Shown in pieces: positions 1 to 64,000 of a stretch of DNA of 64,000 bases. This DNA is from Roseivirga sp. (lineage in GTDB: Bacteria; Bacteroidota; Bacteroidia; Cytophagales; Cyclobacteriaceae). The notes beneath the pieces are model-generated. The model saw nothing but the letters and a program-made list of their open reading frames with translations, searched no databases and was not told the DNA's origin. The stretch is from the NCBI GenBank assembly GCA_018402485.1, contig JAGYIY010000003.1, positions 124,001 through 188,000 on the forward strand, in the 5' to 3' direction. Position numbers and translations under genes: made by a program. Each line of letters starts with the position of its first letter. Position 1 is the first letter of the stretch.

Positions 1-3000
1 AGAGAGGTAAACAGGGAGTATTAATAGGGTTAAGAAGGTGGCTATGCCAATACCATAGGCAATGGAAATAGCCATAGGAATTAAAAATTGTGCTTGTCGG
101 CTGGTTTCAAAAATCAAAGGAGCCAAACCTGCAATCGTAGTGAGTGAGGTAAGGAAGATAGCACGAAAACGAGACATAGACGCTTCGTACAGTGCTGTAT
201 TGAAAGACATGCCTTCTTTTAAATATTGGTTGAATTTACCAATCAAAACGAGCCCATCATTCACCATAATTCCGATCAGAGCGATAATACCTAGCCAAGA
301 CAAAATATTAATGGCAAAACCATGGATGTAATGGCCTACGACCACACCGAACAAACTGAGCGGGATTAACAAGAGTAACAATAAAGGTTGATCATACGAG
401 CGGAAAGTGAAGGCAATGGTCATGTAAATCAGGAATACAATGATGGGAACAATGGTTTTGGCTGAGTCGGTCAGCTTGTTTTGCTCTCGTTTTTGTCCAT
501 CATAAGCCGCGGTTACAGTCGGGTATTTTTGCTGAATGGCAGGGACTACATTGGTTCGGATGTCTTCCAGTATATCGGGGGCACTTTCAGAAGGGTCGGA
601 GAGGTCTGCTGAAAGTTGTACTTCTCTTCTTCCATCAAGGTGGTTGATGGCTATTTCTCCCCTTTCAATGGTATAGTCTGCAATTTCAGCAAAAGGAACT
701 CGTGAACCATCGGGGGCGACAATTTTCATTTCGTCCAAGTTATTGATACTGGATCGGTTTTGCTCATCATATCGAACCCAAACCCTGATTTCATCTTGCC
801 CACGCTGGAAGCGCTGGGCTTGGAACCCGAAGAAGGCATAGCGTACCTGATTCATCACTTCTTGCGTGCTAAGGTTCAATATATAGGCCTTTTCTTTGAG
901 GTCAATTTTGATTTCTTTGATCCCCGTTGGATCGTTATCAGAAATATCTTTGAGCAAAGCATTGTTTTCCATGGCTCGCTTGAGCTCTTCTTTCGCCCCT
1001 TTTAACTGAGGAATATCATTGCCTAATAAAGAGATAGAAATGGGAGAGCCACCAAAGTTTCTACCACCGCCAAAAGCAATGGATTCTGCACCATACACTG
1101 GACCTACCAAATCCCTCAGGCGATTGCCAATGTCCGTAGAAGGAAAATCTCGTGACTCACCCGGTAAAAGGTTTATGTTCAATGAGCCATTGGCTGTCCC
1201 TGGACCTATCCGTTTGGTAATGTTTTCAATCACAGGGACATTTCCGGATTGTTTGGCTGTAAATTCTTTGTTAACGATCCAGGCTTGCTTTTCTATAACG
1301 CTGAGGATGGAGTCTGTAATCGCCACATTGGTGCCTTCCGGCATCTTAAGCGAAACAGCGACTCGATCGCTGGCGATTTGCGGGAAGAAAGTGGTTCGTA
1401 CAATGCCACCCCCAATGAGTCCAATCGTCACAATGAGGGTAGAGAAGGCAATGGCCAAGGTTAAGAACCTGTTTTTCAGTGAAAAGGCTAGTACTTTTGA
1501 ATAGGTTTTGTCGCGTAAAAAGCGGATTATGGCATCTCCTACCTTGTTCACCTCACGTAGTTTGGAGAAAATTTTGCCTACAGCTGATTTTTTGGCATTT
1601 GGATCTTCCTTTACCAGTGCTTTCGAATGCGCAATATGTGCTGGAAGAATGATAAGAGCTTCGATTAAAGAAACGGTGAGTGTAAGCATCACCACTATGG
1701 AAACTTCTCCAAAGAACTCACCAATTTGACCGTCTAGAAAGAGAAAGGTGCTAAAGGCCAGAATGGTAGTGAGAATGGCAGATACAATGGGAGGTATAAC
1801 TTCCATAGTACCATCTATTGCTGCCTGAACACGACTTTTCCCCTTTTCATAATGGTGGTATATATTTTCAGAGATTACAATGGCGTCATCTACCAAAATA
1901 CCAATTACGATAATCATTCCAAAAAGGGACAAAACGTTGATGGTAACTGAGAGTCCTGGGGCAAAGATAAACATACCTAAAAAGGCAATGGGAAGACCAA
2001 AAGCTACCCAGAAGGCGAGTCTAGTATTTAAGAAAATGGAAAGGAAAAAAAGTACCAAAGCCATTCCCATCAGTGCATTCTCTGTTAACAATTGTGTCCG
2101 CTGCACCAAGGTGATGGAGGCATCGCTGATAACATTCAATTGAAGGTTGGTGTTTTTCTGATTGAATTCTGCAATGTAATCTTTTACCTTTTCAGCAGTA
2201 GAAATAAGGTCTTCGTCATTTGTATTGCTAATAGAAATATTGACTGACTCTTCACCATTGTAAAAGCTAGCATTCGGTGTCTCGGCAAAGCGGTCTCGCA
2301 CATCAGCAATATCGCGCAGGCGAATGACATTCCCAGTGGGTTCCGCTCTGATGATCATAAAGTCAAGCTCTTTAGCGATATATGATCGGCTGTTGGCGCG
2401 AATGAGGTACTCTTCAATATTTGTTTTGATATTTCCACCAGTGACAATGATGTTTTCTTGTGCAATGCGTTGAGCAACCTCCTGAAAGGTGAGGTTGAAG
2501 GCTTGCAGGTCTTTTTCCCTCACCGCTATTTCAATTTCTTCAGCAGGATACCCACTGATTTCTATTTGAGAGATACCATCTATGGCACGTAAATCATTCT
2601 CAATCGATCGCGCAATTTGTTTGAGCGTTTTGAGGGGGACGGCTTTTCCACTGAGTGAAAAAGATATGGTTTCTCGTACACTTTCGGTTTTATTGACCAC
2701 CAGCGGTTCCATGCCGGTTGGGTAGGAGGGGACGCGGTCAACGGCATTTTTCACCTCCTGCAGCATGTTGTCAATGTCTTGCCCTTTTTCAATTTCTACT
2801 GAAATCCTACCTGAATTTTCATTACTCACAGAGGTGACACGGTCAATACCAACAACACCTTTCAGGTTATCCTCAATTTTAAGAACAATCCCTTCCTCAA
2901 TTTCTTGCGGAGATGAACCGGGATAAGCGATGGAGATATTGATGATTTTAGACTCATTGAGCGGGAAGAAAGAAGACTTCATTTTTAAAATTCCAAATAC

Positions 3001-3078
3001 TCCAAAAATGAAAATGGCTAACATCAATACATTTACCGCCACTGAGTATTTTATGAAATAACTAATAAGCTTCTTCAT
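1..3078 (-). CDS. RND efflux permease (AcrB-like), C-terminus cut by window start
   Basis: Inner-membrane proton-driven pump of the resistance-nodulation-division superfamily, working with the adaptor encoded just upstream. The frame is open for 1026 codons from the ATG at 3078 to base 1. RND permeases are about 1030-1050 residues, so only the last few are missing. An N-terminal membrane segment (about residues 8-30) is followed by a large periplasmic domain. The TM4 motif GILVDDAIV carries adjacent aspartates near residues 397-398, matching the AcrB proton-relay pair D407/D408. A second motif, GIMVNDGLVL, lies in the C-terminal half. The Asp-Asp pair favours a drug/amphiphile exporter over a metal exporter, but the substrate cannot be read from sequence. 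The start lies 4 bases after the adaptor stop, so the two are surely one transcript. No outer-membrane TolC partner is visible. Confidence 0.93.
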   Translation of the reverse strand, partial: MKKLISYFIKYSVAVNVLMLAIFIFGVFGILKMKSSFFPLNESKIINISIAYPGSSPQEIEEGIVLKIEDNLKGVVGIDRVTSVSNENSGRISVEIEKGQDIDNMLQEVKNAVDRVPSYPTGMEPLVVNKTESVRETISFSLSGKAVPLKTLKQIARSIENDLRAIDGISQIEISGYPAEEIEIAVREKDLQAFNLTFQEVAQRIAQENIIVTGGNIKTNIEEYLIRANSRSYIAKELDFMIIRAEPTGNVIRLRDIADVRDRFAETPNASFYNGEESVNISISNTNDEDLISTAEKVKDYIAEFNQKNTNLQLNVISDASITLVQRTQLLTENALMGMALVLFFLSIFLNTRLAFWVAFGLPIAFLGMFIFAPGLSVTINVLSLFGMIIVIGILVDDAIVISENIYHHYEKGKSRVQAAIDGTMEVIPPIVSAILTTILAFSTFLFLDGQIGEFFGEVSIVVMLTLTVSLIEALIILPAHIAHSKALVKEDPNAKKSAVGKIFSKLREVNKVGDAIIRFLRDKTYSKVLAFSLKNRFLTLAIAFSTLIVTIGLIGGGIVRTTFFPQIASDRVAVSLKMPEGTNVAITDSILSVIEKQAWIVNKEFTAKQSGNVPVIENITKRIGPGTANGSLNINLLPGESRDFPSTDIGNRLRDLVGPVYGAESIAFGGGRNFGGSPISISLLGNDIPQLKGAKEELKRAMENNALLKDISDNDPTGIKEIKIDLKEKAYILNLSTQEVMNQVRYAFFGFQAQRFQRGQDEIRVWVRYDEQNRSSINNLDEMKIVAPDGSRVPFAEIADYTIERGEIAINHLDGRREVQLSADLSDPSESAPDILEDIRTNVVPAIQQKYPTVTAAYDGQKREQNKLTDSAKTIVPIIVFLIYMTIAFTFRSYDQPLLLLLLIPLSLFGVVVGHYIHGFAINILSWLGIIALIGIMVNDGLVLIGKFNQYLKEGMSFNTALYEASMSRFRAIFLTSLTTIAGLAPLIFETSRQAQFLIPMAISIAYGIGIATFLTLLILPVYLS

Positions 3079-3082
3079 CGTC

Positions 3083-4213
3083 TTATTGCTCTAGTGTTCT
3101 TGATGACTCTGCGATGGTAACTTGCATGCCACTGTATGCCCCTGGTACATTTCTAGTGAGCATCATGGTTCCATCTTTTAGTCCTTGTATCACTGCTGTT
3201 TTATTCGTGTAGAAAACTGTTTTTACTTCTTTTATCGCAAGCTTTCCATCTTCCACCACAAACAATTCTTTCTCGTTAATTAGAAGTGTACGGGGTATTT
3301 CGAGTGCATTTTCCTCTGAACGTGCAGCAATATGGGCCTCCATGTACATGCCTTCTATCAATTCTTTTCCAGAGACGCTAATGAATACCCTTACAGTCTG
3401 GGTTGTTTGGTCAAGTCTGCCATTAATTCGTTCCACATTTCCCTGCCATTCGCGAGTCTCACCTAAATCGGTTAATACAACGGGTTCACCAATTTTTAAA
3501 ATACCTAAAAACTCCTGATTCACATTCACTTCCAGTTCAAACTGTCCTAAGGAAACAAACTCCCCCAATTTTTGGGCAGAACGAATCAAGGTGCCACCAT
3601 CAATGGCAGTTTCTGTTAAAATACCATCAAATGGGGCTCTGATTTCATATTTTTCAAGCCTTTCTTCTAAGTTTTTGATGTTATAGTAGGTGGTTACCAC
3701 TTGGCGACCATTCACAAAGTATTTTTCATTTTCTGAAATGGGCTCAGGAAGCGGCTTCACATTTTCATTGATATCGAAATTATTAAGATAGTCTTCCCAA
3801 TGTCCGAAGGATTCCGGATAATCAAATTTGAGATCCGGCATCATGGAAGTGATTAAATCATAGAGCGTGCTGCGTTGTGCCAAAAGACTAGTATAAAATT
3901 CTTCGCGATCTATGCGCATCAACAATTCACCTTTTTCATAGCGTTGCCCGGCTTTGAACGGCTTACCTGCATTGCGAAAGATGCCTTGCACTTCGGCAAA
4001 AAGCTCTACTTTCTTAGCAGCTACCAAATTACCATTGGCTTTAACAACAATGGGGATTTTTGTATTCACAACAGGCTCTGCATAAACAGTTTTAATAGAA
4101 GGTGGAACTTCTCTGACCGTCTTTACATTGGAATCAATTAATTTTTTGGCGCCAAAAAATGCACCTGCTAAAAGTGCTAAGCCCAAGAGGGTTGCCAGTA
4201 TTTTTCTAATCAT
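3083..4213 (-). CDS. RND efflux periplasmic adaptor (membrane fusion protein)
   Basis: Periplasmic adaptor of 376 residues that links an RND pump to an outer-membrane channel. A single N-terminal hydrophobic segment (about 5-23) anchors or exports it. The two halves of a lipoyl-like domain can be seen (about 55-80, and about 188-222 around APFDGILTETAIDGG), followed by a beta-barrel domain and a membrane-proximal domain. The helical hairpin between the lipoyl halves is replaced by a sequence rich in Tyr, Pro and Asp, which is common in Bacteroidota adaptors. It lies directly upstream of the permease with a 4-base gap and is first in the operon. Divergent from the SulP gene. Confidence 0.92.
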   Translation of the reverse strand: MIRKILATLLGLALLAGAFFGAKKLIDSNVKTVREVPPSIKTVYAEPVVNTKIPIVVKANGNLVAAKKVELFAEVQGIFRNAGKPFKAGQRYEKGELLMRIDREEFYTSLLAQRSTLYDLITSMMPDLKFDYPESFGHWEDYLNNFDINENVKPLPEPISENEKYFVNGRQVVTTYYNIKNLEERLEKYEIRAPFDGILTETAIDGGTLIRSAQKLGEFVSLGQFELEVNVNQEFLGILKIGEPVVLTDLGETREWQGNVERINGRLDQTTQTVRVFISVSGKELIEGMYMEAHIAARSEENALEIPRTLLINEKELFVVEDGKLAIKEVKTVFYTNKTAVIQGLKDGTMMLTRNVPGAYSGMQVTIAESSRTLEQ

Positions 4214-4443
4214 TCATTTTTTGTTTCACTCTCTAAAAGTCAATTCAGCCGCATTTCGTTCGCTCGACTGGTCACTTTTCTTTGAATCTATTGTATTTAC
4301 AAAAAAACGAAGAATAATCGGCTTCTTTCTCATTTTATTGGTGAGAGGTAGAAAAATGGTAAGTAAGGCAATTGGTGACGATTTCAACTTGCCAAAACCT
4401 AGTTAGTTTAACACGTAAGTTTATTATCATTTATAAAATACAC

Positions 4444-4451
4444 TACATTTG
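4444..4451 (+). promoter_or_regulatory. Putative -7 element for the SulP gene
   Basis: TACATTTG matches the Bacteroidota -7 consensus TAnnTTTG exactly and lies 43 bases before the preferred ATG at 4495. I see no clear -33 TTG. It also lies downstream of the earliest possible ATG at 4372, which supports the shorter protein. Confidence 0.5.
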
Positions 4452-4494
4452 CGGCCTTTCAGAAGAAAAGTGGTCAAGCACCAAAAATCAGAAT

Positions 4495-6030
4495 ATGCGA
4501 CAGTATTTAAAACTCTTTGATCTCTCCCAAAAAGTAGATTATAAAACAGAAGTACTTTCAGGGCTTACCGTGGCCTTAGCACTGGTACCCGAGGCGGTAG
4601 CTTTTGCCTTAATTGCAGGACTAGAGCCGCTAACGGGGCTTTATGCTGCTTTTGTGATGGGATTGGTTACTGCCATTTTTGGTGGTCGACCGGGAATGAT
4701 ATCGGGTGCGACAGGCGCTGTTGCTGTGGTGATTGTTGCCTTGGCCATTTCCCATGGACCGGAGTATGTATTTGCTACTGTAATCCTAGCCGGAATCATT
4801 CAAATTTTAGCAGGTGTACTTCGTTTGGGTAAATTAATGCGATTGGTGCCACATCCCGTGATTTTTGGCTTTGTGAATGGATTGGCCATTATCATTTTCA
4901 TGTCGCAATTGGTGCAGTTTAAAGATGCTGATGGCAATTGGCTGGTAGGTACTGAACTGCTTACCATCTTAGGTTTTGTTCTATTGACCATGGTCATCAT
5001 TTGGGGGTTACCCAAACTAACACGCGTTGTTCCGGCTTCGCTGACTGCAATTTTGGTTGTTTTTGGCCTTGTTTTTGGTTTTGATATTGATACGAAAACG
5101 GTAGGCGATATGGCCTCTATCAAGGGTGGATTTCCTCCTTTTCATATCCCAAATGTTCCTTTGAACTGGGATACATTTCTGTTGATTCTGCCTTATGCAG
5201 GTATTATGGCAGGGGTAGGACTGATCGAAAGTCTGCTGACTCTCAACATCATTGATGAAATTACACAGACACGTGGGCGCGGCAACAAAGAGTCTGTTGC
5301 GCAGGGAACTGCCAATATTCTTTCTGGTCTTTTTTCTGGAATGGGAGGATGCGCCATGATCGGTCAAAGTTTGATCAATATTTCTTCTGGAGCAAGAGCT
5401 CGCTTGTCGGGTATTGTGGCTGCAGTGGCCTTGCTGATTTTTATCATGTTCGGTTCTTCTTTGATAGAACAAGTGCCCATGGCGGCCCTTACAGGCCTAA
5501 TGATTATGGTGGCGATAGGCACCTTTGAGTGGGCCAGCTTACGTACATTGAATAAAATGCCTAAATCAGATGTTCTGGTCATGGTATTGGTGACGCTCGT
5601 AACAGTATTCCTGCACAACTTGGCATTAGCTGTATTGGTTGGGGTAATTATTTCTGCTTTGGTTTTTGCTTGGGACAATGCCAAACGCATTCGAGCCAGA
5701 AAGCGGATTGATGAGGATGGTGTCAAATACTATGAGATTTACGGTCCACTTTTTTTTGGTTCTGTAGCGGCTTTTAACGAAAAATTCGACGTACAAAATG
5801 ATCCTGAGGAGGTCATCATAGATTTTAAAGAGAGCCGAGTAGTAGATATGTCTGCCATTGAAGCTTTGAATAAAATTACGGAGCTTTACCTTAAGCATGG
5901 GAAAAAAATTCACCTCAAACATTTAAGTGCAGATTGTAGGAAGTTACTGAAAAATGCCGACAAAATCATTGATGTGAATGTAATCGAAGACCCTACGTAT
6001 AAATTGGTAGTCGATAAAATAGATGATTAG
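4495..6030 (+). CDS. SulP-family anion permease with STAS domain
   Basis: Inner-membrane SLC26/SulP transporter of 511 residues, probably moving sulfate, bicarbonate or another anion. The N-terminal membrane domain starts with a conserved stretch around residues 18-60 (including VPEAVAFALIAG and GLYAAF) and continues as about a dozen hydrophobic segments to about residue 400. A cytoplasmic STAS domain follows (about 415-505, with the core VIIDFKESRVVDMSAIEAL). An in-frame ATG at 4372 would add 41 residues, but they look non-native and precede the -7 element at 4444, so I chose 4495. Convergent with uppP, with only 4 bases between the stop codons. Substrate is not deducible. Confidence 0.92.
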   Translation: MRQYLKLFDLSQKVDYKTEVLSGLTVALALVPEAVAFALIAGLEPLTGLYAAFVMGLVTAIFGGRPGMISGATGAVAVVIVALAISHGPEYVFATVILAGIIQILAGVLRLGKLMRLVPHPVIFGFVNGLAIIIFMSQLVQFKDADGNWLVGTELLTILGFVLLTMVIIWGLPKLTRVVPASLTAILVVFGLVFGFDIDTKTVGDMASIKGGFPPFHIPNVPLNWDTFLLILPYAGIMAGVGLIESLLTLNIIDEITQTRGRGNKESVAQGTANILSGLFSGMGGCAMIGQSLINISSGARARLSGIVAAVALLIFIMFGSSLIEQVPMAALTGLMIMVAIGTFEWASLRTLNKMPKSDVLVMVLVTLVTVFLHNLALAVLVGVIISALVFAWDNAKRIRARKRIDEDGVKYYEIYGPLFFGSVAAFNEKFDVQNDPEEVIIDFKESRVVDMSAIEALNKITELYLKHGKKIHLKHLSADCRKLLKNADKIIDVNVIEDPTYKLVVDKIDD

Positions 6031-6034
6031 TTTT

Positions 6035-6832
6035 TTAGATAACAGCCAAGTCTGTTCCCGTCAATAAAAGAATCAAGAGAATACCCCCCACGATGATACG
6101 GTACCAACCAAATAGTCGAAATCCCTTGTTGGTAAGGAAAGCGATAAATCCTTTGATGGCCAAAAGCCCAACAACAAAAGAAACTACATTTCCAATGAAT
6201 AGAATCCATGCCTGATCTCCTGTAAACCCAATCCCTTCCTCTTGAAAAAACTTCAGTATTTTGTAGCCTGTTGCTGCCACTAGGGTAGGGACAGCCAAAA
6301 AGAAGGAAAATTCAGCAGCATCTTTTCGATTGAGCTGAGCGGCTAAGCCACCTACGATGGTAGCGCCTGAACGACTGGTTCCGGGGATCATCGCAAGTAC
6401 TTGATAAAAACCTATGACCAAAGCTCTTTTGTTGGTGAGTGGTCGAATAGGGCCTTCTTCATTCCCCTTGAACCAACCATCTACGAAAAGTAAGACGATT
6501 CCACCCAAGACAAGGGAGATGGCTACAGTCAATGGACTTTCTAAAAGTAAATCAATCCAATCATTGAAGATCAGACCAATCACCGCAGCAGGGATGAAAG
6601 CGATCAACAGTTTTAGGTAGAAGTCTAAGGTTTGGAAAAAGCGCTTGAAGTAGAGTACCACAACAGCTAAAATGGCTCCCGGCTGAACCGCAATGGTGAA
6701 AAGCTTCACAAAAGGAGTGGGTTCTATGCCTAATAAAGCGGTACCCAAAATCAAATGTCCCGTAGAAGATACAGGTAAAAACTCCGTTAGCCCTTCGATA
6801 ATGGCTAAAATAATCGTTTCAATGATGTTCAT
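6035..6832 (-). CDS. uppP: Undecaprenyl-diphosphatase UppP (BacA family)
   Basis: Integral membrane enzyme of 265 residues that dephosphorylates undecaprenyl diphosphate to recycle the lipid carrier for peptidoglycan and O-antigen synthesis. The two signature regions are intact: EGLTEFLPVSSTGH (residues 13-26) and PGTSRSGAT (about 149-157). Both contain the Glu, Ser, His and Arg residues used by BacA-type enzymes. Length is normal for the family (about 265-275). Multiple hydrophobic helices are visible throughout. It is followed convergently by the SulP gene and preceded by the Kef-type antiporter on the same strand, about 60 bases away. High-level expression of this family is known to give bacitracin tolerance. 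Confidence 0.96.
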   Translation of the reverse strand: MNIIETIILAIIEGLTEFLPVSSTGHLILGTALLGIEPTPFVKLFTIAVQPGAILAVVVLYFKRFFQTLDFYLKLLIAFIPAAVIGLIFNDWIDLLLESPLTVAISLVLGGIVLLFVDGWFKGNEEGPIRPLTNKRALVIGFYQVLAMIPGTSRSGATIVGGLAAQLNRKDAAEFSFFLAVPTLVAATGYKILKFFQEEGIGFTGDQAWILFIGNVVSFVVGLLAIKGFIAFLTNKGFRLFGWYRIIVGGILLILLLTGTDLAVI

Positions 6833-6893
6833 AGAGAAAAGTCTAGCTCACAAAGAAAGAATAAAGCCTATAAGCCCCGAAGTATTTTTTAAT

Positions 6894-8879
6894 TTAATTT
6901 ACCGCTTTTAAAAAATCTTCAATGGCCTCTGAAGGACCGTTTACATAAACTTGGTCGTTTTGAAGAATTTTTTCCTCAGGAGAAACATGTAAAATCATAT
7001 TTTCATTTCTACCTATGGCTACAATGTTGACACCGTATCGTGTCCTTACATCAGAGTCACGAATGCTCTTACCAATCAGTGAACCACTGTCTTTGTTTAC
7101 GCGCACGCAGGTCATTTTAAAGTCGGGGATTTGATGGTGCTGCATGGTTTTAGGTAATTTTTTATTGGTCTGAAAAAGTTCATAATTATCTGACCGAACT
7201 TTCTCAACAAAACGGCTGATGTCGTCTGTTGGAATCAAAAAGTTGTGCATTACACGCGAGAAAATTTCAACTGAGGTTTCAAATTCTTCTGGTATCACCT
7301 CATCTGCCCCCAATGCTATGAGCTCGGAGATTTCTTTTACATATCGTGTACGCACAACCAAATAAATAGATTGGGAAAGTGATCTGATGTTAGAAATAAT
7401 GCTTTTTGTGGCTTGGGGGTCAGAAATGGCAATCACTACCGCTCTAGCTTTGGCTAAGTTGACGGAGCTCAACATGTGTTCTTGGGCAGCATCTCCAAAG
7501 ACGATGGGGATATTCTTTTGCCTTTCGGTATGCACAGTCTTTGCGTTCAATTCAATTACCACGTAAGGAATGCTGCTATAACGTGCTGCCTTGGCCAAAT
7601 TAGAACCGTTGATACCATACCCTATAATGATCAAGTGATTCTCCAGAATTTCATCTTTGATTTCATTGGCTGGGTTGTAAGAGGCAGCGGTTCTACCGGA
7701 CAGCATTTTCACCAGACAGGTGCGCAACAATGCTTCTGTGATTCGTGTAGAGCCCATCATGATGAATGGAGTGATGAGCATGGAGACAATTGAAACCGAA
7801 AGGAAGTATTGGTTCATTTCCGGTGAGAGCAAGTTGTTCTCAATCCCTACTTTGGAGAGAATAAAGGCGAATTCACCCACTTGAAAAAGTGCCAAACCGG
7901 TTAAAATGACCGTGCGAGGTGGGTATTTTAAAAGAGCAACGGCAAAAGCTGCAATGAGTCCTTTGATAATAAATACCAAAACTACAATGCCCATAATGAC
8001 CAAGGTGTTTGATAAAAAGAAATTTACATCCATCAGCATGCCTACAGATATGAAGAAGAAACTGGTAAATAGTTCGCGAAAGGGAAGGATAATGCTTGTG
8101 GCTTGGTGACTGTACTCAGATTCTGAAATGATGAGACCTGCTAAAAAAGCACCTAGTGCAAGAGATAGACCTGCTTCGGAGGTGATGAAAGCTACCGCAA
8201 AACACAAGGTAATGGTGGTAAGAAGAAACAGTTCTTTACTGCGTGTTTTGGCAATCACATGCATCAGTCTTGGCACCAAATAACGTGCACTTACAATGGT
8301 AATGGCAACGACAATAAGTGATTTCACAACAAGCATGAAAACACTATATCCTATATTTTCGGTTTGACCGGCCAAAATGGGGGTTACTAACATCATGGGG
8401 ACCACAATGATATCTTGAAAAATAAGAATACCTAGTGCGTTTCTTCCATGTGGCGTGCCTATTTCATTACGTTCTTGTAGAAGCTTTAAAACAATGGCAG
8501 TACTGGAAAGTGAAAACAAAAAGCCGACAAAGACAGCAGCGTTCCAGTCGTTTCCCAAGAAGAAGTAGCATAAGCCCGCAACTCCTGCCGTAATGCCCAC
8601 TTGTAGGAAACCTCCTACAAAGACTGTTTTTTTGATAGACGCTAGCTGCTTGATCGAGAGTTCCATTCCAATAACGAAAAGCAGAAGAATTACGCCAATC
8701 TCAGCAATTACCTCCACCTCATCAACCGCATTCACCACGCTAAAGCCATAAGGACCTATAATGATGCCTGTAATCAAAAAACCTAAAATAGAAGGTAATT
8801 TCAGTTTTTGTAATGCCAGAACAATCACTACCGAAAAAATGAGGAGTGTAAGCATATCGGCCAAAAGCGGTAGATGCAT
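6894..8879 (-). CDS. Kef-type monovalent cation/proton antiporter with RCK domains
   Basis: CPA2-family antiporter of 661 residues. Residues 1 to about 395 form a membrane domain with about 12 helices. A TrkA-N/RCK nucleotide-binding domain begins near residue 413 with the Rossmann motif GYGINGSN and ends around 530. A TrkA-C domain fills about 575-660. This architecture matches KefB/KefC-type or YbaL-like K+/H+ antiporters gated by nucleotide or metabolite binding. No glutathione-specific residues can be assigned with confidence. A -7 element, TAGCTTTG, lies 27-34 bases upstream of the ATG. Monocistronic as far as I can see. Confidence 0.92.
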   Translation of the reverse strand: MHLPLLADMLTLLIFSVVIVLALQKLKLPSILGFLITGIIIGPYGFSVVNAVDEVEVIAEIGVILLLFVIGMELSIKQLASIKKTVFVGGFLQVGITAGVAGLCYFFLGNDWNAAVFVGFLFSLSSTAIVLKLLQERNEIGTPHGRNALGILIFQDIIVVPMMLVTPILAGQTENIGYSVFMLVVKSLIVVAITIVSARYLVPRLMHVIAKTRSKELFLLTTITLCFAVAFITSEAGLSLALGAFLAGLIISESEYSHQATSIILPFRELFTSFFFISVGMLMDVNFFLSNTLVIMGIVVLVFIIKGLIAAFAVALLKYPPRTVILTGLALFQVGEFAFILSKVGIENNLLSPEMNQYFLSVSIVSMLITPFIMMGSTRITEALLRTCLVKMLSGRTAASYNPANEIKDEILENHLIIIGYGINGSNLAKAARYSSIPYVVIELNAKTVHTERQKNIPIVFGDAAQEHMLSSVNLAKARAVVIAISDPQATKSIISNIRSLSQSIYLVVRTRYVKEISELIALGADEVIPEEFETSVEIFSRVMHNFLIPTDDISRFVEKVRSDNYELFQTNKKLPKTMQHHQIPDFKMTCVRVNKDSGSLIGKSIRDSDVRTRYGVNIVAIGRNENMILHVSPEEKILQNDQVYVNGPSEAIEDFLKAVN

Positions 8880-8905
8880 GCGCTAAATTTTTAAAGATTA
8901 ATTGG

Positions 8906-8913
8906 CAAAGCTA
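8906..8913 (-). promoter_or_regulatory. Putative -7 element for the Kef-type antiporter
   Basis: On the minus strand TAGCTTTG matches TAnnTTTG. It implies a transcript start near 8901 and a leader of about 22 bases. No obvious -33 TTG. Confidence 0.5.
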
Positions 8914-9016
8914 ACTAAGCTTCTTGAATCTTGGTAGAAAACAGAAATAACAGTAGGGTGAGTTAATGCTTTCTTAATTTTCCTTCCAGTTTGTATTGTA
9001 AAGCATTTTGATGTCT

Positions 9017-9385
9017 TTACAGGGAGTAAAGATGAAGTTCTTCTTTGATGAGTTTAACTTTTTCATCATCTATGATTTGATACCCATATTCATAGCAGAA
9101 GAAGGAGGAGGTGCCATCCTTTGTTGTTTTAGCACTTGTATGGTAGGTGAAATCAAAGCCTTTAGAAAGGAGTAATGTTCTGGTTGTCTCACCTTTGCCT
9201 TTTGGATTGATTTCTTCCAATATCCTGCGGTTACGTCTGAGCAGGTTGTGTACGTTGCGTACAAAATTATTGGCGTCAGCATTTTGTCGATTGTTATAGG
9301 CATTTCGGCAGGTATCATCACAAAATTTCTTGTCACTTCTACCATAAACAGACTTCCCACATTCTAAGCAGCTTTTGGTTTCCAT
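9017..9385 (-). CDS. Small zinc-ribbon protein, conserved Bacteroidota type
   Basis: A 122-residue protein of unknown function. The N-terminus carries a treble-clef/zinc-ribbon motif, CLECGKSVYGRSDKKFC followed by DDTCRNAYNN, giving a C-x2-C-x12-C-x3-C metal site. The middle is basic (LLRRNRRILEEINPKGKG, about 48-65), and the C-terminal 55 residues look like a small alpha/beta fold. The layout suggests a nucleic-acid or zinc-binding role, but I do not know a characterised homologue. It is divergent from ssb across a 186-base spacer with two inverted repeats. Composition matches the neighbours and I see no sign of transfer. Confidence 0.75.
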   Translation of the reverse strand: METKSCLECGKSVYGRSDKKFCDDTCRNAYNNRQNADANNFVRNVHNLLRRNRRILEEINPKGKGETTRTLLLSKGFDFTYHTSAKTTKDGTSSFFCYEYGYQIIDDEKVKLIKEELHLYSL

Positions 9386-9432
9386 ATTTCTGTTTTTTAT
9401 AATAACTCGTCTAATATGTTGAATATAAATAA

Positions 9433-9473
9433 TATATCCAATTACAAATGGATATAAACGCCTACAAACGTTT
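9433..9473. repeat. Two adjacent inverted repeats between the zinc-ribbon gene and ssb
   Basis: TATATCCA (9433-9440) and TGGATATA (9449-9456) form a perfect 8-base inverted repeat with an 8-base spacer. Immediately after, AAACG (9456-9460) and CGTTT (9469-9473) form a second with the same 8-base spacer. They lie in the divergent promoter region about 100 bases upstream of the ssb ATG. They could be operators or a terminator. No T-tract follows, so an operator is somewhat more likely. Function is inference. Confidence 0.45.
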
Positions 9474-9502
9474 AAGTACCGACTTACTTTAAACAGACTC
9501 TT

Positions 9503-9510
9503 TTACTTTG
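9503..9510 (+). promoter_or_regulatory. Possible -7 element for ssb
   Basis: TTACTTTG differs from TAnnTTTG at one position. It lies 62 bases before the ssb ATG at 9572 and is the best candidate in the spacer. Weak support. Confidence 0.3.
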
Positions 9511-9571
9511 CTATTGTCGAAACGAAAAAGTGGAGACGAGAAAAATAATGTTAAACTTAAATTTTACAATC

Positions 9572-9907
9572 ATGCAAAATCTTAGAAATCGTGTACAGTT
9601 AATCGGGAGATTGGGTCAAGACCCGGAAATGAAAACCTTTGACAATGGTAAAAAGAAAGTTACTTTTTCCATCGCTACGTCTGAATCTTATCGTAATTCA
9701 GAAGGAGAGAAGATTGAGAGTACGGAATGGCACAATATTGTGGCCTGGGGTAAAGTGGCTGAAATAGCAGCGGAATACTTGAAAAAAGGGGGGGAAGTAG
9801 CTGTTGAAGGAAAGCTTACCCATAGGGTTTATGAACCGAAGGAAGGTGAAAAAAAGTATTTCACAGAGGTAAATATTCATGAACTGTTGATGCTAGGAGG
9901 GAAGTAG
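9572..9907 (+). CDS. ssb: Single-stranded DNA-binding protein
   Basis: OB-fold protein of 111 residues that coats single-stranded DNA in replication and repair. It opens with MQNLRNRVQLIGRLGQDPEM, the standard SSB N-terminus, followed by typical core motifs (SIATSESYRN, WHNIVAWGKVAEIAAEYLKKG, VEGKL). It lacks the long Gly/Pro-rich tail and the acidic DDxxPF tip seen in the main replicative SSB of many bacteria, and ends HELLMLGGK. This may therefore be a short accessory SSB. An upstream in-frame ATG at 9530 would add 14 residues unlike SSBs, so 9572 is preferred. Followed by a strong terminator. Confidence 0.93.
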   Translation: MQNLRNRVQLIGRLGQDPEMKTFDNGKKKVTFSIATSESYRNSEGEKIESTEWHNIVAWGKVAEIAAEYLKKGGEVAVEGKLTHRVYEPKEGEKKYFTEVNIHELLMLGGK

Positions 9908-9926
9908 ATTTTATCCTTTCTATCTT

Positions 9927-9960
9927 AAAAAGCCAACTAGAAAAATCTGGTTGGCTTTTT
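9927..9960. terminator. Bidirectional rho-independent terminator between ssb and aquaporin
   Basis: AAAAAGCCAAC (9927-9937) pairs perfectly with GTTGGCTTTTT (9950-9960). Four further pairs (one wobble) close an AAAA loop. T-runs flank it on both strands, so it can end ssb on the plus strand and the aquaporin gene on the minus strand. Confidence 0.88.
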
Positions 9961-9988
9961 TTGTGTCTTTTTAATAAAAAACAAAGGG

Positions 9989-10786
9989 TTAGGCAGGCTT
10001 TCTAAGTTCTTCGAAAACTGCATAAAAGATTCCTAAACCAAACAAGATGAGGGCCACAATTCCCAAGGAGTTGGTGGAACCTTCAAAAAGTAGGTTATAT
10101 AAACTAGCTCCCGCTGCCCCACCAATGATGGGTCCGATAATGGGAATCCAAGCATAGTTCCACTGCGAACTACCTTTGCCTTTGATAGGAAGTAAAAAGT
10201 GTGCTATTCGAGGTCCTAGATCACGTGCGGGATTAATGGCAAACCCGGTGGTTCCTCCTTGTGCCATACCTATGACCGTAATCAAGGCGCCCACTACCAA
10301 AGGATTTAGGCCTTCTGAAAACTCGTTGGCACCAATGGTTAAGAGACCCATGATTAGAATCATCGTTCCAAGCATTTCACTCAATAAGTTGGCGCTTTTA
10401 CGATTAATGGCTCCCGATGTACTGAATACAGCCAGTTTAGCGGCTGCATCATCTGTTTTGCCCCAGTGCGGTAAATATTGTAGCCAACACAACACGGCTC
10501 CTGTAAAAGCGCCTAATATTTGCGCAATAATGTATCCTGGAAGCAAGGTAATGTCCATTTCGCCTGTTAGGGCCAGAGAAGTAGAAACCGCCGGATTGAT
10601 ATGGGCACCGCTAATTTGACCTGCAGCATAAATACCAAAACTGACGGCCAAACCCCAACCGATACAAACAACGATCCAACCACCTCCTTTGGAATATGAA
10701 TGCTTTAGGTTTAAACCTGCGACTATGCCGTTGCCAAAAAATAATAACAAGGCGGTTCCTATGAATTCTGCAAGGTAAACTGACAT
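9989..10786 (-). CDS. Aquaporin / glycerol facilitator (MIP family)
   Basis: Membrane channel of 265 residues with six transmembrane segments and two half-helices. Both NPA boxes are present: GAHINPAVS in the first half and GFAINPARDLGPR in the second. The Asp directly after NPAR in the second box is characteristic of aquaglyceroporins such as GlpF (NPARDFGPK), so glycerol or a similar small solute is likelier than water alone. No glycerol kinase is nearby. An in-frame ATG at 10840 exists but lies against the 3' end of the SRP RNA gene. The start at 10786 (MSVYLAEFIGTALL) matches the usual N-terminus. Confidence 0.92.
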   Translation of the reverse strand: MSVYLAEFIGTALLLFFGNGIVAGLNLKHSYSKGGGWIVVCIGWGLAVSFGIYAAGQISGAHINPAVSTSLALTGEMDITLLPGYIIAQILGAFTGAVLCWLQYLPHWGKTDDAAAKLAVFSTSGAINRKSANLLSEMLGTMILIMGLLTIGANEFSEGLNPLVVGALITVIGMAQGGTTGFAINPARDLGPRIAHFLLPIKGKGSSQWNYAWIPIIGPIIGGAAGASLYNLLFEGSTNSLGIVALILFGLGIFYAVFEELRKPA

Positions 10787-10842
10787 GTGGAATAAATTTA
10801 CCGTGATGATACGATAAAAGAGGGGAATAAAAAAAGGCATCA

Positions 10843-10925
10843 GGATGTCGCACCGCTACAACCGCCTACCCTTGCTCTGTTCCCAGCCTGGGGGAGTTCA
10901 GCAGGAGCTGGTCGCATCCCTCTGC
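10843..10925 (-). ncRNA. ffs: Signal recognition particle RNA (4.5S-type, small bacterial SRP RNA)
   Basis: Read on the minus strand, the apical domain IV is textbook: CAGG (10890-10887), CUG (10886-10884), tetraloop GGAA (10883-10880), CAG (10879-10877), AGCA (10876-10873). The CAGG/AGCA symmetric loop is the site bound by the Ffh M domain. The outer helix closes with GGATG (10919-10915) pairing to CATCC (10847-10843), extended by CG and ACC/GGT pairs. A -7 element lies just upstream, and a run of six T (10836-10831 on the minus strand) follows the 3' end as a terminator. Ends are approximate to a few bases. It sits directly upstream of the aquaporin gene on the same strand. I recognised it from motif and structure, without a covariance-model search. 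Confidence 0.88.
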
Positions 10926-10932
10926 CGGAGGG

Positions 10933-10940
10933 CAAAGATA
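10933..10940 (-). promoter_or_regulatory. Putative -7 element for the SRP RNA gene
   Basis: TATCTTTG on the minus strand is an exact TAnnTTTG match. It would place the transcript start around 10928, within a short CCCTC/GAGGG hairpin preceding the main SRP RNA helix. Confidence 0.6.
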
Positions 10941-10999
10941 ATGAATTAATCATCAAAAAGAGAAAGTGATTAAATAATAATGAAACAAGAAGGCTTCAA

Positions 11000-11251
11000 T
11001 CATTTTCGCTCGAAAAACTCCTTTTTGAGATAGAGGTTAAACTCTAGCGGGCTACTTTGCTGAAATTCATCCACTTTCAGGTCGTCAGCTATGTCTTCAT
11101 CATACTGGAGGTCGGTTTTTTCGACCTTTCCATCGGGGTGAATGATGAGTTCTGTTCCGCTGAAATCGATAGGATTCACAGCCACCAATACCTGATAATC
11201 ATCAAATACACGTTTATAGTAATTGTAAACAATAGCATCTTTTTTACCCAT
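11000..11251 (-). CDS. Small conserved protein, unknown function (83 aa)
   Basis: An 83-residue soluble protein that I do not recognise as a characterised family. It has alternating charged and aromatic residues (DAIVYNYYKRVFDDYQVLVAV), a probable beta-rich middle with HPDGK, and a Lys/Arg-rich end. No signal peptide or membrane segment. Its ATG shares one base with the stop of the PAP2 gene (sequence TAATG), indicating translational coupling and an operon hemF - PAP2 - this gene. That arrangement is the main evidence that it is real. Confidence 0.75.
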   Translation of the reverse strand: MGKKDAIVYNYYKRVFDDYQVLVAVNPIDFSGTELIIHPDGKVEKTDLQYDEDIADDLKVDEFQQSSPLEFNLYLKKEFFERK

Positions 11252-11814
11252 TACTTACTTGTTTTTCTTTGTAACCATTTAACCAATTCATAGGCAATTT
11301 GCCCTGCTAACCATCCAATGCCAGCTCCTGCCAGTACATCACCTAAAAAGTGTACACCTAGATAAATTCGACTATAAGACACTATGGCTGCCCAAAAGAA
11401 CAAAATGTACATTTTTTTGAAATGCAATCTTAACATGAAAAAGCAAAAAGAGGCTACTGCAAAAGCGTTAGATGCATGACTGGAGGCAAAACCATATTTA
11501 CCACCACAACCTTTGAGTAAATGTATGTCGCCCGACAAAACAGGATCGTGGCATGGCCGCAATCGTGCAACCCAAGGTTTTAAAATACCTGAAGCCATTT
11601 GATCACTAAAAAGAATCAAGATGACACCGCCCAAAATAATTTGCCAAAGTTTAAAGGGACTGTAGCGCACCATGGCGTAGAGCAGAACGGCATAAAGAGG
11701 TATCCAAATGAATTTGTTACTGATCCATGGCATTAAAAAATCAAAAAATGAATTGTGAGTGCCATTTATCCAGCGAAACAATTCATAATCCCATGCTTTC
11801 ATTTGTTCAATCAT
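11251..11814 (-). CDS. PAP2-superfamily membrane phosphatase
   Basis: Integral membrane phosphatase of 187 residues, probably acting on undecaprenyl diphosphate, phosphatidylglycerophosphate or another lipid phosphate. All three PAP2 motifs are present: KPWVARLRP (K-x6-RP), SSHASN (a variant of PSGH, with Ser for Gly before His) and SRIYLGVHFLGD (SR-x5-H-x3-D). About five or six hydrophobic helices surround them. The ATG overlaps the hemF stop as ATGA, and the stop overlaps the next start by one base, so the three genes are a tight operon. Substrate is not assignable. Confidence 0.9.
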   Translation of the reverse strand: MIEQMKAWDYELFRWINGTHNSFFDFLMPWISNKFIWIPLYAVLLYAMVRYSPFKLWQIILGGVILILFSDQMASGILKPWVARLRPCHDPVLSGDIHLLKGCGGKYGFASSHASNAFAVASFCFFMLRLHFKKMYILFFWAAIVSYSRIYLGVHFLGDVLAGAGIGWLAGQIAYELVKWLQRKTSK

Positions 11815-12713
11815 TTGGACCAGTTTATACCTTTTTGTAAAAGCGTAAGGGTTTCAGCTTCTTTTGATCCTTTCTTTGGGGTATAATCATACTCCCAACC
11901 GGCTTCAGAAGGTAAGCTCATTAGTATAGATTCAGTACGCCCTTCTGTTTCAAGGCCAAATTTTGTACCTCGATCTAATACTAAATTAAACTCAACATAA
12001 CGACCACGTCTTAATTTTTGCCAAAATTTTTCTTTGCTCCCAAAAGGGTTTTTGGCATTAACTTTCATCAAGTGGGTATAAATAGGGGCAAAGCTCAAAC
12101 CGACATCTTTCACAAAATCGAAAATATCTCTTTTCGATTTTTGATCATCTTCTGATAAATGATCAAAAAAGATTCCTCCAATGCCTCGGGTTTCTTGCCT
12201 ATGTGCGATGTAAAAATATTCATCTGCCCAATTTTTATATTCTTGGTAATAATTCGAGTCATGCTTATCGCAAACTGCTTTGAGCTTTTGATGAAAAAAG
12301 CGGGCATCTTCCTGAACTACATAATGAGGGGTCAGATCAATACCACCACCAAACCAATAGGTGCCGGTAGACATCTCAAAATACCTGATATTCATGTGAA
12401 TAATAGGAACCCAAGGATTTCCTGGGTGTAAAACGATGGATACGCCTGTAGCGAAAAAGTCTCCTTCAGTTAGGCCAAAGGATTTTAAAATCTGATCTGG
12501 AGTTCGGCCGTATACCTCGGAGAAGTTGACACCTCCTTTTTCAATGATATTGCCATGGCGTAATACACGACTACGTCCACCTCCACCCCCTGGTCTTTGC
12601 CAAAAGTCTTGCTGAAAACTCCCTAAGCCATCGCATTGCTCGATTTCTTTACAGATATGGTCTTGAATATTTTTGAAGACACCTGTAATTTCTTTTTTAT
12701 CGACTTGAGTCAT
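11811..12713 (-). CDS. hemF: Oxygen-dependent coproporphyrinogen III oxidase
   Basis: Cytoplasmic enzyme of 300 residues that converts coproporphyrinogen III to protoporphyrinogen IX using O2, in haem biosynthesis. Family hallmarks are visible: QRPGGGGGRSRVLRHG near the N-terminus, VIHMNIRYFE, WFGGGIDLTPHY with the conserved His/Asp region, RRGRYVEFNLVLDRGTKFGL, and the C-terminal ESILMSLP. Length is normal. Codons upstream to 12791 are open but non-homologous, so I place the start at the ATG at 12713. The enzyme implies aerobic haem synthesis. First gene of an operon with the PAP2 gene. Confidence 0.96.
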   Translation of the reverse strand: MTQVDKKEITGVFKNIQDHICKEIEQCDGLGSFQQDFWQRPGGGGGRSRVLRHGNIIEKGGVNFSEVYGRTPDQILKSFGLTEGDFFATGVSIVLHPGNPWVPIIHMNIRYFEMSTGTYWFGGGIDLTPHYVVQEDARFFHQKLKAVCDKHDSNYYQEYKNWADEYFYIAHRQETRGIGGIFFDHLSEDDQKSKRDIFDFVKDVGLSFAPIYTHLMKVNAKNPFGSKEKFWQKLRRGRYVEFNLVLDRGTKFGLETEGRTESILMSLPSEAGWEYDYTPKKGSKEAETLTLLQKGINWSK

Positions 12714-12717
12714 ATCG

Positions 12718-12725
12718 CAAAAATA
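12718..12725 (-). promoter_or_regulatory. Putative -7 element abutting the hemF start codon
   Basis: TATTTTTG on the minus strand matches TAnnTTTG and ends four bases before the ATG. If transcription starts 5 bases after the last G, the first transcribed base is the A of the ATG, so the mRNA would be leaderless. Confidence 0.45.
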
Positions 12726-12881
12726 GTTTAATCCTATGATTCTAAAACATATGTACCACATTTCGCAACGGAGGAACATTTGTCTTAACATTGCGTTGAT
12801 GATTTTAACTTACCCATTAAGAGGTTTTACTCTTTTGGGACAGAAAAAATGGCTATTTTTATCCTTCAATTAGAATACGCT

Positions 12882-14978
12882 ATGGAAGTGACGACGGAAA
12901 AAGGCAAAACATCAAATCAATCAACCGTACCCTTAAATATTTTACGTAAAGCCTATCAATTTATGCACACCGCCATGCAAATGGCTACCCTATACGATGA
13001 AAACAAAGCGGTTTGTAGTAAATACGTGCATAGTACTTCTAGAGGCCATGAGGCCATACAATTGGCAGCCTCTATGCAACTCAAAGCATATGATTTTGCT
13101 GCACCTTACTATCGAGATGATTCTATTCTTTTAGGCATAGGCTTAACACCCTATGAACTTATGCTTCAGTTATTAGGTAAAAAAGACGATCCATTTTCTG
13201 GAGGTCGTACCTATTATGGTCACCCTTCTTTGCGTAGAAAAGGTTTTCCTACCATTCCACATCAAAGTTCTGCCACGGGTATGCAAGCCATTCCTGCCAC
13301 CGGCATGGCACATGCTTTAAATTATTTGGAAGCTCAGAATTTAGCAGACAGCAATAATAGACCTTTGGTGCTTTGTTCTTTAGGTGATGGCTCTGTTACA
13401 GAAGGTGAGGTTTCTGAGGCTTTTCAAATGGCTGTTTTACATCAACTCCCCATTGTTTATTTGATTCAGGATAATGACTGGGGGATAAGTGCTACTGGCA
13501 AGGAAATGCGTGCAATGGATGCTTATGAGTTTGCTGCCGGATTCAAAGGAATGGAAAGAATGCGTATAGATGGTTCTGATTTTGTTTTGGCATATGAGGG
13601 CATCAAGAAGGCTTATTCCTATGTGAGGAGCCGTAAAGGGCCAATATTGGTTCACGCCAAAACACCTTTGTTGGGGCATCATACCTCGGGAGTTAGGAAG
13701 GAGTGGTACCGCGAAGATTTTGATTTAGAAGATCACCAAAAAGACGATCCGATTCCAAAGCTTAGAAAGGTACTAAAAAGCCGAGGGCTAAAGGAAAAGG
13801 ATTTGGTGGAAATGGAGGATAAAGCGAGAGCCTTCGTACAGTCTGAATATGCTAGGGCCCTGAATGCAGACGATCCTGCCCCTGAAACAGTTGAGGAGCA
13901 TGAGTTTGCTCCTACACCCATTCAAGAAGAAAAAGGAGAAAGAAAACCACGCGGGGCGGAGAAGGTTGTTATGGTAGATGCCGCCTTACATGCTGTAGAT
14001 GACATTCTGAAACTTCATCCTGAAGCTTTGTTTTATGGCCAAGATGTTGGTGGTACTTTAGGAGGGGTTTTCCGAGAAGCTGCCACCTTAGCTCAAAAAT
14101 ACGGTGATGGTCGTGTTTTCAATACACCCATTCAGGAGGCTTATATTGTAGGATCTACGGCAGGAATGTCTGCTGTTGGTGCTAAGCCTATTGTTGAAAT
14201 TCAATTTGCGGATTACATTTGGCCTGGTATCAATCAATTGGTAGAAGAATTGTCTAAGAGTTGTTACCTAAGCCGAGGACAGTTCCCTATTCAATCATTG
14301 ATTCGTGTACCTATTGGTGCATATGGTGGGGGTGGACCCTATCATTCTGGAAGCATAGAATCTACTCTTTTGAATATCAGAGGTATCAAGGTGGTTTACC
14401 CATCTAACGCTGCCGATATGAAAGGATTGTTGAAGGCTGCTTTTCATGATCCTAACCCGGTAGTAATGCTAGAGCACAAAGGGCTTTATTGGTCGAAAGT
14501 TCCTGGTACTGGCGATGCCAAAACCTTCGAGCCAGATGATGAATACATTATTCCGCTGGGTAAAGCCAGGGTAGCTCTTTCTGCTAGTGAAGAGGCGGTA
14601 GATTCGGGGACTTCTTGCTTCGTTATTTCTTATGGAATGGGTATCTACTGGGCCAAAGAAGCCGCTAAATTCTTCGAGGGACAAGTGGAGATTTTGGATT
14701 TACGAACGTTGAACCCATTAGACTGGGAAGCAGTTGAAGCGGGCGTGAGAAAGCACAATAAGGTGATGGTACTGACAGAGGAGCCCTTGATGAATTCTTT
14801 TGCCGAATCCTTGGCGGGCAGAATTGGGCAAGCCTGTTTCGAAGTTTTAGATGCACCGGTAATGACCCTTGGTGCCAAGAATTTACCGGCTATTGCCTTA
14901 AATGTAGATTTAGAAAAAGAGATGTTGCCCAATGCTGAAAAAGTAACACGTCAGTTGGGAATATTATTAAATTATTAG
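12882..14978 (+). CDS. 2-oxoacid dehydrogenase E1 component, fused alpha and beta subunits
   Basis: Thiamine-diphosphate enzyme of 698 residues in which E1 alpha (about 1-345) and E1 beta (about 365-698) are one chain. The alpha half has the TPP motif GDGSVTEGE near residue 168, ending with the conserved Asn about 28 residues later (QDNDWGISA). The beta half begins VVMVDAALHAVDDIL and includes FNTPIQEAYIVGSTAG and the C-terminal transketolase domain (VISYGMG...VLDLRTLNPLDWE). It most resembles branched-chain 2-oxoacid or pyruvate dehydrogenase E1 of Bacteroidota. No E2 or E3 is in the window. An ATG at 12849 would add 11 residues. The stop overlaps the convergent TamL stop by 4 bases. Confidence 0.92.
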   Translation: MEVTTEKGKTSNQSTVPLNILRKAYQFMHTAMQMATLYDENKAVCSKYVHSTSRGHEAIQLAASMQLKAYDFAAPYYRDDSILLGIGLTPYELMLQLLGKKDDPFSGGRTYYGHPSLRRKGFPTIPHQSSATGMQAIPATGMAHALNYLEAQNLADSNNRPLVLCSLGDGSVTEGEVSEAFQMAVLHQLPIVYLIQDNDWGISATGKEMRAMDAYEFAAGFKGMERMRIDGSDFVLAYEGIKKAYSYVRSRKGPILVHAKTPLLGHHTSGVRKEWYREDFDLEDHQKDDPIPKLRKVLKSRGLKEKDLVEMEDKARAFVQSEYARALNADDPAPETVEEHEFAPTPIQEEKGERKPRGAEKVVMVDAALHAVDDILKLHPEALFYGQDVGGTLGGVFREAATLAQKYGDGRVFNTPIQEAYIVGSTAGMSAVGAKPIVEIQFADYIWPGINQLVEELSKSCYLSRGQFPIQSLIRVPIGAYGGGGPYHSGSIESTLLNIRGIKVVYPSNAADMKGLLKAAFHDPNPVVMLEHKGLYWSKVPGTGDAKTFEPDDEYIIPLGKARVALSASEEAVDSGTSCFVISYGMGIYWAKEAAKFFEGQVEILDLRTLNPLDWEAVEAGVRKHNKVMVLTEEPLMNSFAESLAGRIGQACFEVLDAPVMTLGAKNLPAIALNVDLEKEMLPNAEKVTRQLGILLNY

Positions 14979-17431
14979 AAAGGATACCCCACACCAATGT
15001 TCCACACCGTTTGCCCTCTGCGGGTAAACGGCATAAGCCACCGTTTGCCTTCAGGAAAACGAGGATCTTTTATTTTATGACCTATATCGAGGCGGAAGAC
15101 TAAAAAATCGAAGTCAAAGCGTAGGCCAAAACCTGCGCCAATGGCTATTTCTTTATAGAAGCTATCTATTTCAAATTTACCTCCTTCAGAAACTCGAACA
15201 ATTTCGGCATCTTCAGGAGCGGTAAACTCTTTGATACGCCACACATTACCAGCGTCAAGAAAAAAGGCATAGTCTAAAAACCCTGTGATGTTATCTCGCC
15301 ACTCCAAATTGAATTCGAGTAAGATTTCCCCGGGTTGCTCAAACCGAAAACTTTGACGTCCAGTTCGATTGGGTACCAACTCTCCATTGTCATCCACTAC
15401 ATTTTGACCGTTCTCATCAAGCAAGTAGGGGAAGGAGGAGCCCGGCCCCAGCCTTCGTGGATTCCAAGCACGGTTGCTATTACTACCACCAGCGAAAAAG
15501 AATTTTTCGTAAGGAAGGGCATCATTGTCTCCGTAAGGAAGTGCATAACCAAAGTTGGCTCGGAATACCATAGAGCGATTATCAGATACGGGAATATTTC
15601 TTCTAAAATCAACTTGGAATTTCAAGAATTTATAAAATTCCAATTCATTGTTCCTAAGCAGTCCCGTTCCTACAATGTTTTGAATGAACCCACCGCTTTC
15701 GCCAAAGACACTGAGGTAGTTGGTACTGAATGTTTTTGCTCCATAATTATTGTTGAATGTTGCTGTAAAAGATGTGCTGGATACAAAAGAAGGCAGAAAG
15801 GCTAAGGCCAAGGTATTGCCTTGTTGAGCCAAGTTGTCTAATTGTTCTGCAAAAATATCGCTTATACGATCTGTATCGATTAGGTTGATCTCCGATAAAT
15901 TAAATTTAAAGTTTCTTGTACCTGCTGTATTTTGCCATGTATAGCCAAACGAACCGTTTAGGATGCTCCGGATGTATTCTGGGCGGTTGGTAAATGAAAA
16001 GCCCATTGAGAGTCTACTTTTAGCATTAAATGCTTTCCGGTTCAGTGGACGTGCATTGAAAGGAAGCATGAAACGCGGGAATGTAAGCGATAAATTGGCA
16101 CCATATTGTAAACTCCTGAACAAGCTATTTTGGTCGGTAGCCGCGGCCACATCTTCTATCCCCACAAAACCGTTTAATTCCATGATTTCTGAACCCTGAA
16201 AGGTATTTCTGTTTTTCAATGATACATTGTAAAAAGGCCCTGGCACTCCTCCTTGGGTTACATTTAACCCTACTTCCTGTGTAAGCTGAAATTTCTGTAA
16301 TGGCGAAGTATAAATATTGGCTACAAATTGGTCTTCAACCAAGGTGGTGTCAAAGTTGATATTTACAAAACGAAACATGTCCATGTTGAGCAGTTGCTTT
16401 TGGGTATTGATCACATCATCAACAGAATAAACATCGTGCGGAGAAATTTTTAGGCGTGAGTCTATGACTTTGGAAGAGTAGAGGGTGTTTCCGAAATTAT
16501 AAGATACACCTTCAAACCCTTGGTTGAGTTGTACGTCTGTGTTTCCATTGGTATTGATGATGATTGAATCTATCTCATAAGATTTGTGAACGTTCCTTTC
16601 AGCTGGTTTATTGACAATCATTTTGACCCAAAGATCTTCCTGATCAGGAGCAAATTCGATTTGATATTCTATGAACTGCTTGTTGAAAGCATAGAAGCCA
16701 TTATTTTTTAAAAGCAATTCCAGTCGATCTCTTTCTTGTATGAGTAAATCCTCATTATACGTATCGCCTTTTTGTACAAGTGCCTCTTCCTGATGCGCTT
16801 GTATGAGTTGTCTGAGCACGGGATCACCCGTTAAAACAGCCAAACTGTCTATGTAAGACTGCGCACCTTCCTTGATGATGAATTTCTGAGATACTTTTTT
16901 CTTTTTTACTTCTGTTGAGATTTTTATTTCTGCTTGTCTAAAGCCTCTGCTTTTTAAATAATTCGTCATACGTCGAGCTGATGTGGCTATGGCCATACTG
17001 TCGTACCTGGCCAAAGGTGTACCGGTTCTCATTCTTAAATTCCCTTGTCGCAACTTTTTATCAAAGCGATTGATTTTACGTTCACGCCTGGAACTTAAGT
17101 TCTTTGTGCTTTTACCTTTGCTTTCTTTCTTCTCAATTTCAGCGTTTACTTTTTCTATAAAGGCTTCTTTGTCAGAAAGTATTTCGGCGCTATCGTAATT
17201 ATTTTTCCCGGTTTCGTAAACCATGGCACCTACAGCACCCAAGAAAGGCACTCTGATATTGGGATTGAGCGTGATGCGACTGGCCAATTCATCTTTTTCC
17301 GCTTTTTCTACACCCTCTATGCTTTGTTTATAAAGTAATTTTTCTTCATTTTGAAGGTACTTTACTCCCGTGCAAGAAGAACCTAACATTAAGATGATAA
17401 GCCAAAAAGATAATAGCTTGCCCTGCTTCAC
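14975..17431 (-). CDS. TamA/BamA-like outer-membrane lipoprotein (TamL type)
   Basis: Outer-membrane protein of 818 residues in the Omp85 superfamily. It begins with a lipoprotein signal (hydrophobic stretch, then LGSSC with the lipobox Cys at residue 20), the mark of the Bacteroidota TamA variant called TamL. POTRA-like domains occupy about 170-400, and a 16-strand barrel the rest, with a C-terminal aromatic end (NIGVGYPF). In the TAM system it pairs with TamB for outer-membrane protein or lipid delivery, but no tamB is seen here. The start codon is GTG, only 14 bases from the divergent trmH-type ATG. Convergent 3' overlap with the E1 gene. Confidence 0.88.
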   Translation of the reverse strand: MKQGKLLSFWLIILMLGSSCTGVKYLQNEEKLLYKQSIEGVEKAEKDELASRITLNPNIRVPFLGAVGAMVYETGKNNYDSAEILSDKEAFIEKVNAEIEKKESKGKSTKNLSSRRERKINRFDKKLRQGNLRMRTGTPLARYDSMAIATSARRMTNYLKSRGFRQAEIKISTEVKKKKVSQKFIIKEGAQSYIDSLAVLTGDPVLRQLIQAHQEEALVQKGDTYNEDLLIQERDRLELLLKNNGFYAFNKQFIEYQIEFAPDQEDLWVKMIVNKPAERNVHKSYEIDSIIINTNGNTDVQLNQGFEGVSYNFGNTLYSSKVIDSRLKISPHDVYSVDDVINTQKQLLNMDMFRFVNINFDTTLVEDQFVANIYTSPLQKFQLTQEVGLNVTQGGVPGPFYNVSLKNRNTFQGSEIMELNGFVGIEDVAAATDQNSLFRSLQYGANLSLTFPRFMLPFNARPLNRKAFNAKSRLSMGFSFTNRPEYIRSILNGSFGYTWQNTAGTRNFKFNLSEINLIDTDRISDIFAEQLDNLAQQGNTLALAFLPSFVSSTSFTATFNNNYGAKTFSTNYLSVFGESGGFIQNIVGTGLLRNNELEFYKFLKFQVDFRRNIPVSDNRSMVFRANFGYALPYGDNDALPYEKFFFAGGSNSNRAWNPRRLGPGSSFPYLLDENGQNVVDDNGELVPNRTGRQSFRFEQPGEILLEFNLEWRDNITGFLDYAFFLDAGNVWRIKEFTAPEDAEIVRVSEGGKFEIDSFYKEIAIGAGFGLRFDFDFLVFRLDIGHKIKDPRFPEGKRWLMPFTRRGQTVWNIGVGYPF

Positions 17432-17445
17432 AAAAATACGGTCAT

Positions 17446-18192
17446 ATGCTTTCTAAACGTAAATCAAAGTACTTCAAATCTCTTCAATTAAAAAAATTTA
17501 GGCAGTCAGAAAGACTTTTTTTAGTTGAAGGAGAAAAAGGCGTTCTAGAAGTTATGGCTTCAGATTTTAATATACATACGCTTTTATGTACTGATGTTTT
17601 TTTTGAAAGGTATGCAAAAAGCATTGAGAAGGTACCACTTCATGAATGTATTTTGGTAAAACAGGTAGATTTGAGTGCTGTGGGTAGTTATCAAACCAAT
17701 GATTCAGCATTGGCTATTGTGCATATGCCCAAGGAAGACATAACTCCATTTTCTAGTGGCTTGGTTCTTGCCCTTGAAGACATTAGCGACCCTGGTAATT
17801 TGGGGACAATTTTGCGCGTAGCAGATTGGTATGGGGTGTCGCAAGTTTATTGCAGCCATAACACCACGGATCTATATGCTCCAAAGGTTATTCAAGCTTC
17901 TATGGGCTCTTTTACTCGAGTAAGAGTAAATTACATTGATTTAGGGTCTTGGCTAAAGCAAACGGAACTCCCTGTGTATGGAGCGGTACTGGATGGGGAA
18001 AGTGTCTATGGGGAAAATTTACCAAAAAATGCGGTACTATTAATGGGGAGTGAATCGCATGGCATTTCTGAACAATTGCTACCCTATGTTCAGCATAAGA
18101 TATCGATACCCAGGGTTGGTGGAGCCGAATCTTTGAATGTTTCTGTGGCAACAGCAGTCTTGATAGATCACTTTGCAAGTGCAAGGGCTTAA
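17446..18192 (+). CDS. TrmH/SpoU-family RNA 2'-O-methyltransferase
   Basis: SPOUT-class methyltransferase of 248 residues that methylates ribose 2'-OH in rRNA or tRNA using S-adenosylmethionine. The N-terminal RNA-binding domain (about 1-95, rich in Lys/Arg) precedes the knotted catalytic domain with its three motifs: ISDPGNLGTILRVADW (about 112-127), LLMGSESHGIS, and IPRVGGAESLNVSVATAVL with the conserved Ser-Leu-Asn-Val-Ser. It resembles RlmB-like 23S enzymes, but the target nucleotide cannot be assigned. Divergent from TamL, a pairing I recall as common in Cytophagales. Stop codons overlap the convergent transporter gene in a shared TTAA. Confidence 0.92.
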   Translation: MLSKRKSKYFKSLQLKKFRQSERLFLVEGEKGVLEVMASDFNIHTLLCTDVFFERYAKSIEKVPLHECILVKQVDLSAVGSYQTNDSALAIVHMPKEDITPFSSGLVLALEDISDPGNLGTILRVADWYGVSQVYCSHNTTDLYAPKVIQASMGSFTRVRVNYIDLGSWLKQTELPVYGAVLDGESVYGENLPKNAVLLMGSESHGISEQLLPYVQHKISIPRVGGAESLNVSVATAVLIDHFASARA

Positions 18193-18971
18193 TGGGCTGC
18201 TGCTGATTTTGTCATTTGATCAGATAGCTCCTTACCCAAATAGTTGTCTATGAGCCAATGAGCCACATACAGGAGTGGTGTGAGCCCAATGGCAATCAAA
18301 AATTTGTAGATGTAGTTTGTTAGGCCAACGGCAGCTACTTGCTCCAAACTCCAGGGGCCTAAGATGTAAAAGGCGACAATGAGCACCACAAAGCTGTCAA
18401 TCAACTGTGAAACCAAGGTAGAGCCAGTAGCACGCAACCAAATATTACCTTTCCCTGTAATTTTTCTTAAGCGTTGAAAAACGATCACATCAACCAATTG
18501 GCCAATGAGAAAAGCGACCAAAGAGGCAAAAATAATATTGAGTCCTTGGGTAAGTACTCGCTGAAAAGCATAATTGATGTCGAAGACTTCTCCATGTTGA
18601 CCTTCCGCATTCACTTCTAACCAAAAATCTGCTGGAGCCAATTTCATGGCCAAGTAAAGCACAAAAAAAGCGTACGCAATTAAACCCACAGTAATAAAGG
18701 TGATTTTGCGTACACCTCTTTTTCCAAAATATTCATTGATGATATCGGTAGTAATGAAAACAACAGGCCAAAGCACCACACCGGCCGTAAGGTTGAATTG
18801 CAAAACATTGTTACCCATTAACGGAATATCGAAAGGGGTAAAACCCAAAGATTTTTCTACTGAAAATATTTTACCTCCTATGATTTCGGCAACCAATGCA
18901 TTGGTAATAAATATACCACTAAGAATGATGAACAAGTTGTTCTCCTTATTTTTCAGTATACCTTCAGACAT
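18189..18971 (-). CDS. yhhQ: Queuosine-precursor transporter (YhhQ/QPTR family)
   Basis: Inner-membrane protein of 260 residues of the vitamin-uptake-transporter family that imports preQ0/preQ1 for tRNA queuosine synthesis. About six or seven hydrophobic segments are visible. Family features include ITTDIINEYFGKRGVRK, FASLVAFLIGQLVDV and the GSTLVSQLIDSFVV stretch. Last gene of the operon purC - STAS - rnz - yhhQ, beginning 3 bases after the rnz stop. The link with tRNA maturation through rnz is suggestive, although purC and the STAS protein do not share that theme. Confident on family, moderate on exact substrate. Confidence 0.9.
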   Translation of the reverse strand: MSEGILKNKENNLFIILSGIFITNALVAEIIGGKIFSVEKSLGFTPFDIPLMGNNVLQFNLTAGVVLWPVVFITTDIINEYFGKRGVRKITFITVGLIAYAFFVLYLAMKLAPADFWLEVNAEGQHGEVFDINYAFQRVLTQGLNIIFASLVAFLIGQLVDVIVFQRLRKITGKGNIWLRATGSTLVSQLIDSFVVLIVAFYILGPWSLEQVAAVGLTNYIYKFLIAIGLTPLLYVAHWLIDNYLGKELSDQMTKSAAAH

Positions 18972-18974
18972 TGT

Positions 18975-19892
18975 TCAATCATCCAAAATATAAGATTTAC
19001 CTTCAATGGCAGCATGGCTGTTTTTGAAAATCGTTCTAGCCTCCTCTTGAAGAGGTAATATGTCTTTATAACGGACAGAGAAGTGTCCTAAAAGAAGTTT
19101 CCCCACCTCTGCTTTTACAGCGATGCGTGCGGCTTCCATGGCAGTGCTATGAAAGGTTGTAGAAGCCCTATCTAAATGTTCTTCTAAAAATGTAGCTTCA
19201 TGGTAGAGCATGTCACATCCTTTGATTAGCGGAACAATAGATTCATCATAGCGTGTATCTGAACAGTAAGCATAACTGTAAGATTTGCGTGGAGGTTTGG
19301 TAAGCTCTTGGTAGGTATATAAAACCTCACCTGACTCATTGGTGATATCTTGGCCTTTTTTCAATTGAATGATTTTGTTCACAGGCAGACCTTCGGGTAA
19401 TAGTTCTTTAATGATTCTACGGTTTTTTACTTTTTCTTCGATCAGGAAGCCACTGCATGGAATGCGATGGGAAAGTGGAATGCTTTTGACTGTAATTTGT
19501 TCATCTTCATGAATTACCCGATGGGATTCCGTATCTACCTCATGAAATATGACTTCATAGTTAAAAGCTGTCTCTGAATATTTGAGCTGAACACGGATGA
19601 TTTCAGAAAGACCATAAGGCGCATAAAGGTGAAGTTCTTTCTTGCGTCCCATCAGGTGCATGGACGACAAAAGGCCAACTAGTCCGAGGTAATGGTCTCC
19701 ATGTAAATGACTAATAAAAATATGATCAATGCGCTGAGCTTTAATTTTATATCGCTTCATTTGGAGTTGTGTGCCCTCACCACAATCCACTAGATAATAG
19801 CGTCCTTCTACATTCACCAATTGTGCACTATGATGCCTGTGATGTGCTGGTGTTGCGGAATTTGAACCTAGTATGGTTACTTTAATGCCCAA
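18975..19892 (-). CDS. rnz: Ribonuclease Z
   Basis: Metallo-beta-lactamase-fold endonuclease of 305 residues that trims tRNA 3' trailers. The zinc ligands are clear: HLHGDH (His62, His64, Asp66, His67), a later CSDTRYDE aspartate and GHFSVRY histidine. The mid-protein exosite region (about 150-205) is the expected length for short-form RNase Z. The start codon appears to be TTG (19892), since the first residues MGIKVTILGS match the family and no ATG is in reach. It begins 7 bases after the STAS gene stop and runs into yhhQ. Confidence 0.95.
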   Translation of the reverse strand: MGIKVTILGSNSATPAHHRHHSAQLVNVEGRYYLVDCGEGTQLQMKRYKIKAQRIDHIFISHLHGDHYLGLVGLLSSMHLMGRKKELHLYAPYGLSEIIRVQLKYSETAFNYEVIFHEVDTESHRVIHEDEQITVKSIPLSHRIPCSGFLIEEKVKNRRIIKELLPEGLPVNKIIQLKKGQDITNESGEVLYTYQELTKPPRKSYSYAYCSDTRYDESIVPLIKGCDMLYHEATFLEEHLDRASTTFHSTAMEAARIAVKAEVGKLLLGHFSVRYKDILPLQEEARTIFKNSHAAIEGKSYILDD

Positions 19893-19899
19893 TGTTTAA

Positions 19900-20265
19900 T
19901 TACGGATGATCTTCTTCAGGACTATTGGCTAAAATGAGGTCGTGTGCGGCCTCATCACTTGCCAACACGGGAAGCACATTGTTCAGTTGCGATATTTTCA
20001 ACAATTTATCTACAAAAGGAGTGACTTCAGAAAGGAGGAACGCGCCACCATTTTCGGTGTAAATTCTATTGCCAGTTAATATGGCAGAAAGCCCGCTTGA
20101 GTCGGCATATTTTGTATTTGCCAGGTTGAGGATTAGGTTTTTACTCCCTTGAGATTGCAGCTTAATGAGCTCTGATTTTAATTCAGGTGATAAAGTACTA
20201 TCCAGTTTTTCTTCTTCTAGTGTGAGTAATGTGTAAAGTGCTTCTTGTTTGACTGAAAATTTCAT
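19900..20265 (-). CDS. STAS-domain protein (anti-sigma factor antagonist family)
   Basis: Single-domain STAS protein of 121 residues, like SpoIIAA/RsbV. The phosphorylation loop is YADSSGLSAIL (Asp55-Ser56-Ser57-Gly58), so the regulatory serine is present. Such proteins release a partner by binding an anti-sigma kinase. No kinase, phosphatase or sigma factor is in this operon, so the partner is elsewhere, or the protein has another switch role. In Bacteroidota, which mostly lack sigma-B modules, the role is uncertain. Located between purC (11 bases) and rnz (7 bases). Confidence 0.85.
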   Translation of the reverse strand: MKFSVKQEALYTLLTLEEEKLDSTLSPELKSELIKLQSQGSKNLILNLANTKYADSSGLSAILTGNRIYTENGGAFLLSEVTPFVDKLLKISQLNNVLPVLASDEAAHDLILANSPEEDHP

Positions 20266-20276
20266 AAATCTTTATT

Positions 20277-21215
20277 TTACGCAATAAACGTTTTTATATT
20301 CTTTTGGATGCGGTTGAGCGCATTTTTGTAATCGTTTTTTACAAATGTCTGTCCGGTTACTTTTTCATAAAGCTCAATATATCTTTCAGAAATAGAATTT
20401 ACAATCGCATCATCCATTATCGGTATACTTTGTCCTTCTTTACCCTGAAAACCTTCAGAAATGAGCCATTGTCTGACAAACTCTTTGGAAAGTTGTTTTT
20501 GCGTTTGGTTGTTGTTCTGACGTTCCGCGTAACCTTCTGCATAAAAATAACGAGAGGAGTCTGGGGTATGGATTTCGTCAATGACCACAATTTGATCACC
20601 AAACCGACCAAATTCGTATTTGGTATCCACCAAAATTAAACCCTGGTCGGCAGCCATGGCAGTTCCTCGTTCGAATAGCTGATGTGTATACTGCTCCAAA
20701 AGCAGATAATCCTTCTCAGCCACAATGCCTTGTGCCAGGATATCAGCTTTAGAGATATCTTCATCATGCCCTTCTTTTGCCTTTGTAGTTGGGGTGATGA
20801 TGGGATGGGGCAGTTTGTCATTTTCTTTTAGTCCTTCAGGTAAGGTTTCGCCACATAAAACCCTTTTCCCTGCTTGATATTCCCTCCAAGCATGACCTGC
20901 TAAATAGCCGCGTATGACCATTTCAACTGCAAAAGGCTCACACTTTTTACCTAAGGTAACGTTCGGGTCGGGCATGGTAATGACCCAGTTGGGCAGAATA
21001 TCTTCAGTAGCCTTTAGAAAGTTGAAAGCCATTTGGTTAAGTACTTGCCCTTTGTAAGGTATTGCCCTAGGTAAAACCACATCGAAAGCTGAAATTCTAT
21101 CCGTCGCAACCATGGCCAATTGGTTTTTGAAAAAGTAGATATCGCGGACCTTCCCACGGTAAAAATTTTCCTGATGCGGAAAGTGAAAATCTGTTTTATG
21201 AATGGCTTCAATCAT
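20277..21215 (-). CDS. purC: Phosphoribosylaminoimidazole-succinocarboxamide synthase
   Basis: SAICAR synthetase of 312 residues, which joins aspartate to CAIR with ATP in purine biosynthesis. Typical elements are [11 protein letters not shown] (nucleotide loop), [39 protein letters not shown] and LVDTKYEFG. The length matches the longer form found in Bacteroidota and yeast, as opposed to the roughly 237-residue E. coli form. First gene of a four-gene operon. The sequence TAATTTTA lies four bases before the ATG (7 of 8 matches to the -7 consensus), which would again give a leaderless mRNA. No other purine gene is in the window. Confidence 0.96.
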
Positions 21216-21253
21216 GGTGTAAAATTAGATAAAAAAAAGGATACCATTGATAC

Positions 21254-22573
21254 TTAATCGTTATCTGATGAGCTCATTAACCGACCTCTGTCGTAGGTTT
21301 CGGTTTTGATCACTTCGGCAGATTCATTGTAGTAAGTCCACTTTCCTTGACGGTTGTTCATCATAAAATTTCCTCTGATTTTGATCTGTCCAACTTTATA
21401 GTATTCATAAAATACTCCAGTTTTGTTTCCATTTAAATAGGTAATGACCTGATACAGTTTTCCATCCTCGTGATAGATATTTTCTTTACCACTATATCTG
21501 TTGTATTGAAATGGCCTTTCTCGTAATAAAATGCCTTGCTCAGAATACATTTTAGCATAACCATTGATTGCTCCATCTTCGTATGGAACGGATTCTGCCA
21601 ATTCACCATTTTGATGAAACGACTTCCACAATCCAACTTTCTTTCCATTCTTATAAAATTCCTCTTGCTTGACATGCCCGTCTTCGTAATAATCTCTAAT
21701 GACAGCGTCCTTTGTTACTTTGGTATAATCCTCCAGACGTTGCAGTTTGCCACTTGGGTAGTATGTGTAGTTTTTACCTATTTTAGCCCCTCTTTGATAA
21801 GTTTCTACTTGCTTTTTAATTCCATCTGCATAATAGGTTAACCGAGGACCATCATTGATGCCATCAATATAATTACCTTTTTCAATTAGCTCGCCTGACC
21901 GGTGATGGAGTGTGTAGCTCCCATTTTTGTATCCTTTTTGATAGGTGTAGACCCACTCTTTTTTACCATTTGTGTGATAGGTAGTGTACTGGCCTTCAAT
22001 GACTCCATTTTGATAATTGAAAGAGGAAGAAAGATGGCCATTTTCATAATAGGTTGTTGCGGGGCCGTGTTGTTGGCCTTGTTGGTAGTTGAAAACCTGT
22101 TGCTTTTTTCCGTTAGGAAAATAAGTAATGGCCTCACCGTTCGGTTTTCCAGAAATAAACTGAGTTTCTTTTTTGATCCTTCCATCCGGATAGAAAGATT
22201 GGATGAGGCCTTCTAATTCACCCTCGAAGTAAGTCCCTTTTTGAATGGGAAGGCCATCTTTTGATAATACTTCAAATGGGCCTGTTTTTTTTCCTTTTTG
22301 ATATGTGGTTTTAGAAAGTACTTGTCTAGATTCGTAATACTCTGTAAAAAGTCCATCTGGTTTTCCATCTTTAAAAGTCCCTTTCATGGCGATTGTTCCT
22401 TCTCTAAAATACTTTGTGTAAGCACCATCTATGAGAGAGGAATCACCTTTTAGAATCTTGTATTTCTCTTTTACTTCCTTGAAATCGGGTGGGTAATAGG
22501 TAGTAATATCTTGCTGAGCCAAACTTACGCTTATGCCAATAAAGAAGATTAAAAGGGGTATGAATTTTTTCAT
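21254..22573 (-). CDS. Secreted YwqK/MORN-type repeat protein
   Basis: Exported protein of 439 residues, with a signal peptide (about 1-19, ending SLAQ). The rest is about 16-17 tandem repeats of roughly 23 residues, with the pattern Y-x-NG-x-hydrophobic-x4-Y-x-x-G-x-x-x-G, e.g. YYENGHLSSSFNYQNGVIEG. This is the MORN-like motif annotated as YwqK-family antitoxin repeats, although no toxin is adjacent. It likely forms an elongated beta-solenoid-like rod in the periplasm or on the surface. Function is not known. Its ATG directly follows the T-tract of the terminator downstream of the thiolase gene, which is unusual (see findings). Confidence 0.85.
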   Translation of the reverse strand: MKKFIPLLIFFIGISVSLAQQDITTYYPPDFKEVKEKYKILKGDSSLIDGAYTKYFREGTIAMKGTFKDGKPDGLFTEYYESRQVLSKTTYQKGKKTGPFEVLSKDGLPIQKGTYFEGELEGLIQSFYPDGRIKKETQFISGKPNGEAITYFPNGKKQQVFNYQQGQQHGPATTYYENGHLSSSFNYQNGVIEGQYTTYHTNGKKEWVYTYQKGYKNGSYTLHHRSGELIEKGNYIDGINDGPRLTYYADGIKKQVETYQRGAKIGKNYTYYPSGKLQRLEDYTKVTKDAVIRDYYEDGHVKQEEFYKNGKKVGLWKSFHQNGELAESVPYEDGAINGYAKMYSEQGILLRERPFQYNRYSGKENIYHEDGKLYQVITYLNGNKTGVFYEYYKVGQIKIRGNFMMNNRQGKWTYYNESAEVIKTETYDRGRLMSSSDND

Positions 22574-22605
22574 AAAAAAGGCCTTCCGTAAAAATACGGA
22601 AGGCT
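22574..22605 (-). terminator. Terminator after the thiolase gene, abutting the next start codon
   Basis: On the minus strand GCCTTCCGTA (22603-22594) pairs with TACGGAAGGC (22590-22581) around a 3-base TTT loop. The stem is followed by C and six T (22579-22574), then ATG of the MORN-type gene at 22573. Strong intrinsic terminator form. Confidence 0.85.
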
Positions 22606-22626
22606 TTATAAGTTATTGTGTTCAAA

Positions 22627-23805
22627 TTAAATATTTTCTATCACAAGTGCAGAGGCACCGCCACCACCGTTGCAGATGCCAGCTACGCCTATTGTACCTT
22701 TATTTTGTGCTAATACATTGTATAGTGTGGTAACAATACGATTACCGGAGGCACCTAAAGGGTGCCCTAAGGCCACAGCACCACCATTTACATTGACAAT
22801 TGTCGGGTCTAGGCCTAAAATCTGGTTGTTGGCTAGGGCCACTACAGAGAATGCTTCATTGATTTCGTAGAAATCTACTTCTTCCTTTTTTATTCCTGCC
22901 ATAGCCATGGCTTTTGGAATCGCTTTTGCAGGCGCAGTGGTAAACCATAAGGGGTCTTGAGCGGCATCTGCAAAACCACGGATTTTGGCCAAAGGCTTTA
23001 CTCCTAGTGCTTCCGCTTTTTCTTTGCTCATTAAAATTATGGCAGAAGCACCATCGTTGATGGTAGATGCATTGGCAGCTGTAACCGTTCCTTCTTTGCT
23101 GAATACAGGTCGAAGGTTCGGAATTTTATCAAACATTACATTGGTGAATTCTTCATCTTCATCCATTACGATGGGGTCTCCCTTTCGTTGGGGTATGGAG
23201 ACCGGGATAATTTCATTTTTGAATTTTCCTGCTTCAGTAGCGGAAGCTACTCTTTTGTAAGATTGAATGGCATACTCATCCTGTGCCTCCCTAGAAATGT
23301 TCATTTCTTTAGCAGTATGGTCTCCACAATTTCCCATGGGGAATTGATTGTAAACTTCCCACAAACCATCCTTTAACAAACCATCGAGTAATTCACCATT
23401 GCCATAAGTATAACCATAGCGTGCTTTTGGTATGTAGTAGGGGATGTTGGACATGCTTTCCATTCCTCCGGCCACCACAACGTCTTGAGCACCGACCATG
23501 ATAGATTGAGCACCGAGCATAATGGTTTTCATTCCTGAGGCACAAACTTTATTGATTGTCGTACACGGTACTTCATGACTTATTCCTGCACCCAAGGCTG
23601 CTTGTCTGGCAGGGGCTTGTCCCAAACCCGCTGAAACTACATTACCCATGAGTACCTCTTGTATTTCTGAGGAATCAACTCCACTTTTTTCAAGTGCACC
23701 TTTGATGGCAAATGAACCTAATTCTACGGCAGTAAAGCCTGCCAGCTTGCCTCCAAATCTACCGATTGGGGTGCGTGCGGCAGCAACAATATATACTTCT
23801 TTCAT
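22627..23805 (-). CDS. Acetyl-CoA C-acyltransferase (thiolase)
   Basis: Thiolase of 392 residues, catalysing acetoacetyl-CoA formation or cleavage (EC 2.3.1.9/2.3.1.16). The nucleophile is Cys88 in INKVCASGMK, the general-base His lies in VALGHPLGASG (about 348), and the second Cys is Cys378 in GICNGGGGAS. Length fits biosynthetic or degradative acetyl-CoA acetyltransferases (AtoB/PhaA). It stands alone with its own -7 element and terminator, so the pathway (ketone bodies, fatty acid oxidation, amino acid breakdown) is not fixed by context. Confidence 0.95.
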   Translation of the reverse strand: MKEVYIVAAARTPIGRFGGKLAGFTAVELGSFAIKGALEKSGVDSSEIQEVLMGNVVSAGLGQAPARQAALGAGISHEVPCTTINKVCASGMKTIMLGAQSIMVGAQDVVVAGGMESMSNIPYYIPKARYGYTYGNGELLDGLLKDGLWEVYNQFPMGNCGDHTAKEMNISREAQDEYAIQSYKRVASATEAGKFKNEIIPVSIPQRKGDPIVMDEDEEFTNVMFDKIPNLRPVFSKEGTVTAANASTINDGASAIILMSKEKAEALGVKPLAKIRGFADAAQDPLWFTTAPAKAIPKAMAMAGIKKEEVDFYEINEAFSVVALANNQILGLDPTIVNVNGGAVALGHPLGASGNRIVTTLYNVLAQNKGTIGVAGICNGGGGASALVIENI

Positions 23806-23838
23806 AACTTGTTTTTTGATTTACCTAACGACTGTTAG

Positions 23839-23846
23839 CAAAGTTA
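23839..23846 (-). promoter_or_regulatory. Putative -7 element for the thiolase gene
   Basis: TAACTTTG on the minus strand matches TAnnTTTG. It predicts a transcript start near 23834 and a leader of about 29 bases. Confidence 0.5.
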
Positions 23847-23917
23847 AGGAATGTAACCTGAACCACATAACCCACGAAGGAAATGAGTGCGTTGGGTAAC
23901 TGATCAAACCCTTTTGT

Positions 23918-24880
23918 CTACCAATCCTTTTCGGAAGTTTTTTGAGGTTTAGAGGCCTTCCTTTTCATTTGCTGGATGTATTGTACTTCTTGGTTTTTCA
24001 TGGCTTCTAAAATCATTTTTGCTTTTTCCAGAGGGATGTTCATCTCTTTGAGTTTTTCTTTCAGCTTTTCGAGTGGATCCTCTTCTTGCTCGCCCTGTTC
24101 CTGCTCGTTTTGTTCCTGTTCTTGCTGTTCTCCATCTTTGTCCTCCTTTTTCTCTCCATCTTCTTGCTTCTCTTCCTGCTGCTGTTCTTTCTCTTGTTGT
24201 TTTTGATCCTGCTGGTCTTTTTGATCCTGTTCTTGCTGCTCCTGATCCTTTTTATCTTGCTCTTGCTGTTCTTCGTTTTGATCCTTATCGTCTTTATTTT
24301 GATCGTCCTGTTCTTGTTCTTCTTGTTGTTTCAGGTATTTTTTCAAGAGCTCATAATTGTATCTGGCATTTTCGTTGGTATTATTTTTAATCAAGGCTTG
24401 TTTGAATTGGGAAAGGGCTGTCTCTAGAAAAATTTTCCGCTCTTTTTGGGATTGTTCTCCTTTTTTGACCGAGATAATGCCCAACTGATTGTAAGCATTC
24501 GATGCTAAATGTTTTTTTGAGGCTTCTGTGAGCTGCGTGTACTTGTCAATGGCAATATTGGCGTATTGAAAGTCCACATCTTCTCCCTGCATGGCAGAAC
24601 TGTCTAATGTTTCTGAAGTGGAAGAGAGTTGGTCGAGTTTACCAAAGTCTCCATCGCCATAACCCACCATATAGGCGGCATTGGCCAGGTTCATTTGAGC
24701 TACATCATCGTCAACCTGTAAGCTGTCGATCAATTGGAGATATGCTTTTATGGCTTGCTTATAATTTTCTGATTCATATGCCAGTTGGGCTTCTCTTTTA
24801 AGCTTATTGGCATTTGCAATCTTGGTAATAGGATCATTTGTACTTGCGAAAAGCATTATAAAAGCCATGAAGTATTTCAT
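23918..24880 (-). CDS. BatC-like TPR protein with long acidic/Gln tract
   Basis: Protein of 320 residues. It has a short N-terminal hydrophobic segment (about 1-15), TPR-type helical repeats (about 25-180), then about 90 residues made almost only of Gln, Glu, Asp and Lys (about 188-275), and a C-terminal helix (KLKEKLKEMNIPLEKAKMI). This architecture is that of BatC/BatE proteins from Bacteroidota aerotolerance operons. It is directly coupled to batB by an ATGA overlap. BatC is thought to act in the periplasm or at the membrane with the vWA proteins. The low-complexity tract makes homology scores there unreliable. Confidence 0.82.
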   Translation of the reverse strand: MKYFMAFIMLFASTNDPITKIANANKLKREAQLAYESENYKQAIKAYLQLIDSLQVDDDVAQMNLANAAYMVGYGDGDFGKLDQLSSTSETLDSSAMQGEDVDFQYANIAIDKYTQLTEASKKHLASNAYNQLGIISVKKGEQSQKERKIFLETALSQFKQALIKNNTNENARYNYELLKKYLKQQEEQEQDDQNKDDKDQNEEQQEQDKKDQEQQEQDQKDQQDQKQQEKEQQQEEKQEDGEKKEDKDGEQQEQEQNEQEQGEQEEDPLEKLKEKLKEMNIPLEKAKMILEAMKNQEVQYIQQMKRKASKPQKTSEKDW

Positions 24881-25845
24881 ATCCTTAATGTTTTACGTTT
24901 AACCAATGCATCTATCACTAACAAACTAATGGCTGCCAAAACAAAATAATAAAATTTATTGGCCGAGGCATCTATCATCCGTGCATCTCTCACTTCGCCC
25001 TCTACTTCATTAATGGCTCGTATCAATCTGGCCACATCGTTTTGGCCCTCATTGATTTCAAAATACTCACCACCTGTGTCTGATGCTAGTTGTTTTAACG
25101 ACCCAGAATTCAAAGACGTTACAATTTCATTGCCTTGTTTATCAATTTTAAAGCCTCTGCGATCTTTTATTTTTGAACCTCGCTCTGTACCGACACCTAA
25201 TGCAAAAAGCTGAACACCACTATCAACGATGGCTTTAGCTGCCTGATTGGTCTCTTCACCAAAATCCTCACCGTCACTAATGAATAACACAATTTTTGCT
25301 TTTTGTTGGCTAATCGTAGTTTGTTCTGCATTGAGCTTTTCTAGTGCCATGGTAAGGGGAGGTCCAAAATCTGTTCCCCCCGAAGGGACAAGCTCTGTGT
25401 TCAGTGTATTGATGTAAAGATTGAGTGTGCCTTGATCGTAAGTGAGCGGACATTGCACAAAGGCTTCAGAACCAAAAATAATAAGGCCAATTTTATCTGA
25501 GTTGAAGGCCTCTACAATGCGTTTGAGTTCAAATTTTATTTTTTCTAGGCGCGTAGGTTGAATGTCGAAGGCATTCATGGAATTCGAAAGGTCTACGGCC
25601 ATAAAAATATCCTTCCCTTTAGACTTTACTTCCTTGGTAGTTTTCCCGAAAGAAGGTCCCAATAAAGCGACTATCAATAGAGTAAAGGCCAACGAGCGGA
25701 TTAAAACTTTGAAGAGCAGTGGCTTAAACGTGGTATTCAGTCTACGCGCTACTTTTAGCATACGAAAAATGTATAGGCCGTAGGAGAGGAGGAAAAGACC
25801 TATAAAGGCCCATTCAGTATTACCTAAGGATGAAAACCATGTCAT
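24877..25845 (-). CDS. BatB-like vWA-domain membrane protein
   Basis: Inner-membrane protein of 322 residues with two N-terminal membrane helices (about 12-28 and 48-65), a von Willebrand factor A domain (about 79-270) and a C-terminal membrane helix (about 295-312). The metal-ion site DLSNS (Asp85, Ser87, Ser89) and a later threonine region (GGTDFGPP) are intact. This layout is that of BatA/BatB of the Bat aerotolerance system. The ATG at 25845 is preferred. The frame also allows a TTG three codons earlier, but that TTG falls inside the -7 element. Followed by batC in the same operon, about 28 kb from batA. Confidence 0.87.
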   Translation of the reverse strand: MTWFSSLGNTEWAFIGLFLLSYGLYIFRMLKVARRLNTTFKPLLFKVLIRSLAFTLLIVALLGPSFGKTTKEVKSKGKDIFMAVDLSNSMNAFDIQPTRLEKIKFELKRIVEAFNSDKIGLIIFGSEAFVQCPLTYDQGTLNLYINTLNTELVPSGGTDFGPPLTMALEKLNAEQTTISQQKAKIVLFISDGEDFGEETNQAAKAIVDSGVQLFALGVGTERGSKIKDRRGFKIDKQGNEIVTSLNSGSLKQLASDTGGEYFEINEGQNDVARLIRAINEVEGEVRDARMIDASANKFYYFVLAAISLLVIDALVKRKTLRI

Positions 25846-25851
25846 AGCTTG

Positions 25852-25859
25852 CAAAGATA
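25852..25859 (-). promoter_or_regulatory. Putative -7 element just before batB
   Basis: TATCTTTG on the minus strand, exact TAnnTTTG, ends 6 bases before the batB ATG. It predicts a transcript start one or two bases upstream of the start codon, so the mRNA would be leaderless or nearly so. Confidence 0.5.
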
Positions 25860-26274
25860 AAAATTCAAACCATTATAGTGTTACCGCTTGAAAACTTAGC
25901 TAAGTTCTTTGTTAAATTGGGTTAAAAGAAATAGTATTCATTCTGAACGGCTTACTGAGATACACACTTTTTTTCAACATGAGGCAGATGAGTAATTTTA
26001 ATTTACTCATAGGAGAAGGTTCTGAGGCTGACTTTAACATTACGTATCATTTTGCTTAGAGGAATAACATTCTTCAAAGTTGTCTTTAGAATCGCCAAAG
26101 ACCAGACGGAAGAACGGTAGGTCTAATTGCTAAGGAATAGAGTCACCAATTAAAGATGTGCTATTTGGACGATAGAAAGCATGTTATATTACTCTGGATG
26201 AGATTAGGCAGCCTTAGGAGTTGGTTTTTTGAGTTCCATCTAACTTCCATCTTTTCATGGTTTATCGATGCCTA
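25860..26274. other. Gene-free spacer between batB promoter and USP gene
   Basis: About 415 bases without a supported gene on either strand. The only structure I see is an 8-base hairpin, ATGAGTAA (25988-25995) with TTACTCAT (26003-26010), without a T-tract. No match to a known RNA motif. It may be decayed sequence. Confidence 0.5.
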
Positions 26275-27195
26275 TTAAATCTCCTTAAGTAAATCCATTA
26301 GGCCAGCGTTTTTGCCTTTAGGTCGCACCACCATCATCGGAATGTCGTTGTTGTATTGAATCAATTGTTCTGCCCTGCTGCCAATGAACAAAGCCGTGGT
26401 AGCTGTTCTGCCTTTGACACCTATAACAATAGCACTGGGCTTTATTTCATGGGCATAATCAATGATGTCTGTTACGGGGTTGTCATTGGTGTCGAGAGAA
26501 TAGACCACCTCGAGGTTTACTCCATTGTGGTCAATATGGGAAATGAACTCTCGATAATCACGTTCTGCATTGGAGCGCATTATCTTCGCAAAATCTTCGT
26601 AGCTTTTTCCTGAGTAGTGGTAGCCACCAGGTACTGTATATACATTTTGGCAAATGATTTTCATCTTTTCATACCTTCTGGCAATGCGGATTGCCTCTTC
26701 CATTGCGATCTTAGAATGTTCTGAGAAATCGCAAGGAACGTGTAGGGTATTCATGCCTAATTGAGAATCTTCGGGTATGATGAATATGGAACAAGCAGCT
26801 CTGCGTGCTAGGCGATTCGATAAAACACCACCACCTATAAAATTTTTGTGTCTGCCCATCATCAATAAGTCGATGTTGTTTTTCTCCACATACCTCAATA
26901 TGGCTTTAGAGGGTGCTCCCTCTTTTACTTCAATCTGGCAAATGTCTATTAATTCTTGTGGTAGAAGCTCTTCAACCGTACTAAGCAACTGAGCTCTTCT
27001 GTCAGAAATACTTTTTTCTTTGATTTCAGGAAAGTCTCTGAGCACTTGCTCAGGAATTTTCATTTCACTGATGCTATTGAATACATGAATTTCTTTGGTA
27101 TCATTTACAATAGCAATTTTTTCTAAGTACTTCAACAGTGTTTTATCAGCTGCTGAGGTATCCATCAATACCATTATTTTATCTCTTTTCGGCAT
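26275..27195 (-). CDS. Universal stress protein with two USP domains
   Basis: Cytoplasmic protein of 306 residues with tandem USP domains (about 5-145 and 150-292). The first domain has the modified ATP-loop form LLMMGRHKNFIGGGVLSNRL. The second has VIGVKGRTATTALFIGSRAEQLI. Both resemble the G-x2-G-x9-G(S/T) loop but vary, so ATP binding is possible, not certain. Begins MPKRDKIMVLMDTSAADKTLL. A -7 element lies 21-28 bases upstream, so it is probably a single-gene transcript. Specific stress is unknown. Confidence 0.9.
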   Translation of the reverse strand: MPKRDKIMVLMDTSAADKTLLKYLEKIAIVNDTKEIHVFNSISEMKIPEQVLRDFPEIKEKSISDRRAQLLSTVEELLPQELIDICQIEVKEGAPSKAILRYVEKNNIDLLMMGRHKNFIGGGVLSNRLARRAACSIFIIPEDSQLGMNTLHVPCDFSEHSKIAMEEAIRIARRYEKMKIICQNVYTVPGGYHYSGKSYEDFAKIMRSNAERDYREFISHIDHNGVNLEVVYSLDTNDNPVTDIIDYAHEIKPSAIVIGVKGRTATTALFIGSRAEQLIQYNNDIPMMVVRPKGKNAGLMDLLKEI

Positions 27196-27215
27196 GGCAT
27201 TCCTTTATTATGGCA

Positions 27216-27223
27216 CAAAAATA
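27216..27223 (-). promoter_or_regulatory. Putative -7 element for the universal stress protein gene
   Basis: TATTTTTG on the minus strand matches TAnnTTTG, with a predicted leader of about 16 bases. Confidence 0.5.
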
Positions 27224-27271
27224 ATAGAACTTTTTGGCTATTTATGGATTTACATACTTCTTATTCAAGAT

Positions 27272-28363
27272 TTATGAAACCTCAATAGCTTGTAAAAAAT
27301 CAGCAAGTTGCTCGAATTGCTCTTTCGAATGCGTTGGGAAATTAGCCACACGTAGATGTTGCCCCTTGAATGCCCCATAACCACTTCCCATTACAAGGCC
27401 TTTTGTGGCCAAAGCATTAATAAAGTGTTGGGATGAAGTTCCTTCAACTTTGGCCACAGAAACAGTTGGCGATCGTAATTTTTCATCTTCCACGAAATGC
27501 GTTAAAGAAGTATGCTCTGATATGGCGTTATGGATAACAGCTCTTTTGTAATTAGACTCTGAACGAATGACTGAAATGCCTTTTTCTAACATGTCTTCGC
27601 ATACCTTGGCCAAAAGGAAAATGTTCATCACATTGGCGGTGTAAGTGGTTTGGTTCTTTATTCCATTCTTATAAAGGTTTGGGAGACTCTGATAACTACC
27701 AATGATGTGTCCGGCAGCCTGTTTTTCCTGGGCTTTGGCCATGGCTTGTGGACTCACAATCCATACCCCCAGACCAGCAGGTAGACCGAAACATTTTTGA
27801 ACAGAGAAATAAGCACTGTCTATTTGACTAAAATCAAGATCCACAACGGGGAATGCGGAAACACCATCAACTGCTAAAATTGCTTTAGGATGTGCTTTTT
27901 TAATGGCATAAACTTGTTCTAAGGGAAAGGCAACCCCTGTACTGGTTTCGTTCAGTGCCAAAGTAATTAGCTCAGTTTCTTCTGGAATCATGCCGGGTAG
28001 AAATGCTGTTAATGAGCCATATTCAGCTTGCGCTTGCTTGGCATTAAATCCCCACGCCTGTGCAAAATCAAAAAAGCGTTGAGAAAAAGCCCCATTCGTA
28101 AAATGAAAGGTATGTTGGATGGCTAAATTTTGTAGTTGCCTTTCCCAAATTTCTGTAGCAGAGCTAAGGAAAAACACTTGATAATCTCCCGGAATGCTCA
28201 TCAGACTTTTCAATCCTTCAACAGCCGATTGATAGTAAGCTTCAGCTTGCTTACTGCGGTGATTGATTTCCATTACCTGTTCTTTCAACGCAGTTTTAAT
28301 GTGTTCTTCCACGGTGTAGTAAAGGGCGGAGGGACCTGGGGTGAAGAATATTTTCTTAGTCAT
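27272..28363 (-). CDS. serC: Class V aminotransferase, probable phosphoserine aminotransferase
   Basis: PLP-dependent aminotransferase of 363 residues. It starts KKIFFTPGPSALYY, has INHRSKQAEAYY, the cofactor aspartate in ILAVDGVSAFP and the Schiff-base lysine in FSVQKCFGLPAG (about residue 190). By sequence alone it could be an alanine-glyoxylate-type enzyme. The nearby SerB-SerA fusion (31.8-33.7 kb) favours the serine pathway, converting 3-phosphohydroxypyruvate to phosphoserine. The ATG at 28363 overlaps the end of the MFS gene by 8 bases, so they are cotranscribed. An upstream TTG is possible but less likely. Confidence 0.8.
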   Translation of the reverse strand: MTKKIFFTPGPSALYYTVEEHIKTALKEQVMEINHRSKQAEAYYQSAVEGLKSLMSIPGDYQVFFLSSATEIWERQLQNLAIQHTFHFTNGAFSQRFFDFAQAWGFNAKQAQAEYGSLTAFLPGMIPEETELITLALNETSTGVAFPLEQVYAIKKAHPKAILAVDGVSAFPVVDLDFSQIDSAYFSVQKCFGLPAGLGVWIVSPQAMAKAQEKQAAGHIIGSYQSLPNLYKNGIKNQTTYTANVMNIFLLAKVCEDMLEKGISVIRSESNYKRAVIHNAISEHTSLTHFVEDEKLRSPTVSVAKVEGTSSQHFINALATKGLVMGSGYGAFKGQHLRVANFPTHSKEQFEQLADFLQAIEVS

Positions 28364-29600
28364 GATTTTGCTCGTCTTGGAGAAGTTCAACTTGTTTGCC
28401 GTAATGTTTTCTCACAGAGGTGAAATAAAACACTAACGGAAACAAAAGTATCACTCCACAAACGAAAAACATCGAAGCAATGCCGAAATATTCTGCTACG
28501 TATCCCAATGCAATGGACCCTGCCCCTATGCCCAAATCTACTGCGGAGAAAAAGGTGGCATTAGCAGCACCTCTTCTTTCCACGGGTACGATGTTCAACG
28601 CCATGGTTTGCACAGTTGGCATAATGATGCCATTGCCCATGCCCACGAGTACTCCCACCATCATTAAGGGCCAGAAACTATCGACATTGCTGAGCCAAAA
28701 CAAACCAATAATGGTAACCGATAACCCCACAAACACCAAGGCAGAAGGTCCTTTTTTGTCCATGATTTTACCTACGATTAATCGAACAATCGCTACGCCA
28801 ATGGCCATAAAAATGAAAAAAAGTGCACCTTGATGGATGTTTTTTTCATCGCTGTAAATTTTGATAAAGGTAAGTATGGCGGCATAAGGGAAAGCACCTG
28901 TGAACATGACAACGCTGATGCGATTGACGCGCTTATCGAACATTTTCGATAATTGTATGCGGGTATCTCCTGTCTTTACCACTGGTACTTTCATGATAAA
29001 GGCTAAAATGAGAGAAGCAACGGCAACGATAGATGCTACCATAAAAAGATTGAAGAAATTATTTTGTCCCATGATCTGATCTCCACCATAGGGAGCCAAG
29101 GCAATGGCCAAGGTCATGGCTAAACCAAAGTAACCAATGCCTTCACCTCGTTTCGATTCAGGAATAAGGTCTGCTGCAATGGTGCTGCCACCTGTTGTAA
29201 TAATACCCCAGCTAATACCATGAAATACTCTTATGAGAAGTAAAAGGGTAAAAGTAGATGCAAAATGATATCCAAACATCAGTAATGTAAAAAAAGCCAA
29301 GGCCAAGAGGTAAACCAATCTTCTACCGTAGGCATCTAAGGCATAGCCGCAAAACGGGCGGATAAGGAGGGCGGAAAGGGCATAAACACCAATGATATAT
29401 CCCACTTGATTGTTGCTGGCGCCCAGTGCATTAACAGCATATACAGGAAGGGTGGGAAGTAAAAAATAAAAAGAGGTTGCCATCAAGAAATACGAGATGA
29501 AATGTAAGATGAAATCTCGTGTAAGTATTTTTTGTGATCCGCTCAATGCTATGGTTTTTTTTGGCAAACTACTAAAATGATTCGAAAACTTTTGAGCCAA
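28356..29600 (-). CDS. Major facilitator superfamily transporter
   Basis: Membrane transporter of 414 residues with about 12 hydrophobic helices. The motif-A region after helix 2 is RPFCGYALDAYGRRLVY, the standard MFS loop. An equivalent loop in the second half is LIVGKIMDKKGPSALV. It resembles sugar- or drug-efflux MFS members, with no substrate evidence. The start codon seems to be TTG at 29600, since the first in-frame ATG is too far inside. A -7 element at 29635-29642 supports this start. It is followed by the serC-like gene with overlapping ends. Confidence 0.88.
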   Translation of the reverse strand: MAQKFSNHFSSLPKKTIALSGSQKILTRDFILHFISYFLMATSFYFLLPTLPVYAVNALGASNNQVGYIIGVYALSALLIRPFCGYALDAYGRRLVYLLALAFFTLLMFGYHFASTFTLLLLIRVFHGISWGIITTGGSTIAADLIPESKRGEGIGYFGLAMTLAIALAPYGGDQIMGQNNFFNLFMVASIVAVASLILAFIMKVPVVKTGDTRIQLSKMFDKRVNRISVVMFTGAFPYAAILTFIKIYSDEKNIHQGALFFIFMAIGVAIVRLIVGKIMDKKGPSALVFVGLSVTIIGLFWLSNVDSFWPLMMVGVLVGMGNGIIMPTVQTMALNIVPVERRGAANATFFSAVDLGIGAGSIALGYVAEYFGIASMFFVCGVILLFPLVFYFTSVRKHYGKQVELLQDEQNHD

Positions 29601-29634
29601 TGCGGAACACTAACTTAAAAATTAAGGTTAAACT

Positions 29635-29642
29635 CAAAGATA
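29635..29642 (-). promoter_or_regulatory. Putative -7 element for the MFS-serC transcript
   Basis: TATCTTTG on the minus strand, exact consensus, with a predicted leader of about 30 bases before the TTG start. Confidence 0.5.
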
Positions 29643-29759
29643 ATAGGTGCTTTGGTTTTTTATGAAAATCAGCCTACCTATGTTTGTAGAGGTAGATAGA
29701 AGATTTACCCATTTAAGCTTAGACACGTTTTTGAACTTTACAATTATATTAATATACCG

Positions 29760-29912
29760 AGTGAGCCTTCCTCAAAACAAGGCCTCATCCCGAGCAATCG
29801 GGACCTCGTTCTTTCGAGAGCAGGATAACAGTGGACTGTTGCGAGACTTAGGGCAGCTCAAATCTTGTCTTAAGAGAGGTTCAAATTACCTCTGAGTTTT
29901 TATGGGTATAAT
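29760..29912. other. Unassigned, hairpin-rich non-coding segment
   Basis: About 150 bases between the MFS promoter and the amidohydrolase terminator with no gene. On the plus strand it holds a run of potential hairpins. GAGCCTT/AAGGCCTC has one bulge. CCCGA-GCAA-TCGGG has a GNRA-type loop. CTCG/CGAG, ACAG/CTGT and AGAGGT-TCAAATT-ACCTCT follow. It ends next to the hairpin at 29913-29940, which has T-tracts on both strands, so it could be a short RNA on the plus strand. No match to a family I know. Confidence 0.4.
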
Positions 29913-29940
29913 AAAAAGTCCCGGCTTGCCGGGACTTTTT
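29913..29940. terminator. Terminator downstream of the amidohydrolase gene
   Basis: AAAAAGTCCCGG (29913-29924), loop CTTG, CCGGGACTTTTT (29929-29940): a 12-base perfect stem with T-tracts on both strands. It lies 25 bases after the amidohydrolase stop, and could also end a plus-strand RNA. Confidence 0.88.
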
Positions 29941-29964
29941 TATTTCTATGTCATTGAATTGATC

Positions 29965-31701
29965 CTATTCCTCTAAGCGAAACATAATTTCGCCACCAAT
30001 CACAGTCATCACTGCTTTGGTGTCCAAGATTTCCATTTCGGGAATGGTCATGATATCTTTATTCCATACCGAAAAATCTGCCACTTTTCCTACTTCAATA
30101 GAACCTTTAAAGTCTTCTTCAAACTCACCATAGGCGGCATCTAAAGTATAAGAAATCAAAGCTTCCTGACGGTTCATGGCCTGATCGGATTCGTAACCTT
30201 CAGCAGGTGTGCCTTCCAAGGTCTTTCTTGCGATAGAGGCATAGAAAGAAGGGAGAGGATCTAATGGCTCTACAGGTGCATCAGTTCCGTTAATCACTTT
30301 GGCTCCGGATTGCATTAGTTTTTGCCAAACATATGCGCCTTCCACAATGCGTTCTTCGCCCAATCGGTCGATGGCCCAAGGGCGGTCAGAACTCATATGA
30401 ATGGCCTGCATAGCAGCTACAATATTCATTTCTCCAAAACGAGCAATATCCTCTTCCGTCAAATGCTGTGCATGTTCAATGCGAAAGCGTTGCGCTTTTC
30501 TGTCAATATCAGGGAATTTATTAAAAGCCAATTCATAACGGTCGAGTACTTCTCGATTGGCACGATCGCCTATGGCATGCGAACACACCTGAAATCCATT
30601 CGCCAAGGCTTTTTCAGATACTTCGGAGACGGTTTCCATGGGTAGCGTTTCATGGCCAAAATGGCCTGCACGATCTGTGTACTCATCCAAAAGCCAGGCG
30701 CCGCGGGGCCCTAATGCCCCGTCGCAATGCAGTTTAATAGAACGAACGGTTACCATATGATCTTCATCAATCATCGGACCCTTAGCATACCATTTATCCA
30801 AAAGTTCAGGCTGACGACCAGTGAGCATTACATATTGTCTGACCTTGAGTTTACCAGCGGCTTTAAAACGCTGTAAACGATCGATAAAAGCTTGACCGGA
30901 ACCTGCATCGTGGAAGCTGGTGATGCCTAAACGAAGACATTCATCAATGGCTAAGGTCAAGGCTTGTTCGGCTCTTCCCTCGGTTTCGGCAGGTACAAGT
31001 TTGCCTATAATGCTGGAGGCCCTTTCTGTAAAAACCCCTGTTGGATTGCCGAACTCGTCCATGATAATTTCACCACCTTCAACCTCGCCTTGTAGGCTTT
31101 CAATGTTCAGGTTGGTGACACCGGCTAATTCCATGGCTTTGGCATTGGCAAAAGTGGCATGGCCACTCGCATGGCGCAGGTAGACAGGGTTATTGGGGCT
31201 TACAGCGCTCATTTGATCATGCGTTTGAAAGCCTTTGACCATATTTTTAGGTTTTTCTATCCATTTGTCCTGATGCCAGCCTCTCCCTGTAATCCAGTCA
31301 CCGGGTTCGGCATTTTCTACCGCTTCTGCTACTTTTTCTACCAACTCATCATAAGTCTTGACATACATCAAATCCAATTCTAGCATGTTATAACCGACAC
31401 CCATGAGGTGCGCATGAGATTCAATAAATCCCGGAGTCATGGTATTTCCATTCAGATCTACCAATTCAGTATCTCCGCCTTTCATTTTCATGACCTCTTC
31501 TTCAGTTCCTATTGCCACAATCATTCCATTCTTGACTGCTACAGCCTCCGTTTCGGGGTTGTTGTTGACAGCGGTGTAAATGCTACCGTTGAAATATATG
31601 GCATCTGCTTTGTCGCCACTGGAACATGCCTGTGAGAGGGCAAGTACTGTGACCATAAGGAGTGCTTTGATAAAACTTTTCATTTTCATATTCAAATCCA
31701 T
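29965..31701 (-). CDS. Amidohydrolase-family lipoprotein (YtcJ-like)
   Basis: Predicted lipoprotein of about 578 residues. The N-terminus has several possible ATG starts (31701, 31689, 31683), each leading into a signal ending LSQAC. I list the outermost ATG. The enzyme is of the metal-dependent amidohydrolase superfamily: GFIESHAHLMG gives the first metal ligands (His-x-His), with later histidines in HCDGALGPRG, VCSHAIGD and IEHAQHL, and the C-terminal NGTDAPVEPLDP aspartate. It matches the YtcJ/AepA-like group, for which substrates are mostly unknown. Its location outside the cytoplasm suggests scavenging. Confidence 0.87.
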   Translation of the reverse strand: MDLNMKMKSFIKALLMVTVLALSQACSSGDKADAIYFNGSIYTAVNNNPETEAVAVKNGMIVAIGTEEEVMKMKGGDTELVDLNGNTMTPGFIESHAHLMGVGYNMLELDLMYVKTYDELVEKVAEAVENAEPGDWITGRGWHQDKWIEKPKNMVKGFQTHDQMSAVSPNNPVYLRHASGHATFANAKAMELAGVTNLNIESLQGEVEGGEIIMDEFGNPTGVFTERASSIIGKLVPAETEGRAEQALTLAIDECLRLGITSFHDAGSGQAFIDRLQRFKAAGKLKVRQYVMLTGRQPELLDKWYAKGPMIDEDHMVTVRSIKLHCDGALGPRGAWLLDEYTDRAGHFGHETLPMETVSEVSEKALANGFQVCSHAIGDRANREVLDRYELAFNKFPDIDRKAQRFRIEHAQHLTEEDIARFGEMNIVAAMQAIHMSSDRPWAIDRLGEERIVEGAYVWQKLMQSGAKVINGTDAPVEPLDPLPSFYASIARKTLEGTPAEGYESDQAMNRQEALISYTLDAAYGEFEEDFKGSIEVGKVADFSVWNKDIMTIPEMEILDTKAVMTVIGGEIMFRLEE

Positions 31702-31773
31702 TTTCAAGGTTAAAAGCTAGCATATTTCCCGTTGACTTACAACAAGTGTTGAATGAACGGTGAAAAGCTGGCG

Positions 31774-33678
31774 TTAATAGAGCACCCTGAACTTAATGGT
31801 ATGTTCAATTTCTTTCAGGTCGCGAATGAGTGCCTTGTCATAGGCTTTGTTAATGTCGGTAATTACGTAGCCTACAGAATCGTTTGTTTTGAGGTATTGA
31901 CCATCGATATTCGTATCGTGGTTGGCAAGCACTTGATTGATTTTGGCAAGAATACCGGATTTATTGCTGTGAATATGAATCAGTCGGTGCGCATTTTGCA
32001 ATTTAGGTAAAGTGATGTTGGGGAAGTTAACACTCAAAGCCGTGTTTCCGGTATTGATATAGTCCATAATTTTACCCGGAACAAAATCAGCAATGTTTTC
32101 TTGAGCTTCTTGAGTACTTCCCCCGATATGAGGTGTGAGGATAGTGTTTTTAGCTCCGCACAATGGTGAAGTAAAGGGGTCATCATTGCTGATAGGTTCC
32201 TCTGGAAAAACATCTACTCCGGCACCGTTTAACTTACCAGAATCTAGCGCTTGCCGCAAAGCGGTAATATCTACCACAGGGCCACGAGCAAGATTAATAA
32301 GAACAGCTCCATCTTTCATCTGATTAAAATGCTCCTGATGGAATATGTTCTTGTTTTCGGGTCGGCCATCAACGTGTAAAGAAACAACATCTGATAATGC
32401 CAATAACTCTTCTAAGGTTGAACATTTGGTTGCATTCCCAAGGGCTAATCTTTCTTCTATGTCGTAGTAATAAACATTCATCCCCACACTTTCGGCCAGG
32501 ACAGAAAGCTGAGAACCAATGTTGCCATAGCCCATGATACCGAGCTTCTTACCTCTAATTTCATTGCTGTTTTTGGCTGTTTTAGACCATTTACCGGCAT
32601 GCATATCGCTGTTTTTGTCAGGTATGCCGCGCAGGAGCATAATGATTTCTGCTAATGCCAACTCTACCACAGAGCGTGTATTACTGTAGGGTGCATTGAA
32701 AACCGCCACTCCACTATGTAAAGCTGCATCCAGATCAATTTGGTTGGTGCCAATACAAAAAGCACCTATGGCCATCAGCTTATCGGCATGTTGCAAGACC
32801 TTTGCAGTAACTTGCGTTTTAGAACGTATGCCTAAAACGTGAATGCCTTTAATTTTTTGGCAAAGTTCGTCTTCATCCAAACCGGCAGGATAACTTTCCA
32901 CGGTAAAACCATCTTCACGCAACTTCTTAAGTGCATGCGGGTGAACATTCTCCAAAAGGAGCATTTTGATTCTGTTTTTTGGGTAAGATAGGGCTCCGCT
33001 CATTTTATTTTGGTATAAGATTTCATCAAAGCTAGGGGCAATGTGGTCGGCATGTAAGGTTACATTTTCCCTTGTTATATTTTCTGTATAGGCATAAAAA
33101 CGATTCGCAACACCTGCCAGTTTCACTTCATAGTCGGTATATCCATCACCAATCATATGAATTTCTCCTTTTAAACCCAACTGTTCAATCTGTTTCACTT
33201 TCCCCCCATTAGAGGAAAGCACATTGTCACGCGAAAAATCAATGATGCGACCCTGTTCGTCAAAGATAAAGTCGTTACCAAAAACATGTTCGGGTCGAAT
33301 ACCTAAGGTTTCTACCACCGGTACAATAAAATCTCGGAAACCGTTTGAAACAATGTAAGTATGAGCAGCATTGGCTTCAAAAAAAGCTTTATTTCGAAAG
33401 ATGGATTTTGATACCAATGGTTTAAGTCGCTCCACAAGGTCATCTAAATGCTCTTTTCGTGCATCAAGGATGTCAATGCGGGCTCGCAAGGATTCCCTTA
33501 AAGACAATGTCCCTGCCATACCTTGATCTGTAACATCTTTTATTTTTTGTAATCGACTCGCACGTTCGGGGTGCTCAGCTAAGGAGATTTCACCCAAAAT
33601 ATCTAAAGCCTCTACCTGAGTAAAGGTGCTGTCAAAGTCTATGACAAAATGATGTTTAGTTGCTATTTGTTCATCCAT
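31774..33678 (-). CDS. Fused phosphoserine phosphatase and phosphoglycerate dehydrogenase (SerB-SerA)
   Basis: A 634-residue fusion. Residues 1 to about 225 form a HAD phosphatase with the DxD nucleophile motif (Asp14/Asp16 in IDFDSTFT), a conserved lysine region and GDGYTDYE (about 177-184), like phosphoserine phosphatase SerB. About 235-555 is D-3-phosphoglycerate dehydrogenase with the NAD motif GYGNIGSQ (about 383), NLARGPVVD and the catalytic His in TPHIGGST. About 565-634 is an ACT domain, the usual site of serine feedback. Together with the SerC-like protein 3.4 kb away this covers serine synthesis. The ATG overlaps the end of the 33671-34036 gene by 8 bases. Confidence 0.93.
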   Translation of the reverse strand: MDEQIATKHHFVIDFDSTFTQVEALDILGEISLAEHPERASRLQKIKDVTDQGMAGTLSLRESLRARIDILDARKEHLDDLVERLKPLVSKSIFRNKAFFEANAAHTYIVSNGFRDFIVPVVETLGIRPEHVFGNDFIFDEQGRIIDFSRDNVLSSNGGKVKQIEQLGLKGEIHMIGDGYTDYEVKLAGVANRFYAYTENITRENVTLHADHIAPSFDEILYQNKMSGALSYPKNRIKMLLLENVHPHALKKLREDGFTVESYPAGLDEDELCQKIKGIHVLGIRSKTQVTAKVLQHADKLMAIGAFCIGTNQIDLDAALHSGVAVFNAPYSNTRSVVELALAEIIMLLRGIPDKNSDMHAGKWSKTAKNSNEIRGKKLGIMGYGNIGSQLSVLAESVGMNVYYYDIEERLALGNATKCSTLEELLALSDVVSLHVDGRPENKNIFHQEHFNQMKDGAVLINLARGPVVDITALRQALDSGKLNGAGVDVFPEEPISNDDPFTSPLCGAKNTILTPHIGGSTQEAQENIADFVPGKIMDYINTGNTALSVNFPNITLPKLQNAHRLIHIHSNKSGILAKINQVLANHDTNIDGQYLKTNDSVGYVITDINKAYDKALIRDLKEIEHTIKFRVLY

Positions 33679-34036
33679 TGTTTTTGGTACTCAACACATA
33701 CCGGAGTTGGTTACCGAAAAGTGCGGCAATTCCTGCCGCCAGTCCACCTACAATTCCTGTGACCAACAGCAATAAAAACACGTTACCATTGAGGGGTAGG
33801 AGCACGGCAATCTTTTCGCTGAGCACAAAATCGTTAGGTTTAGCCAACAACCATCCGTATGCAACCCAAAAGATGAGGATTGCTAGGAAAGGAACAAAGA
33901 ATGCAGCCACATTTTGTAGGCGAACGATTGCAGCTGCTAAAAAGCCACTAACCATCACTGCCCACCACGGTAAGAATAAAGAAAACACCATGGCAAGTGC
34001 AAGAGTCAACAGAAAGTTTTGGGTTATTTTTATCAT
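33671..34036 (-). CDS. Small multi-pass membrane protein, unknown function
   Basis: A hydrophobic 121-residue protein with about four membrane helices (roughly 7-24, 27-40, 46-64, 84-105). I do not recognise a family. Start and stop overlap the genes on both sides: the ATG is in ATGA with the acylase stop, and the end overlaps the SerB-SerA start by 8 bases. This indicates a real gene in an operon acylase - this - serBA. No charged or catalytic motifs stand out. Confidence 0.75.
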   Translation of the reverse strand: MIKITQNFLLTLALAMVFSLFLPWWAVMVSGFLAAAIVRLQNVAAFFVPFLAILIFWVAYGWLLAKPNDFVLSEKIAVLLPLNGNVFLLLLVTGIVGGLAAGIAALFGNQLRYVLSTKNNG

Positions 34037-36453
34037 TTTCTTGGCGTTAGGGTGTGTGAAAAGATAGTAGTTTGATCGGCTTTATTTTCCTGCATAAAGG
34101 CCAGTGAATGATATTCTCCTGCCGCCCATGTGTCAATCATATTGTCATAATAGCGACTACCAGGATTACCTGACTGGCCTCCGGGGTAAATGCCTAAAGC
34201 TTTCGGTGGATTGCTCATTTCAACAATCATTCGCCACGAAGGTCCATGGGTTTTGCTAGTGGCATTGACAATGCTGCTATTGCCACCTATTGGGATATCG
34301 AAGCGTGAAAAGGCCGGTAGAGCTTGTAACAAGTGACCTGCATAGGTCCCTTTGTAGTTACCCCAGTCCAATGGTTTACCATCAGCCTTAAGCATATTAA
34401 TTTTTGCTACAGCCTTACGAAGACTTTGCAAGAAAAGATCGGTAGCAGTTTCTTTTTCAGGGGTTTCTTCAATGTCCATAAAATCATCATTGGGATGGTT
34501 TTTCAAAAGGTTAATGGTTTGGTATTGATAGGGATAAGGTAAAGGAAGAGAATCGTTTCTCATTTCATCCCATACCATCATTCGCAACTCATCCCATATT
34601 TCTTCCCAATAGGTAGGGCCTACTTTGTCGATATCGTTGTTAAAGTCCCATGCGCGTAATTCTTCCATGAAAGCCTTTTCTTTGCTATTGAGTGGCATGC
34701 TATCAAGAGCAGCCAGCATCGAAGGAATCAGTTCGGCAGCTTTCAAGTTGTAATTGTTGTTGTGTAAATCTTTAAAATCCTGAAGACTTACTTTTTCCTT
34801 ACTTCTAAAAAAGTCGTTGATTACACGGTTTCGGTAAGTTTCGTAACCATCGTTGAACACGTAGTAAGGATACGATGGATCTACCGGATGCTGGTTGGCA
34901 GAACTGATAAATCCTCGTGCTGGGTTTTTTACATGGGCATTGTGTTCCTGTGGTATAAATCCTTGCCAATCGTGAGAGGCCTTGCTGCCATCAAGTAAGA
35001 ATTTACCTTGTTCTTTCCATTTATTAGGCAGGTCACCTTGTATCCATATGGCGATATCGCCAGTTACTGAACTGAAAGCAAAATTTTGTGCTGGTGCTGC
35101 AAAGTGCACCAAGGCTTTCTTGTATTCATCGTAATTTTGTGCGGCATTCAACTCTATTAAGGTACGCTGATTATTGCCGCCCAAATGGCCTGTCCATTTC
35201 ATGGCATATCCTTCCTTTCGACCTCCATTTCCTTTGAAGTTGCTATCGTAACTTACCGGCCCATGGTGGGTGTAAATAACCGTATCAATGAAGGGCTCTT
35301 GCCCTCTAATTTCTATTCTTTCTAATCGCTTTTCCGTTTTTCTCCATTCCCCTTCATACCTGTAAGCCGACCTGGTATCATCTTGAAAAATAATTTTATA
35401 CCAGTCTTTCACATCTCTTGTGGCATTGGTTACGCCCCATGAAATATGGTTGTTAAAGCCAATGACAATGCCCAGTGCTCCCGGAAGGGTAGCTCCCATG
35501 GTATTTTGCTCAGGTGTTGCCAATTGCATCACATACCAAATGGAAGGTAAGTTGAGTCCCAAATGCGGGTCATTCGCCAACATGGCATTGCCTGAAGCGC
35601 TCTTTTCAGGAGAAACCGCCCAATTGTTACTACCGTTGTCAGGATGTGGGGGTGTCATGGGGTCTACATCAAAATTCAAGGGTTCATAGTCTTCAGGTTT
35701 CTCAGGTATAGCAACTTGCCAATCGTTCCAATCGCGATCGGCAGGAATGATGGGATCGTTTACCTCATAAAAATCAGGGAATAAAAAGTCGAAGCGTTCG
35801 CGTCCGATTTTTTGCAAAAGCAAGGTATAGGGGAGATCATCATCACCTCCTGCTAACATATCTGTCATGTACATTAGGAGCAAGGCTGTTTTTTCTTCAG
35901 TCCATGGTTCAGGAGCATAATCCAGCAGCTTGTATTCAACGGGATATTGATTTGGTTTTAATTGAGCCAAGTAGCTATTAACACCATCACGATAAGCTTG
36001 AATGTAAGCATAAGTCTCAGAATCTTCTTTCATGGTTTTGAGCGCTTGCTCTGCTCCGTAAATCATGCCTTTTCTGCGTTGTTCACGATCGTAATTCAGT
36101 GCTCCAGGTCCGATAAAAGACGATAATCTACCTGCCGCAGCCATGGTTTGAAATTCCATTTGCCATAAGCGGTGTTGGGCAGTAATGTAGCCTTGCGCCC
36201 GATACAGATCTGTGTTGTTTTGGGCAAATACGTGGGGGATAAGCTGTTCATCATAGCGGACCGAAACAGCTTTATTCAGGCCTGCCAGTTCAAGATCAGA
36301 CCGATTTCCACTTTCCGTAAAGTCGTTTTGCCAAAAACCTTGATTAGGAGCTAAGAACTTGCCTAAAGGGGGTATGCTGCCCAACTTTGTATTGAGCACG
36401 TAAAAAACAGCTGCGCTTAATACAAGAGTGAACGTTAATTTAAAGTATTTCAT
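34033..36453 (-). CDS. Penicillin-acylase-family N-terminal nucleophile hydrolase
   Basis: Exported hydrolase of 806 residues with a signal/anchor at about 4-22. The family (penicillin G acylase, PvdQ, AHL acylases) is made as a precursor that self-cleaves before a Ser. That Ser is visible in GSNNWAVSP near residue 272, followed by NDPHLGL and later SWGVTNATRD with the Asn/Asp partners. A spacer peptide lies between about 225 and 270. The substrate could be a beta-lactam, an acyl-homoserine lactone or another N-acyl compound and cannot be told. First gene of an operon that continues into serBA. Confidence 0.9.
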   Translation of the reverse strand: MKYFKLTFTLVLSAAVFYVLNTKLGSIPPLGKFLAPNQGFWQNDFTESGNRSDLELAGLNKAVSVRYDEQLIPHVFAQNNTDLYRAQGYITAQHRLWQMEFQTMAAAGRLSSFIGPGALNYDREQRRKGMIYGAEQALKTMKEDSETYAYIQAYRDGVNSYLAQLKPNQYPVEYKLLDYAPEPWTEEKTALLLMYMTDMLAGGDDDLPYTLLLQKIGRERFDFLFPDFYEVNDPIIPADRDWNDWQVAIPEKPEDYEPLNFDVDPMTPPHPDNGSNNWAVSPEKSASGNAMLANDPHLGLNLPSIWYVMQLATPEQNTMGATLPGALGIVIGFNNHISWGVTNATRDVKDWYKIIFQDDTRSAYRYEGEWRKTEKRLERIEIRGQEPFIDTVIYTHHGPVSYDSNFKGNGGRKEGYAMKWTGHLGGNNQRTLIELNAAQNYDEYKKALVHFAAPAQNFAFSSVTGDIAIWIQGDLPNKWKEQGKFLLDGSKASHDWQGFIPQEHNAHVKNPARGFISSANQHPVDPSYPYYVFNDGYETYRNRVINDFFRSKEKVSLQDFKDLHNNNYNLKAAELIPSMLAALDSMPLNSKEKAFMEELRAWDFNNDIDKVGPTYWEEIWDELRMMVWDEMRNDSLPLPYPYQYQTINLLKNHPNDDFMDIEETPEKETATDLFLQSLRKAVAKINMLKADGKPLDWGNYKGTYAGHLLQALPAFSRFDIPIGGNSSIVNATSKTHGPSWRMIVEMSNPPKALGIYPGGQSGNPGSRYYDNMIDTWAAGEYHSLAFMQENKADQTTIFSHTLTPRK

Positions 36454-37166
36454 AGGTGCACTGGGTTTGGCTGTGAAGTTAAAAATAAATTTGGGATTTT
36501 GGGGTTTTGGATCTTGGGGGATTGGCTGGTTTTTGGTGATTGGTAGAGGTTAGAAGTTGGATGGTCGAAGTTAGAGGTTGGGAGTTAGGTTTCAGAGGCT
36601 AGAATTTTGAAAGCCAAATCCGAAAATCGTCAATCGTAATTCGTAAATGGATCTGACAATAGCAAATGGCTAACAGCCAATGGCTAATTAGAGACAAGAG
36701 TTTAGAGTGGAGGGTTGAGGGTTGAGGGGGGGGGGAGTTGTTTGTGATTAATTTTTGTGATTGGTAGAGGTTGGAAGCTGGAAGTTAGAATTTCAGAAAA
36801 CCAAAAACGGATATCTTCAATCATATTTGGTAAATGGCTAACAGCTAACGGCCAATTTGAGGCAAGAGTTGAGAAGTTAGTTGATGGTTGTTAGTGATTG
36901 GATTTTTTAGTTGATAGTCAAGGGTTTACTGGTCGAAAAGCCAAATTGAAGTGGTGCGGATGTGCGTGCTGGTAGGAAGGTATATTCCTCGAAAAAAAAC
37001 TCTCAAATGTAGCTTCTGACCTCTAACCTCTCCAATTTCCACTTCCCACCCTCTACTGAAATTTTAATAGCTCGTTGCCAATTACTCATTGCTCAATAAA
37101 AAAAGTCTCTAACTCCTAACCCTCTTCATTTATTTTTCTACCTAACTTTTAGTTTTATAACAAGAT
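36454..37166. repeat. Non-coding G/T-rich region with degenerate direct and inverted repeats
   Basis: About 710 bases without a gene. Two diverged copies of a unit of about 150 bases start with the same 16 bases, GTGATTGGTAGAGGTT (36536-36551 and 36757-36772), and both contain AAATGGCTAACAGC (36664-36677 and 36832-36845). The segment 37018-37064 is similar on the opposite strand (CTCTAACCTCTCC-type sequence), so arms could pair. A run of ten G lies at 36726-36735. Short motifs such as GTTAGAGGTT recur throughout. This looks like the degenerate intergenic repeats seen in some Cytophagales, with no evidence of an enzyme to move them. Confidence 0.7.
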
Positions 37167-40100
37167 TCATTCAAACTTTCTTCCAGGTGTATATGGAGCT
37201 CCAGCAGCTTCTAAAGTGACTTCGAAGGCTTCTAATGAGTTCAAATAAACCACTAATTCTTCTCGGAATATGCTGAAATCAGTTGTTGCAATTTCAATAT
37301 TTAGCTTTTGCGTTTCTGTTGGGTTTTGGCGCGTTCCCCAATGGCCTCCAATCACCTGACCGACCCTTGAGCGGATGGCAGGTTTAGAAGACTCATTCAA
37401 GCTTGAGCGAATGGGGTCGCCAAAAAGCTGTTTTTGCAAGATTGACAAAGATTTTTGCAATTGATTTAATTCCGAAAAAAGTTGGGGCGTAGCCTTTGGT
37501 GTTTCTAATAAGGCAGCTTTCATAAACCTTATTCTATTTCCTGCTTCTCCTAATGTTCTACCTGCTATGGAAATTTGGCGAGAAAGCTCACTTGTTGTTG
37601 CTTGAAATTCGGCTGATGCCTCATAATTTGGCTCTGAGCTGGTATTGGGGACAGGTTTAACCAAAAAGACTTGAGGTGTTCCTTGGGCTTCGAACATACC
37701 ATTATGAGCTATGTACAGGGTTACGTTGTACTGGCCAGGCGCAACTAGTGGTCCGGTCGCATCTCCAGCCCAAGGTGGTTTAAACGCGGGTTGTGATAAG
37801 GAAATGGGATCTGGAGCTGGTAATCTTAAATCCCAATTTGTACGATGTAATCCTTTTTTAGCAGCACCTTTAATCCAGCGGATAGGGTTTCCACTGTTGT
37901 CGCTTACCAGAAGTAAAACTTGTGGTTCATTTTCATTAGCTTCCTCGAATAGAGCCTCCCATCCTGGAAAAGGGATATTCTTATTTTCTGCCCTTAACTG
38001 CTTTTCAGTATCCTTGCGTTCCGATCTTGCCGTTACGGGAATGTTATTCAAGTAATAGGTGAAAACAGCGCCAAAAGGTGGGTTTTCAGTTGCAAAACTT
38101 GTTGTTCCTTGACTGGGCATGCCTTTTGCCTGCATAGGCGCATTAGGTACATACCACCAAGCATCTCTCACGGAGAAAAGGGCATTGGTTTTATCTTGAA
38201 TCACACTGCTCAAAGTCCTTAGTGGGGAGTAATCATCGAGCACGTAAAAACCACGACCAAAAGTTGCTCCCACTAAATCATGATCTCTCTGATGTAATTC
38301 CAAATCTCTGAAAGCTATGTTGGGAACACCAGCACTTAATTTTACCCATTGTGCTCCTTTATTGGGTGAAAAATATATACCCGTTTCAGTACCCAAAAAT
38401 AATAAGTTTTCATTCACATGGTCTTGCTTTAAAACCCATGCAATTGTGTTTTTGGGTAAGTCACCAGCAATAGACTGCCAGGTCTTTCCACGATCGTTAC
38501 TCATGAAAATATAAGTATTATAATCCCCTAATTTATGAGCGTCTGCAATGGCAAATACCGTATGCTCATCGTGACTGGAGGCTTCAACATCATTGATAAA
38601 TGCACGTTCAGGTACTTTTGGAAGCACAGATTTCCTCCAATATTCACCATTGTTTTCACTCACGTGGATAAGACCATCATCTGAGCCCGTGTAGAGTAGG
38701 CCTTCTACTTTTGGCGATTCTGATAGGGAAGTTAGCGTTGCATATTTGGACATGGCGCCATTGTCATAAAGCGCATCAATACTCCATATGCGATTATCTA
38801 ATGTTTCAAGTTCGTAACGATTGGCGTTTGTTGTTAAATCTGGACTGATAGGTGTCCATGAGCTCCCCCGATCCTCACTCTTCCAAACACGCTGTGATCC
38901 AAAATAAATGCGCTTGTGCTGATGTGGGCTAATTTGTATGGGGCTATCCCAATTCCATCTTTCTGGTGGGTCGTTAGGTGAAGGCTGGGGCTGAATATTA
39001 ATCACTTCTTCATTACGTCTATCGAGCCTGTGCAGTGTGCCATTTTGAATTTCCATATAAACGATATGGTCATCTTCTGGATCAAAAGCAGCATCATAAC
39101 CATCGGCACCTAGCGGAACATACCAATCTTGATTACGCACACCTTCGGTATTGAGGGTGCGGGAGGGACCAATGAGTGTACCCAAATCTTGGGCACCACC
39201 TACAATGTTGTAAAATGGTTCTGACTGGTCAAGACCCAGTTTGTAAAACTGTGAAATTGGGAGGTTTTCAAAATGTCGCCAAGTGGTACCTTCGTCATAC
39301 GTTTCATATAAGCCCCCATCTGTCCCAGCGATGAGATGTTTACCATCATCAGGGTCAATCCAGAGGGCATGGTTGTCACTGTGCTTTTCCCTTCCCGAAC
39401 CCAAGTAATTAAATTGCTTACCACCATCACGCGTTACCTGTAAAAAAACATCCATTTGGTAGACTAGGTCAGGGTTTACGGGAGAGGCCTCTATTTCTTG
39501 GTAGTAATGAGCCCCTGTACCGCCAGAGATATAGCTATTTTGTTTCTCCCAACTTTCGCCTTTGTTGGTTGATTTATAAAAACCCTTTTCATTATTACTA
39601 GCCTCAATCGTAGCGTAAACGATCGCCGGATTTGCTTCAGTAACAGCAAGTCCTATTTTACCCATATCGCCCTTGGGTAAACCAGTTTTGATTTGACGCC
39701 AAGAATGCCCCCCGTCAGTAGATTTGTAAATACCTGATTGAGAGCCACCAGCCATAAAGGACCAAGTATGCCTTCTGCGTTGATAAGCGGCAGCATAAAT
39801 AACATCTGGATTTGACGGGTCAAATTCGATATCTGTAACCCCTGTGTTTTCATCAATTCCAAGTGTCAATTCCCAGTTTTCACCCCCATCTGATGTTTTG
39901 TATAATCCTCTTTCTCCTCCAGCAGACCAAAGTGGACCTTCTGCAGCTACAAGTACTATATTACTATTGCGTGGGTCTACCAAAATCTTCCCAATGTGCT
40001 CAGTATTTTCAAGCCCCATTTGCTGCCATGTCTTACCTCCATCTACGCTTTTGTACACACCATCTCCCCAACCTACATGTCGGCCGCTTACATTTTCGCC

Positions 40101-40445
40101 GGTACCCACCCAAATGACATCAGATTGGTTTGGGTCTACCGTAACGGTACCTATGGAGTACGATTTTTGTTCATCGAAAATAGCATTCCAGGAAATACCT
40201 CTGTTTGTTGTTTTCCATAAGCCACCTGAACCAACAGCAATGTACCAAGTGCTTTTGTCTGTAGGACTTATGGCAATGTCAGCGATTCGTCCCCCCATAA
40301 CTGCTGGGCCAATGCTCCGAAGTTTAAGACCTTTGACGGCTTGAGCTATGCTTTCCTGGTTTATTGATTGCGCTGAAATAGCAGAACTTTGAAAAAAGGA
40401 GATAAGTATAAAAAGTGAGCTGAGGTAAAGGCGTATTTTGTTCAT
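37167..40445 (-). CDS. Secreted BNR/sortilin (VPS10-like) repeat protein
   Basis: Large exported protein of 1092 residues, with signal peptide about 1-25 (ending SAISAQ). Residues 30 to about 740 form a beta-propeller-type region with many Asp-box (BNR) motifs of the form S/T-x-D/N-x-G-x-x-W, e.g. YKSVDGGKTWQQ, YKSTDGGHSWRQ and WKTTNRGISWNA. The C-terminal 350 residues hold beta domains and a helical segment. This matches Bacteroidota proteins annotated as glycosyl hydrolase/VPS10 repeat proteins. I see no catalytic pair typical of GH74 or sialidases, so an enzymatic role is unsupported. Likely periplasmic or surface-bound. Confidence 0.87.
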   Translation of the reverse strand: MNKIRLYLSSLFILISFFQSSAISAQSINQESIAQAVKGLKLRSIGPAVMGGRIADIAISPTDKSTWYIAVGSGGLWKTTNRGISWNAIFDEQKSYSIGTVTVDPNQSDVIWVGTGENVSGRHVGWGDGVYKSVDGGKTWQQMGLENTEHIGKILVDPRNSNIVLVAAEGPLWSAGGERGLYKTSDGGENWELTLGIDENTGVTDIEFDPSNPDVIYAAAYQRRRHTWSFMAGGSQSGIYKSTDGGHSWRQIKTGLPKGDMGKIGLAVTEANPAIVYATIEASNNEKGFYKSTNKGESWEKQNSYISGGTGAHYYQEIEASPVNPDLVYQMDVFLQVTRDGGKQFNYLGSGREKHSDNHALWIDPDDGKHLIAGTDGGLYETYDEGTTWRHFENLPISQFYKLGLDQSEPFYNIVGGAQDLGTLIGPSRTLNTEGVRNQDWYVPLGADGYDAAFDPEDDHIVYMEIQNGTLHRLDRRNEEVINIQPQPSPNDPPERWNWDSPIQISPHQHKRIYFGSQRVWKSEDRGSSWTPISPDLTTNANRYELETLDNRIWSIDALYDNGAMSKYATLTSLSESPKVEGLLYTGSDDGLIHVSENNGEYWRKSVLPKVPERAFINDVEASSHDEHTVFAIADAHKLGDYNTYIFMSNDRGKTWQSIAGDLPKNTIAWVLKQDHVNENLLFLGTETGIYFSPNKGAQWVKLSAGVPNIAFRDLELHQRDHDLVGATFGRGFYVLDDYSPLRTLSSVIQDKTNALFSVRDAWWYVPNAPMQAKGMPSQGTTSFATENPPFGAVFTYYLNNIPVTARSERKDTEKQLRAENKNIPFPGWEALFEEANENEPQVLLLVSDNSGNPIRWIKGAAKKGLHRTNWDLRLPAPDPISLSQPAFKPPWAGDATGPLVAPGQYNVTLYIAHNGMFEAQGTPQVFLVKPVPNTSSEPNYEASAEFQATTSELSRQISIAGRTLGEAGNRIRFMKAALLETPKATPQLFSELNQLQKSLSILQKQLFGDPIRSSLNESSKPAIRSRVGQVIGGHWGTRQNPTETQKLNIEIATTDFSIFREELVVYLNSLEAFEVTLEAAGAPYTPGRKFE

Positions 40446-40504
40446 GATTGAAGTGATTTTGGACAGTAATCAATGATGAATGTAATTGATGTTAGGACAA
40501 ATAG

Positions 40505-40512
40505 CAAAGATA
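40505..40512 (-). promoter_or_regulatory. Putative -7 element for the BNR protein gene
   Basis: TATCTTTG on the minus strand, exact consensus. It predicts a start near 40500 and a leader of about 55 bases. Its position argues that the small upstream frame at 40442-40729 is not a gene. Confidence 0.55.
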
Positions 40513-40751
40513 TTATGCTAATAATAGGGGTGTAATGCGCTCTAGCTTTTGTAAATGATGATAAAAGGGTTGAGATCCCCAAGGGAGAGCCCAAGCTTAT
40601 GGGCAATCCAGCTTCAGGGAAGTTTTTGGGAAGTTGAGTTACTCGTGTAGTCGTTTGGGGTAAACTTCTGACGGCTATCTGTTCATTGTTCATAGCCCAC
40701 TGAACATAAGCCTTGCTCATTTTTTTCATGTGCTATCATTCGATAAAACAC

Positions 40752-40759
40752 TATGTTTG
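40752..40759 (+). promoter_or_regulatory. Putative -7 element abutting the GreA-like gene
   Basis: TATGTTTG ends four bases before the ATG at 40764. If transcription starts 5 bases after the G, the first base is the A of the ATG, so the mRNA would be leaderless. Confidence 0.45.
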
Positions 40760-40763
40760 AAAC

Positions 40764-41216
40764 ATGAAGAATTTAAGGGATAAGATTTACGACCACTGTA
40801 TGCTTGTATTGAAAGAACGTCATGCAGTTCTTCGGCAAGAATGGCAAAACCTGCAACAGGCGGCTGCATCGGAAACGAAAAGCAGCATGGGCGATAAGTA
40901 CGAGACAGGGCGTGAAATGCTGAACCTTGAAAAGCAAAAGATGGCTACACAATTGAACGAGGTGAGTCGGCAACTCAAAGAAATGGAGGCCTTAGCGTTC
41001 GGAAGATTAAATCATTTTGTCCAGCCAGGCGTAGTGGTAGAAACCGATAAACAAGTTTTTTTCTTGGCCATTCCTTTAGGTAAAATAAAAGTCGATGGAC
41101 AAGAGGTTTTTGTTTTGTCGGCGCAATCTCCTTTAGGTCTGGCCATGTTACAGAAAAAGGAAGGAGACACTTTTGGCTTTGGGGCACAGATTTATGTGAT
41201 CCAAACCCTGACATAA
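40764..41216 (+). CDS. GreA/GreB-like C-terminal domain protein
   Basis: Protein of 150 residues. The N-terminal half is a charged helical region (about 1-75, containing SSMGDKYETGREMLNLEKQK), and the C-terminal half resembles the FKBP-like domain of GreA (IPLGKIKVDGQEVFVLSAQSPLGLAML and the short final strand). GreA/GreB stimulate RNA polymerase transcript cleavage, but this protein lacks the usual paired acidic tip in the coiled coil, so a polymerase-binding or regulatory role without cleavage is possible. In databases such Bacteroidota proteins are sometimes misnamed. Followed by a terminator shared with the S9 peptidase gene. Confidence 0.75.
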   Translation: MKNLRDKIYDHCMLVLKERHAVLRQEWQNLQQAAASETKSSMGDKYETGREMLNLEKQKMATQLNEVSRQLKEMEALAFGRLNHFVQPGVVVETDKQVFFLAIPLGKIKVDGQEVFVLSAQSPLGLAMLQKKEGDTFGFGAQIYVIQTLT

Positions 41217-41217
41217 A

Positions 41218-41248
41218 AAAACCTCTTCCTGAAATAGGAAGAGGTTTT
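41218..41248. terminator. Bidirectional terminator between GreA-like and S9 peptidase genes
   Basis: AAAACCTCTTCCT (41218-41230), loop GAAAT, AGGAAGAGGTTTT (41236-41248): a 13-base perfect stem. T-tracts are available on both strands, between two convergent genes. Confidence 0.9.
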
Positions 41249-41269
41249 ATACAAGCTCAATCACTTTGG

Positions 41270-44206
41270 TTATTTATCTCGGAAAATGCGTTCTTCCAAA
41301 TGCTCATCGAGTTTTAAGTGTTCTACTCCATTGGATAACCACACTGGAGCAGGTTTTCCTTTTAAATGGTGATCGAAAAACTCCATCATCCTTACACTGT
41401 AGTCTTTTCGGTTTTCCATTTTACTTAAACCATGATTTTCACCTTTGTACTGCATCATAATTACGGGCTTTTTCAACCTACGCAAAGCACTATAGTACTC
41501 AATCCCCTGAGTAAAGTCAACGGCTCCATCTTTGTCATTGTGCAGCATTAATAATGGGGTCTGAACGTTTTTAACATGATAAACGGGAGAATTGCGCTCG
41601 TAAGACTCCCAGTTTTCCCATGGACCACCGGTAAAACGACCTTGTGAAGCTTCAAAGATGGACATGTTTCCACCGCCTGAATTCCAATAAATTAAGTCAT
41701 ACATGGAAATCATATTAGTCAATGGAGCACCCGCAGCTGCAGCCGAGAATCGATTGGTCTGCGTAATCAAGAAAGCCGTTTGATAACCACCCCAAGAGTG
41801 ACCATGGAGCCCCATTCTGTTCTCATCAATGACTCCTGTTTTTAATGCAGCATCAATGGCAGGCAAGACACACCAAACAGCAGACATACCAGGATCATCC
41901 ATTTCATAAACAATGTCTGGAATGAATACAGCATAGCCTTGGCTAGTGTACATGCTAGGGTTCCATCCTGTACCACCAAAGCCTGGGTTCGACCAGTTGT
42001 GAAGGGTTTGAGATAATTTCTCATAATAGTAAATCATGGTAGGGTATTTTTTCCCTTCTTGATAACCTGCGGGAAGAAAAAGCGCACCTTGCAGTTTTAC
42101 GCCTTTATCGGAGGTATAATCAACCAATTGAACCCCCTCAGACCACATGTATTTCTCAGCATCTGGAGCATTTTCTGTGAACTGTACAGGATTGTTAAGA
42201 TCAGCACTAGCAAAGAAGAAATCTGTTGGATCATTAAACTTTTCTTTACTGAACGAATAAACGTCAGCATTTTTGGCTTTACTTAATCGGTTCACATTGG
42301 CATCTTCCCAAACTAACTTTTCCGTTCCCGCTTTGAGGCCTTTGCGGTTAAAGTCCAACCTTGCAATACCGCTTTTCTTGGTCCACTCTCCATACATGCG
42401 CAGGTATTGCGGACGTTGGGTGTCTATTCCTTTTTCTTTAGGGTCAAGCTGAAAGCGTGATTGATAACGGATTTGTTTTTCCCTTCCGTCTTGGGTCAAG
42501 TTAACAGCCGCTGAAGAACCATCAGCCGGAACCTGCCAAATGTCCCAGCCGTCTCTTAAAAACACTAATTTACTGTCTGCACTCCAATCTAATGCAGGAA
42601 ACATAGGTTTAACAACATTATGATCATCTTCTTCATCGATAAAAGAAACAGGAAGGGCTTCTGTGATGTTACGTGACTCACCTGTTGGGATATCGTACAC
42701 ATAGTAGTGCCCATCAAGTGAATACAAAAGCATTGTGCCATTGGGTGAAGGGCGTGGGTTGGCTGAATAGCTTGGGAGATAGAATTTGTTAAAAAGCTGG
42801 GTTCTTTCGCCAGTAGAAAGGTTGACAATGTAGTAGTCTCGGTAATTTTGACCGTCCAAGTTCATGTCCCATTCGTATTTTTGGATATCGCTACCCAAGG
42901 CATACTTTTCCTTTGGAAGTAAGGAAAGGTTCATCATGCTACTGTCCTGCAAGGCCATGGCTTTATCATCTGCCACATGGTACATGGCCCAAAAGCTACC
43001 GTTTTTATCCGATCGCTCCATTACTTGCTGACGCGACTGCAAACGGCTGTCTTTCCAGTGCCAAATGGCCATATCGGGTTTTTTGGCATCTTCATTTGTA
43101 GCGGAGGGCTTGTCTTTTTTCAAGTCTGCAATCGCTTTTTGTAATTCTGCAACCGTAGTTATGCTGGTGTCGGATTTCAAGCGTGCTATTTCTTCAGATT
43201 CCGCCTGCTTGATGGAATCTTGGTCCAATTCAGGTTTTGGTGCTTCAGGTTTAGACAATGTTAAAAGATGAATGCCATAAAATAACCTTGTCATGTCCTC
43301 CGACCATTGTGGTCTCCTGTTTGGGCTAATGGTGTAGTCATCGCTTAAATGCACAGAATCTTTCTGGGGGTTGTAAACGGTAAGCGTAGGGTTCATTAGG
43401 TTTTTAACACCGAGAACCTCACCAAGCTCTTGCTTGTATTTTTTGTTTTCAGTGAATTTTAAAGCGGCAAAGGCATCACCTTTTTCTGTCCAGTTTAATG
43501 ACTGATAGGTAGCTTCATCGTTGTCTAGAATAGCTGTTCGGTTTTGGGCTACTTGAAGCAAATATAGACCATTACCTTTTTTGCCTTCAGCATCCACTGT
43601 ATAGGCCAAATGGCTTCCACTTTTATTGAAAGAGAAGGCTGAAACATTACCTATGTTTTGTTGCTTCTTGTTGTCCAAATGGACCAATAACAAATCGGAT
43701 CCTTTAGCCTTTGCATTAGGTTTTTCAGGGGAAAGATGTATGACCAAGTGACTGGATCCCTCGCCATTAAAGGAGAAGGTGCGGACATTTTCGATGGTCA
43801 TTTTGTCTTCTTCTCCCAATTTCACCAGCGTAAGTTTGTCTTTTAAAGGAGTTCCTTTCTTCTTTTTATTGGCCTTTTGCGCCTGAAAGGATGGATATTC
43901 TTTGAATGCAATCCACTGGCTATTTTCTGAAAAAGAAAATGAAGGGAAACTGGTAGAACCAATATCATAGTTTTTTTTACTTTCAGGATCATTCAGCTTT
44001 TGAACAATCAATTCGGCATCTCCTTCTACGGTTACCATGGCATAAGCGCTCCATTGTCCATCAGGAGAAATGGTGGTACTGAATGTGGATAGTGATTTCC
44101 ATGAGGAAACATCTTTCCATTCCATGGGCCGAGGGGCTTCTGCTTGTCCAAATATCAATGCCTGACAAAGCAGAAACGCCAGGCTAAAAAAAGAGAATTT
44201 TTTCAT
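41270..44206 (-). CDS. S9-family serine peptidase (prolyl oligopeptidase type), exported
   Basis: Exported peptidase of 978 residues with a signal peptide (about 1-19). A beta-propeller-like region (about 40-650) precedes an alpha/beta-hydrolase domain (about 700-970). The catalytic Ser lies in GHSWGGYQ (about residue 804), the Asp in HNDKDGAVD and the His in ENHGLSK (about 926). It probably cleaves peptides in the periplasm, as DPP-type S9 enzymes do in Bacteroidota. An upstream in-frame codon at 44278 would place a non-signal sequence first, so the ATG at 44206 is preferred. About 1000 residues is long but usual for this subgroup. Confidence 0.92.
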   Translation of the reverse strand: MKKFSFFSLAFLLCQALIFGQAEAPRPMEWKDVSSWKSLSTFSTTISPDGQWSAYAMVTVEGDAELIVQKLNDPESKKNYDIGSTSFPSFSFSENSQWIAFKEYPSFQAQKANKKKKGTPLKDKLTLVKLGEEDKMTIENVRTFSFNGEGSSHLVIHLSPEKPNAKAKGSDLLLVHLDNKKQQNIGNVSAFSFNKSGSHLAYTVDAEGKKGNGLYLLQVAQNRTAILDNDEATYQSLNWTEKGDAFAALKFTENKKYKQELGEVLGVKNLMNPTLTVYNPQKDSVHLSDDYTISPNRRPQWSEDMTRLFYGIHLLTLSKPEAPKPELDQDSIKQAESEEIARLKSDTSITTVAELQKAIADLKKDKPSATNEDAKKPDMAIWHWKDSRLQSRQQVMERSDKNGSFWAMYHVADDKAMALQDSSMMNLSLLPKEKYALGSDIQKYEWDMNLDGQNYRDYYIVNLSTGERTQLFNKFYLPSYSANPRPSPNGTMLLYSLDGHYYVYDIPTGESRNITEALPVSFIDEEDDHNVVKPMFPALDWSADSKLVFLRDGWDIWQVPADGSSAAVNLTQDGREKQIRYQSRFQLDPKEKGIDTQRPQYLRMYGEWTKKSGIARLDFNRKGLKAGTEKLVWEDANVNRLSKAKNADVYSFSKEKFNDPTDFFFASADLNNPVQFTENAPDAEKYMWSEGVQLVDYTSDKGVKLQGALFLPAGYQEGKKYPTMIYYYEKLSQTLHNWSNPGFGGTGWNPSMYTSQGYAVFIPDIVYEMDDPGMSAVWCVLPAIDAALKTGVIDENRMGLHGHSWGGYQTAFLITQTNRFSAAAAGAPLTNMISMYDLIYWNSGGGNMSIFEASQGRFTGGPWENWESYERNSPVYHVKNVQTPLLMLHNDKDGAVDFTQGIEYYSALRRLKKPVIMMQYKGENHGLSKMENRKDYSVRMMEFFDHHLKGKPAPVWLSNGVEHLKLDEHLEERIFRDK

Positions 44207-44357
44207 AACGGGTTCATTTAATTGCAATTGGTGCAGAGTTAAAAGTAAGGCAAAATGAATTGCATTCCTAAAAAACATTCAGGCATGCTATTACTTCACC
44301 ATTGATTTTTAATCTTACTATTGGATGAAAAATAATTTGCCACTAAATTAGACTCCC

Positions 44358-45191
44358 ATGGAAGAGTTGATAGCCTTTTTTGATAACATACCCACGGTGT
44401 TTCGATCGGGCATTCTGATAGGAGGTATTGTTCTGTTTTGGGTATTGGAAGGAATACTTCCTTTGTTCACTTTTGTGTATAAGAAGTTTAGACACGCAGG
44501 AATTAATTTATTTTTCACGTTGACCACTGCCATTATTGGGTTCGGTTTAGCAAGCGTTTTATTAGCAGCTTCTGACTTTGTAGCGGCAAAAGAAATTGGA
44601 CTGCTTTATATTTTTGACCTACCGTTGTTAGGGCAATTGATTGTTGGGGTTTTATTGATGGATTTGGTGGGTGCGTATTTCGTGCATTGGACAGAACATA
44701 AAGTGAAGTGGATGTGGAAATTTCACCTAGTACATCATTCTGATACACATGTTGACGTTACTACTGGTCTTCGGCATCATCCTGGAGAAACCGTTTTCCG
44801 TATTGCTTTTACCATTTTAGCTGTCATTATCATTGGTGCACCGATTTGGTTGGTTATGTTGTATCAGAGTTTATCTGTTCTCTTTGCTCATTTAACCCAC
44901 GCGAACATTCGTATGCCCAAGCGAATAGATCGTGCCCTTTCTTATGTTTTTGTGACTCCTTACATGCACAAAGTGCATCACCATTTTCAGCAACCCTTAA
45001 CAGACACCAATTATGGGAATATTTTTTCTGTTTGGGATCGCATTTTCGGTACTTTTGCTGAGGTGGAACGCACAGAAAGTTTGGTGTATGGGGTAGATAC
45101 GCATATGAGCCCTGAAGAGAACGATAAAATGTCCAATCTACTAAGGATTCCTTTTCAGCCCTACAGGCCAACTCCTAAAATGAAGGATTAA
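44358..45191 (+). CDS. Sterol desaturase / fatty acid hydroxylase family protein
   Basis: Integral membrane diiron enzyme of 277 residues. About four hydrophobic segments surround the histidine clusters HWTEHKVKW, WKFHLVHHSD, RHHPGE and HKVHHHF, which coordinate the iron pair. After the last cluster comes NYGNIFSVWDRIFGTF, typical of the bacterial branch. The family hydroxylates or desaturates lipids, including carotenoids and alkylglycerols. The substrate here is unknown. It is probably a single gene. Stop codons overlap the convergent 45188-45448 gene in a shared TTAA. Confidence 0.9.
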   Translation: MEELIAFFDNIPTVFRSGILIGGIVLFWVLEGILPLFTFVYKKFRHAGINLFFTLTTAIIGFGLASVLLAASDFVAAKEIGLLYIFDLPLLGQLIVGVLLMDLVGAYFVHWTEHKVKWMWKFHLVHHSDTHVDVTTGLRHHPGETVFRIAFTILAVIIIGAPIWLVMLYQSLSVLFAHLTHANIRMPKRIDRALSYVFVTPYMHKVHHHFQQPLTDTNYGNIFSVWDRIFGTFAEVERTESLVYGVDTHMSPEENDKMSNLLRIPFQPYRPTPKMKD

Positions 45192-45448
45192 GAGCGGCAA
45201 TCCGCTACAGCCTTTTCTAGAATATCCATTACCTTTTCAGCTGACATGCCTACCATGGATGCTGGGAAACCTACTTTGAGGTTTTGAATTTCCATGGTTT
45301 CTAGCTCTGCATCGAAAGCATAATCTAACGAAATCCCATTTTTACTGAGGTAACCTTCATTGTCTTTTAGCTCGATACCTTGGGTCTTAAGTTTTTCTTT
45401 CAAACAGGCAAAAGCATTTACATCGATATGGGTAAGTGTTTTATTCAT
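45188..45448 (-). CDS. Small conserved protein, unknown function (86 aa)
   Basis: Soluble 86-residue protein (MNKTLTHIDVNAFACLKEKL...), acidic and helical, with one Cys near the N-terminus and one near the C-terminus (ADCRS). I recognise no family. The ATG at 45448 overlaps the end of the DUF4494 gene by 8 bases, and an in-frame GTG two codons upstream is also possible. The gene order DUF4494 - this suggests a functional pair. Real-gene evidence comes from the overlaps and good codon use. Confidence 0.7.
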   Translation of the reverse strand: MNKTLTHIDVNAFACLKEKLKTQGIELKDNEGYLSKNGISLDYAFDAELETMEIQNLKVGFPASMVGMSAEKVMDILEKAVADCRS

Positions 45449-45947
45449 CTTCACTTTCCTCTACAGATTTCTCCAAATCGTTTATTGGGGTAAGGTGGGC
45501 TCCCGGGCGTTCTTCTCCTTCTTTGTAATGGTGAAAAACCTCCAAGATGGGCGATTCTTTGATTTCAGGAACCGCAAAAGTAACCAGCATATTGTTCAGG
45601 CTTTCGTGTATGCGCTCGTAAGCGTGCAGAACGTTTTCCGCATGGATAATCATCAATTGGGTCACTTTCTTTTCTTTGCCGCTATCGGCATCAGTAATTA
45701 AGTAACTGATTTTAACCTGATAGAAGACATCTCCTTGAGGATACTCAAAAACATCGACAATCTTACTTTTTGTAATGCTTGTCACCATGAATTCTCCCAA
45801 AACGCGTTGCCCCATTTCTTCATAAATACGGGTTTCGGCTTCTGTAAAAGAAAGCGCATCTGCTAAATAGGCTTCGTTCACATTTTTTACGCGGCCTTGT
45901 TCATCTTGCTTTTGGTATTTGACTTTACAGGTAAACCAGGTTTTCAT
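45441..45947 (-). CDS. DUF4494-domain protein
   Basis: Cytoplasmic protein of 168 residues that I recognise as a DUF4494 member, a family confined to Bacteroidota. Conserved features are the opening WFTCKVKYQKQDEQG, the alternation of beta strands ending MLVTFAVPEIKESPILEVF, and an acidic tail (EKSVEESEDE). The function of the family is not known. It is first in a two-gene unit with the 86-residue protein. Confidence 0.82.
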   Translation of the reverse strand: MKTWFTCKVKYQKQDEQGRVKNVNEAYLADALSFTEAETRIYEEMGQRVLGEFMVTSITKSKIVDVFEYPQGDVFYQVKISYLITDADSGKEKKVTQLMIIHAENVLHAYERIHESLNNMLVTFAVPEIKESPILEVFHHYKEGEERPGAHLTPINDLEKSVEESEDE

Positions 45948-46109
45948 ACAGTATACTTCAATGATAACTCTTGTGAAGTGGTAAAATTACTTATTCTTTT
46001 GCGCAATGAGTGCATAATTGATAAGATTAAAGTAGATTCAAGTTTTGCAGTGTCTTTGCCAATGCAATGACACCAGTTAAGGGCGAAAATATCCCGTAAT
46101 TCAAATCAT

Positions 46110-47279
46110 ATGAACAAAGTTTTTCCTTATAAAAGCGCCATTGTCATTACATGCTTTCCGCAGCAAAGTCAGTGGGTTGCTCGTGAGCTTGAGGCCATGA
46201 ATTTCCCAATCGTCCAGCAAAATATTTCTGAGGTAGAAACGGAAGGCTACATGGATGACTGTTATGCTTTAAACCTGAATTTACGAACTGCTAGTAGGGT
46301 TCTTTTTCAATTGCAAAGGTTCCGTGCTATCAATGCAGATGAGCTATATGTGAAAATAAAAGCCATACCATGGGAGAATTACATGAATAATGACGGGTAT
46401 TTTACAGTTACTTCCTATGTAAAAAACGATTCTATAACCGACGATCGCTATGCTAATCTTCGGGTAAAAGATGCCATTGCAGACCGAATGACAGAAAAAA
46501 CAGGTCGCCGTCCTGATTCGGGTCCAGATAGAGATCAGGTGGTTGTGCATGTATACTGGAAAGAGGATGCCGTAAGGGTATACTTCGATACATCTGGACA
46601 AACCATTGCTAAGCATGGCTATCGTAAACTCCCTTACAAAGCCCCTTTGAATGAGTCTTTGGCTTCTGCTATTTTGATGGCCAGTGAATGGGACAGAGCA
46701 TCAACTTTTATCAATCCCATGTGTGGTAGCGGTACATTGGCCATCGAGGCGGCCTTATTGACACTGAATCGGGCACCAGGAATCCATCGTGAACACTTCG
46801 GCTTTATGTTTTTGAAAGGGTTTGACCGAGATAGTTGGGAGGGCTACAAGCGTTTGGCCACTTTGAAGGAACGTAAAGATACATCGGCTAAAATAATTGC
46901 TTCTGACCATAATAAGGATGCGCTGCATGCTGCAAGAGAGAATGCGAAAACAGCAGGTGTGGAGGAGCTTATAGATTTTGTACATTGTGATTACAAGGAA
47001 ACCCCTATTCCAGAGGGAATGGGTGTGGTAGTGATGAATCCGGAGTATGGCGAACGCATGGGAGAGGAAGAAGAATTGGCAATTGCTTATGCAGAAATGG
47101 GCGATTTTTTAAAACAAAGGTGCAAGGGATATACAGGTTTTATTTTTACCGGTAACCTTGATTTGGCCAAGAAAGTAGGTTTACGTACAACTGTAAAGAC
47201 TCCTTTTTTCAATGCTCGAATTGAATGCAGATTACTGCGTTATGACATTTACGATGGGAGTAAAAAAGGAAAGAAATGA
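46110..47279 (+). CDS. THUMP-domain RNA methyltransferase (RlmL/YcbY-like)
   Basis: S-adenosylmethionine-dependent rRNA guanine-N2 methyltransferase of 389 residues. Residues about 45-150 form the THUMP RNA-binding domain, and the Rossmann methyltransferase domain follows with NPMCGSGTLAIEAA (about 203-216) and the active-site NPEYGERMG (a variant of NPPYG with Glu in place of the second Pro). It resembles the N-terminal half of E. coli RlmL, which acts on G2445 of 23S rRNA. The RlmK half is absent. The stop overlaps the start of the patatin gene as ATGA. Confidence 0.9.
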   Translation: MNKVFPYKSAIVITCFPQQSQWVARELEAMNFPIVQQNISEVETEGYMDDCYALNLNLRTASRVLFQLQRFRAINADELYVKIKAIPWENYMNNDGYFTVTSYVKNDSITDDRYANLRVKDAIADRMTEKTGRRPDSGPDRDQVVVHVYWKEDAVRVYFDTSGQTIAKHGYRKLPYKAPLNESLASAILMASEWDRASTFINPMCGSGTLAIEAALLTLNRAPGIHREHFGFMFLKGFDRDSWEGYKRLATLKERKDTSAKIIASDHNKDALHAARENAKTAGVEELIDFVHCDYKETPIPEGMGVVVMNPEYGERMGEEEELAIAYAEMGDFLKQRCKGYTGFIFTGNLDLAKKVGLRTTVKTPFFNARIECRLLRYDIYDGSKKGKK

Positions 47280-49456
47280 GCATTTGGAGGGCTTTTCATC
47301 ATAGTTTTCCTATCAGGTTATTCTTGATGCATATTAAATACAATCAGTTTTTATTGTTGTATTGGTTTCTGTTGTTTGCCATTGTTGGGGGCGCTTTTGG
47401 GAGTAGTTTGGGGATTCCCTATTTATTTCTAGACCCGATATACCTTGATAAAGTAGGTTTTTGGGGTTTTTTCATCATTGGCATAAGCTTGGCGGGTTTT
47501 ACCATGTCTTTTCACATTACAAGTTATATCATGGATGGTTTTCGCTTTCCTTTTTTAGGAACTTTGCCTAAGCCGTTCGCACATTTTTGCTTGAATAACT
47601 CACTCATTCCCTTGGCCTTTCTTATCTACTACATTGTTAAAATCAGCCAATATCAGAATTACGCAGCACTATACAGTACGAATGAAAAGCTACTTTCACT
47701 ATCGGGTTTGATCTTAGGAATGAGCGTGATGTTTTTTCTTTTTTTCGTTTACTTCACCTCTACCAATAAAGACATTAAACGTGTTTTGAAACGTCCGCCT
47801 AGCATAAATTACCCCACTTCTAAACAAAAGCGTAATGCCTTCAGGCGGTTGAGAAAGTTGAAAAGAAAGCCCATTCGTTGTTTGAATTATCTTTCCTTGA
47901 AGGGACGGTTTCATTCCACCAAACGATTCGAAAAAAACTATGACCGGATCGCCATTTTAGGTATTTTCAGACAGAATCAGAGCAATGCTATATTCATTGA
48001 GGTACTGTTATTGGCCTCCATTTTTAGTTTGGGACTGCTTCAAAACACCCCTATTTTTCAAATTCCTGCGGCTGCCTCAAGCGTTTTGCTGCTTACCATC
48101 ATTGTGATGACCTCTGGAGCACTTAGTTATTGGTTGCGCTCTTGGGTAATTTCAGCCGTATTGTTGCTTTTAGTCATTAGTAATGTTCTTTTCACCCAAT
48201 ACGATCTGGGGTTTCAGTACCCAGCTTATGGGTTAGATTATGCTACTGAGCCTACTCCCTATAATTTAAAACAGTTAAAGGACTTGTCTACCCCCTTAGC
48301 CGTTCAAAATGCTAAGGGGTATTGGTTGGAAATGCTGGAGAACTGGAGAGCCAAGACAGATGAGGAAAAACCAGAAATGATTTTAATTGCTGTTAGCGGT
48401 GGGGGTCAACGGTCCGCTCTTTGGACCACGCATGTTTTGCAGCAAGCAGATAGTCTATTAGGTGGTCGACTGATGGATAAAACGTTTATGATTACAGGAG
48501 CTTCTGGCGGACTCATAGGTGCGGCTTTTTATCGCGATTTGTACTGGAAGAACAAAAATAGGTTGGATAAGAGACATTTAGCATCTGTGGGGAAGGAGCT
48601 GCTCAACCCTTTGATATTTAAGTTATTGGTAAATGATATTTTTTTTAAGCTGCAGTCTTTTGAATATGCGGGGCAAAGCTATAAAAAGGAGCGAGGCTAT
48701 ACTTTTGAAGAAGAATTAAGTAGCAATTTAGAGGAAACGCTCGATCATCCGATCAGTGAATATCTTCAGCCCGAGTTTAGAGGTGAAATTCCAGTCCTTT
48801 TGGTTAGTCCATTGATAACAAATGATGGGCGAAAACTCTATATTTCGCCACACCCCATGGCTTTTATGAATGATGTATCAGATCATAATGCTTCCCTTCC
48901 TTCTGTCGACTTTAGAGCATTACTTAAAAAACATCAACCCGATAGTTTAAGGTTTTTAACCGCCCTACGCATGAGCGCCACTTTCCCTTATGTAGTTCCG
49001 ACCATTAGCCTACCGACAAATCCTCCAATTCAAATTGCAGATGCTGGAATTTCTGATAATTATGGCATATCAGATGCTTTAATTTTCCTTCAGGTGTTCA
49101 AGGAATGGTTGATGGAAAACACCTCTCGAGTAACCCTGTTCACCATTAGAGATTCACCAAAACTCGAGGAGTTGAAGGTTGACAAGCCACAAAATATTTT
49201 GCAGCAGCTTTTTTCACCTATCCAGTCAGTTTATAAAAGTTGGGACAAAGTACAGTCTATTAAAAATGACCAATGGTATCATCTGTCTAGAGAGATTTTT
49301 GGTGATCATTTGCGAAGGGTAGAAATTGAATACAAAAACCTTCCTTTGGAAAGTGTTTCACTCAACTGGAGACTAACAGAAGCAGAAAAATGGAGCCTCA
49401 AGCAGGCCATAGGCTCTGATTTTAACCAAAAGGCTTTACAAAAGTTAAACCGATAG
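47276..49456 (+). CDS. Patatin-like phospholipase with N-terminal membrane domain
   Basis: Membrane protein of 726 residues. Residues 1 to about 330 contain about six to eight hydrophobic helices in two groups separated by a basic loop. The C-terminal part (about 360-726) is a patatin domain: oxyanion glycines in AVSGGGQRSA, nucleophile Ser in GASGG (about 411) and catalytic Asp in ADAGISDNYG (about 589). Patatins use a Ser-Asp dyad to hydrolyse lipid acyl chains. The membrane fusion would place the enzyme at its lipid substrate. The ATG overlaps the RlmL-like stop by 4 bases, giving a two-gene unit. Followed by a large hairpin terminator. Confidence 0.85.
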   Translation: MSIWRAFHHSFPIRLFLMHIKYNQFLLLYWFLLFAIVGGAFGSSLGIPYLFLDPIYLDKVGFWGFFIIGISLAGFTMSFHITSYIMDGFRFPFLGTLPKPFAHFCLNNSLIPLAFLIYYIVKISQYQNYAALYSTNEKLLSLSGLILGMSVMFFLFFVYFTSTNKDIKRVLKRPPSINYPTSKQKRNAFRRLRKLKRKPIRCLNYLSLKGRFHSTKRFEKNYDRIAILGIFRQNQSNAIFIEVLLLASIFSLGLLQNTPIFQIPAAASSVLLLTIIVMTSGALSYWLRSWVISAVLLLLVISNVLFTQYDLGFQYPAYGLDYATEPTPYNLKQLKDLSTPLAVQNAKGYWLEMLENWRAKTDEEKPEMILIAVSGGGQRSALWTTHVLQQADSLLGGRLMDKTFMITGASGGLIGAAFYRDLYWKNKNRLDKRHLASVGKELLNPLIFKLLVNDIFFKLQSFEYAGQSYKKERGYTFEEELSSNLEETLDHPISEYLQPEFRGEIPVLLVSPLITNDGRKLYISPHPMAFMNDVSDHNASLPSVDFRALLKKHQPDSLRFLTALRMSATFPYVVPTISLPTNPPIQIADAGISDNYGISDALIFLQVFKEWLMENTSRVTLFTIRDSPKLEELKVDKPQNILQQLFSPIQSVYKSWDKVQSIKNDQWYHLSREIFGDHLRRVEIEYKNLPLESVSLNWRLTEAEKWSLKQAIGSDFNQKALQKLNR

Positions 49457-49458
49457 AG

Positions 49459-49503
49459 AAATGACCTTTTCAGCCTAACAGCCGTTAGGAAAGTAGGTCA
49501 TTT
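49459..49503 (+). terminator. Terminator after the patatin gene
   Basis: AAATGACCT (49459-49467) pairs with AGGTCATTT (49495-49503), with an inner hairpin CCTAAC-AGCC-GTTAGG (49474-49489). The outer stem ends in a T-run reaching 49504. Confidence 0.75.
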
Positions 49504-49507
49504 TACC

Positions 49508-49515
49508 TAAATTTG
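49508..49515 (+). promoter_or_regulatory. Putative -7 element for the fused mutase gene
   Basis: TAAATTTG is an exact TAnnTTTG match directly after the patatin terminator. It predicts a leader of about 21 bases before the ATG at 49541. Confidence 0.55.
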
Positions 49516-49540
49516 CCTTTGATCAAACCTATGGATTCGC

Positions 49541-52500
49541 ATGCAGGAAACACAAGCATACACACCTAAAAATAAAGTTAGAATAGTAACTGCCGCAAGT
49601 TTATTCGATGGCCACGACGCTGCCATAAATATTATGCGTAGGATTATTCAATCTACGGGTTGTGAAGTCATTCACTTAGGGCACGACCGCAGTGTAGATG
49701 AGGTAGTGAATACAGCTATTCAAGAAGATGCGCAAGCCATAGCCATGACCTCTTACCAAGGAGGGCATATGGAGTACTTCAAGTACATGCATGATCTTTT
49801 ACATGAGAAGGGTGCCGGCCATGTCAAAATTTTTGGGGGAGGTGGCGGAGTTATCCTACCCGAAGAAATAAAGGAGTTAATGGCTTACGGTATTACGCGT
49901 ATCTATGCACCTGACGATGGTCGGTCAATGGGTTTGCAGGGTATGATCAATGATATGGTAAAGCAGTGCGACTTCCCAACTGGAAAGGAGCTTACCAATG
50001 AGGTGGAGCTTCTGGCTGAAAAGAACAGTCGCGCTTTGGCGCGTATCATTTCTGCTGCAGAAAATTATCCGGAGCTGGCCAAAGATACCCTAGAAAAAAT
50101 TCACCAAATGACCGAGGATTCACAAACTCCCGTTTTAGGAATTACGGGTACAGGTGGATCCGGAAAATCTTCTTTGGTCGATGAGTTGGTGAGAAGATTT
50201 TTAATTGATTTTGAAGACAAATCACTGGGTATTATTTCAGTTGATCCTTCCAAACGAAAAACGGGAGGGGCATTGTTGGGCGATCGCATTCGCATGAATG
50301 CCATTAACCATCCAAGGGTATTTATGCGTTCATTGGCCACGCGCCAATCCAATTTAGCTTTATCAAAACATGTTCGCGAAGCGGTACAAGTGTTAAAAGC
50401 AGCGCAGTTCGATTTAATTATTTTAGAAACCTCAGGTATTGGTCAATCAGATACAGAAATACTCGACCATTCTGATGTTTCGCTTTACGTAATGACACCT
50501 GAATATGGCGCTGCTACGCAATTGGAAAAAATAGATATGTTGGACTTCGCTGATGTGATTGCCCTGAATAAATTCGATAAAAGAGGTGCATTAGATGCCA
50601 TTCGCGATGTAAAAAAGCAATACCAGCGAAACCATGGCTTATGGGAAAAGGATGTGGATGAAATGCCCGTTTATGGAACGATTGCTTCTCAGTTCAACGA
50701 TCCAGGTATGAATACGCTTTATCGTGTGTTGATGGAACACATCAGCACCAAAACTAAAGCATCTCTTTTATCAAGCTATCACAATACCAATGAGATGTCT
50801 GAGAAGGTATTCGTGATACCACCAAAACGTACCCGATATTTATCAGAGATAGCTGAATCTAATCGGGCCTATGACAAGCAAGCATTAGATCAAGCAGAGG
50901 TAGCCGATAAATTATACGGTTTACATCGATCGATTGCCACCTTAAAGGATGCGGACATAGAAGATAAGAATCGTTTAATTGAGGGGTTGCAGTCTTCATT
51001 TGAGCAAGTGAAGCTTGATTTAGATCCTAAAATCTGGTTATTGATTGAAAATTGGGAAGAAAAGAAAGCCCGTTATCAGCATCCTGAATACCTTTTTAAA
51101 GTACGCGATAAAGAAATTAAGATCAAGACCCACACAACGTCTCTTTCGCATTCCCAAATTCCAAAGGTGGCCTTACCTAAGTTTAAAAGTTGGGGAGATA
51201 TTGTCAGGTGGTCATTAACAGAAAATGTACCAGGTGAATTCCCGTATGCTGCAGGTATTTATCCCTTCAAACGTGAAGGCGAAGATCCTACCCGAATGTT
51301 TGCAGGAGAGGGAGGCCCAGAACGAACCAACAGAAGATTTCATTATGTAAGCCTAGGAATGCCAGCTGCACGCCTTTCTACAGCTTTTGACTCTGTTACC
51401 CTTTATGGGAATGATCCTGATTATCGACCAGATATCTATGGGAAAATTGGAAATTCGGGTGTTAGCATCTGTTGTTTAGATGATGCAAAAAAGCTCTATT
51501 CAGGGTTTAATTTATGCGACCCGACTACTTCTGTTTCCATGACCATTAATGGTCCTGCACCCATGTTATTGGCATTTTTCATGAATGCGGCAATAGATCA
51601 ACAATGTGAAATTTACATCAAAGAGCAAGGGTTAGAAAAAGAGGTCGAGAAAAAAATAATTTCTATTTATCAGCAAAGAGATGTTAAAAGGCCAGCATAC
51701 CAAGGGGAATTACCCGAAGGTAATAATGGCCTGGGCTTAATGCTTTTGGGGGTTACCGGTGATCAAGTTTTGCCACAAGAGATTTATCAAAACATAAAAG
51801 CCAAAACCTTATCTGTGGTACGCGGTACAGTACAGGCCGATATTCTGAAAGAAGATCAGGCTCAAAATACCTGTATTTTTTCCACAGAATTTGCGCTGAG
51901 GTTAATGGGGGATGTTCAGGAATATTTCATTGCACAAAAGGTTAGAAACTTTTATTCTGTTTCTATCTCAGGTTACCATATTGCTGAGGCAGGAGCTAAT
52001 CCGATCACTCAACTGGCATTTACATTAGCCAATGGTTTTACTTATGTGGAGTATTACCTCAGTCGAGGGATGAACATTAATGATTTTGGGCCTAATCTTT
52101 CCTTTTTCTTTTCGAATGGTATCGACCCTGAATACGCTGTGATTGGTCGGGTAGCACGTAGAATCTGGGCCAAGGCCATGCGCGAAAAGTATGGTGCTAA
52201 TGCCCGAGCGCAAATGCTGAAATACCACATTCAAACTTCGGGTAGGTCTTTACATGCACAAGAAATAGATTTCAACGACATTCGTACAACTTTACAGGCC
52301 TTGTACGCCATTTATGATAACTGTAATTCTCTGCATACCAATGCCTACGATGAAGCGATTACAACACCCACTGAAGAATCAGTGCGCAGGGCCATGGCCA
52401 TTCAGTTGATCATCAACAAGGAATTGGGTTTAGCCAAGAATGAAAACCCTCTTCAAGGCTCTTTTATCATAGAAGCACTAACTGATTTGGTGGAGGATGC

Positions 52501-52921
52501 GGTTTTATTGGAGTTTGATCGCATTACAGAAAGAGGAGGCGTTTTGGGGGCTATGGAAACCATGTATCAGCGTGGAAAAATTCAAGAAGAGTCTTTGTAT
52601 TACGAAACCCTTAAGCATACAGGCCAATTTCCAATTATTGGTGTGAATACCTTTTTGAGTTCTAAAGGCTCACCAACCGTTTTACCGAGAGAAGTGATTC
52701 GAGCCACAAAGGATGAAAAAGATTATCAGATCAAGATGTTAGAAGATTTGCATAAGGGGAATGAGACTCGGAATAATCAAATGATTGAAATGCTTCAAAA
52801 AGCTGCTATTCAAAATGAAAATATTTTTGAAAAACTCATGGAAGCTTGTAAGTATTGCTCATTGGGTCAAATTACAAAAACCCTGTTTGAAGTTGGGGGG
52901 CAATATCGAAGAAATATGTAA
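49541..52921 (+). CDS. icmF: Fused B12-dependent acyl-CoA mutase (IcmF, isobutyryl-CoA mutase type)
   Basis: Coenzyme B12-dependent mutase of 1126 residues with its GTPase chaperone fused in. Residues about 10-145 are the cobalamin-binding domain, with the base-off histidine in [13 protein letters not shown]. About 155-480 is a MeaB/MeaI-type G-domain with P-loop GTGGSGKSS (about 204-212). About 540-1126 is the mutase large-subunit barrel. This order (B12, GTPase, mutase) defines IcmF, which interconverts isobutyryl-CoA and n-butyryl-CoA or related substrates such as pivalyl-CoA. Methylmalonyl-CoA mutase has a different order and separate chaperone. It stands alone with its own promoter. Confidence 0.94.
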
Positions 52922-52962
52922 GATATGATTTGGCAGAAAGGTAGTTATAGAGCTGTTTAGGT

Positions 52963-53553
52963 ATGGAAAGCATCCTGAGGAAGTCTAGCTGGTTTTTGAT
53001 CTTAATTTTTTGTACCGCCACATTGCTATGGGCACAAAATGATTCATTGTTGCAATTCAATGAGAAGCGATTGTATTTGAATGAGGTAGCAATGATCATC
53101 CTAGGCAGTTGGGCCCTTGCCAATATGCTGGTTAATGGATTTTTGCTCAGGCAGAAAGCCAATGCATCAACAGCTCATTTTTATAAAATGAATATTTTTT
53201 GGAATATCGTTAATCTTGGCTTAGCTATTCCAGGCTTTCGTAATGCGATCATTACCCAACCGGAATCGCTAGGGCTAATTAATACTTTATCTGCTTTTTA
53301 TGATATGTCTCAAATGTTGCTGTTGAATGTAGGGTTGGATGTAGCCTACATCGTGGGTGGTTTTTTACTTTTGGAAATGGCCAAGAGGGGAACAAAAAAG
53401 CAGGAAATGTTGAAAGGATATGGGAAGGCCTTGTTATTACAAGGTGGGTTCTTATTGGTGTTTGACTTGGTTTTGGTAATGATTTTGCAAACCAAAACAT
53501 CATCACTTCATCATCTTATCCATGATGCAGGCTTTCTAAAATTAGTCTTCTAA
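52963..53553 (+). CDS. DUF6992-type membrane protein
   Basis: Protein of 196 residues with a signal-like N-terminus (about 8-24, ending LLWAQ) and about four later hydrophobic helices. I recognise it as similar to the DUF6992 Bacteroidota family, function unknown. The 3' end overlaps the convergent batA gene by 12 bases. No operon partner. Moderate confidence in the family call, good confidence that it is a gene. Confidence 0.78.
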   Translation: MESILRKSSWFLILIFCTATLLWAQNDSLLQFNEKRLYLNEVAMIILGSWALANMLVNGFLLRQKANASTAHFYKMNIFWNIVNLGLAIPGFRNAIITQPESLGLINTLSAFYDMSQMLLLNVGLDVAYIVGGFLLLEMAKRGTKKQEMLKGYGKALLLQGGFLLVFDLVLVMILQTKTSSLHHLIHDAGFLKLVF

Positions 53554-54588
53554 TAGGTTGCTTACAAAGGTGCTTTTGGTCAGCATGTAGAGCACAAAAA
53601 AGGCTAAAGCCCATTTTAAATAAATGGGATAAAAATCGGTGGTATTTTTATAGCGCGTTTCCTTAATTTCTGCTTTTTCGAAGGAATCAATTTCTTCAAA
53701 TACGTTGACAAGTGCTTGATTGTCTTCTACTCGGTAAAATTTACCTGAGCCCAGTGCTGCAATTTCGCGTAGGGTAGTTTCGTCAAGCGTATTTTCAATG
53801 TAGTTAGGCCTACCAAAAAAATCTTTGCCAAAGGGTACTTTGCCTTCTTTCCCTACCGCTATGGTATAAATTTTTATATCATACGCAGAAGCCAATTCTG
53901 CAGCCGTAATGGGGTCCACATTTCCGGCTGTATTATCACCATCAGAGATTAAAATAAGAACCTTTGAGGGTGCTTCTGACTCTCGCATTCGGTTGGTGGC
54001 AACAGCTAGAGCACTACCTATGGCCGTACCGCGTTTTTCAATTTTATCAAAGTCAATTTCTTCTATAAAGCTGTAAAGTAAATCATAATCTGTTGTTAAA
54101 GGGGCTAAGGAATAAGCTTCTCCCGAAAAGATGATAAGTCCAATGCGGTCTTGAAGTCTTCCTTCAATAAAGGATCGAGCAGTACTTTTTGCAGCTTCTA
54201 ATCTGTTGGGCTTAAAATCTTCGATCTTCATGGACTCAGAAATATCGAGTACCAAGGCAATGTCTATGCCTTCAGACCATTGCTCAACTTGTTCATTTGT
54301 GCGTTGCGGACGAGCCACTGTAACCAATAAAAGGGCTAACATGAATGCGAAAAACAAAGGGGGGATAATTCTTAAATAACTTGTCCAGTTTTTTTCTAAA
54401 TGCTTTTCGGGTAAAGCAATGGGGAGTTTGGATTGTCTTGCCGTATTAAGCAGCCACCTCAAAAAGAACAGAAACAAAACCAAGGGAACAAAATAAAGTA
54501 CGAAGCCGTTGACCCAATCAAAAGACTGATAGGCGGTTGGGGTGAACCATTCTAGGGAGAGCCAATTGTGTTTTGATTCGTCAAGCAT
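53542..54588 (-). CDS. BatA-like vWA-domain membrane protein
   Basis: Inner-membrane protein of 348 residues. N-terminal membrane helices (about 27-45 and 72-92), a vWA domain (about 108-300) with MIDAS DISES (Asp115, Ser117, Ser119) and RGTAIGSAL, and a C-terminal helix (about 325-343). This matches BatA of the Bat aerotolerance cluster, linked to oxidative stress and cell envelope integrity. It overlaps the upstream gene by 8 bases and is last in the operon DUF58 - Bat-type membrane protein - BatA. BatB and BatC are at 23.9-25.9 kb, not adjacent. Confidence 0.88.
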   Translation of the reverse strand: MLDESKHNWLSLEWFTPTAYQSFDWVNGFVLYFVPLVLFLFFLRWLLNTARQSKLPIALPEKHLEKNWTSYLRIIPPLFFAFMLALLLVTVARPQRTNEQVEQWSEGIDIALVLDISESMKIEDFKPNRLEAAKSTARSFIEGRLQDRIGLIIFSGEAYSLAPLTTDYDLLYSFIEEIDFDKIEKRGTAIGSALAVATNRMRESEAPSKVLILISDGDNTAGNVDPITAAELASAYDIKIYTIAVGKEGKVPFGKDFFGRPNYIENTLDETTLREIAALGSGKFYRVEDNQALVNVFEEIDSFEKAEIKETRYKNTTDFYPIYLKWALAFFVLYMLTKSTFVSNLLED

Positions 54589-55471
54589 TTTTGATCTGGT
54601 TTACCTTATAACTATACTTATCAATCGCGTAATCTCTTAAAAACTCAAAGTCATTTTGTAAAGACGCCGATGTTTGGCCACTGTAAATATTACGGTCGAT
54701 GGCTTTTAAGGTCTCATCAAGTGAATTGCTTTGCTGTATTTTTCGTATCTCCTTCGTCGTGAGAGAGGTGTAGGGGGATCCTTCTAATTTTTCCATGTAG
54801 GCTTTCCACATCTTCAATAGTTGTTCAATGTCATTGATACTATCAGGTTGCGCAAGTCCATGAACCCGTGCATCAAACTCTTTCTGAAATATTTCTAAAG
54901 CCTTTTTTAAACGGTAAAGCTGAATTTTCTTCCTGATACTTTTTCCCCAAACGAAAAAGATCACCAACATCGCTACACAAAATGAAACCATACCAATGAT
55001 CCAATAAGGGTAGTTAAAAGCTAAACTCACGGGTTCAAAAGCATTCGTCTCAGCCATACTTAAAGAATCGGGCATTTGAAGCACCACATGTTTCAATGCG
55101 ATGCTATCGATATTGCTAAATACGGGAATGCTATCTTTCTTATTAGCAATAAAAATAGGTAGAGAAAGTTTTTGAACAGAATCTATTTCAAATGTGGTGA
55201 GGACATAAATTGCACTATCAATGCTGGTAGCTGTATCGGATTTTGTAGAGAAGTAAAATTTATCTATGAGTTCAAAAGGACTAAAATCGTACAAGGAATC
55301 TGGAAAAATAACCGATCTGTTTCTGGCATCTCTATAGCTTAAAGAATAGCTTACAGGTTCTCCAATTTTCAGACTGTCTTCTACAAAATAGGCAAAGGGT
55401 TTGTTCGTTTGGCCCATCAATCCAAAAGTCATTACTAACCCAATAAAACAGCCTAAGATTCTTTTAATCAC
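54581..55471 (-). CDS. Bat-operon membrane protein with signal peptide and one TM helix
   Basis: Protein of 296 residues with an N-terminal signal (about 1-20), an extracytoplasmic beta-rich domain (about 22-150) and one transmembrane helix near 150-172 (YPYWIIGMVSFCVAMLVIFF), followed by a cytoplasmic helical domain. In position it equals the uncharacterised third gene of Bacteroidota Bat operons. It is not BatD, which is far longer. The start appears to be GTG at 55471 and overlaps the DUF58 stop by 8 bases, as does its own end with batA. Confidence 0.8.
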   Translation of the reverse strand: MIKRILGCFIGLVMTFGLMGQTNKPFAYFVEDSLKIGEPVSYSLSYRDARNRSVIFPDSLYDFSPFELIDKFYFSTKSDTATSIDSAIYVLTTFEIDSVQKLSLPIFIANKKDSIPVFSNIDSIALKHVVLQMPDSLSMAETNAFEPVSLAFNYPYWIIGMVSFCVAMLVIFFVWGKSIRKKIQLYRLKKALEIFQKEFDARVHGLAQPDSINDIEQLLKMWKAYMEKLEGSPYTSLTTKEIRKIQQSNSLDETLKAIDRNIYSGQTSASLQNDFEFLRDYAIDKYSYKVNQIKNA

Positions 55472-56342
55472 GTTTTTTTGTTCTATTTCTGATTTTAAAT
55501 AGTTTAATCAATTGAGGTACGTAATTATCCTTGGTATTGATTTCAACGTAGTTGATCTGGTTCTTTTTACAAAACCGTTCGAGCTCATTCTTGTTCGAAA
55601 CATAGGTCTCATTGAGTTTGTCTTTAAAGGCAGGCGATGAGGTGTTTACCCAGATCGTTTTCTTACTTTCTTTATCGTATAAGGGTACTATGCCTAAGTT
55701 AGGAAGCAGTATTTCTCTGTCGTCTTTTAAATGAATGACCACAACATCATGTCTATTGGCTAAAAGCCGCAAGCTTTGTTCGTAACCCTTATCAATAAAG
55801 TCTGATATCAATATCAATACGCTTTTCCTTGGAATGATTTCCAGTGCTTTTTTGATGGCAATTGTAATGTTTGTTTTGGTAGATTGGGGTTGGTGATGAT
55901 ACAATTCGTGAATGATGGCATAGCCATGTTTAATGCCTTTACCCGACTTCATAAACTTCTCTTTTTGATCTGAGAAGGTGAGTAAGCCCACACGACTTTG
56001 CTCTTTTAATGCCGCAAGTGTAAGAACACCTGTAATTTCTTTTCCGATATCTACTTTTTGTGCCCCAGGCGTACCTATTTCTTGTGAGGCACTGACATCC
56101 AGTAAAAAGAAAACGGTTTGTTCTTTCTCTTCTTTGAAGGTTTTTACAAAAGTACCATGGCCTTTTGCAGAAACATTCCAATCGATGATACGTGTATCAT
56201 CACCGTACTGGTATTCACGTACCCCATCAAATTCCAAACCGGAACCTTTGAAAATGGAGTGGTAATCGCCCTGCATCCTTGAATTAATGGCTTTGCGGAT
56301 TTTTACCTCGTACTTTCTAAGTTTAGAAATGATATGCTCCAT
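55464..56342 (-). CDS. DUF58-domain protein of the Bat operon
   Basis: Cytoplasmic protein of 292 residues. The DUF58 signature EFDGVREYQYGDDTRIIDWNVSAK occupies about 37-60, followed by a vWA-like fold with FLLDVSASQEIG (a MIDAS-like DxSxS) and VLILISDFIDKG. DUF58 proteins usually sit after a MoxR AAA+ ATPase, but here no moxR precedes it: the region upstream holds only the divergent DUF4296 gene. First gene of the three-gene batA operon. Confidence 0.9.
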   Translation of the reverse strand: MEHIISKLRKYEVKIRKAINSRMQGDYHSIFKGSGLEFDGVREYQYGDDTRIIDWNVSAKGHGTFVKTFKEEKEQTVFFLLDVSASQEIGTPGAQKVDIGKEITGVLTLAALKEQSRVGLLTFSDQKEKFMKSGKGIKHGYAIIHELYHHQPQSTKTNITIAIKKALEIIPRKSVLILISDFIDKGYEQSLRLLANRHDVVVIHLKDDREILLPNLGIVPLYDKESKKTIWVNTSSPAFKDKLNETYVSNKNELERFCKKNQINYVEINTKDNYVPQLIKLFKIRNRTKKRD

Positions 56343-56434
56343 AATAAAGGCCTAAAAATAGGACATATTTTATTGTTTTAGCGGTTTAGTTTCTAAATTT
56401 TGGTTAACAACATGGCTTCAATTGCCAGATGACT

Positions 56435-56442
56435 TACCTTTG
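56435..56442 (+). promoter_or_regulatory. Putative -7 element for the DUF4296-mutS2 transcript
   Basis: TACCTTTG is an exact TAnnTTTG match 36 bases before the ATG at 56478, giving a leader of about 31 bases. Confidence 0.55.
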
Positions 56443-56477
56443 GGGTATTCTGATAAAGGAAACAAATTTATAAGGCA

Positions 56478-56828
56478 ATGAGAGACATTAAAAAGTTTTT
56501 TTTATTGGTGGTATTCATCGCAGTTCTAAGCTGCCAGAATGATGAAAAAGCCCCTGAAGACATTCTTTCGCATCAGCAAATGGTGCAGTTGCTAATCGAT
56601 GTAAGAATTGCTGAAGGGAAAATAAATGCAGTAGCACAATTCAAAAGTTATGAAAACGAAATATTTAGTGTGCTAGAAAAAGAGATTTTTGAAAAACATC
56701 AGATAGACTCTTTGACTTATGTAAAGAGTTATAATTATTACCTTACACATCCCCAACTCTATTTGGCGATTACAGATGAGGTTATTGATAGTTTAAAAGT
56801 AAGGCAAAGTCAATTGAACGGTAGATAA
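56478..56828 (+). CDS. DUF4296 lipoprotein
   Basis: Lipoprotein of 116 residues with signal peptide and lipobox VLSC (Cys19), followed by a helical domain typical of DUF4296 (HQQMVQLLIDVRIAEGKI, and the C-terminal YNYYLTHPQLYLAI). Function unknown. Bacteroidota often carry it near envelope or lipid genes. It ends 6 bases before the mutS2 ATG, so the two are likely cotranscribed from the promoter at 56435. Confidence 0.85.
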   Translation: MRDIKKFFLLVVFIAVLSCQNDEKAPEDILSHQQMVQLLIDVRIAEGKINAVAQFKSYENEIFSVLEKEIFEKHQIDSLTYVKSYNYYLTHPQLYLAITDEVIDSLKVRQSQLNGR

Positions 56829-56834
56829 AACTGC

Positions 56835-59204
56835 ATGTTATACCCCCCCAATTTAGAAGAAAAGTTAGGATTTGATAAAGTAAGAACGATGCTGGAAGAA
56901 GGTTGCGAAAGCAGTCTGGGAAAGCAGCATGTTCAAAAAATTAAGTTGGCAACAGATGTCAATAAAATCAGTAGATGGTTGAGTCAAACACAAGAATTTG
57001 CCTCAATTATTTCAAGTCAGCGGCTCTTTCCCAACAGTAATTTCATCGATATTTCCCCTTTATTTGGTAAAATCAAAGTAGTGGATTCTTTTTTGCAAGA
57101 AGAAGAAATGTTTGATGTACTGCTAGCACTTAAGACCATGAATAGGTGCCTTGACTTCTTTAGCGAAAACCACAAGGAGTTTCCTGTGCTATCTGAACTA
57201 ACTGAGCCCCTTTTGTTCGATGAGGATTTGATGTGGACTTTAGAAAGAAAGTTTGATGAGAGAGGGCTGTTAAAGGATAATGCCTCCGATAGACTTTATG
57301 ATATCCGCAAAGGCATTACAGCGGAAAAACAACGGTTAAGGAGTGTGTTAGATAGTCTCTTAAGAAGAACGAAAAAAGAGGGGTATACGGCAGAAGACGT
57401 ACTACCTACCATTCGCAATGGACGTATGGTTATTCCGGTTTTTGCTGAGCATAAACGAAGACTAAAAGGTTTTATTCATGGGGAATCCGCAACGGGCCAA
57501 ACGGTATATTTAGAACCTACGGAAGTTTTTGAAATTAACAATGAGGTTCAGGAACTCGAATATGCTGAGAAGCGTGAAATGGTTCTCATTCTAATGGAGC
57601 TTACAGGCTATCTACGTCCTGAAATTGAAAACTTCAAAGCATATATGAAGTTTTTGGGGCTCATTGATTTTATCCGTGCCAAAGCCCGATATGCACTTCA
57701 ATTAGATGCAATTGCACCACAATCCTCGTCCGATAAGTCTTTCCGATGGAACGAAGCCAAACACCCTTTGTTATTGGCCAATCACAAAGCCTTGGGTAAA
57801 AAAGTGGTACCTCTTACCATTTCGCTCAGTGATAAGGAGCGTATTTTATTGATTTCCGGCCCCAATGCCGGAGGTAAAAGTGTGTGCCTCAAAACAGTTG
57901 GTTTACTTCAATACATGTATCAATCAGGTTTATTGGTTCCGGTTAAGGAGGATTCAGTTTTCACCATTTTTAATGATATTTTTATTGATATTGGTGATGA
58001 GCAATCAATTGAAAATGATTTGAGCACCTACAGTTCACACTTAATGAACATGAAACATCTCATGGCTCAAGTCAATAAAAAAAGCCTTTTCCTCATTGAT
58101 GAATTTGGTACAGGAACAGAGCCGCAATACGGAGCCGCCATTGCAGAGGCCATTTTAATGGAGCTTCAGCATTCTCAAGGCATGGGGATAATTACTACGC
58201 ATTATTCTAACCTAAAACAATACGCTGATGAGCAGCAAGGGCTACTGAATGGTGCAATGAAGTATGATCTGAAGCAATTGCAGCCTCTTTATGAATTGGA
58301 AATAGGTAAACCAGGAAGTTCATTTGCCTTTGAGATTGCTACTAAAATTGGTTTGCCCTACCCTACGATTGCTGAGGCCAAGAAGAAGATGGGGGTAGAG
58401 CAAGTGTCTTTCGATCAAATGCTCTCACAGCTTCAATTACAGCAGCAAGAAATGGAAATGACTGAGAAGCGTTTGATAGCCAAAGAAAAGGAGCTGAAAG
58501 ACCTTACGGAACAATATGCTGAACTCAAAAACCACTTGGAGCAGCAAAAGCAAAAAATATTAGACGGCGCTAGAAAGGAGGCGTTTCAAATTGTAACATC
58601 AGCCAATAGGGCAGTAGAACAAGCCATTAGAGAAATTCAGGAAAGAAAGGCTGAAAAGCAAGTTGTTAAAGCCCAGAGGGAGAAATTAAATAGGATAAAA
58701 GAGGCCTCAAAATCAGAAAATACTTTCCATAAGGTAGAGACAACGGATACGGTTAAAGTAGGTGACTATGTAAGGTTGGATGACCAAGAAACCATTGGTC
58801 AAGTGATACAAATCAAAGGCAGAGATGCAAGCCTGAGCATTGGTGAGTTAACTTCTTTTGTTAAGCTGAATCGCTTGACAAAGGTAAATCGGAAAGATTA
58901 CAAGGAGCAGAGTAGAGGAAAAACCGCTAGAGGTTTCGATTTTACCAGTCGTCAAGTAGATTTTTCACCTCGCTTAGATATTAGAGGAATGCGAGCAGAG
59001 GAAGCTCTGCCTCATTTGACCCACTGGGTTGATGAAGCCATTTTATTGAGTCAAAAGGAGTTACAAATCGTGCATGGAAAAGGCAATGGTGTTTTGCGTG
59101 AGATTTGCCGTAATGCACTGAAGAATTATGCAGAAGTAACTCATATTAGAGATGAGCATGCAGATAGAGGAGGGGCAGGGGTTACCTTATTTAACCTAGG
59201 ATAA
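56835..59204 (+). CDS. mutS2: MutS2-family DNA/ribosome-associated ATPase
   Basis: MutS2 of 789 residues. It lacks the mismatch-binding N-terminal domain of MutS1, and starts with the lever/clamp-like helices (about 1-280). The ATPase domain includes the P-loop SGPNAGGKS (about 341-349) and Walker B FLIDEFGTGTEP. A long charged coiled coil follows (about 520-640) and a C-terminal Smr domain ends the protein (about 715-789, with LDIRGMRAEEA and IVHGKGNGVL). MutS2 proteins have been tied to recombination suppression and, in Bacillus, to rescue of collided ribosomes. Convergent with the 59211-59687 lipoprotein gene. Confidence 0.95.
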   Translation: MLYPPNLEEKLGFDKVRTMLEEGCESSLGKQHVQKIKLATDVNKISRWLSQTQEFASIISSQRLFPNSNFIDISPLFGKIKVVDSFLQEEEMFDVLLALKTMNRCLDFFSENHKEFPVLSELTEPLLFDEDLMWTLERKFDERGLLKDNASDRLYDIRKGITAEKQRLRSVLDSLLRRTKKEGYTAEDVLPTIRNGRMVIPVFAEHKRRLKGFIHGESATGQTVYLEPTEVFEINNEVQELEYAEKREMVLILMELTGYLRPEIENFKAYMKFLGLIDFIRAKARYALQLDAIAPQSSSDKSFRWNEAKHPLLLANHKALGKKVVPLTISLSDKERILLISGPNAGGKSVCLKTVGLLQYMYQSGLLVPVKEDSVFTIFNDIFIDIGDEQSIENDLSTYSSHLMNMKHLMAQVNKKSLFLIDEFGTGTEPQYGAAIAEAILMELQHSQGMGIITTHYSNLKQYADEQQGLLNGAMKYDLKQLQPLYELEIGKPGSSFAFEIATKIGLPYPTIAEAKKKMGVEQVSFDQMLSQLQLQQQEMEMTEKRLIAKEKELKDLTEQYAELKNHLEQQKQKILDGARKEAFQIVTSANRAVEQAIREIQERKAEKQVVKAQREKLNRIKEASKSENTFHKVETTDTVKVGDYVRLDDQETIGQVIQIKGRDASLSIGELTSFVKLNRLTKVNRKDYKEQSRGKTARGFDFTSRQVDFSPRLDIRGMRAEEALPHLTHWVDEAILLSQKELQIVHGKGNGVLREICRNALKNYAEVTHIRDEHADRGGAGVTLFNLG

Positions 59205-59210
59205 TGCTTT

Positions 59211-59687
59211 TTACTGAGCTTCTAAATTAAAGACATAGGTTCCATCCGCTCCTTTTACACCAGCAGCTAAACCACCGCCTTTTGTAAAGTTTACCGTCAT
59301 CGTAAGTGTAGCAGGGTCAGTGCTTGAATTGATATTAGAGATGGCATAGATATTTGCATCATCCGCATCAAATATCAATTGATTGAGATTTGTACCATTG
59401 AAACTCCATGATCCTGTTGGATTTAAAAAGGGGGCACCATCTCTACTTGAATAAACCTTTGAGGTATTGGTGCTTCTAAGCGTAATAGAGAAATTATCTA
59501 ATCCATTGGCTGGGGCACCATCGAAAGTAACAGAAGTAGCTTTCCAAGTTATACCCGTTGTGCCTGTTAAGTCAAGAATACGTTGTTCCTCTGGTGTAAG
59601 ATCAGGTTCATCATCTCCTCCACAAGAAACCATTAGTGATAGTGTCAACAGGCAAAATAAAAAGGAAAAGGTTTTCTTGTAATTCAT
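59211..59687 (-). CDS. Small secreted lipoprotein, unknown function
   Basis: Lipoprotein of 158 residues with a signal peptide and lipobox MVSC (Cys22), followed by an acidic GGDDEPDLTPEEQRILDL linker. The mature part is rich in Thr, Ser, Asn and Gly, with short predicted beta strands (TWKATSVTFDG, SWSFNG, LTMTVNFTKGG), so it could be a lipocalin-like or beta-sandwich fold. The GG-DDE pattern after the Cys is like surface-exposed lipoprotein export signals of Bacteroidota. An in-frame ATG at 59696 would add 3 residues. No family recognised. Confidence 0.75.
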   Translation of the reverse strand: MNYKKTFSFLFCLLTLSLMVSCGGDDEPDLTPEEQRILDLTGTTGITWKATSVTFDGAPANGLDNFSITLRSTNTSKVYSSRDGAPFLNPTGSWSFNGTNLNQLIFDADDANIYAISNINSSTDPATLTMTVNFTKGGGLAAGVKGADGTYVFNLEAQ

Positions 59688-59759
59688 ATTTATCATCTTA
59701 CTAATTTAAAACAATAATAGATATAAAATTCATAAATCCATAGCAGCAATTATGAGTTT

Positions 59760-60377
59760 TTATTTGTATTCGGGGATATTTAGTTTATGCCCACAAAAAG
59801 AATATTCTTGTCGTTGATTTGAGCTTACGATAAGCAGTTTGTGTGGGAGAATTGTTTGAATCTGATCATGATACCAATGAATGCCTTTTTCATCTAAATT
59901 CGTGGTAGGTTCATCAAGCAGACAAATGGCACTTTCTGAAAAAAAAGCAATTCCAAGTTTTAGTCTTTGCTTCATGCCTGATGAAAAATATTTAATTGGT
60001 TTGTCTGCGCTTTCGTCTAAATAGGTTTTTTGAAGGAAATCCTCTATTCGCATTCCTTCTTTGAGTTTTTTGAACTTAAAATGAAAAGTTAAAAACTCTA
60101 TCAAGGTAAATTCTTCGATAAGCTCAACATAAGGAGTGCAAATATCGAGTTGCTCAAAATGTTTTACTTCAGGTATGAGCTTTCCATTTTCTTCGTATTG
60201 AACGGTACCCTCTGTAGCAGGAATAAAACCACTAAGTACTTGTAAGAATGTTGATTTTCCACTTCCATTTCCACCTGTTACAGCTACAGGTACACCTGTT
60301 TGAAAGCGATAAGTCAGATTTTTGAAAATCCATTCACGATTGAATTTCTTGCTCAGATGTTCTACCGTAATTGTCAT
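59760..60377 (-). CDS. ABC transporter ATP-binding protein linked to lipid A operon
   Basis: ATPase subunit of 205 residues. Walker A GGNGSGKST (Gly35-Thr43), signature YFSSGMKQRLKLG and Walker B ICLLDEPTTNLDEKG are complete. No permease gene is in the window, so the membrane partner is encoded elsewhere, or the subunit acts alone. It begins one base after the lpxA stop, ending the operon HD protein - lpxD - lpxC/fabZ - lpxA - ATPase. Function in lipid A or another envelope process is suggested only by position. Confidence 0.88.
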   Translation of the reverse strand: MTITVEHLSKKFNREWIFKNLTYRFQTGVPVAVTGGNGSGKSTFLQVLSGFIPATEGTVQYEENGKLIPEVKHFEQLDICTPYVELIEEFTLIEFLTFHFKFKKLKEGMRIEDFLQKTYLDESADKPIKYFSSGMKQRLKLGIAFFSESAICLLDEPTTNLDEKGIHWYHDQIQTILPHKLLIVSSNQRQEYSFCGHKLNIPEYK

Positions 60378-60378
60378 C

Positions 60379-61161
60379 TTATCGTTGTGAGTAACCCTTC
60401 ATTACTCCACGATCTGATCTACGAAAGAAGTTAATGATTTCATCTCGCTCATTTGAAGGAGTCATTTCTACTTCTACCAAGTCTAATGCTTTGCTATTGT
60501 TCAATCCTTTCAGAAAAATATAACGGTAGATTTCTTGAATTTCTGCTATTTTATCGTTAGAAAAACCACGCCTTCTCAAGCCAATTGAATTAATACCTGC
60601 GTAACTCAATGGCTCTCTGCCTGCTTTTGTATAGGGGGGGACATCCTTTCGCACCAAAGATCCACCAGAAACCATGGTATGCGCACCGATGTTTACAAAC
60701 TGATGAATAGCTGCAGCACCACCAATGATGGCATAAGGTGCAATATTTACATGCCCGGCCAATTGAACAGCATTCACTAAGATTACATTATCTCCCACTA
60801 TGCAGTCATGCGCAACGTGGGTGTAAGCCATGATGAGAACATCCCTGCCAATAATTGTGGTGTTGGTGGCATCGGTACCTCGGTTGAGGGTTACGCATTC
60901 ACGAATGACGGTATTATCTCCGATCACCAGTGTAGTGTCTTCTCCTCCAAATTTCAAATCTTGAGGAATGGCTGAAACCACGGCACCTGGAAATATTTTC
61001 ACATTCTTACCAATGCGTGCTCCTTCCATGATGGTGACGTTAGAACCTACCCATGTTCCTTCTTCGATAATAACATTTTTACTGATGGAAGCAAATGGTT
61101 CGATAACGACGTTTCGAGCAATTTTGGCTTCTGGATGAATGTAGGCTAGTGGTTGATTCAT
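60379..61161 (-). CDS. lpxA: UDP-N-acetylglucosamine acyltransferase
   Basis: Enzyme of 260 residues catalysing the first step of lipid A synthesis, acylation of UDP-GlcNAc. The N-terminal part is a left-handed beta-helix of hexapeptide repeats ([LIV]-G-x4, e.g. IGKNVKIFPGAV, IGDNTVIRECVTLNRG). HVAHDCIVGDN holds the catalytic His. The C-terminal helical domain begins near SIGLRRRGFSNDKI. The ATG overlaps the lpxC/fabZ stop as ATGA. Codons further upstream to 61200 are open but unlike LpxA. Confidence 0.95.
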   Translation of the reverse strand: MNQPLAYIHPEAKIARNVVIEPFASISKNVIIEEGTWVGSNVTIMEGARIGKNVKIFPGAVVSAIPQDLKFGGEDTTLVIGDNTVIRECVTLNRGTDATNTTIIGRDVLIMAYTHVAHDCIVGDNVILVNAVQLAGHVNIAPYAIIGGAAAIHQFVNIGAHTMVSGGSLVRKDVPPYTKAGREPLSYAGINSIGLRRRGFSNDKIAEIQEIYRYIFLKGLNNSKALDLVEVEMTPSNERDEIINFFRRSDRGVMKGYSQR

Positions 61162-62546
61162 GGGTTTTTTACAATTCTTGCTGTCATTGAGGCTTGACAA
61201 ACTAAGGTGTTTCCAACGTAGGCATAACCATCCATTTGTGCAATTCCTCTTTTAATGGGTGCTGTAAGTTCACATTTAAAACTAATGGTATCGCCTGGAA
61301 AGACCATTTTTCTAAATTTACATTTATCAATTCCTAAGAAGTATGGCGTGTAATTCTCGGGATCGGGTACAGTGTTGAGTACCAAAATACCTCCTATCTG
61401 TGCCATGGCTTCGATCTGAAGCACTCCGGGCATTACGGGGTTGTCAGGGAAGTGTCCTTCAAAAAAAGGCTCATTAGAGGTAACATTCTTGATGCCGGCT
61501 ACCAATCTATCATCTAGATGAATGATTTTATCTATCAATAAAAAAGGGTAACGGTGTGGGAGTATTTTTTTTATGGCATTGATGTCCATTACCGGAGGAA
61601 GGTTAGGATCGTAAAAAGGCATTTCGGACTTGTCATTTTTAATCAAGGCCTTTAATTTTTTAGCAAATGCCACATTAGCCGCATGTCCGGGCCTTGCAGC
61701 CAAAATTTGTGCCTTTATGGGTCTTCCTACCAAAGCTAAATCTCCTACAATATCCAAAAGCTTATGCCTTGCAGGCTCATTCCGGTGTCTCAATTCTACA
61801 TTATTGAGGATGCCCTCCTTTTTTACCTCTACCTTTGGTTTGTTGAATAGCGACGCTAAATGATCCAATTCGTCATCTTTGACTACCCGATCTACCACAA
61901 CAATGGCATTGTTCAAATCTCCTCCTTTAATGAGATTGTTTTTGTGTAGCATTTCTAGCTCATGCAGAAAACAAAAAGTACGGCTGCTGGCAATGTCTTT
62001 TTTAAAGTTTGCAATGTTGGTAAGTGAGGCATGTTGACTTCCCAAAACCGGGGAATTATAATCCACCATCACCGTGACGCGAAAGTCATTCAAGGGCAAG
62101 GCCGCAATCTCAACATCTCGATCATTGTCTCTGTAAATAATACTTTCTGTCACCTCAAGAAAATTGCGAAGTGCATTTTGTTCAGCTAGGCCTGCCTTTT
62201 CCAAGGCATTGATAAACATCATAGAACTGCCATCCAATATAGGTGGCTCAGGCCCATCAATCTGAATCAAAACATTATCTATTTCTAAGCCTACCAATGC
62301 GGCTAAGGTGTGTTCAACGGTATTGATGCGAGCCCCATTTTGCTCTATTGTTGTGCCACGAGATAAGTCCACAACATTATCTACATCAGCATCAACTATT
62401 GGCTGGTTTTCCAAGTCGGTTCTTTGGAACTTAATGCCGTGGTTGGGAGGTGCCGGGCAAAAGGTCATTTGCGTAGTGACGCCGGTATGTAGCCCTACAC
62501 CCGAAACGGTAATGACTTCCTTGATGGTATGTTGTTTAGTTTTCAT
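61158..62546 (-). CDS. lpxC/fabZ: Bifunctional UDP-3-O-acyl-GlcNAc deacetylase / hydroxyacyl-ACP dehydratase
   Basis: A fusion of 462 residues. The LpxC part (about 1-300) contains GLHTG, VEHTLAAL (zinc His), DGPEPPILDGSS and HKLLDIVGDLAL with the second zinc His and Asp. It removes acetate from UDP-3-O-acyl-GlcNAc, the committed step of lipid A synthesis. The FabZ part (about 310-462) has ILPHRYPFLLIDKI and the hot-dog active site GHFPDNPVMPGVLQIEAMAQ. It dehydrates hydroxyacyl-ACP in fatty acid elongation. Such fusions are common in Bacteroidota. A -7 element overlaps the lpxD stop and could give this gene its own promoter. Confidence 0.96.
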   Translation of the reverse strand: MKTKQHTIKEVITVSGVGLHTGVTTQMTFCPAPPNHGIKFQRTDLENQPIVDADVDNVVDLSRGTTIEQNGARINTVEHTLAALVGLEIDNVLIQIDGPEPPILDGSSMMFINALEKAGLAEQNALRNFLEVTESIIYRDNDRDVEIAALPLNDFRVTVMVDYNSPVLGSQHASLTNIANFKKDIASSRTFCFLHELEMLHKNNLIKGGDLNNAIVVVDRVVKDDELDHLASLFNKPKVEVKKEGILNNVELRHRNEPARHKLLDIVGDLALVGRPIKAQILAARPGHAANVAFAKKLKALIKNDKSEMPFYDPNLPPVMDINAIKKILPHRYPFLLIDKIIHLDDRLVAGIKNVTSNEPFFEGHFPDNPVMPGVLQIEAMAQIGGILVLNTVPDPENYTPYFLGIDKCKFRKMVFPGDTISFKCELTAPIKRGIAQMDGYAYVGNTLVCQASMTARIVKNP

Positions 62547-62565
62547 TTTGTGCGTGAAAATTCCG

Positions 62566-62573
62566 CAAATTTA
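62566..62573 (-). promoter_or_regulatory. Putative internal -7 element for lpxC/fabZ
   Basis: TAAATTTG on the minus strand, exact TAnnTTTG, overlaps the last base pairs of lpxD including its stop codon. It predicts a start near 62561 and a leader of about 15 bases before the ATG at 62546. Confidence 0.5.
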
Positions 62574-63596
62574 CAACTTTTTTTCCACCTCTCGAAGTCG
62601 CTCGGCCAAATGAGGTAAGTTTCTAAGAAGGATACTTGATTTTAAAAAATCACGATGTTCCATAATAGGAGTACCTGTCCATACCTTCCCTGGAGTAGTA
62701 ATGCTTTTGGGTACTCCCGATTGCGGACCGATTATGGTATGGTCTGCAATCGATAAATGACCAGTAATTCCCACTTGTCCTGCAATTTGACAATACTTTC
62801 CGATCTTAGCACTTCCTGAAATTCCTGCTTGCGCGGCCACTACGGTGTGCTCTCCAATGTCTACATTGTGAGCAATTTGTACTAGGTTGTCAATTTTAAC
62901 TCCTCTACGCAAAATCGTTGACCCCATGGTGGCTCGGTCAATGGTGGTATTTGCTCCTAATTCAACATCATCTTCTAAAATTACATTTCCCGTTTGAGGA
63001 ATCTTTTTATAACTACCGTCTTCTTGGGGGGCAAAACCAAAACCATCACTACCCACAACAACCCCCGAATGAATGATGCAATTAGAGCCAATTTTGCAGT
63101 CTTTATAAACTTTTACACCACTGAAAATGATGGTATTCTTACCAATTTCCACTCCTGCTTCAATGGTCACGTGGGGATAAATGAGACTACCTTCACCAAT
63201 TACTACATTTTCTCCAATGTAAGAGAAAGCGCCTAGGTAAATGTCTGATGGAATGGAAGCACTATCATGTTGGAACGAAGGCTGTTCTATTCCGTTTTTC
63301 TTAACTTGTGTTAATTGATCATAAGCGCTCAGCAAGTCGGCAAATGCTCCATAGGGATTTTCAACGCGTATCAGTACCGTTTTTACGGGCTTTTCAAGTT
63401 CGAGGTCATTGCTTACAATCACTGCACTCGCTTTTGTAGTGTACAAATAGGGTTCATACTTTAAATTACTCAAAAAGGCGATGCTTCCTGCCTGAGCCTC
63501 TTCGATTTTTTCGAGGCGGTGAATCTTCATGTCTTTATTGCCTCCCTCTAACTTGCCACCAAGCATTTGAGCGATTTCCTTAATCGATATTTCCAT
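62571..63596 (-). CDS. lpxD: UDP-3-O-(3-hydroxyacyl)glucosamine N-acyltransferase
   Basis: Third lipid A enzyme, 341 residues. An N-terminal uridine-binding domain (about 1-100, starting MEISIKEIAQML) is followed by hexapeptide-repeat beta-helix turns (about 105-305, e.g. IYPHVTIEAGVEIGKNTIIF), with the catalytic His in NLVQIAHNVDIGEH, then a short C-terminal helix ending LAERLREVEKKL. Codons to 63638 are open but lie inside the HD gene. I chose the ATG at 63596, 14 bases after the HD stop. Confidence 0.95.
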   Translation of the reverse strand: MEISIKEIAQMLGGKLEGGNKDMKIHRLEKIEEAQAGSIAFLSNLKYEPYLYTTKASAVIVSNDLELEKPVKTVLIRVENPYGAFADLLSAYDQLTQVKKNGIEQPSFQHDSASIPSDIYLGAFSYIGENVVIGEGSLIYPHVTIEAGVEIGKNTIIFSGVKVYKDCKIGSNCIIHSGVVVGSDGFGFAPQEDGSYKKIPQTGNVILEDDVELGANTTIDRATMGSTILRRGVKIDNLVQIAHNVDIGEHTVVAAQAGISGSAKIGKYCQIAGQVGITGHLSIADHTIIGPQSGVPKSITTPGKVWTGTPIMEHRDFLKSSILLRNLPHLAERLREVEKKL

Positions 63597-63610
63597 ACTT
63601 TCTCCCTCCA

Positions 63611-64000
63611 TTATTCGTTTACATCTTTTGGCCAGCATAGATAATACTTGCGTACCATTTTGCTCATGGCTTTAATATTTGGTAAATCAGCAGCTTCCAT
63701 CACATCTTTCACTTCTCCTTCTTTCGATAAGATCATGATCTTTTGATCTGTCGATAAGTAGGCACTGTTGGTTAATTGTCCACTTGAATAAAAATATTTT
63801 GCCTCTTTTTTAGACAAACCATATTGTTTCATTACTTTTTTCTTTACTCTTTCTTTGTCTTTTGGCGTAAAAGGAGTGGTGCTTACTGTAATTTTAAACA
63901 ATTCTCTTCTCAGCAGCATGCCACAAAGATTTGACAAAATAGGGTCAGCATTATTTACCCAGAGCTTGATAGCTCCCCATATATCATAATCATCTATGGC
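63611..64000 (-). CDS. HD-domain phosphohydrolase, N-terminus cut by window end
   Basis: The frame is open to the last base of the window (130 codons). Its start is therefore outside the window, and the in-window ATG at 63919 and TTG at 63937 are not true starts. The first residues, AIDDYDIWGAIKLWVNNADP, followed by LSNLCGMLLRRELFK, look like the C-terminal part of Bacteroidota HD-superfamily phosphohydrolases, which usually precede lpxD. The metal-binding HD motif itself is not in the window. First known gene of the lipid A operon here. Confidence 0.78.
   Translation of the reverse strand, partial: AIDDYDIWGAIKLWVNNADPILSNLCGMLLRRELFKITVSTTPFTPKDKERVKKKVMKQYGLSKKEAKYFYSSGQLTNSAYLSTDQKIMILSKEGEVKDVMEAADLPNIKAMSKMVRKYYLCWPKDVNE

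Follow-up and report, generated by a model that had tools for sequence, protein, structure and literature searches.

The question raised by this locus is what is encoded by a short stretch of minus-strand DNA just upstream of an aquaporin gene in a Roseivirga-like member of the Bacteroidota. Judged by its sequence, it is almost certainly an ordinary housekeeping gene, that of a small bacterial SRP RNA (4.5S-like). The SRP delivers newly made membrane proteins to the membrane, and the binding of its RNA by Ffh and its part in targeting are established. The SRP RNA of the Bacteroidota is already known and is held in Rfam as family RF04183; the gene in the window (the whole 64-kb stretch of DNA that was analysed) is real but ordinary.

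In an Rfam scan of the window, RF04183 (Bacteroidales_small_SRP) matches positions 10831-10934 of the minus strand with 70 bits against a cut-off of 55.2 (E-value 4.4e-12), and the match takes in the full length of the model (positions 1-107 of 107). Being full length, and with this E-value over 64 kb, it is far beyond chance. An earlier note, which had read a minus-strand SRP RNA from the letters alone, had proposed a search with RF00169 (Bacteria_small_SRP) as the check; this model is also matched whole (positions 1-97 of 97), at 10831-10928 of the minus strand, with 42.6 bits, which narrowly passes the cut-off of 40, and RF04183 is the better fit. The reading is therefore borne out by two covariance models, each above its cut-off. 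The tool suppressed one lower-scoring overlapping match from the same clan, no other Rfam family exceeds its cut-off in the 64 kb, and a match to TeloSII_ncR30, with 13.4 bits where the cut-off is 86, was put down to chance. ARAGORN found neither tRNA nor tmRNA genes in the window.

The likeness to RF04183 extends to the closing helix and the domain IV core, both of which are included in the full-length match, whereas the apical stem of the window RNA, CUG/CAG, sets it apart. RF00169, the E. coli 4.5S RNA type, resembles the window RNA in that the whole model is matched, and differs in that the score is barely above the cut-off. The transcript predicted by the earlier note (10928-10835) is consistent with the extent of the RF00169 match (10928-10831). 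The elements named in that note do lie in the span that it quoted, 10843-10940, but the 3′ end of the RNA reaches approximately 10831, beyond 10843, since both the T-tract and the outer GGCA/TGCC pairs are part of the RNA. The features of the locus are collected in Table 1.

Table 1. Positions of the features of the SRP RNA locus within the 64-kb window.
Feature	Positions	Strand	Basis and remarks
SRP RNA (4.5S-like), predicted transcript of ~98 nt	10831..10928	-	RF00169 and RF04183 matches; start predicted
Aquaporin (MIP family) gene, likely start ATG 10786, outside the RNA gene	9989..10786	-	PF00230, TIGR00861; start by comparison
Domain IV core CAGG-CUG-GGAA-CAG-AGCA	10873..10890	-	Sequence; apical pairs vary on both sides among relatives
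Outer closing helix, 5′ arm GGCA	10923..10926	-	Pairs with TGCC 10836-10839; invariant in 18/18 genus loci
Outer closing helix, 3′ arm TGCC	10836..10839	-	Directly precedes T-tract
Inner closing helix, 5′ arm GGGATG	10915..10920	-	Pairs with CATCCT 10842-10847; both-side changes across 57 sequences
Inner closing helix, 3′ arm CATCCT	10842..10847	-	Pairs with GGGATG 10915-10920
-7 promoter element TATCTTTG (fits TAnnTTTG)	10933..10940	-	Sequence; box in 18/18 genus loci
T-tract of presumed intrinsic terminator	10829..10835	-	Sequence; TGCCTTTTTTTAT identical in 18/18 genus loci
CCCTC/GAGGG complementarity	10918..10932	-	Rejected as functional hairpin

The domain IV motif of small bacterial SRP RNA consists of CAGG, a stem of three base pairs, a GGAA loop and AGCA. 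This pattern, which the earlier note had picked out in full, is present on the minus strand as CAGG (10890-10887), CTG (10886-10884), GGAA (10883-10880), CAG (10879-10877) and AGCA (10876-10873), and we take this core to be the Ffh-binding site together with the tetraloop. The GGATG/CATCC closing helix of that note is likewise there, within the slightly longer inner arms GGGATG and CATCCT. We rely on the covariance models and on comparison with relatives, since folding energy alone is weak: for a 99-nt stretch the z-score is -1.58, with 15 of 200 shuffles as good, and for 107 nt it is -0.77, with 41 of 200 as good. In the minimum-energy fold, the tip of the window RNA forms GCU/AGC around an 8-base loop, and not CUG/CAG around GGAA. 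For the reference structure we kept this fold and replaced the tip with CUG/CAG around GGAA, following the known form of domain IV.

RF04183 has matches in 55 of 59 genomes (that of the window included), above the cut-off in 54, and these yield 57 SRP genes, with two each in G028 and G056. All 57 were aligned and scored against the proposed structure of 31 pairs. Standard pairs occupy 92.5% of 1737 cells (shuffled mean, 82.2); changes on both sides occur at 19 of the 31 pairs (12.6 in shuffles) and in 207 cells (65.4 in shuffles), and none of 500 shuffles is as high as the observed pairing or covariation values. When the partners are slid by 1-3 columns, only 28.8-52.8% of cells are paired, although this control favours the proposed structure because the structure was derived from one of the aligned sequences. 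The three apical pairs all vary on both sides among the relatives, with 97.7% of their cells paired. In the long helix, 16 of 28 pairs have both-side changes, so that compensatory change is found in the closing helix as well. The outer GGCA/UGCC pairs are less uniform over the 57 sequences: unpaired cells number 20 and 22 in two of the four and 19 in a pair just inside them, at poorly paired positions near the RNA ends where the alignment is least certain.

The 18 sequences from the genus are nearly uninformative by themselves, with both-side changes at 2 pairs, since they vary too little; the domain IV core and the outer closing helix of the window are identical in all 18 loci. The CUG/CAG apical stem is found in all 18 and is absent from the remaining 39 aligned sequences, among which the commonest stems are UCC/GGA (13) and ACC/GGU (7). 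Across 395 genomes of the phylum, the exact domain IV pattern has 65 matches, one each in 65 genomes, and CUG/CAG is used in two of these, both from this genus; the pattern is strict, and failure to match it in the other 330 genomes is no evidence that they lack SRP RNA. We rejected the idea that the CUG/CAG stem is a novelty, as its loop-adjacent G-C pair (GGGAAC) occurs in 43 of the 65 exact matches.

The loop itself is GGAA in 52 of the 57 sequences. In the remaining five (L004, L005, L013, L015 and L016) it is UGAC (3) or UGAU (2); the loop-adjacent pair is mismatched in four of these, while L013 keeps a U-A pair. In G028 and G056, the two SRP RNA copies lie near each other, approximately 900 bases apart in locus L025 and approximately 340 bases apart in L063, and every copy has its own TAnnTTTG box.

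The box in the window fits the -7 element consensus of the phylum, TAnnTTTG (PMC7366714, PMC9723704). It is the exact element that the earlier note had placed just upstream of the RNA, and a TAnnTTTG box lies 4-9 bases upstream of GGCA in all 18 genus loci that have the gene (6 bases in the window); by comparison, TAnnTTTG occurs in the window at 0.53 per kb per strand. No TTTG was seen by eye at the usual distance upstream of it. In Flavobacterium psychrophilum, the box is located at -12 to -5 (PMC9723704), and this spacing, applied to the window, would put the transcription start near 10928. At the other end, the T-tract that the note had claimed just downstream follows TGCC directly and is the same in all 18 genus loci, and the closing helix probably doubles as the terminator stem. 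A generic scan for promoters and terminators listed neither the SRP promoter nor the SRP terminator; its rules call for E. coli-type promoter hexamers and for terminator loops of 3-8 bases, whereas the stem of the presumed SRP terminator is formed by the ends of the whole RNA.

The CCCTC/GAGGG hairpin that the earlier note had listed as an extra element at the 5′ side did not survive. The complementarity is there (CCCTC 10932-10928 with GAGGG 10922-10918, minus strand), but in the genus alignment only 39.3% of its cells are paired, and 493 of 500 shuffles are at least as high. The minimum-energy fold does not contain the hairpin, not even when the full stretch is folded, and the hairpin competes with the closing helix, to which part of the GAGGG arm belongs. 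In addition, its 5′ arm falls at approximately -4 to +1 of the predicted start, and with a start at 10928 all but one of the five CCCTC bases would be untranscribed.

The neighbour of the RNA gene is an aquaporin, as the note had said (PF00230, TIGR00861). Its longest open reading frame starts at ATG 10840, inside the 3′ end of the RNA gene, and the note's concern that gene callers might extend the aquaporin to this ATG was justified. Among the 16 genus members with the aquaporin neighbour, the window is the only one in which the frame is open from 10840; in the other 15, either the equivalent ATG is out of frame or a stop codon separates it from the aquaporin, and conservation of the protein sets in at the position that corresponds to 10786, where the window encodes MSVYLAEF. 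From these two observations, the aquaporin start is most likely 10786, and a start at 10840 is rejected.

Of the 18 genus loci with an SRP gene, 16 have the aquaporin downstream of it in the same orientation, at a distance of approximately 40-50 bases in 14 of them and approximately 125 in two (L061 and L064). The two other genus members, G005 and G011, have no aquaporin in the SRP-flanking stretch examined, and outside the genus none was found beside the SRP gene in the loci examined (approximately 1.5 kb on each side, less at contig ends). Three named Bacteroidota aquaporin loci carry an SRP gene just before the aquaporin, namely those of Roseivirga thermotolerans (NZ_BNAG01000003.1), a Cytophagia MAG (JABXIP010000082.1) and Roseivirga pacifica, the first two of which are probably the same as L047 and L048. 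In blastn comparisons, two Lactobacillaceae aquaporin loci and one from an Isoptericola MAG gave no SRP gene match.

The SRP gene is itself preceded, on its own strand, by an open reading frame of 83 amino acids (11000-11251, minus) with no Pfam or NCBIfam match at E 0.001. Relatives of it (tblastn) occupy the same position and strand in five loci from other genera of the family (L017, L020, L023, L025 and L030), so that it may be a conserved small protein that belongs to no Pfam or NCBIfam family.

The position of the RNA invites the idea that it acts in cis as the leader of the aquaporin mRNA, as a riboswitch-like element or an attenuator, and merely resembles SRP RNA, and upstream placement on the same strand in 16 of 18 genus loci is what speaks for it. 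We find this scarcely credible: two covariance models match above their cut-offs, the aquaporin is not beside the SRP gene in the non-genus loci examined, nor in G005 and G011, and no other SRP RNA was found in the genome, which is 84.56% complete (G000; 2,572,905 bases in 17 contigs). In that genome, RF04183 has one match (150 of 156 first-look candidates scored), RF00169 has one (all 102 candidates scored), and R1, a model built from the 57 aligned SRP genes, has one with 135.7 bits (150 of 447 candidates scored), a score that is not independent because the window sequence is among the 57. The earlier note had named the lack of a model match, or a better match elsewhere in the genome, as grounds against its reading, and within the 84.56% complete genome neither was encountered.

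The same single matches bear on whether this is a decayed or duplicate copy, with the working gene elsewhere, as might be imagined from the paired copies of G028 and G056 and from the part of the genome that is missing, where a second copy could lie. Against this, the domain IV core, the outer closing helix and the T-tract are identical in all 18 genus loci, which also retain the promoter box, and we regard a defunct or spare copy as very improbable. The protein partners expected of a housekeeping SRP RNA are encoded in the same genome: Ffh (TIGR00959, 605.2 bits against 473.2) and FtsY (TIGR00064, 358 bits against 260.7).

Four of the 59 genomes (G007, G023, G043 and G049) have no SRP RNA match with RF04183, none with RF00169 at E 0.1 (for G007 and G023, among the part of the first-look candidates that was scored) and none with R1 at E 1. 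G007 belongs to the same genus, and it also lacks a match to the aquaporin and, in a search run without a positive control, to the coproporphyrinogen oxidase of the locus, which suggests that the SRP stretch may be missing from the assembly. The other three are 93-98% complete and may have a divergent SRP RNA gene or an assembly gap; in G023, the aquaporin is present, with no SRP match within 1.5 kb beside it. Pattern matches with one mismatch (in G007, in G023 and one of two in G018) fail to preserve the apical stem and loop, and we set them aside as chance.

Elsewhere in the phylum, SRP RNA was one of four known RNAs detected in the transcriptome of Flavobacterium psychrophilum, and is thus expressed there (available part of PMC9723704); this species is of the same phylum and another lineage, and the likeness is at the level of RNA type rather than of compared sequences. 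SRP RNA is also annotated in Porphyromonas gingivalis, according to the accessible part of PMC5771137. The available portion of PMC6429828 has nothing on SRP RNA in Bacteroidetes, and the main text of PMC7366714, as far as it is available, does not mention SRP or 4.5S RNA. Our literature search found no paper on Roseivirga SRP RNA, and none by domain IV terms.

As a housekeeping SRP RNA gene, the stretch would be transcribed from the TAnnTTTG promoter, starting near 10928 and ending in the T-tract after 10836. The RNA would fold as one long hairpin with domain IV, and the motif bound by Ffh, at its tip; the Ffh-RNA particle would then recognise signal sequences of nascent membrane proteins and dock through FtsY. 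Ffh binding and targeting are ascribed to the window RNA here by analogy with established SRP knowledge. The kept order of SRP RNA and aquaporin might arise if termination at the SRP T-tract is leaky and feeds aquaporin transcription, an explanation we think unlikely; if true, it would couple a membrane-channel gene to how much the SRP RNA promoter delivers. A domain IV motif reading from sequence alone correctly picked out a housekeeping RNA gene, and the analysis supplies the boundaries of that gene for annotation along with a corrected aquaporin start, while knowledge of the SRP itself is unchanged.
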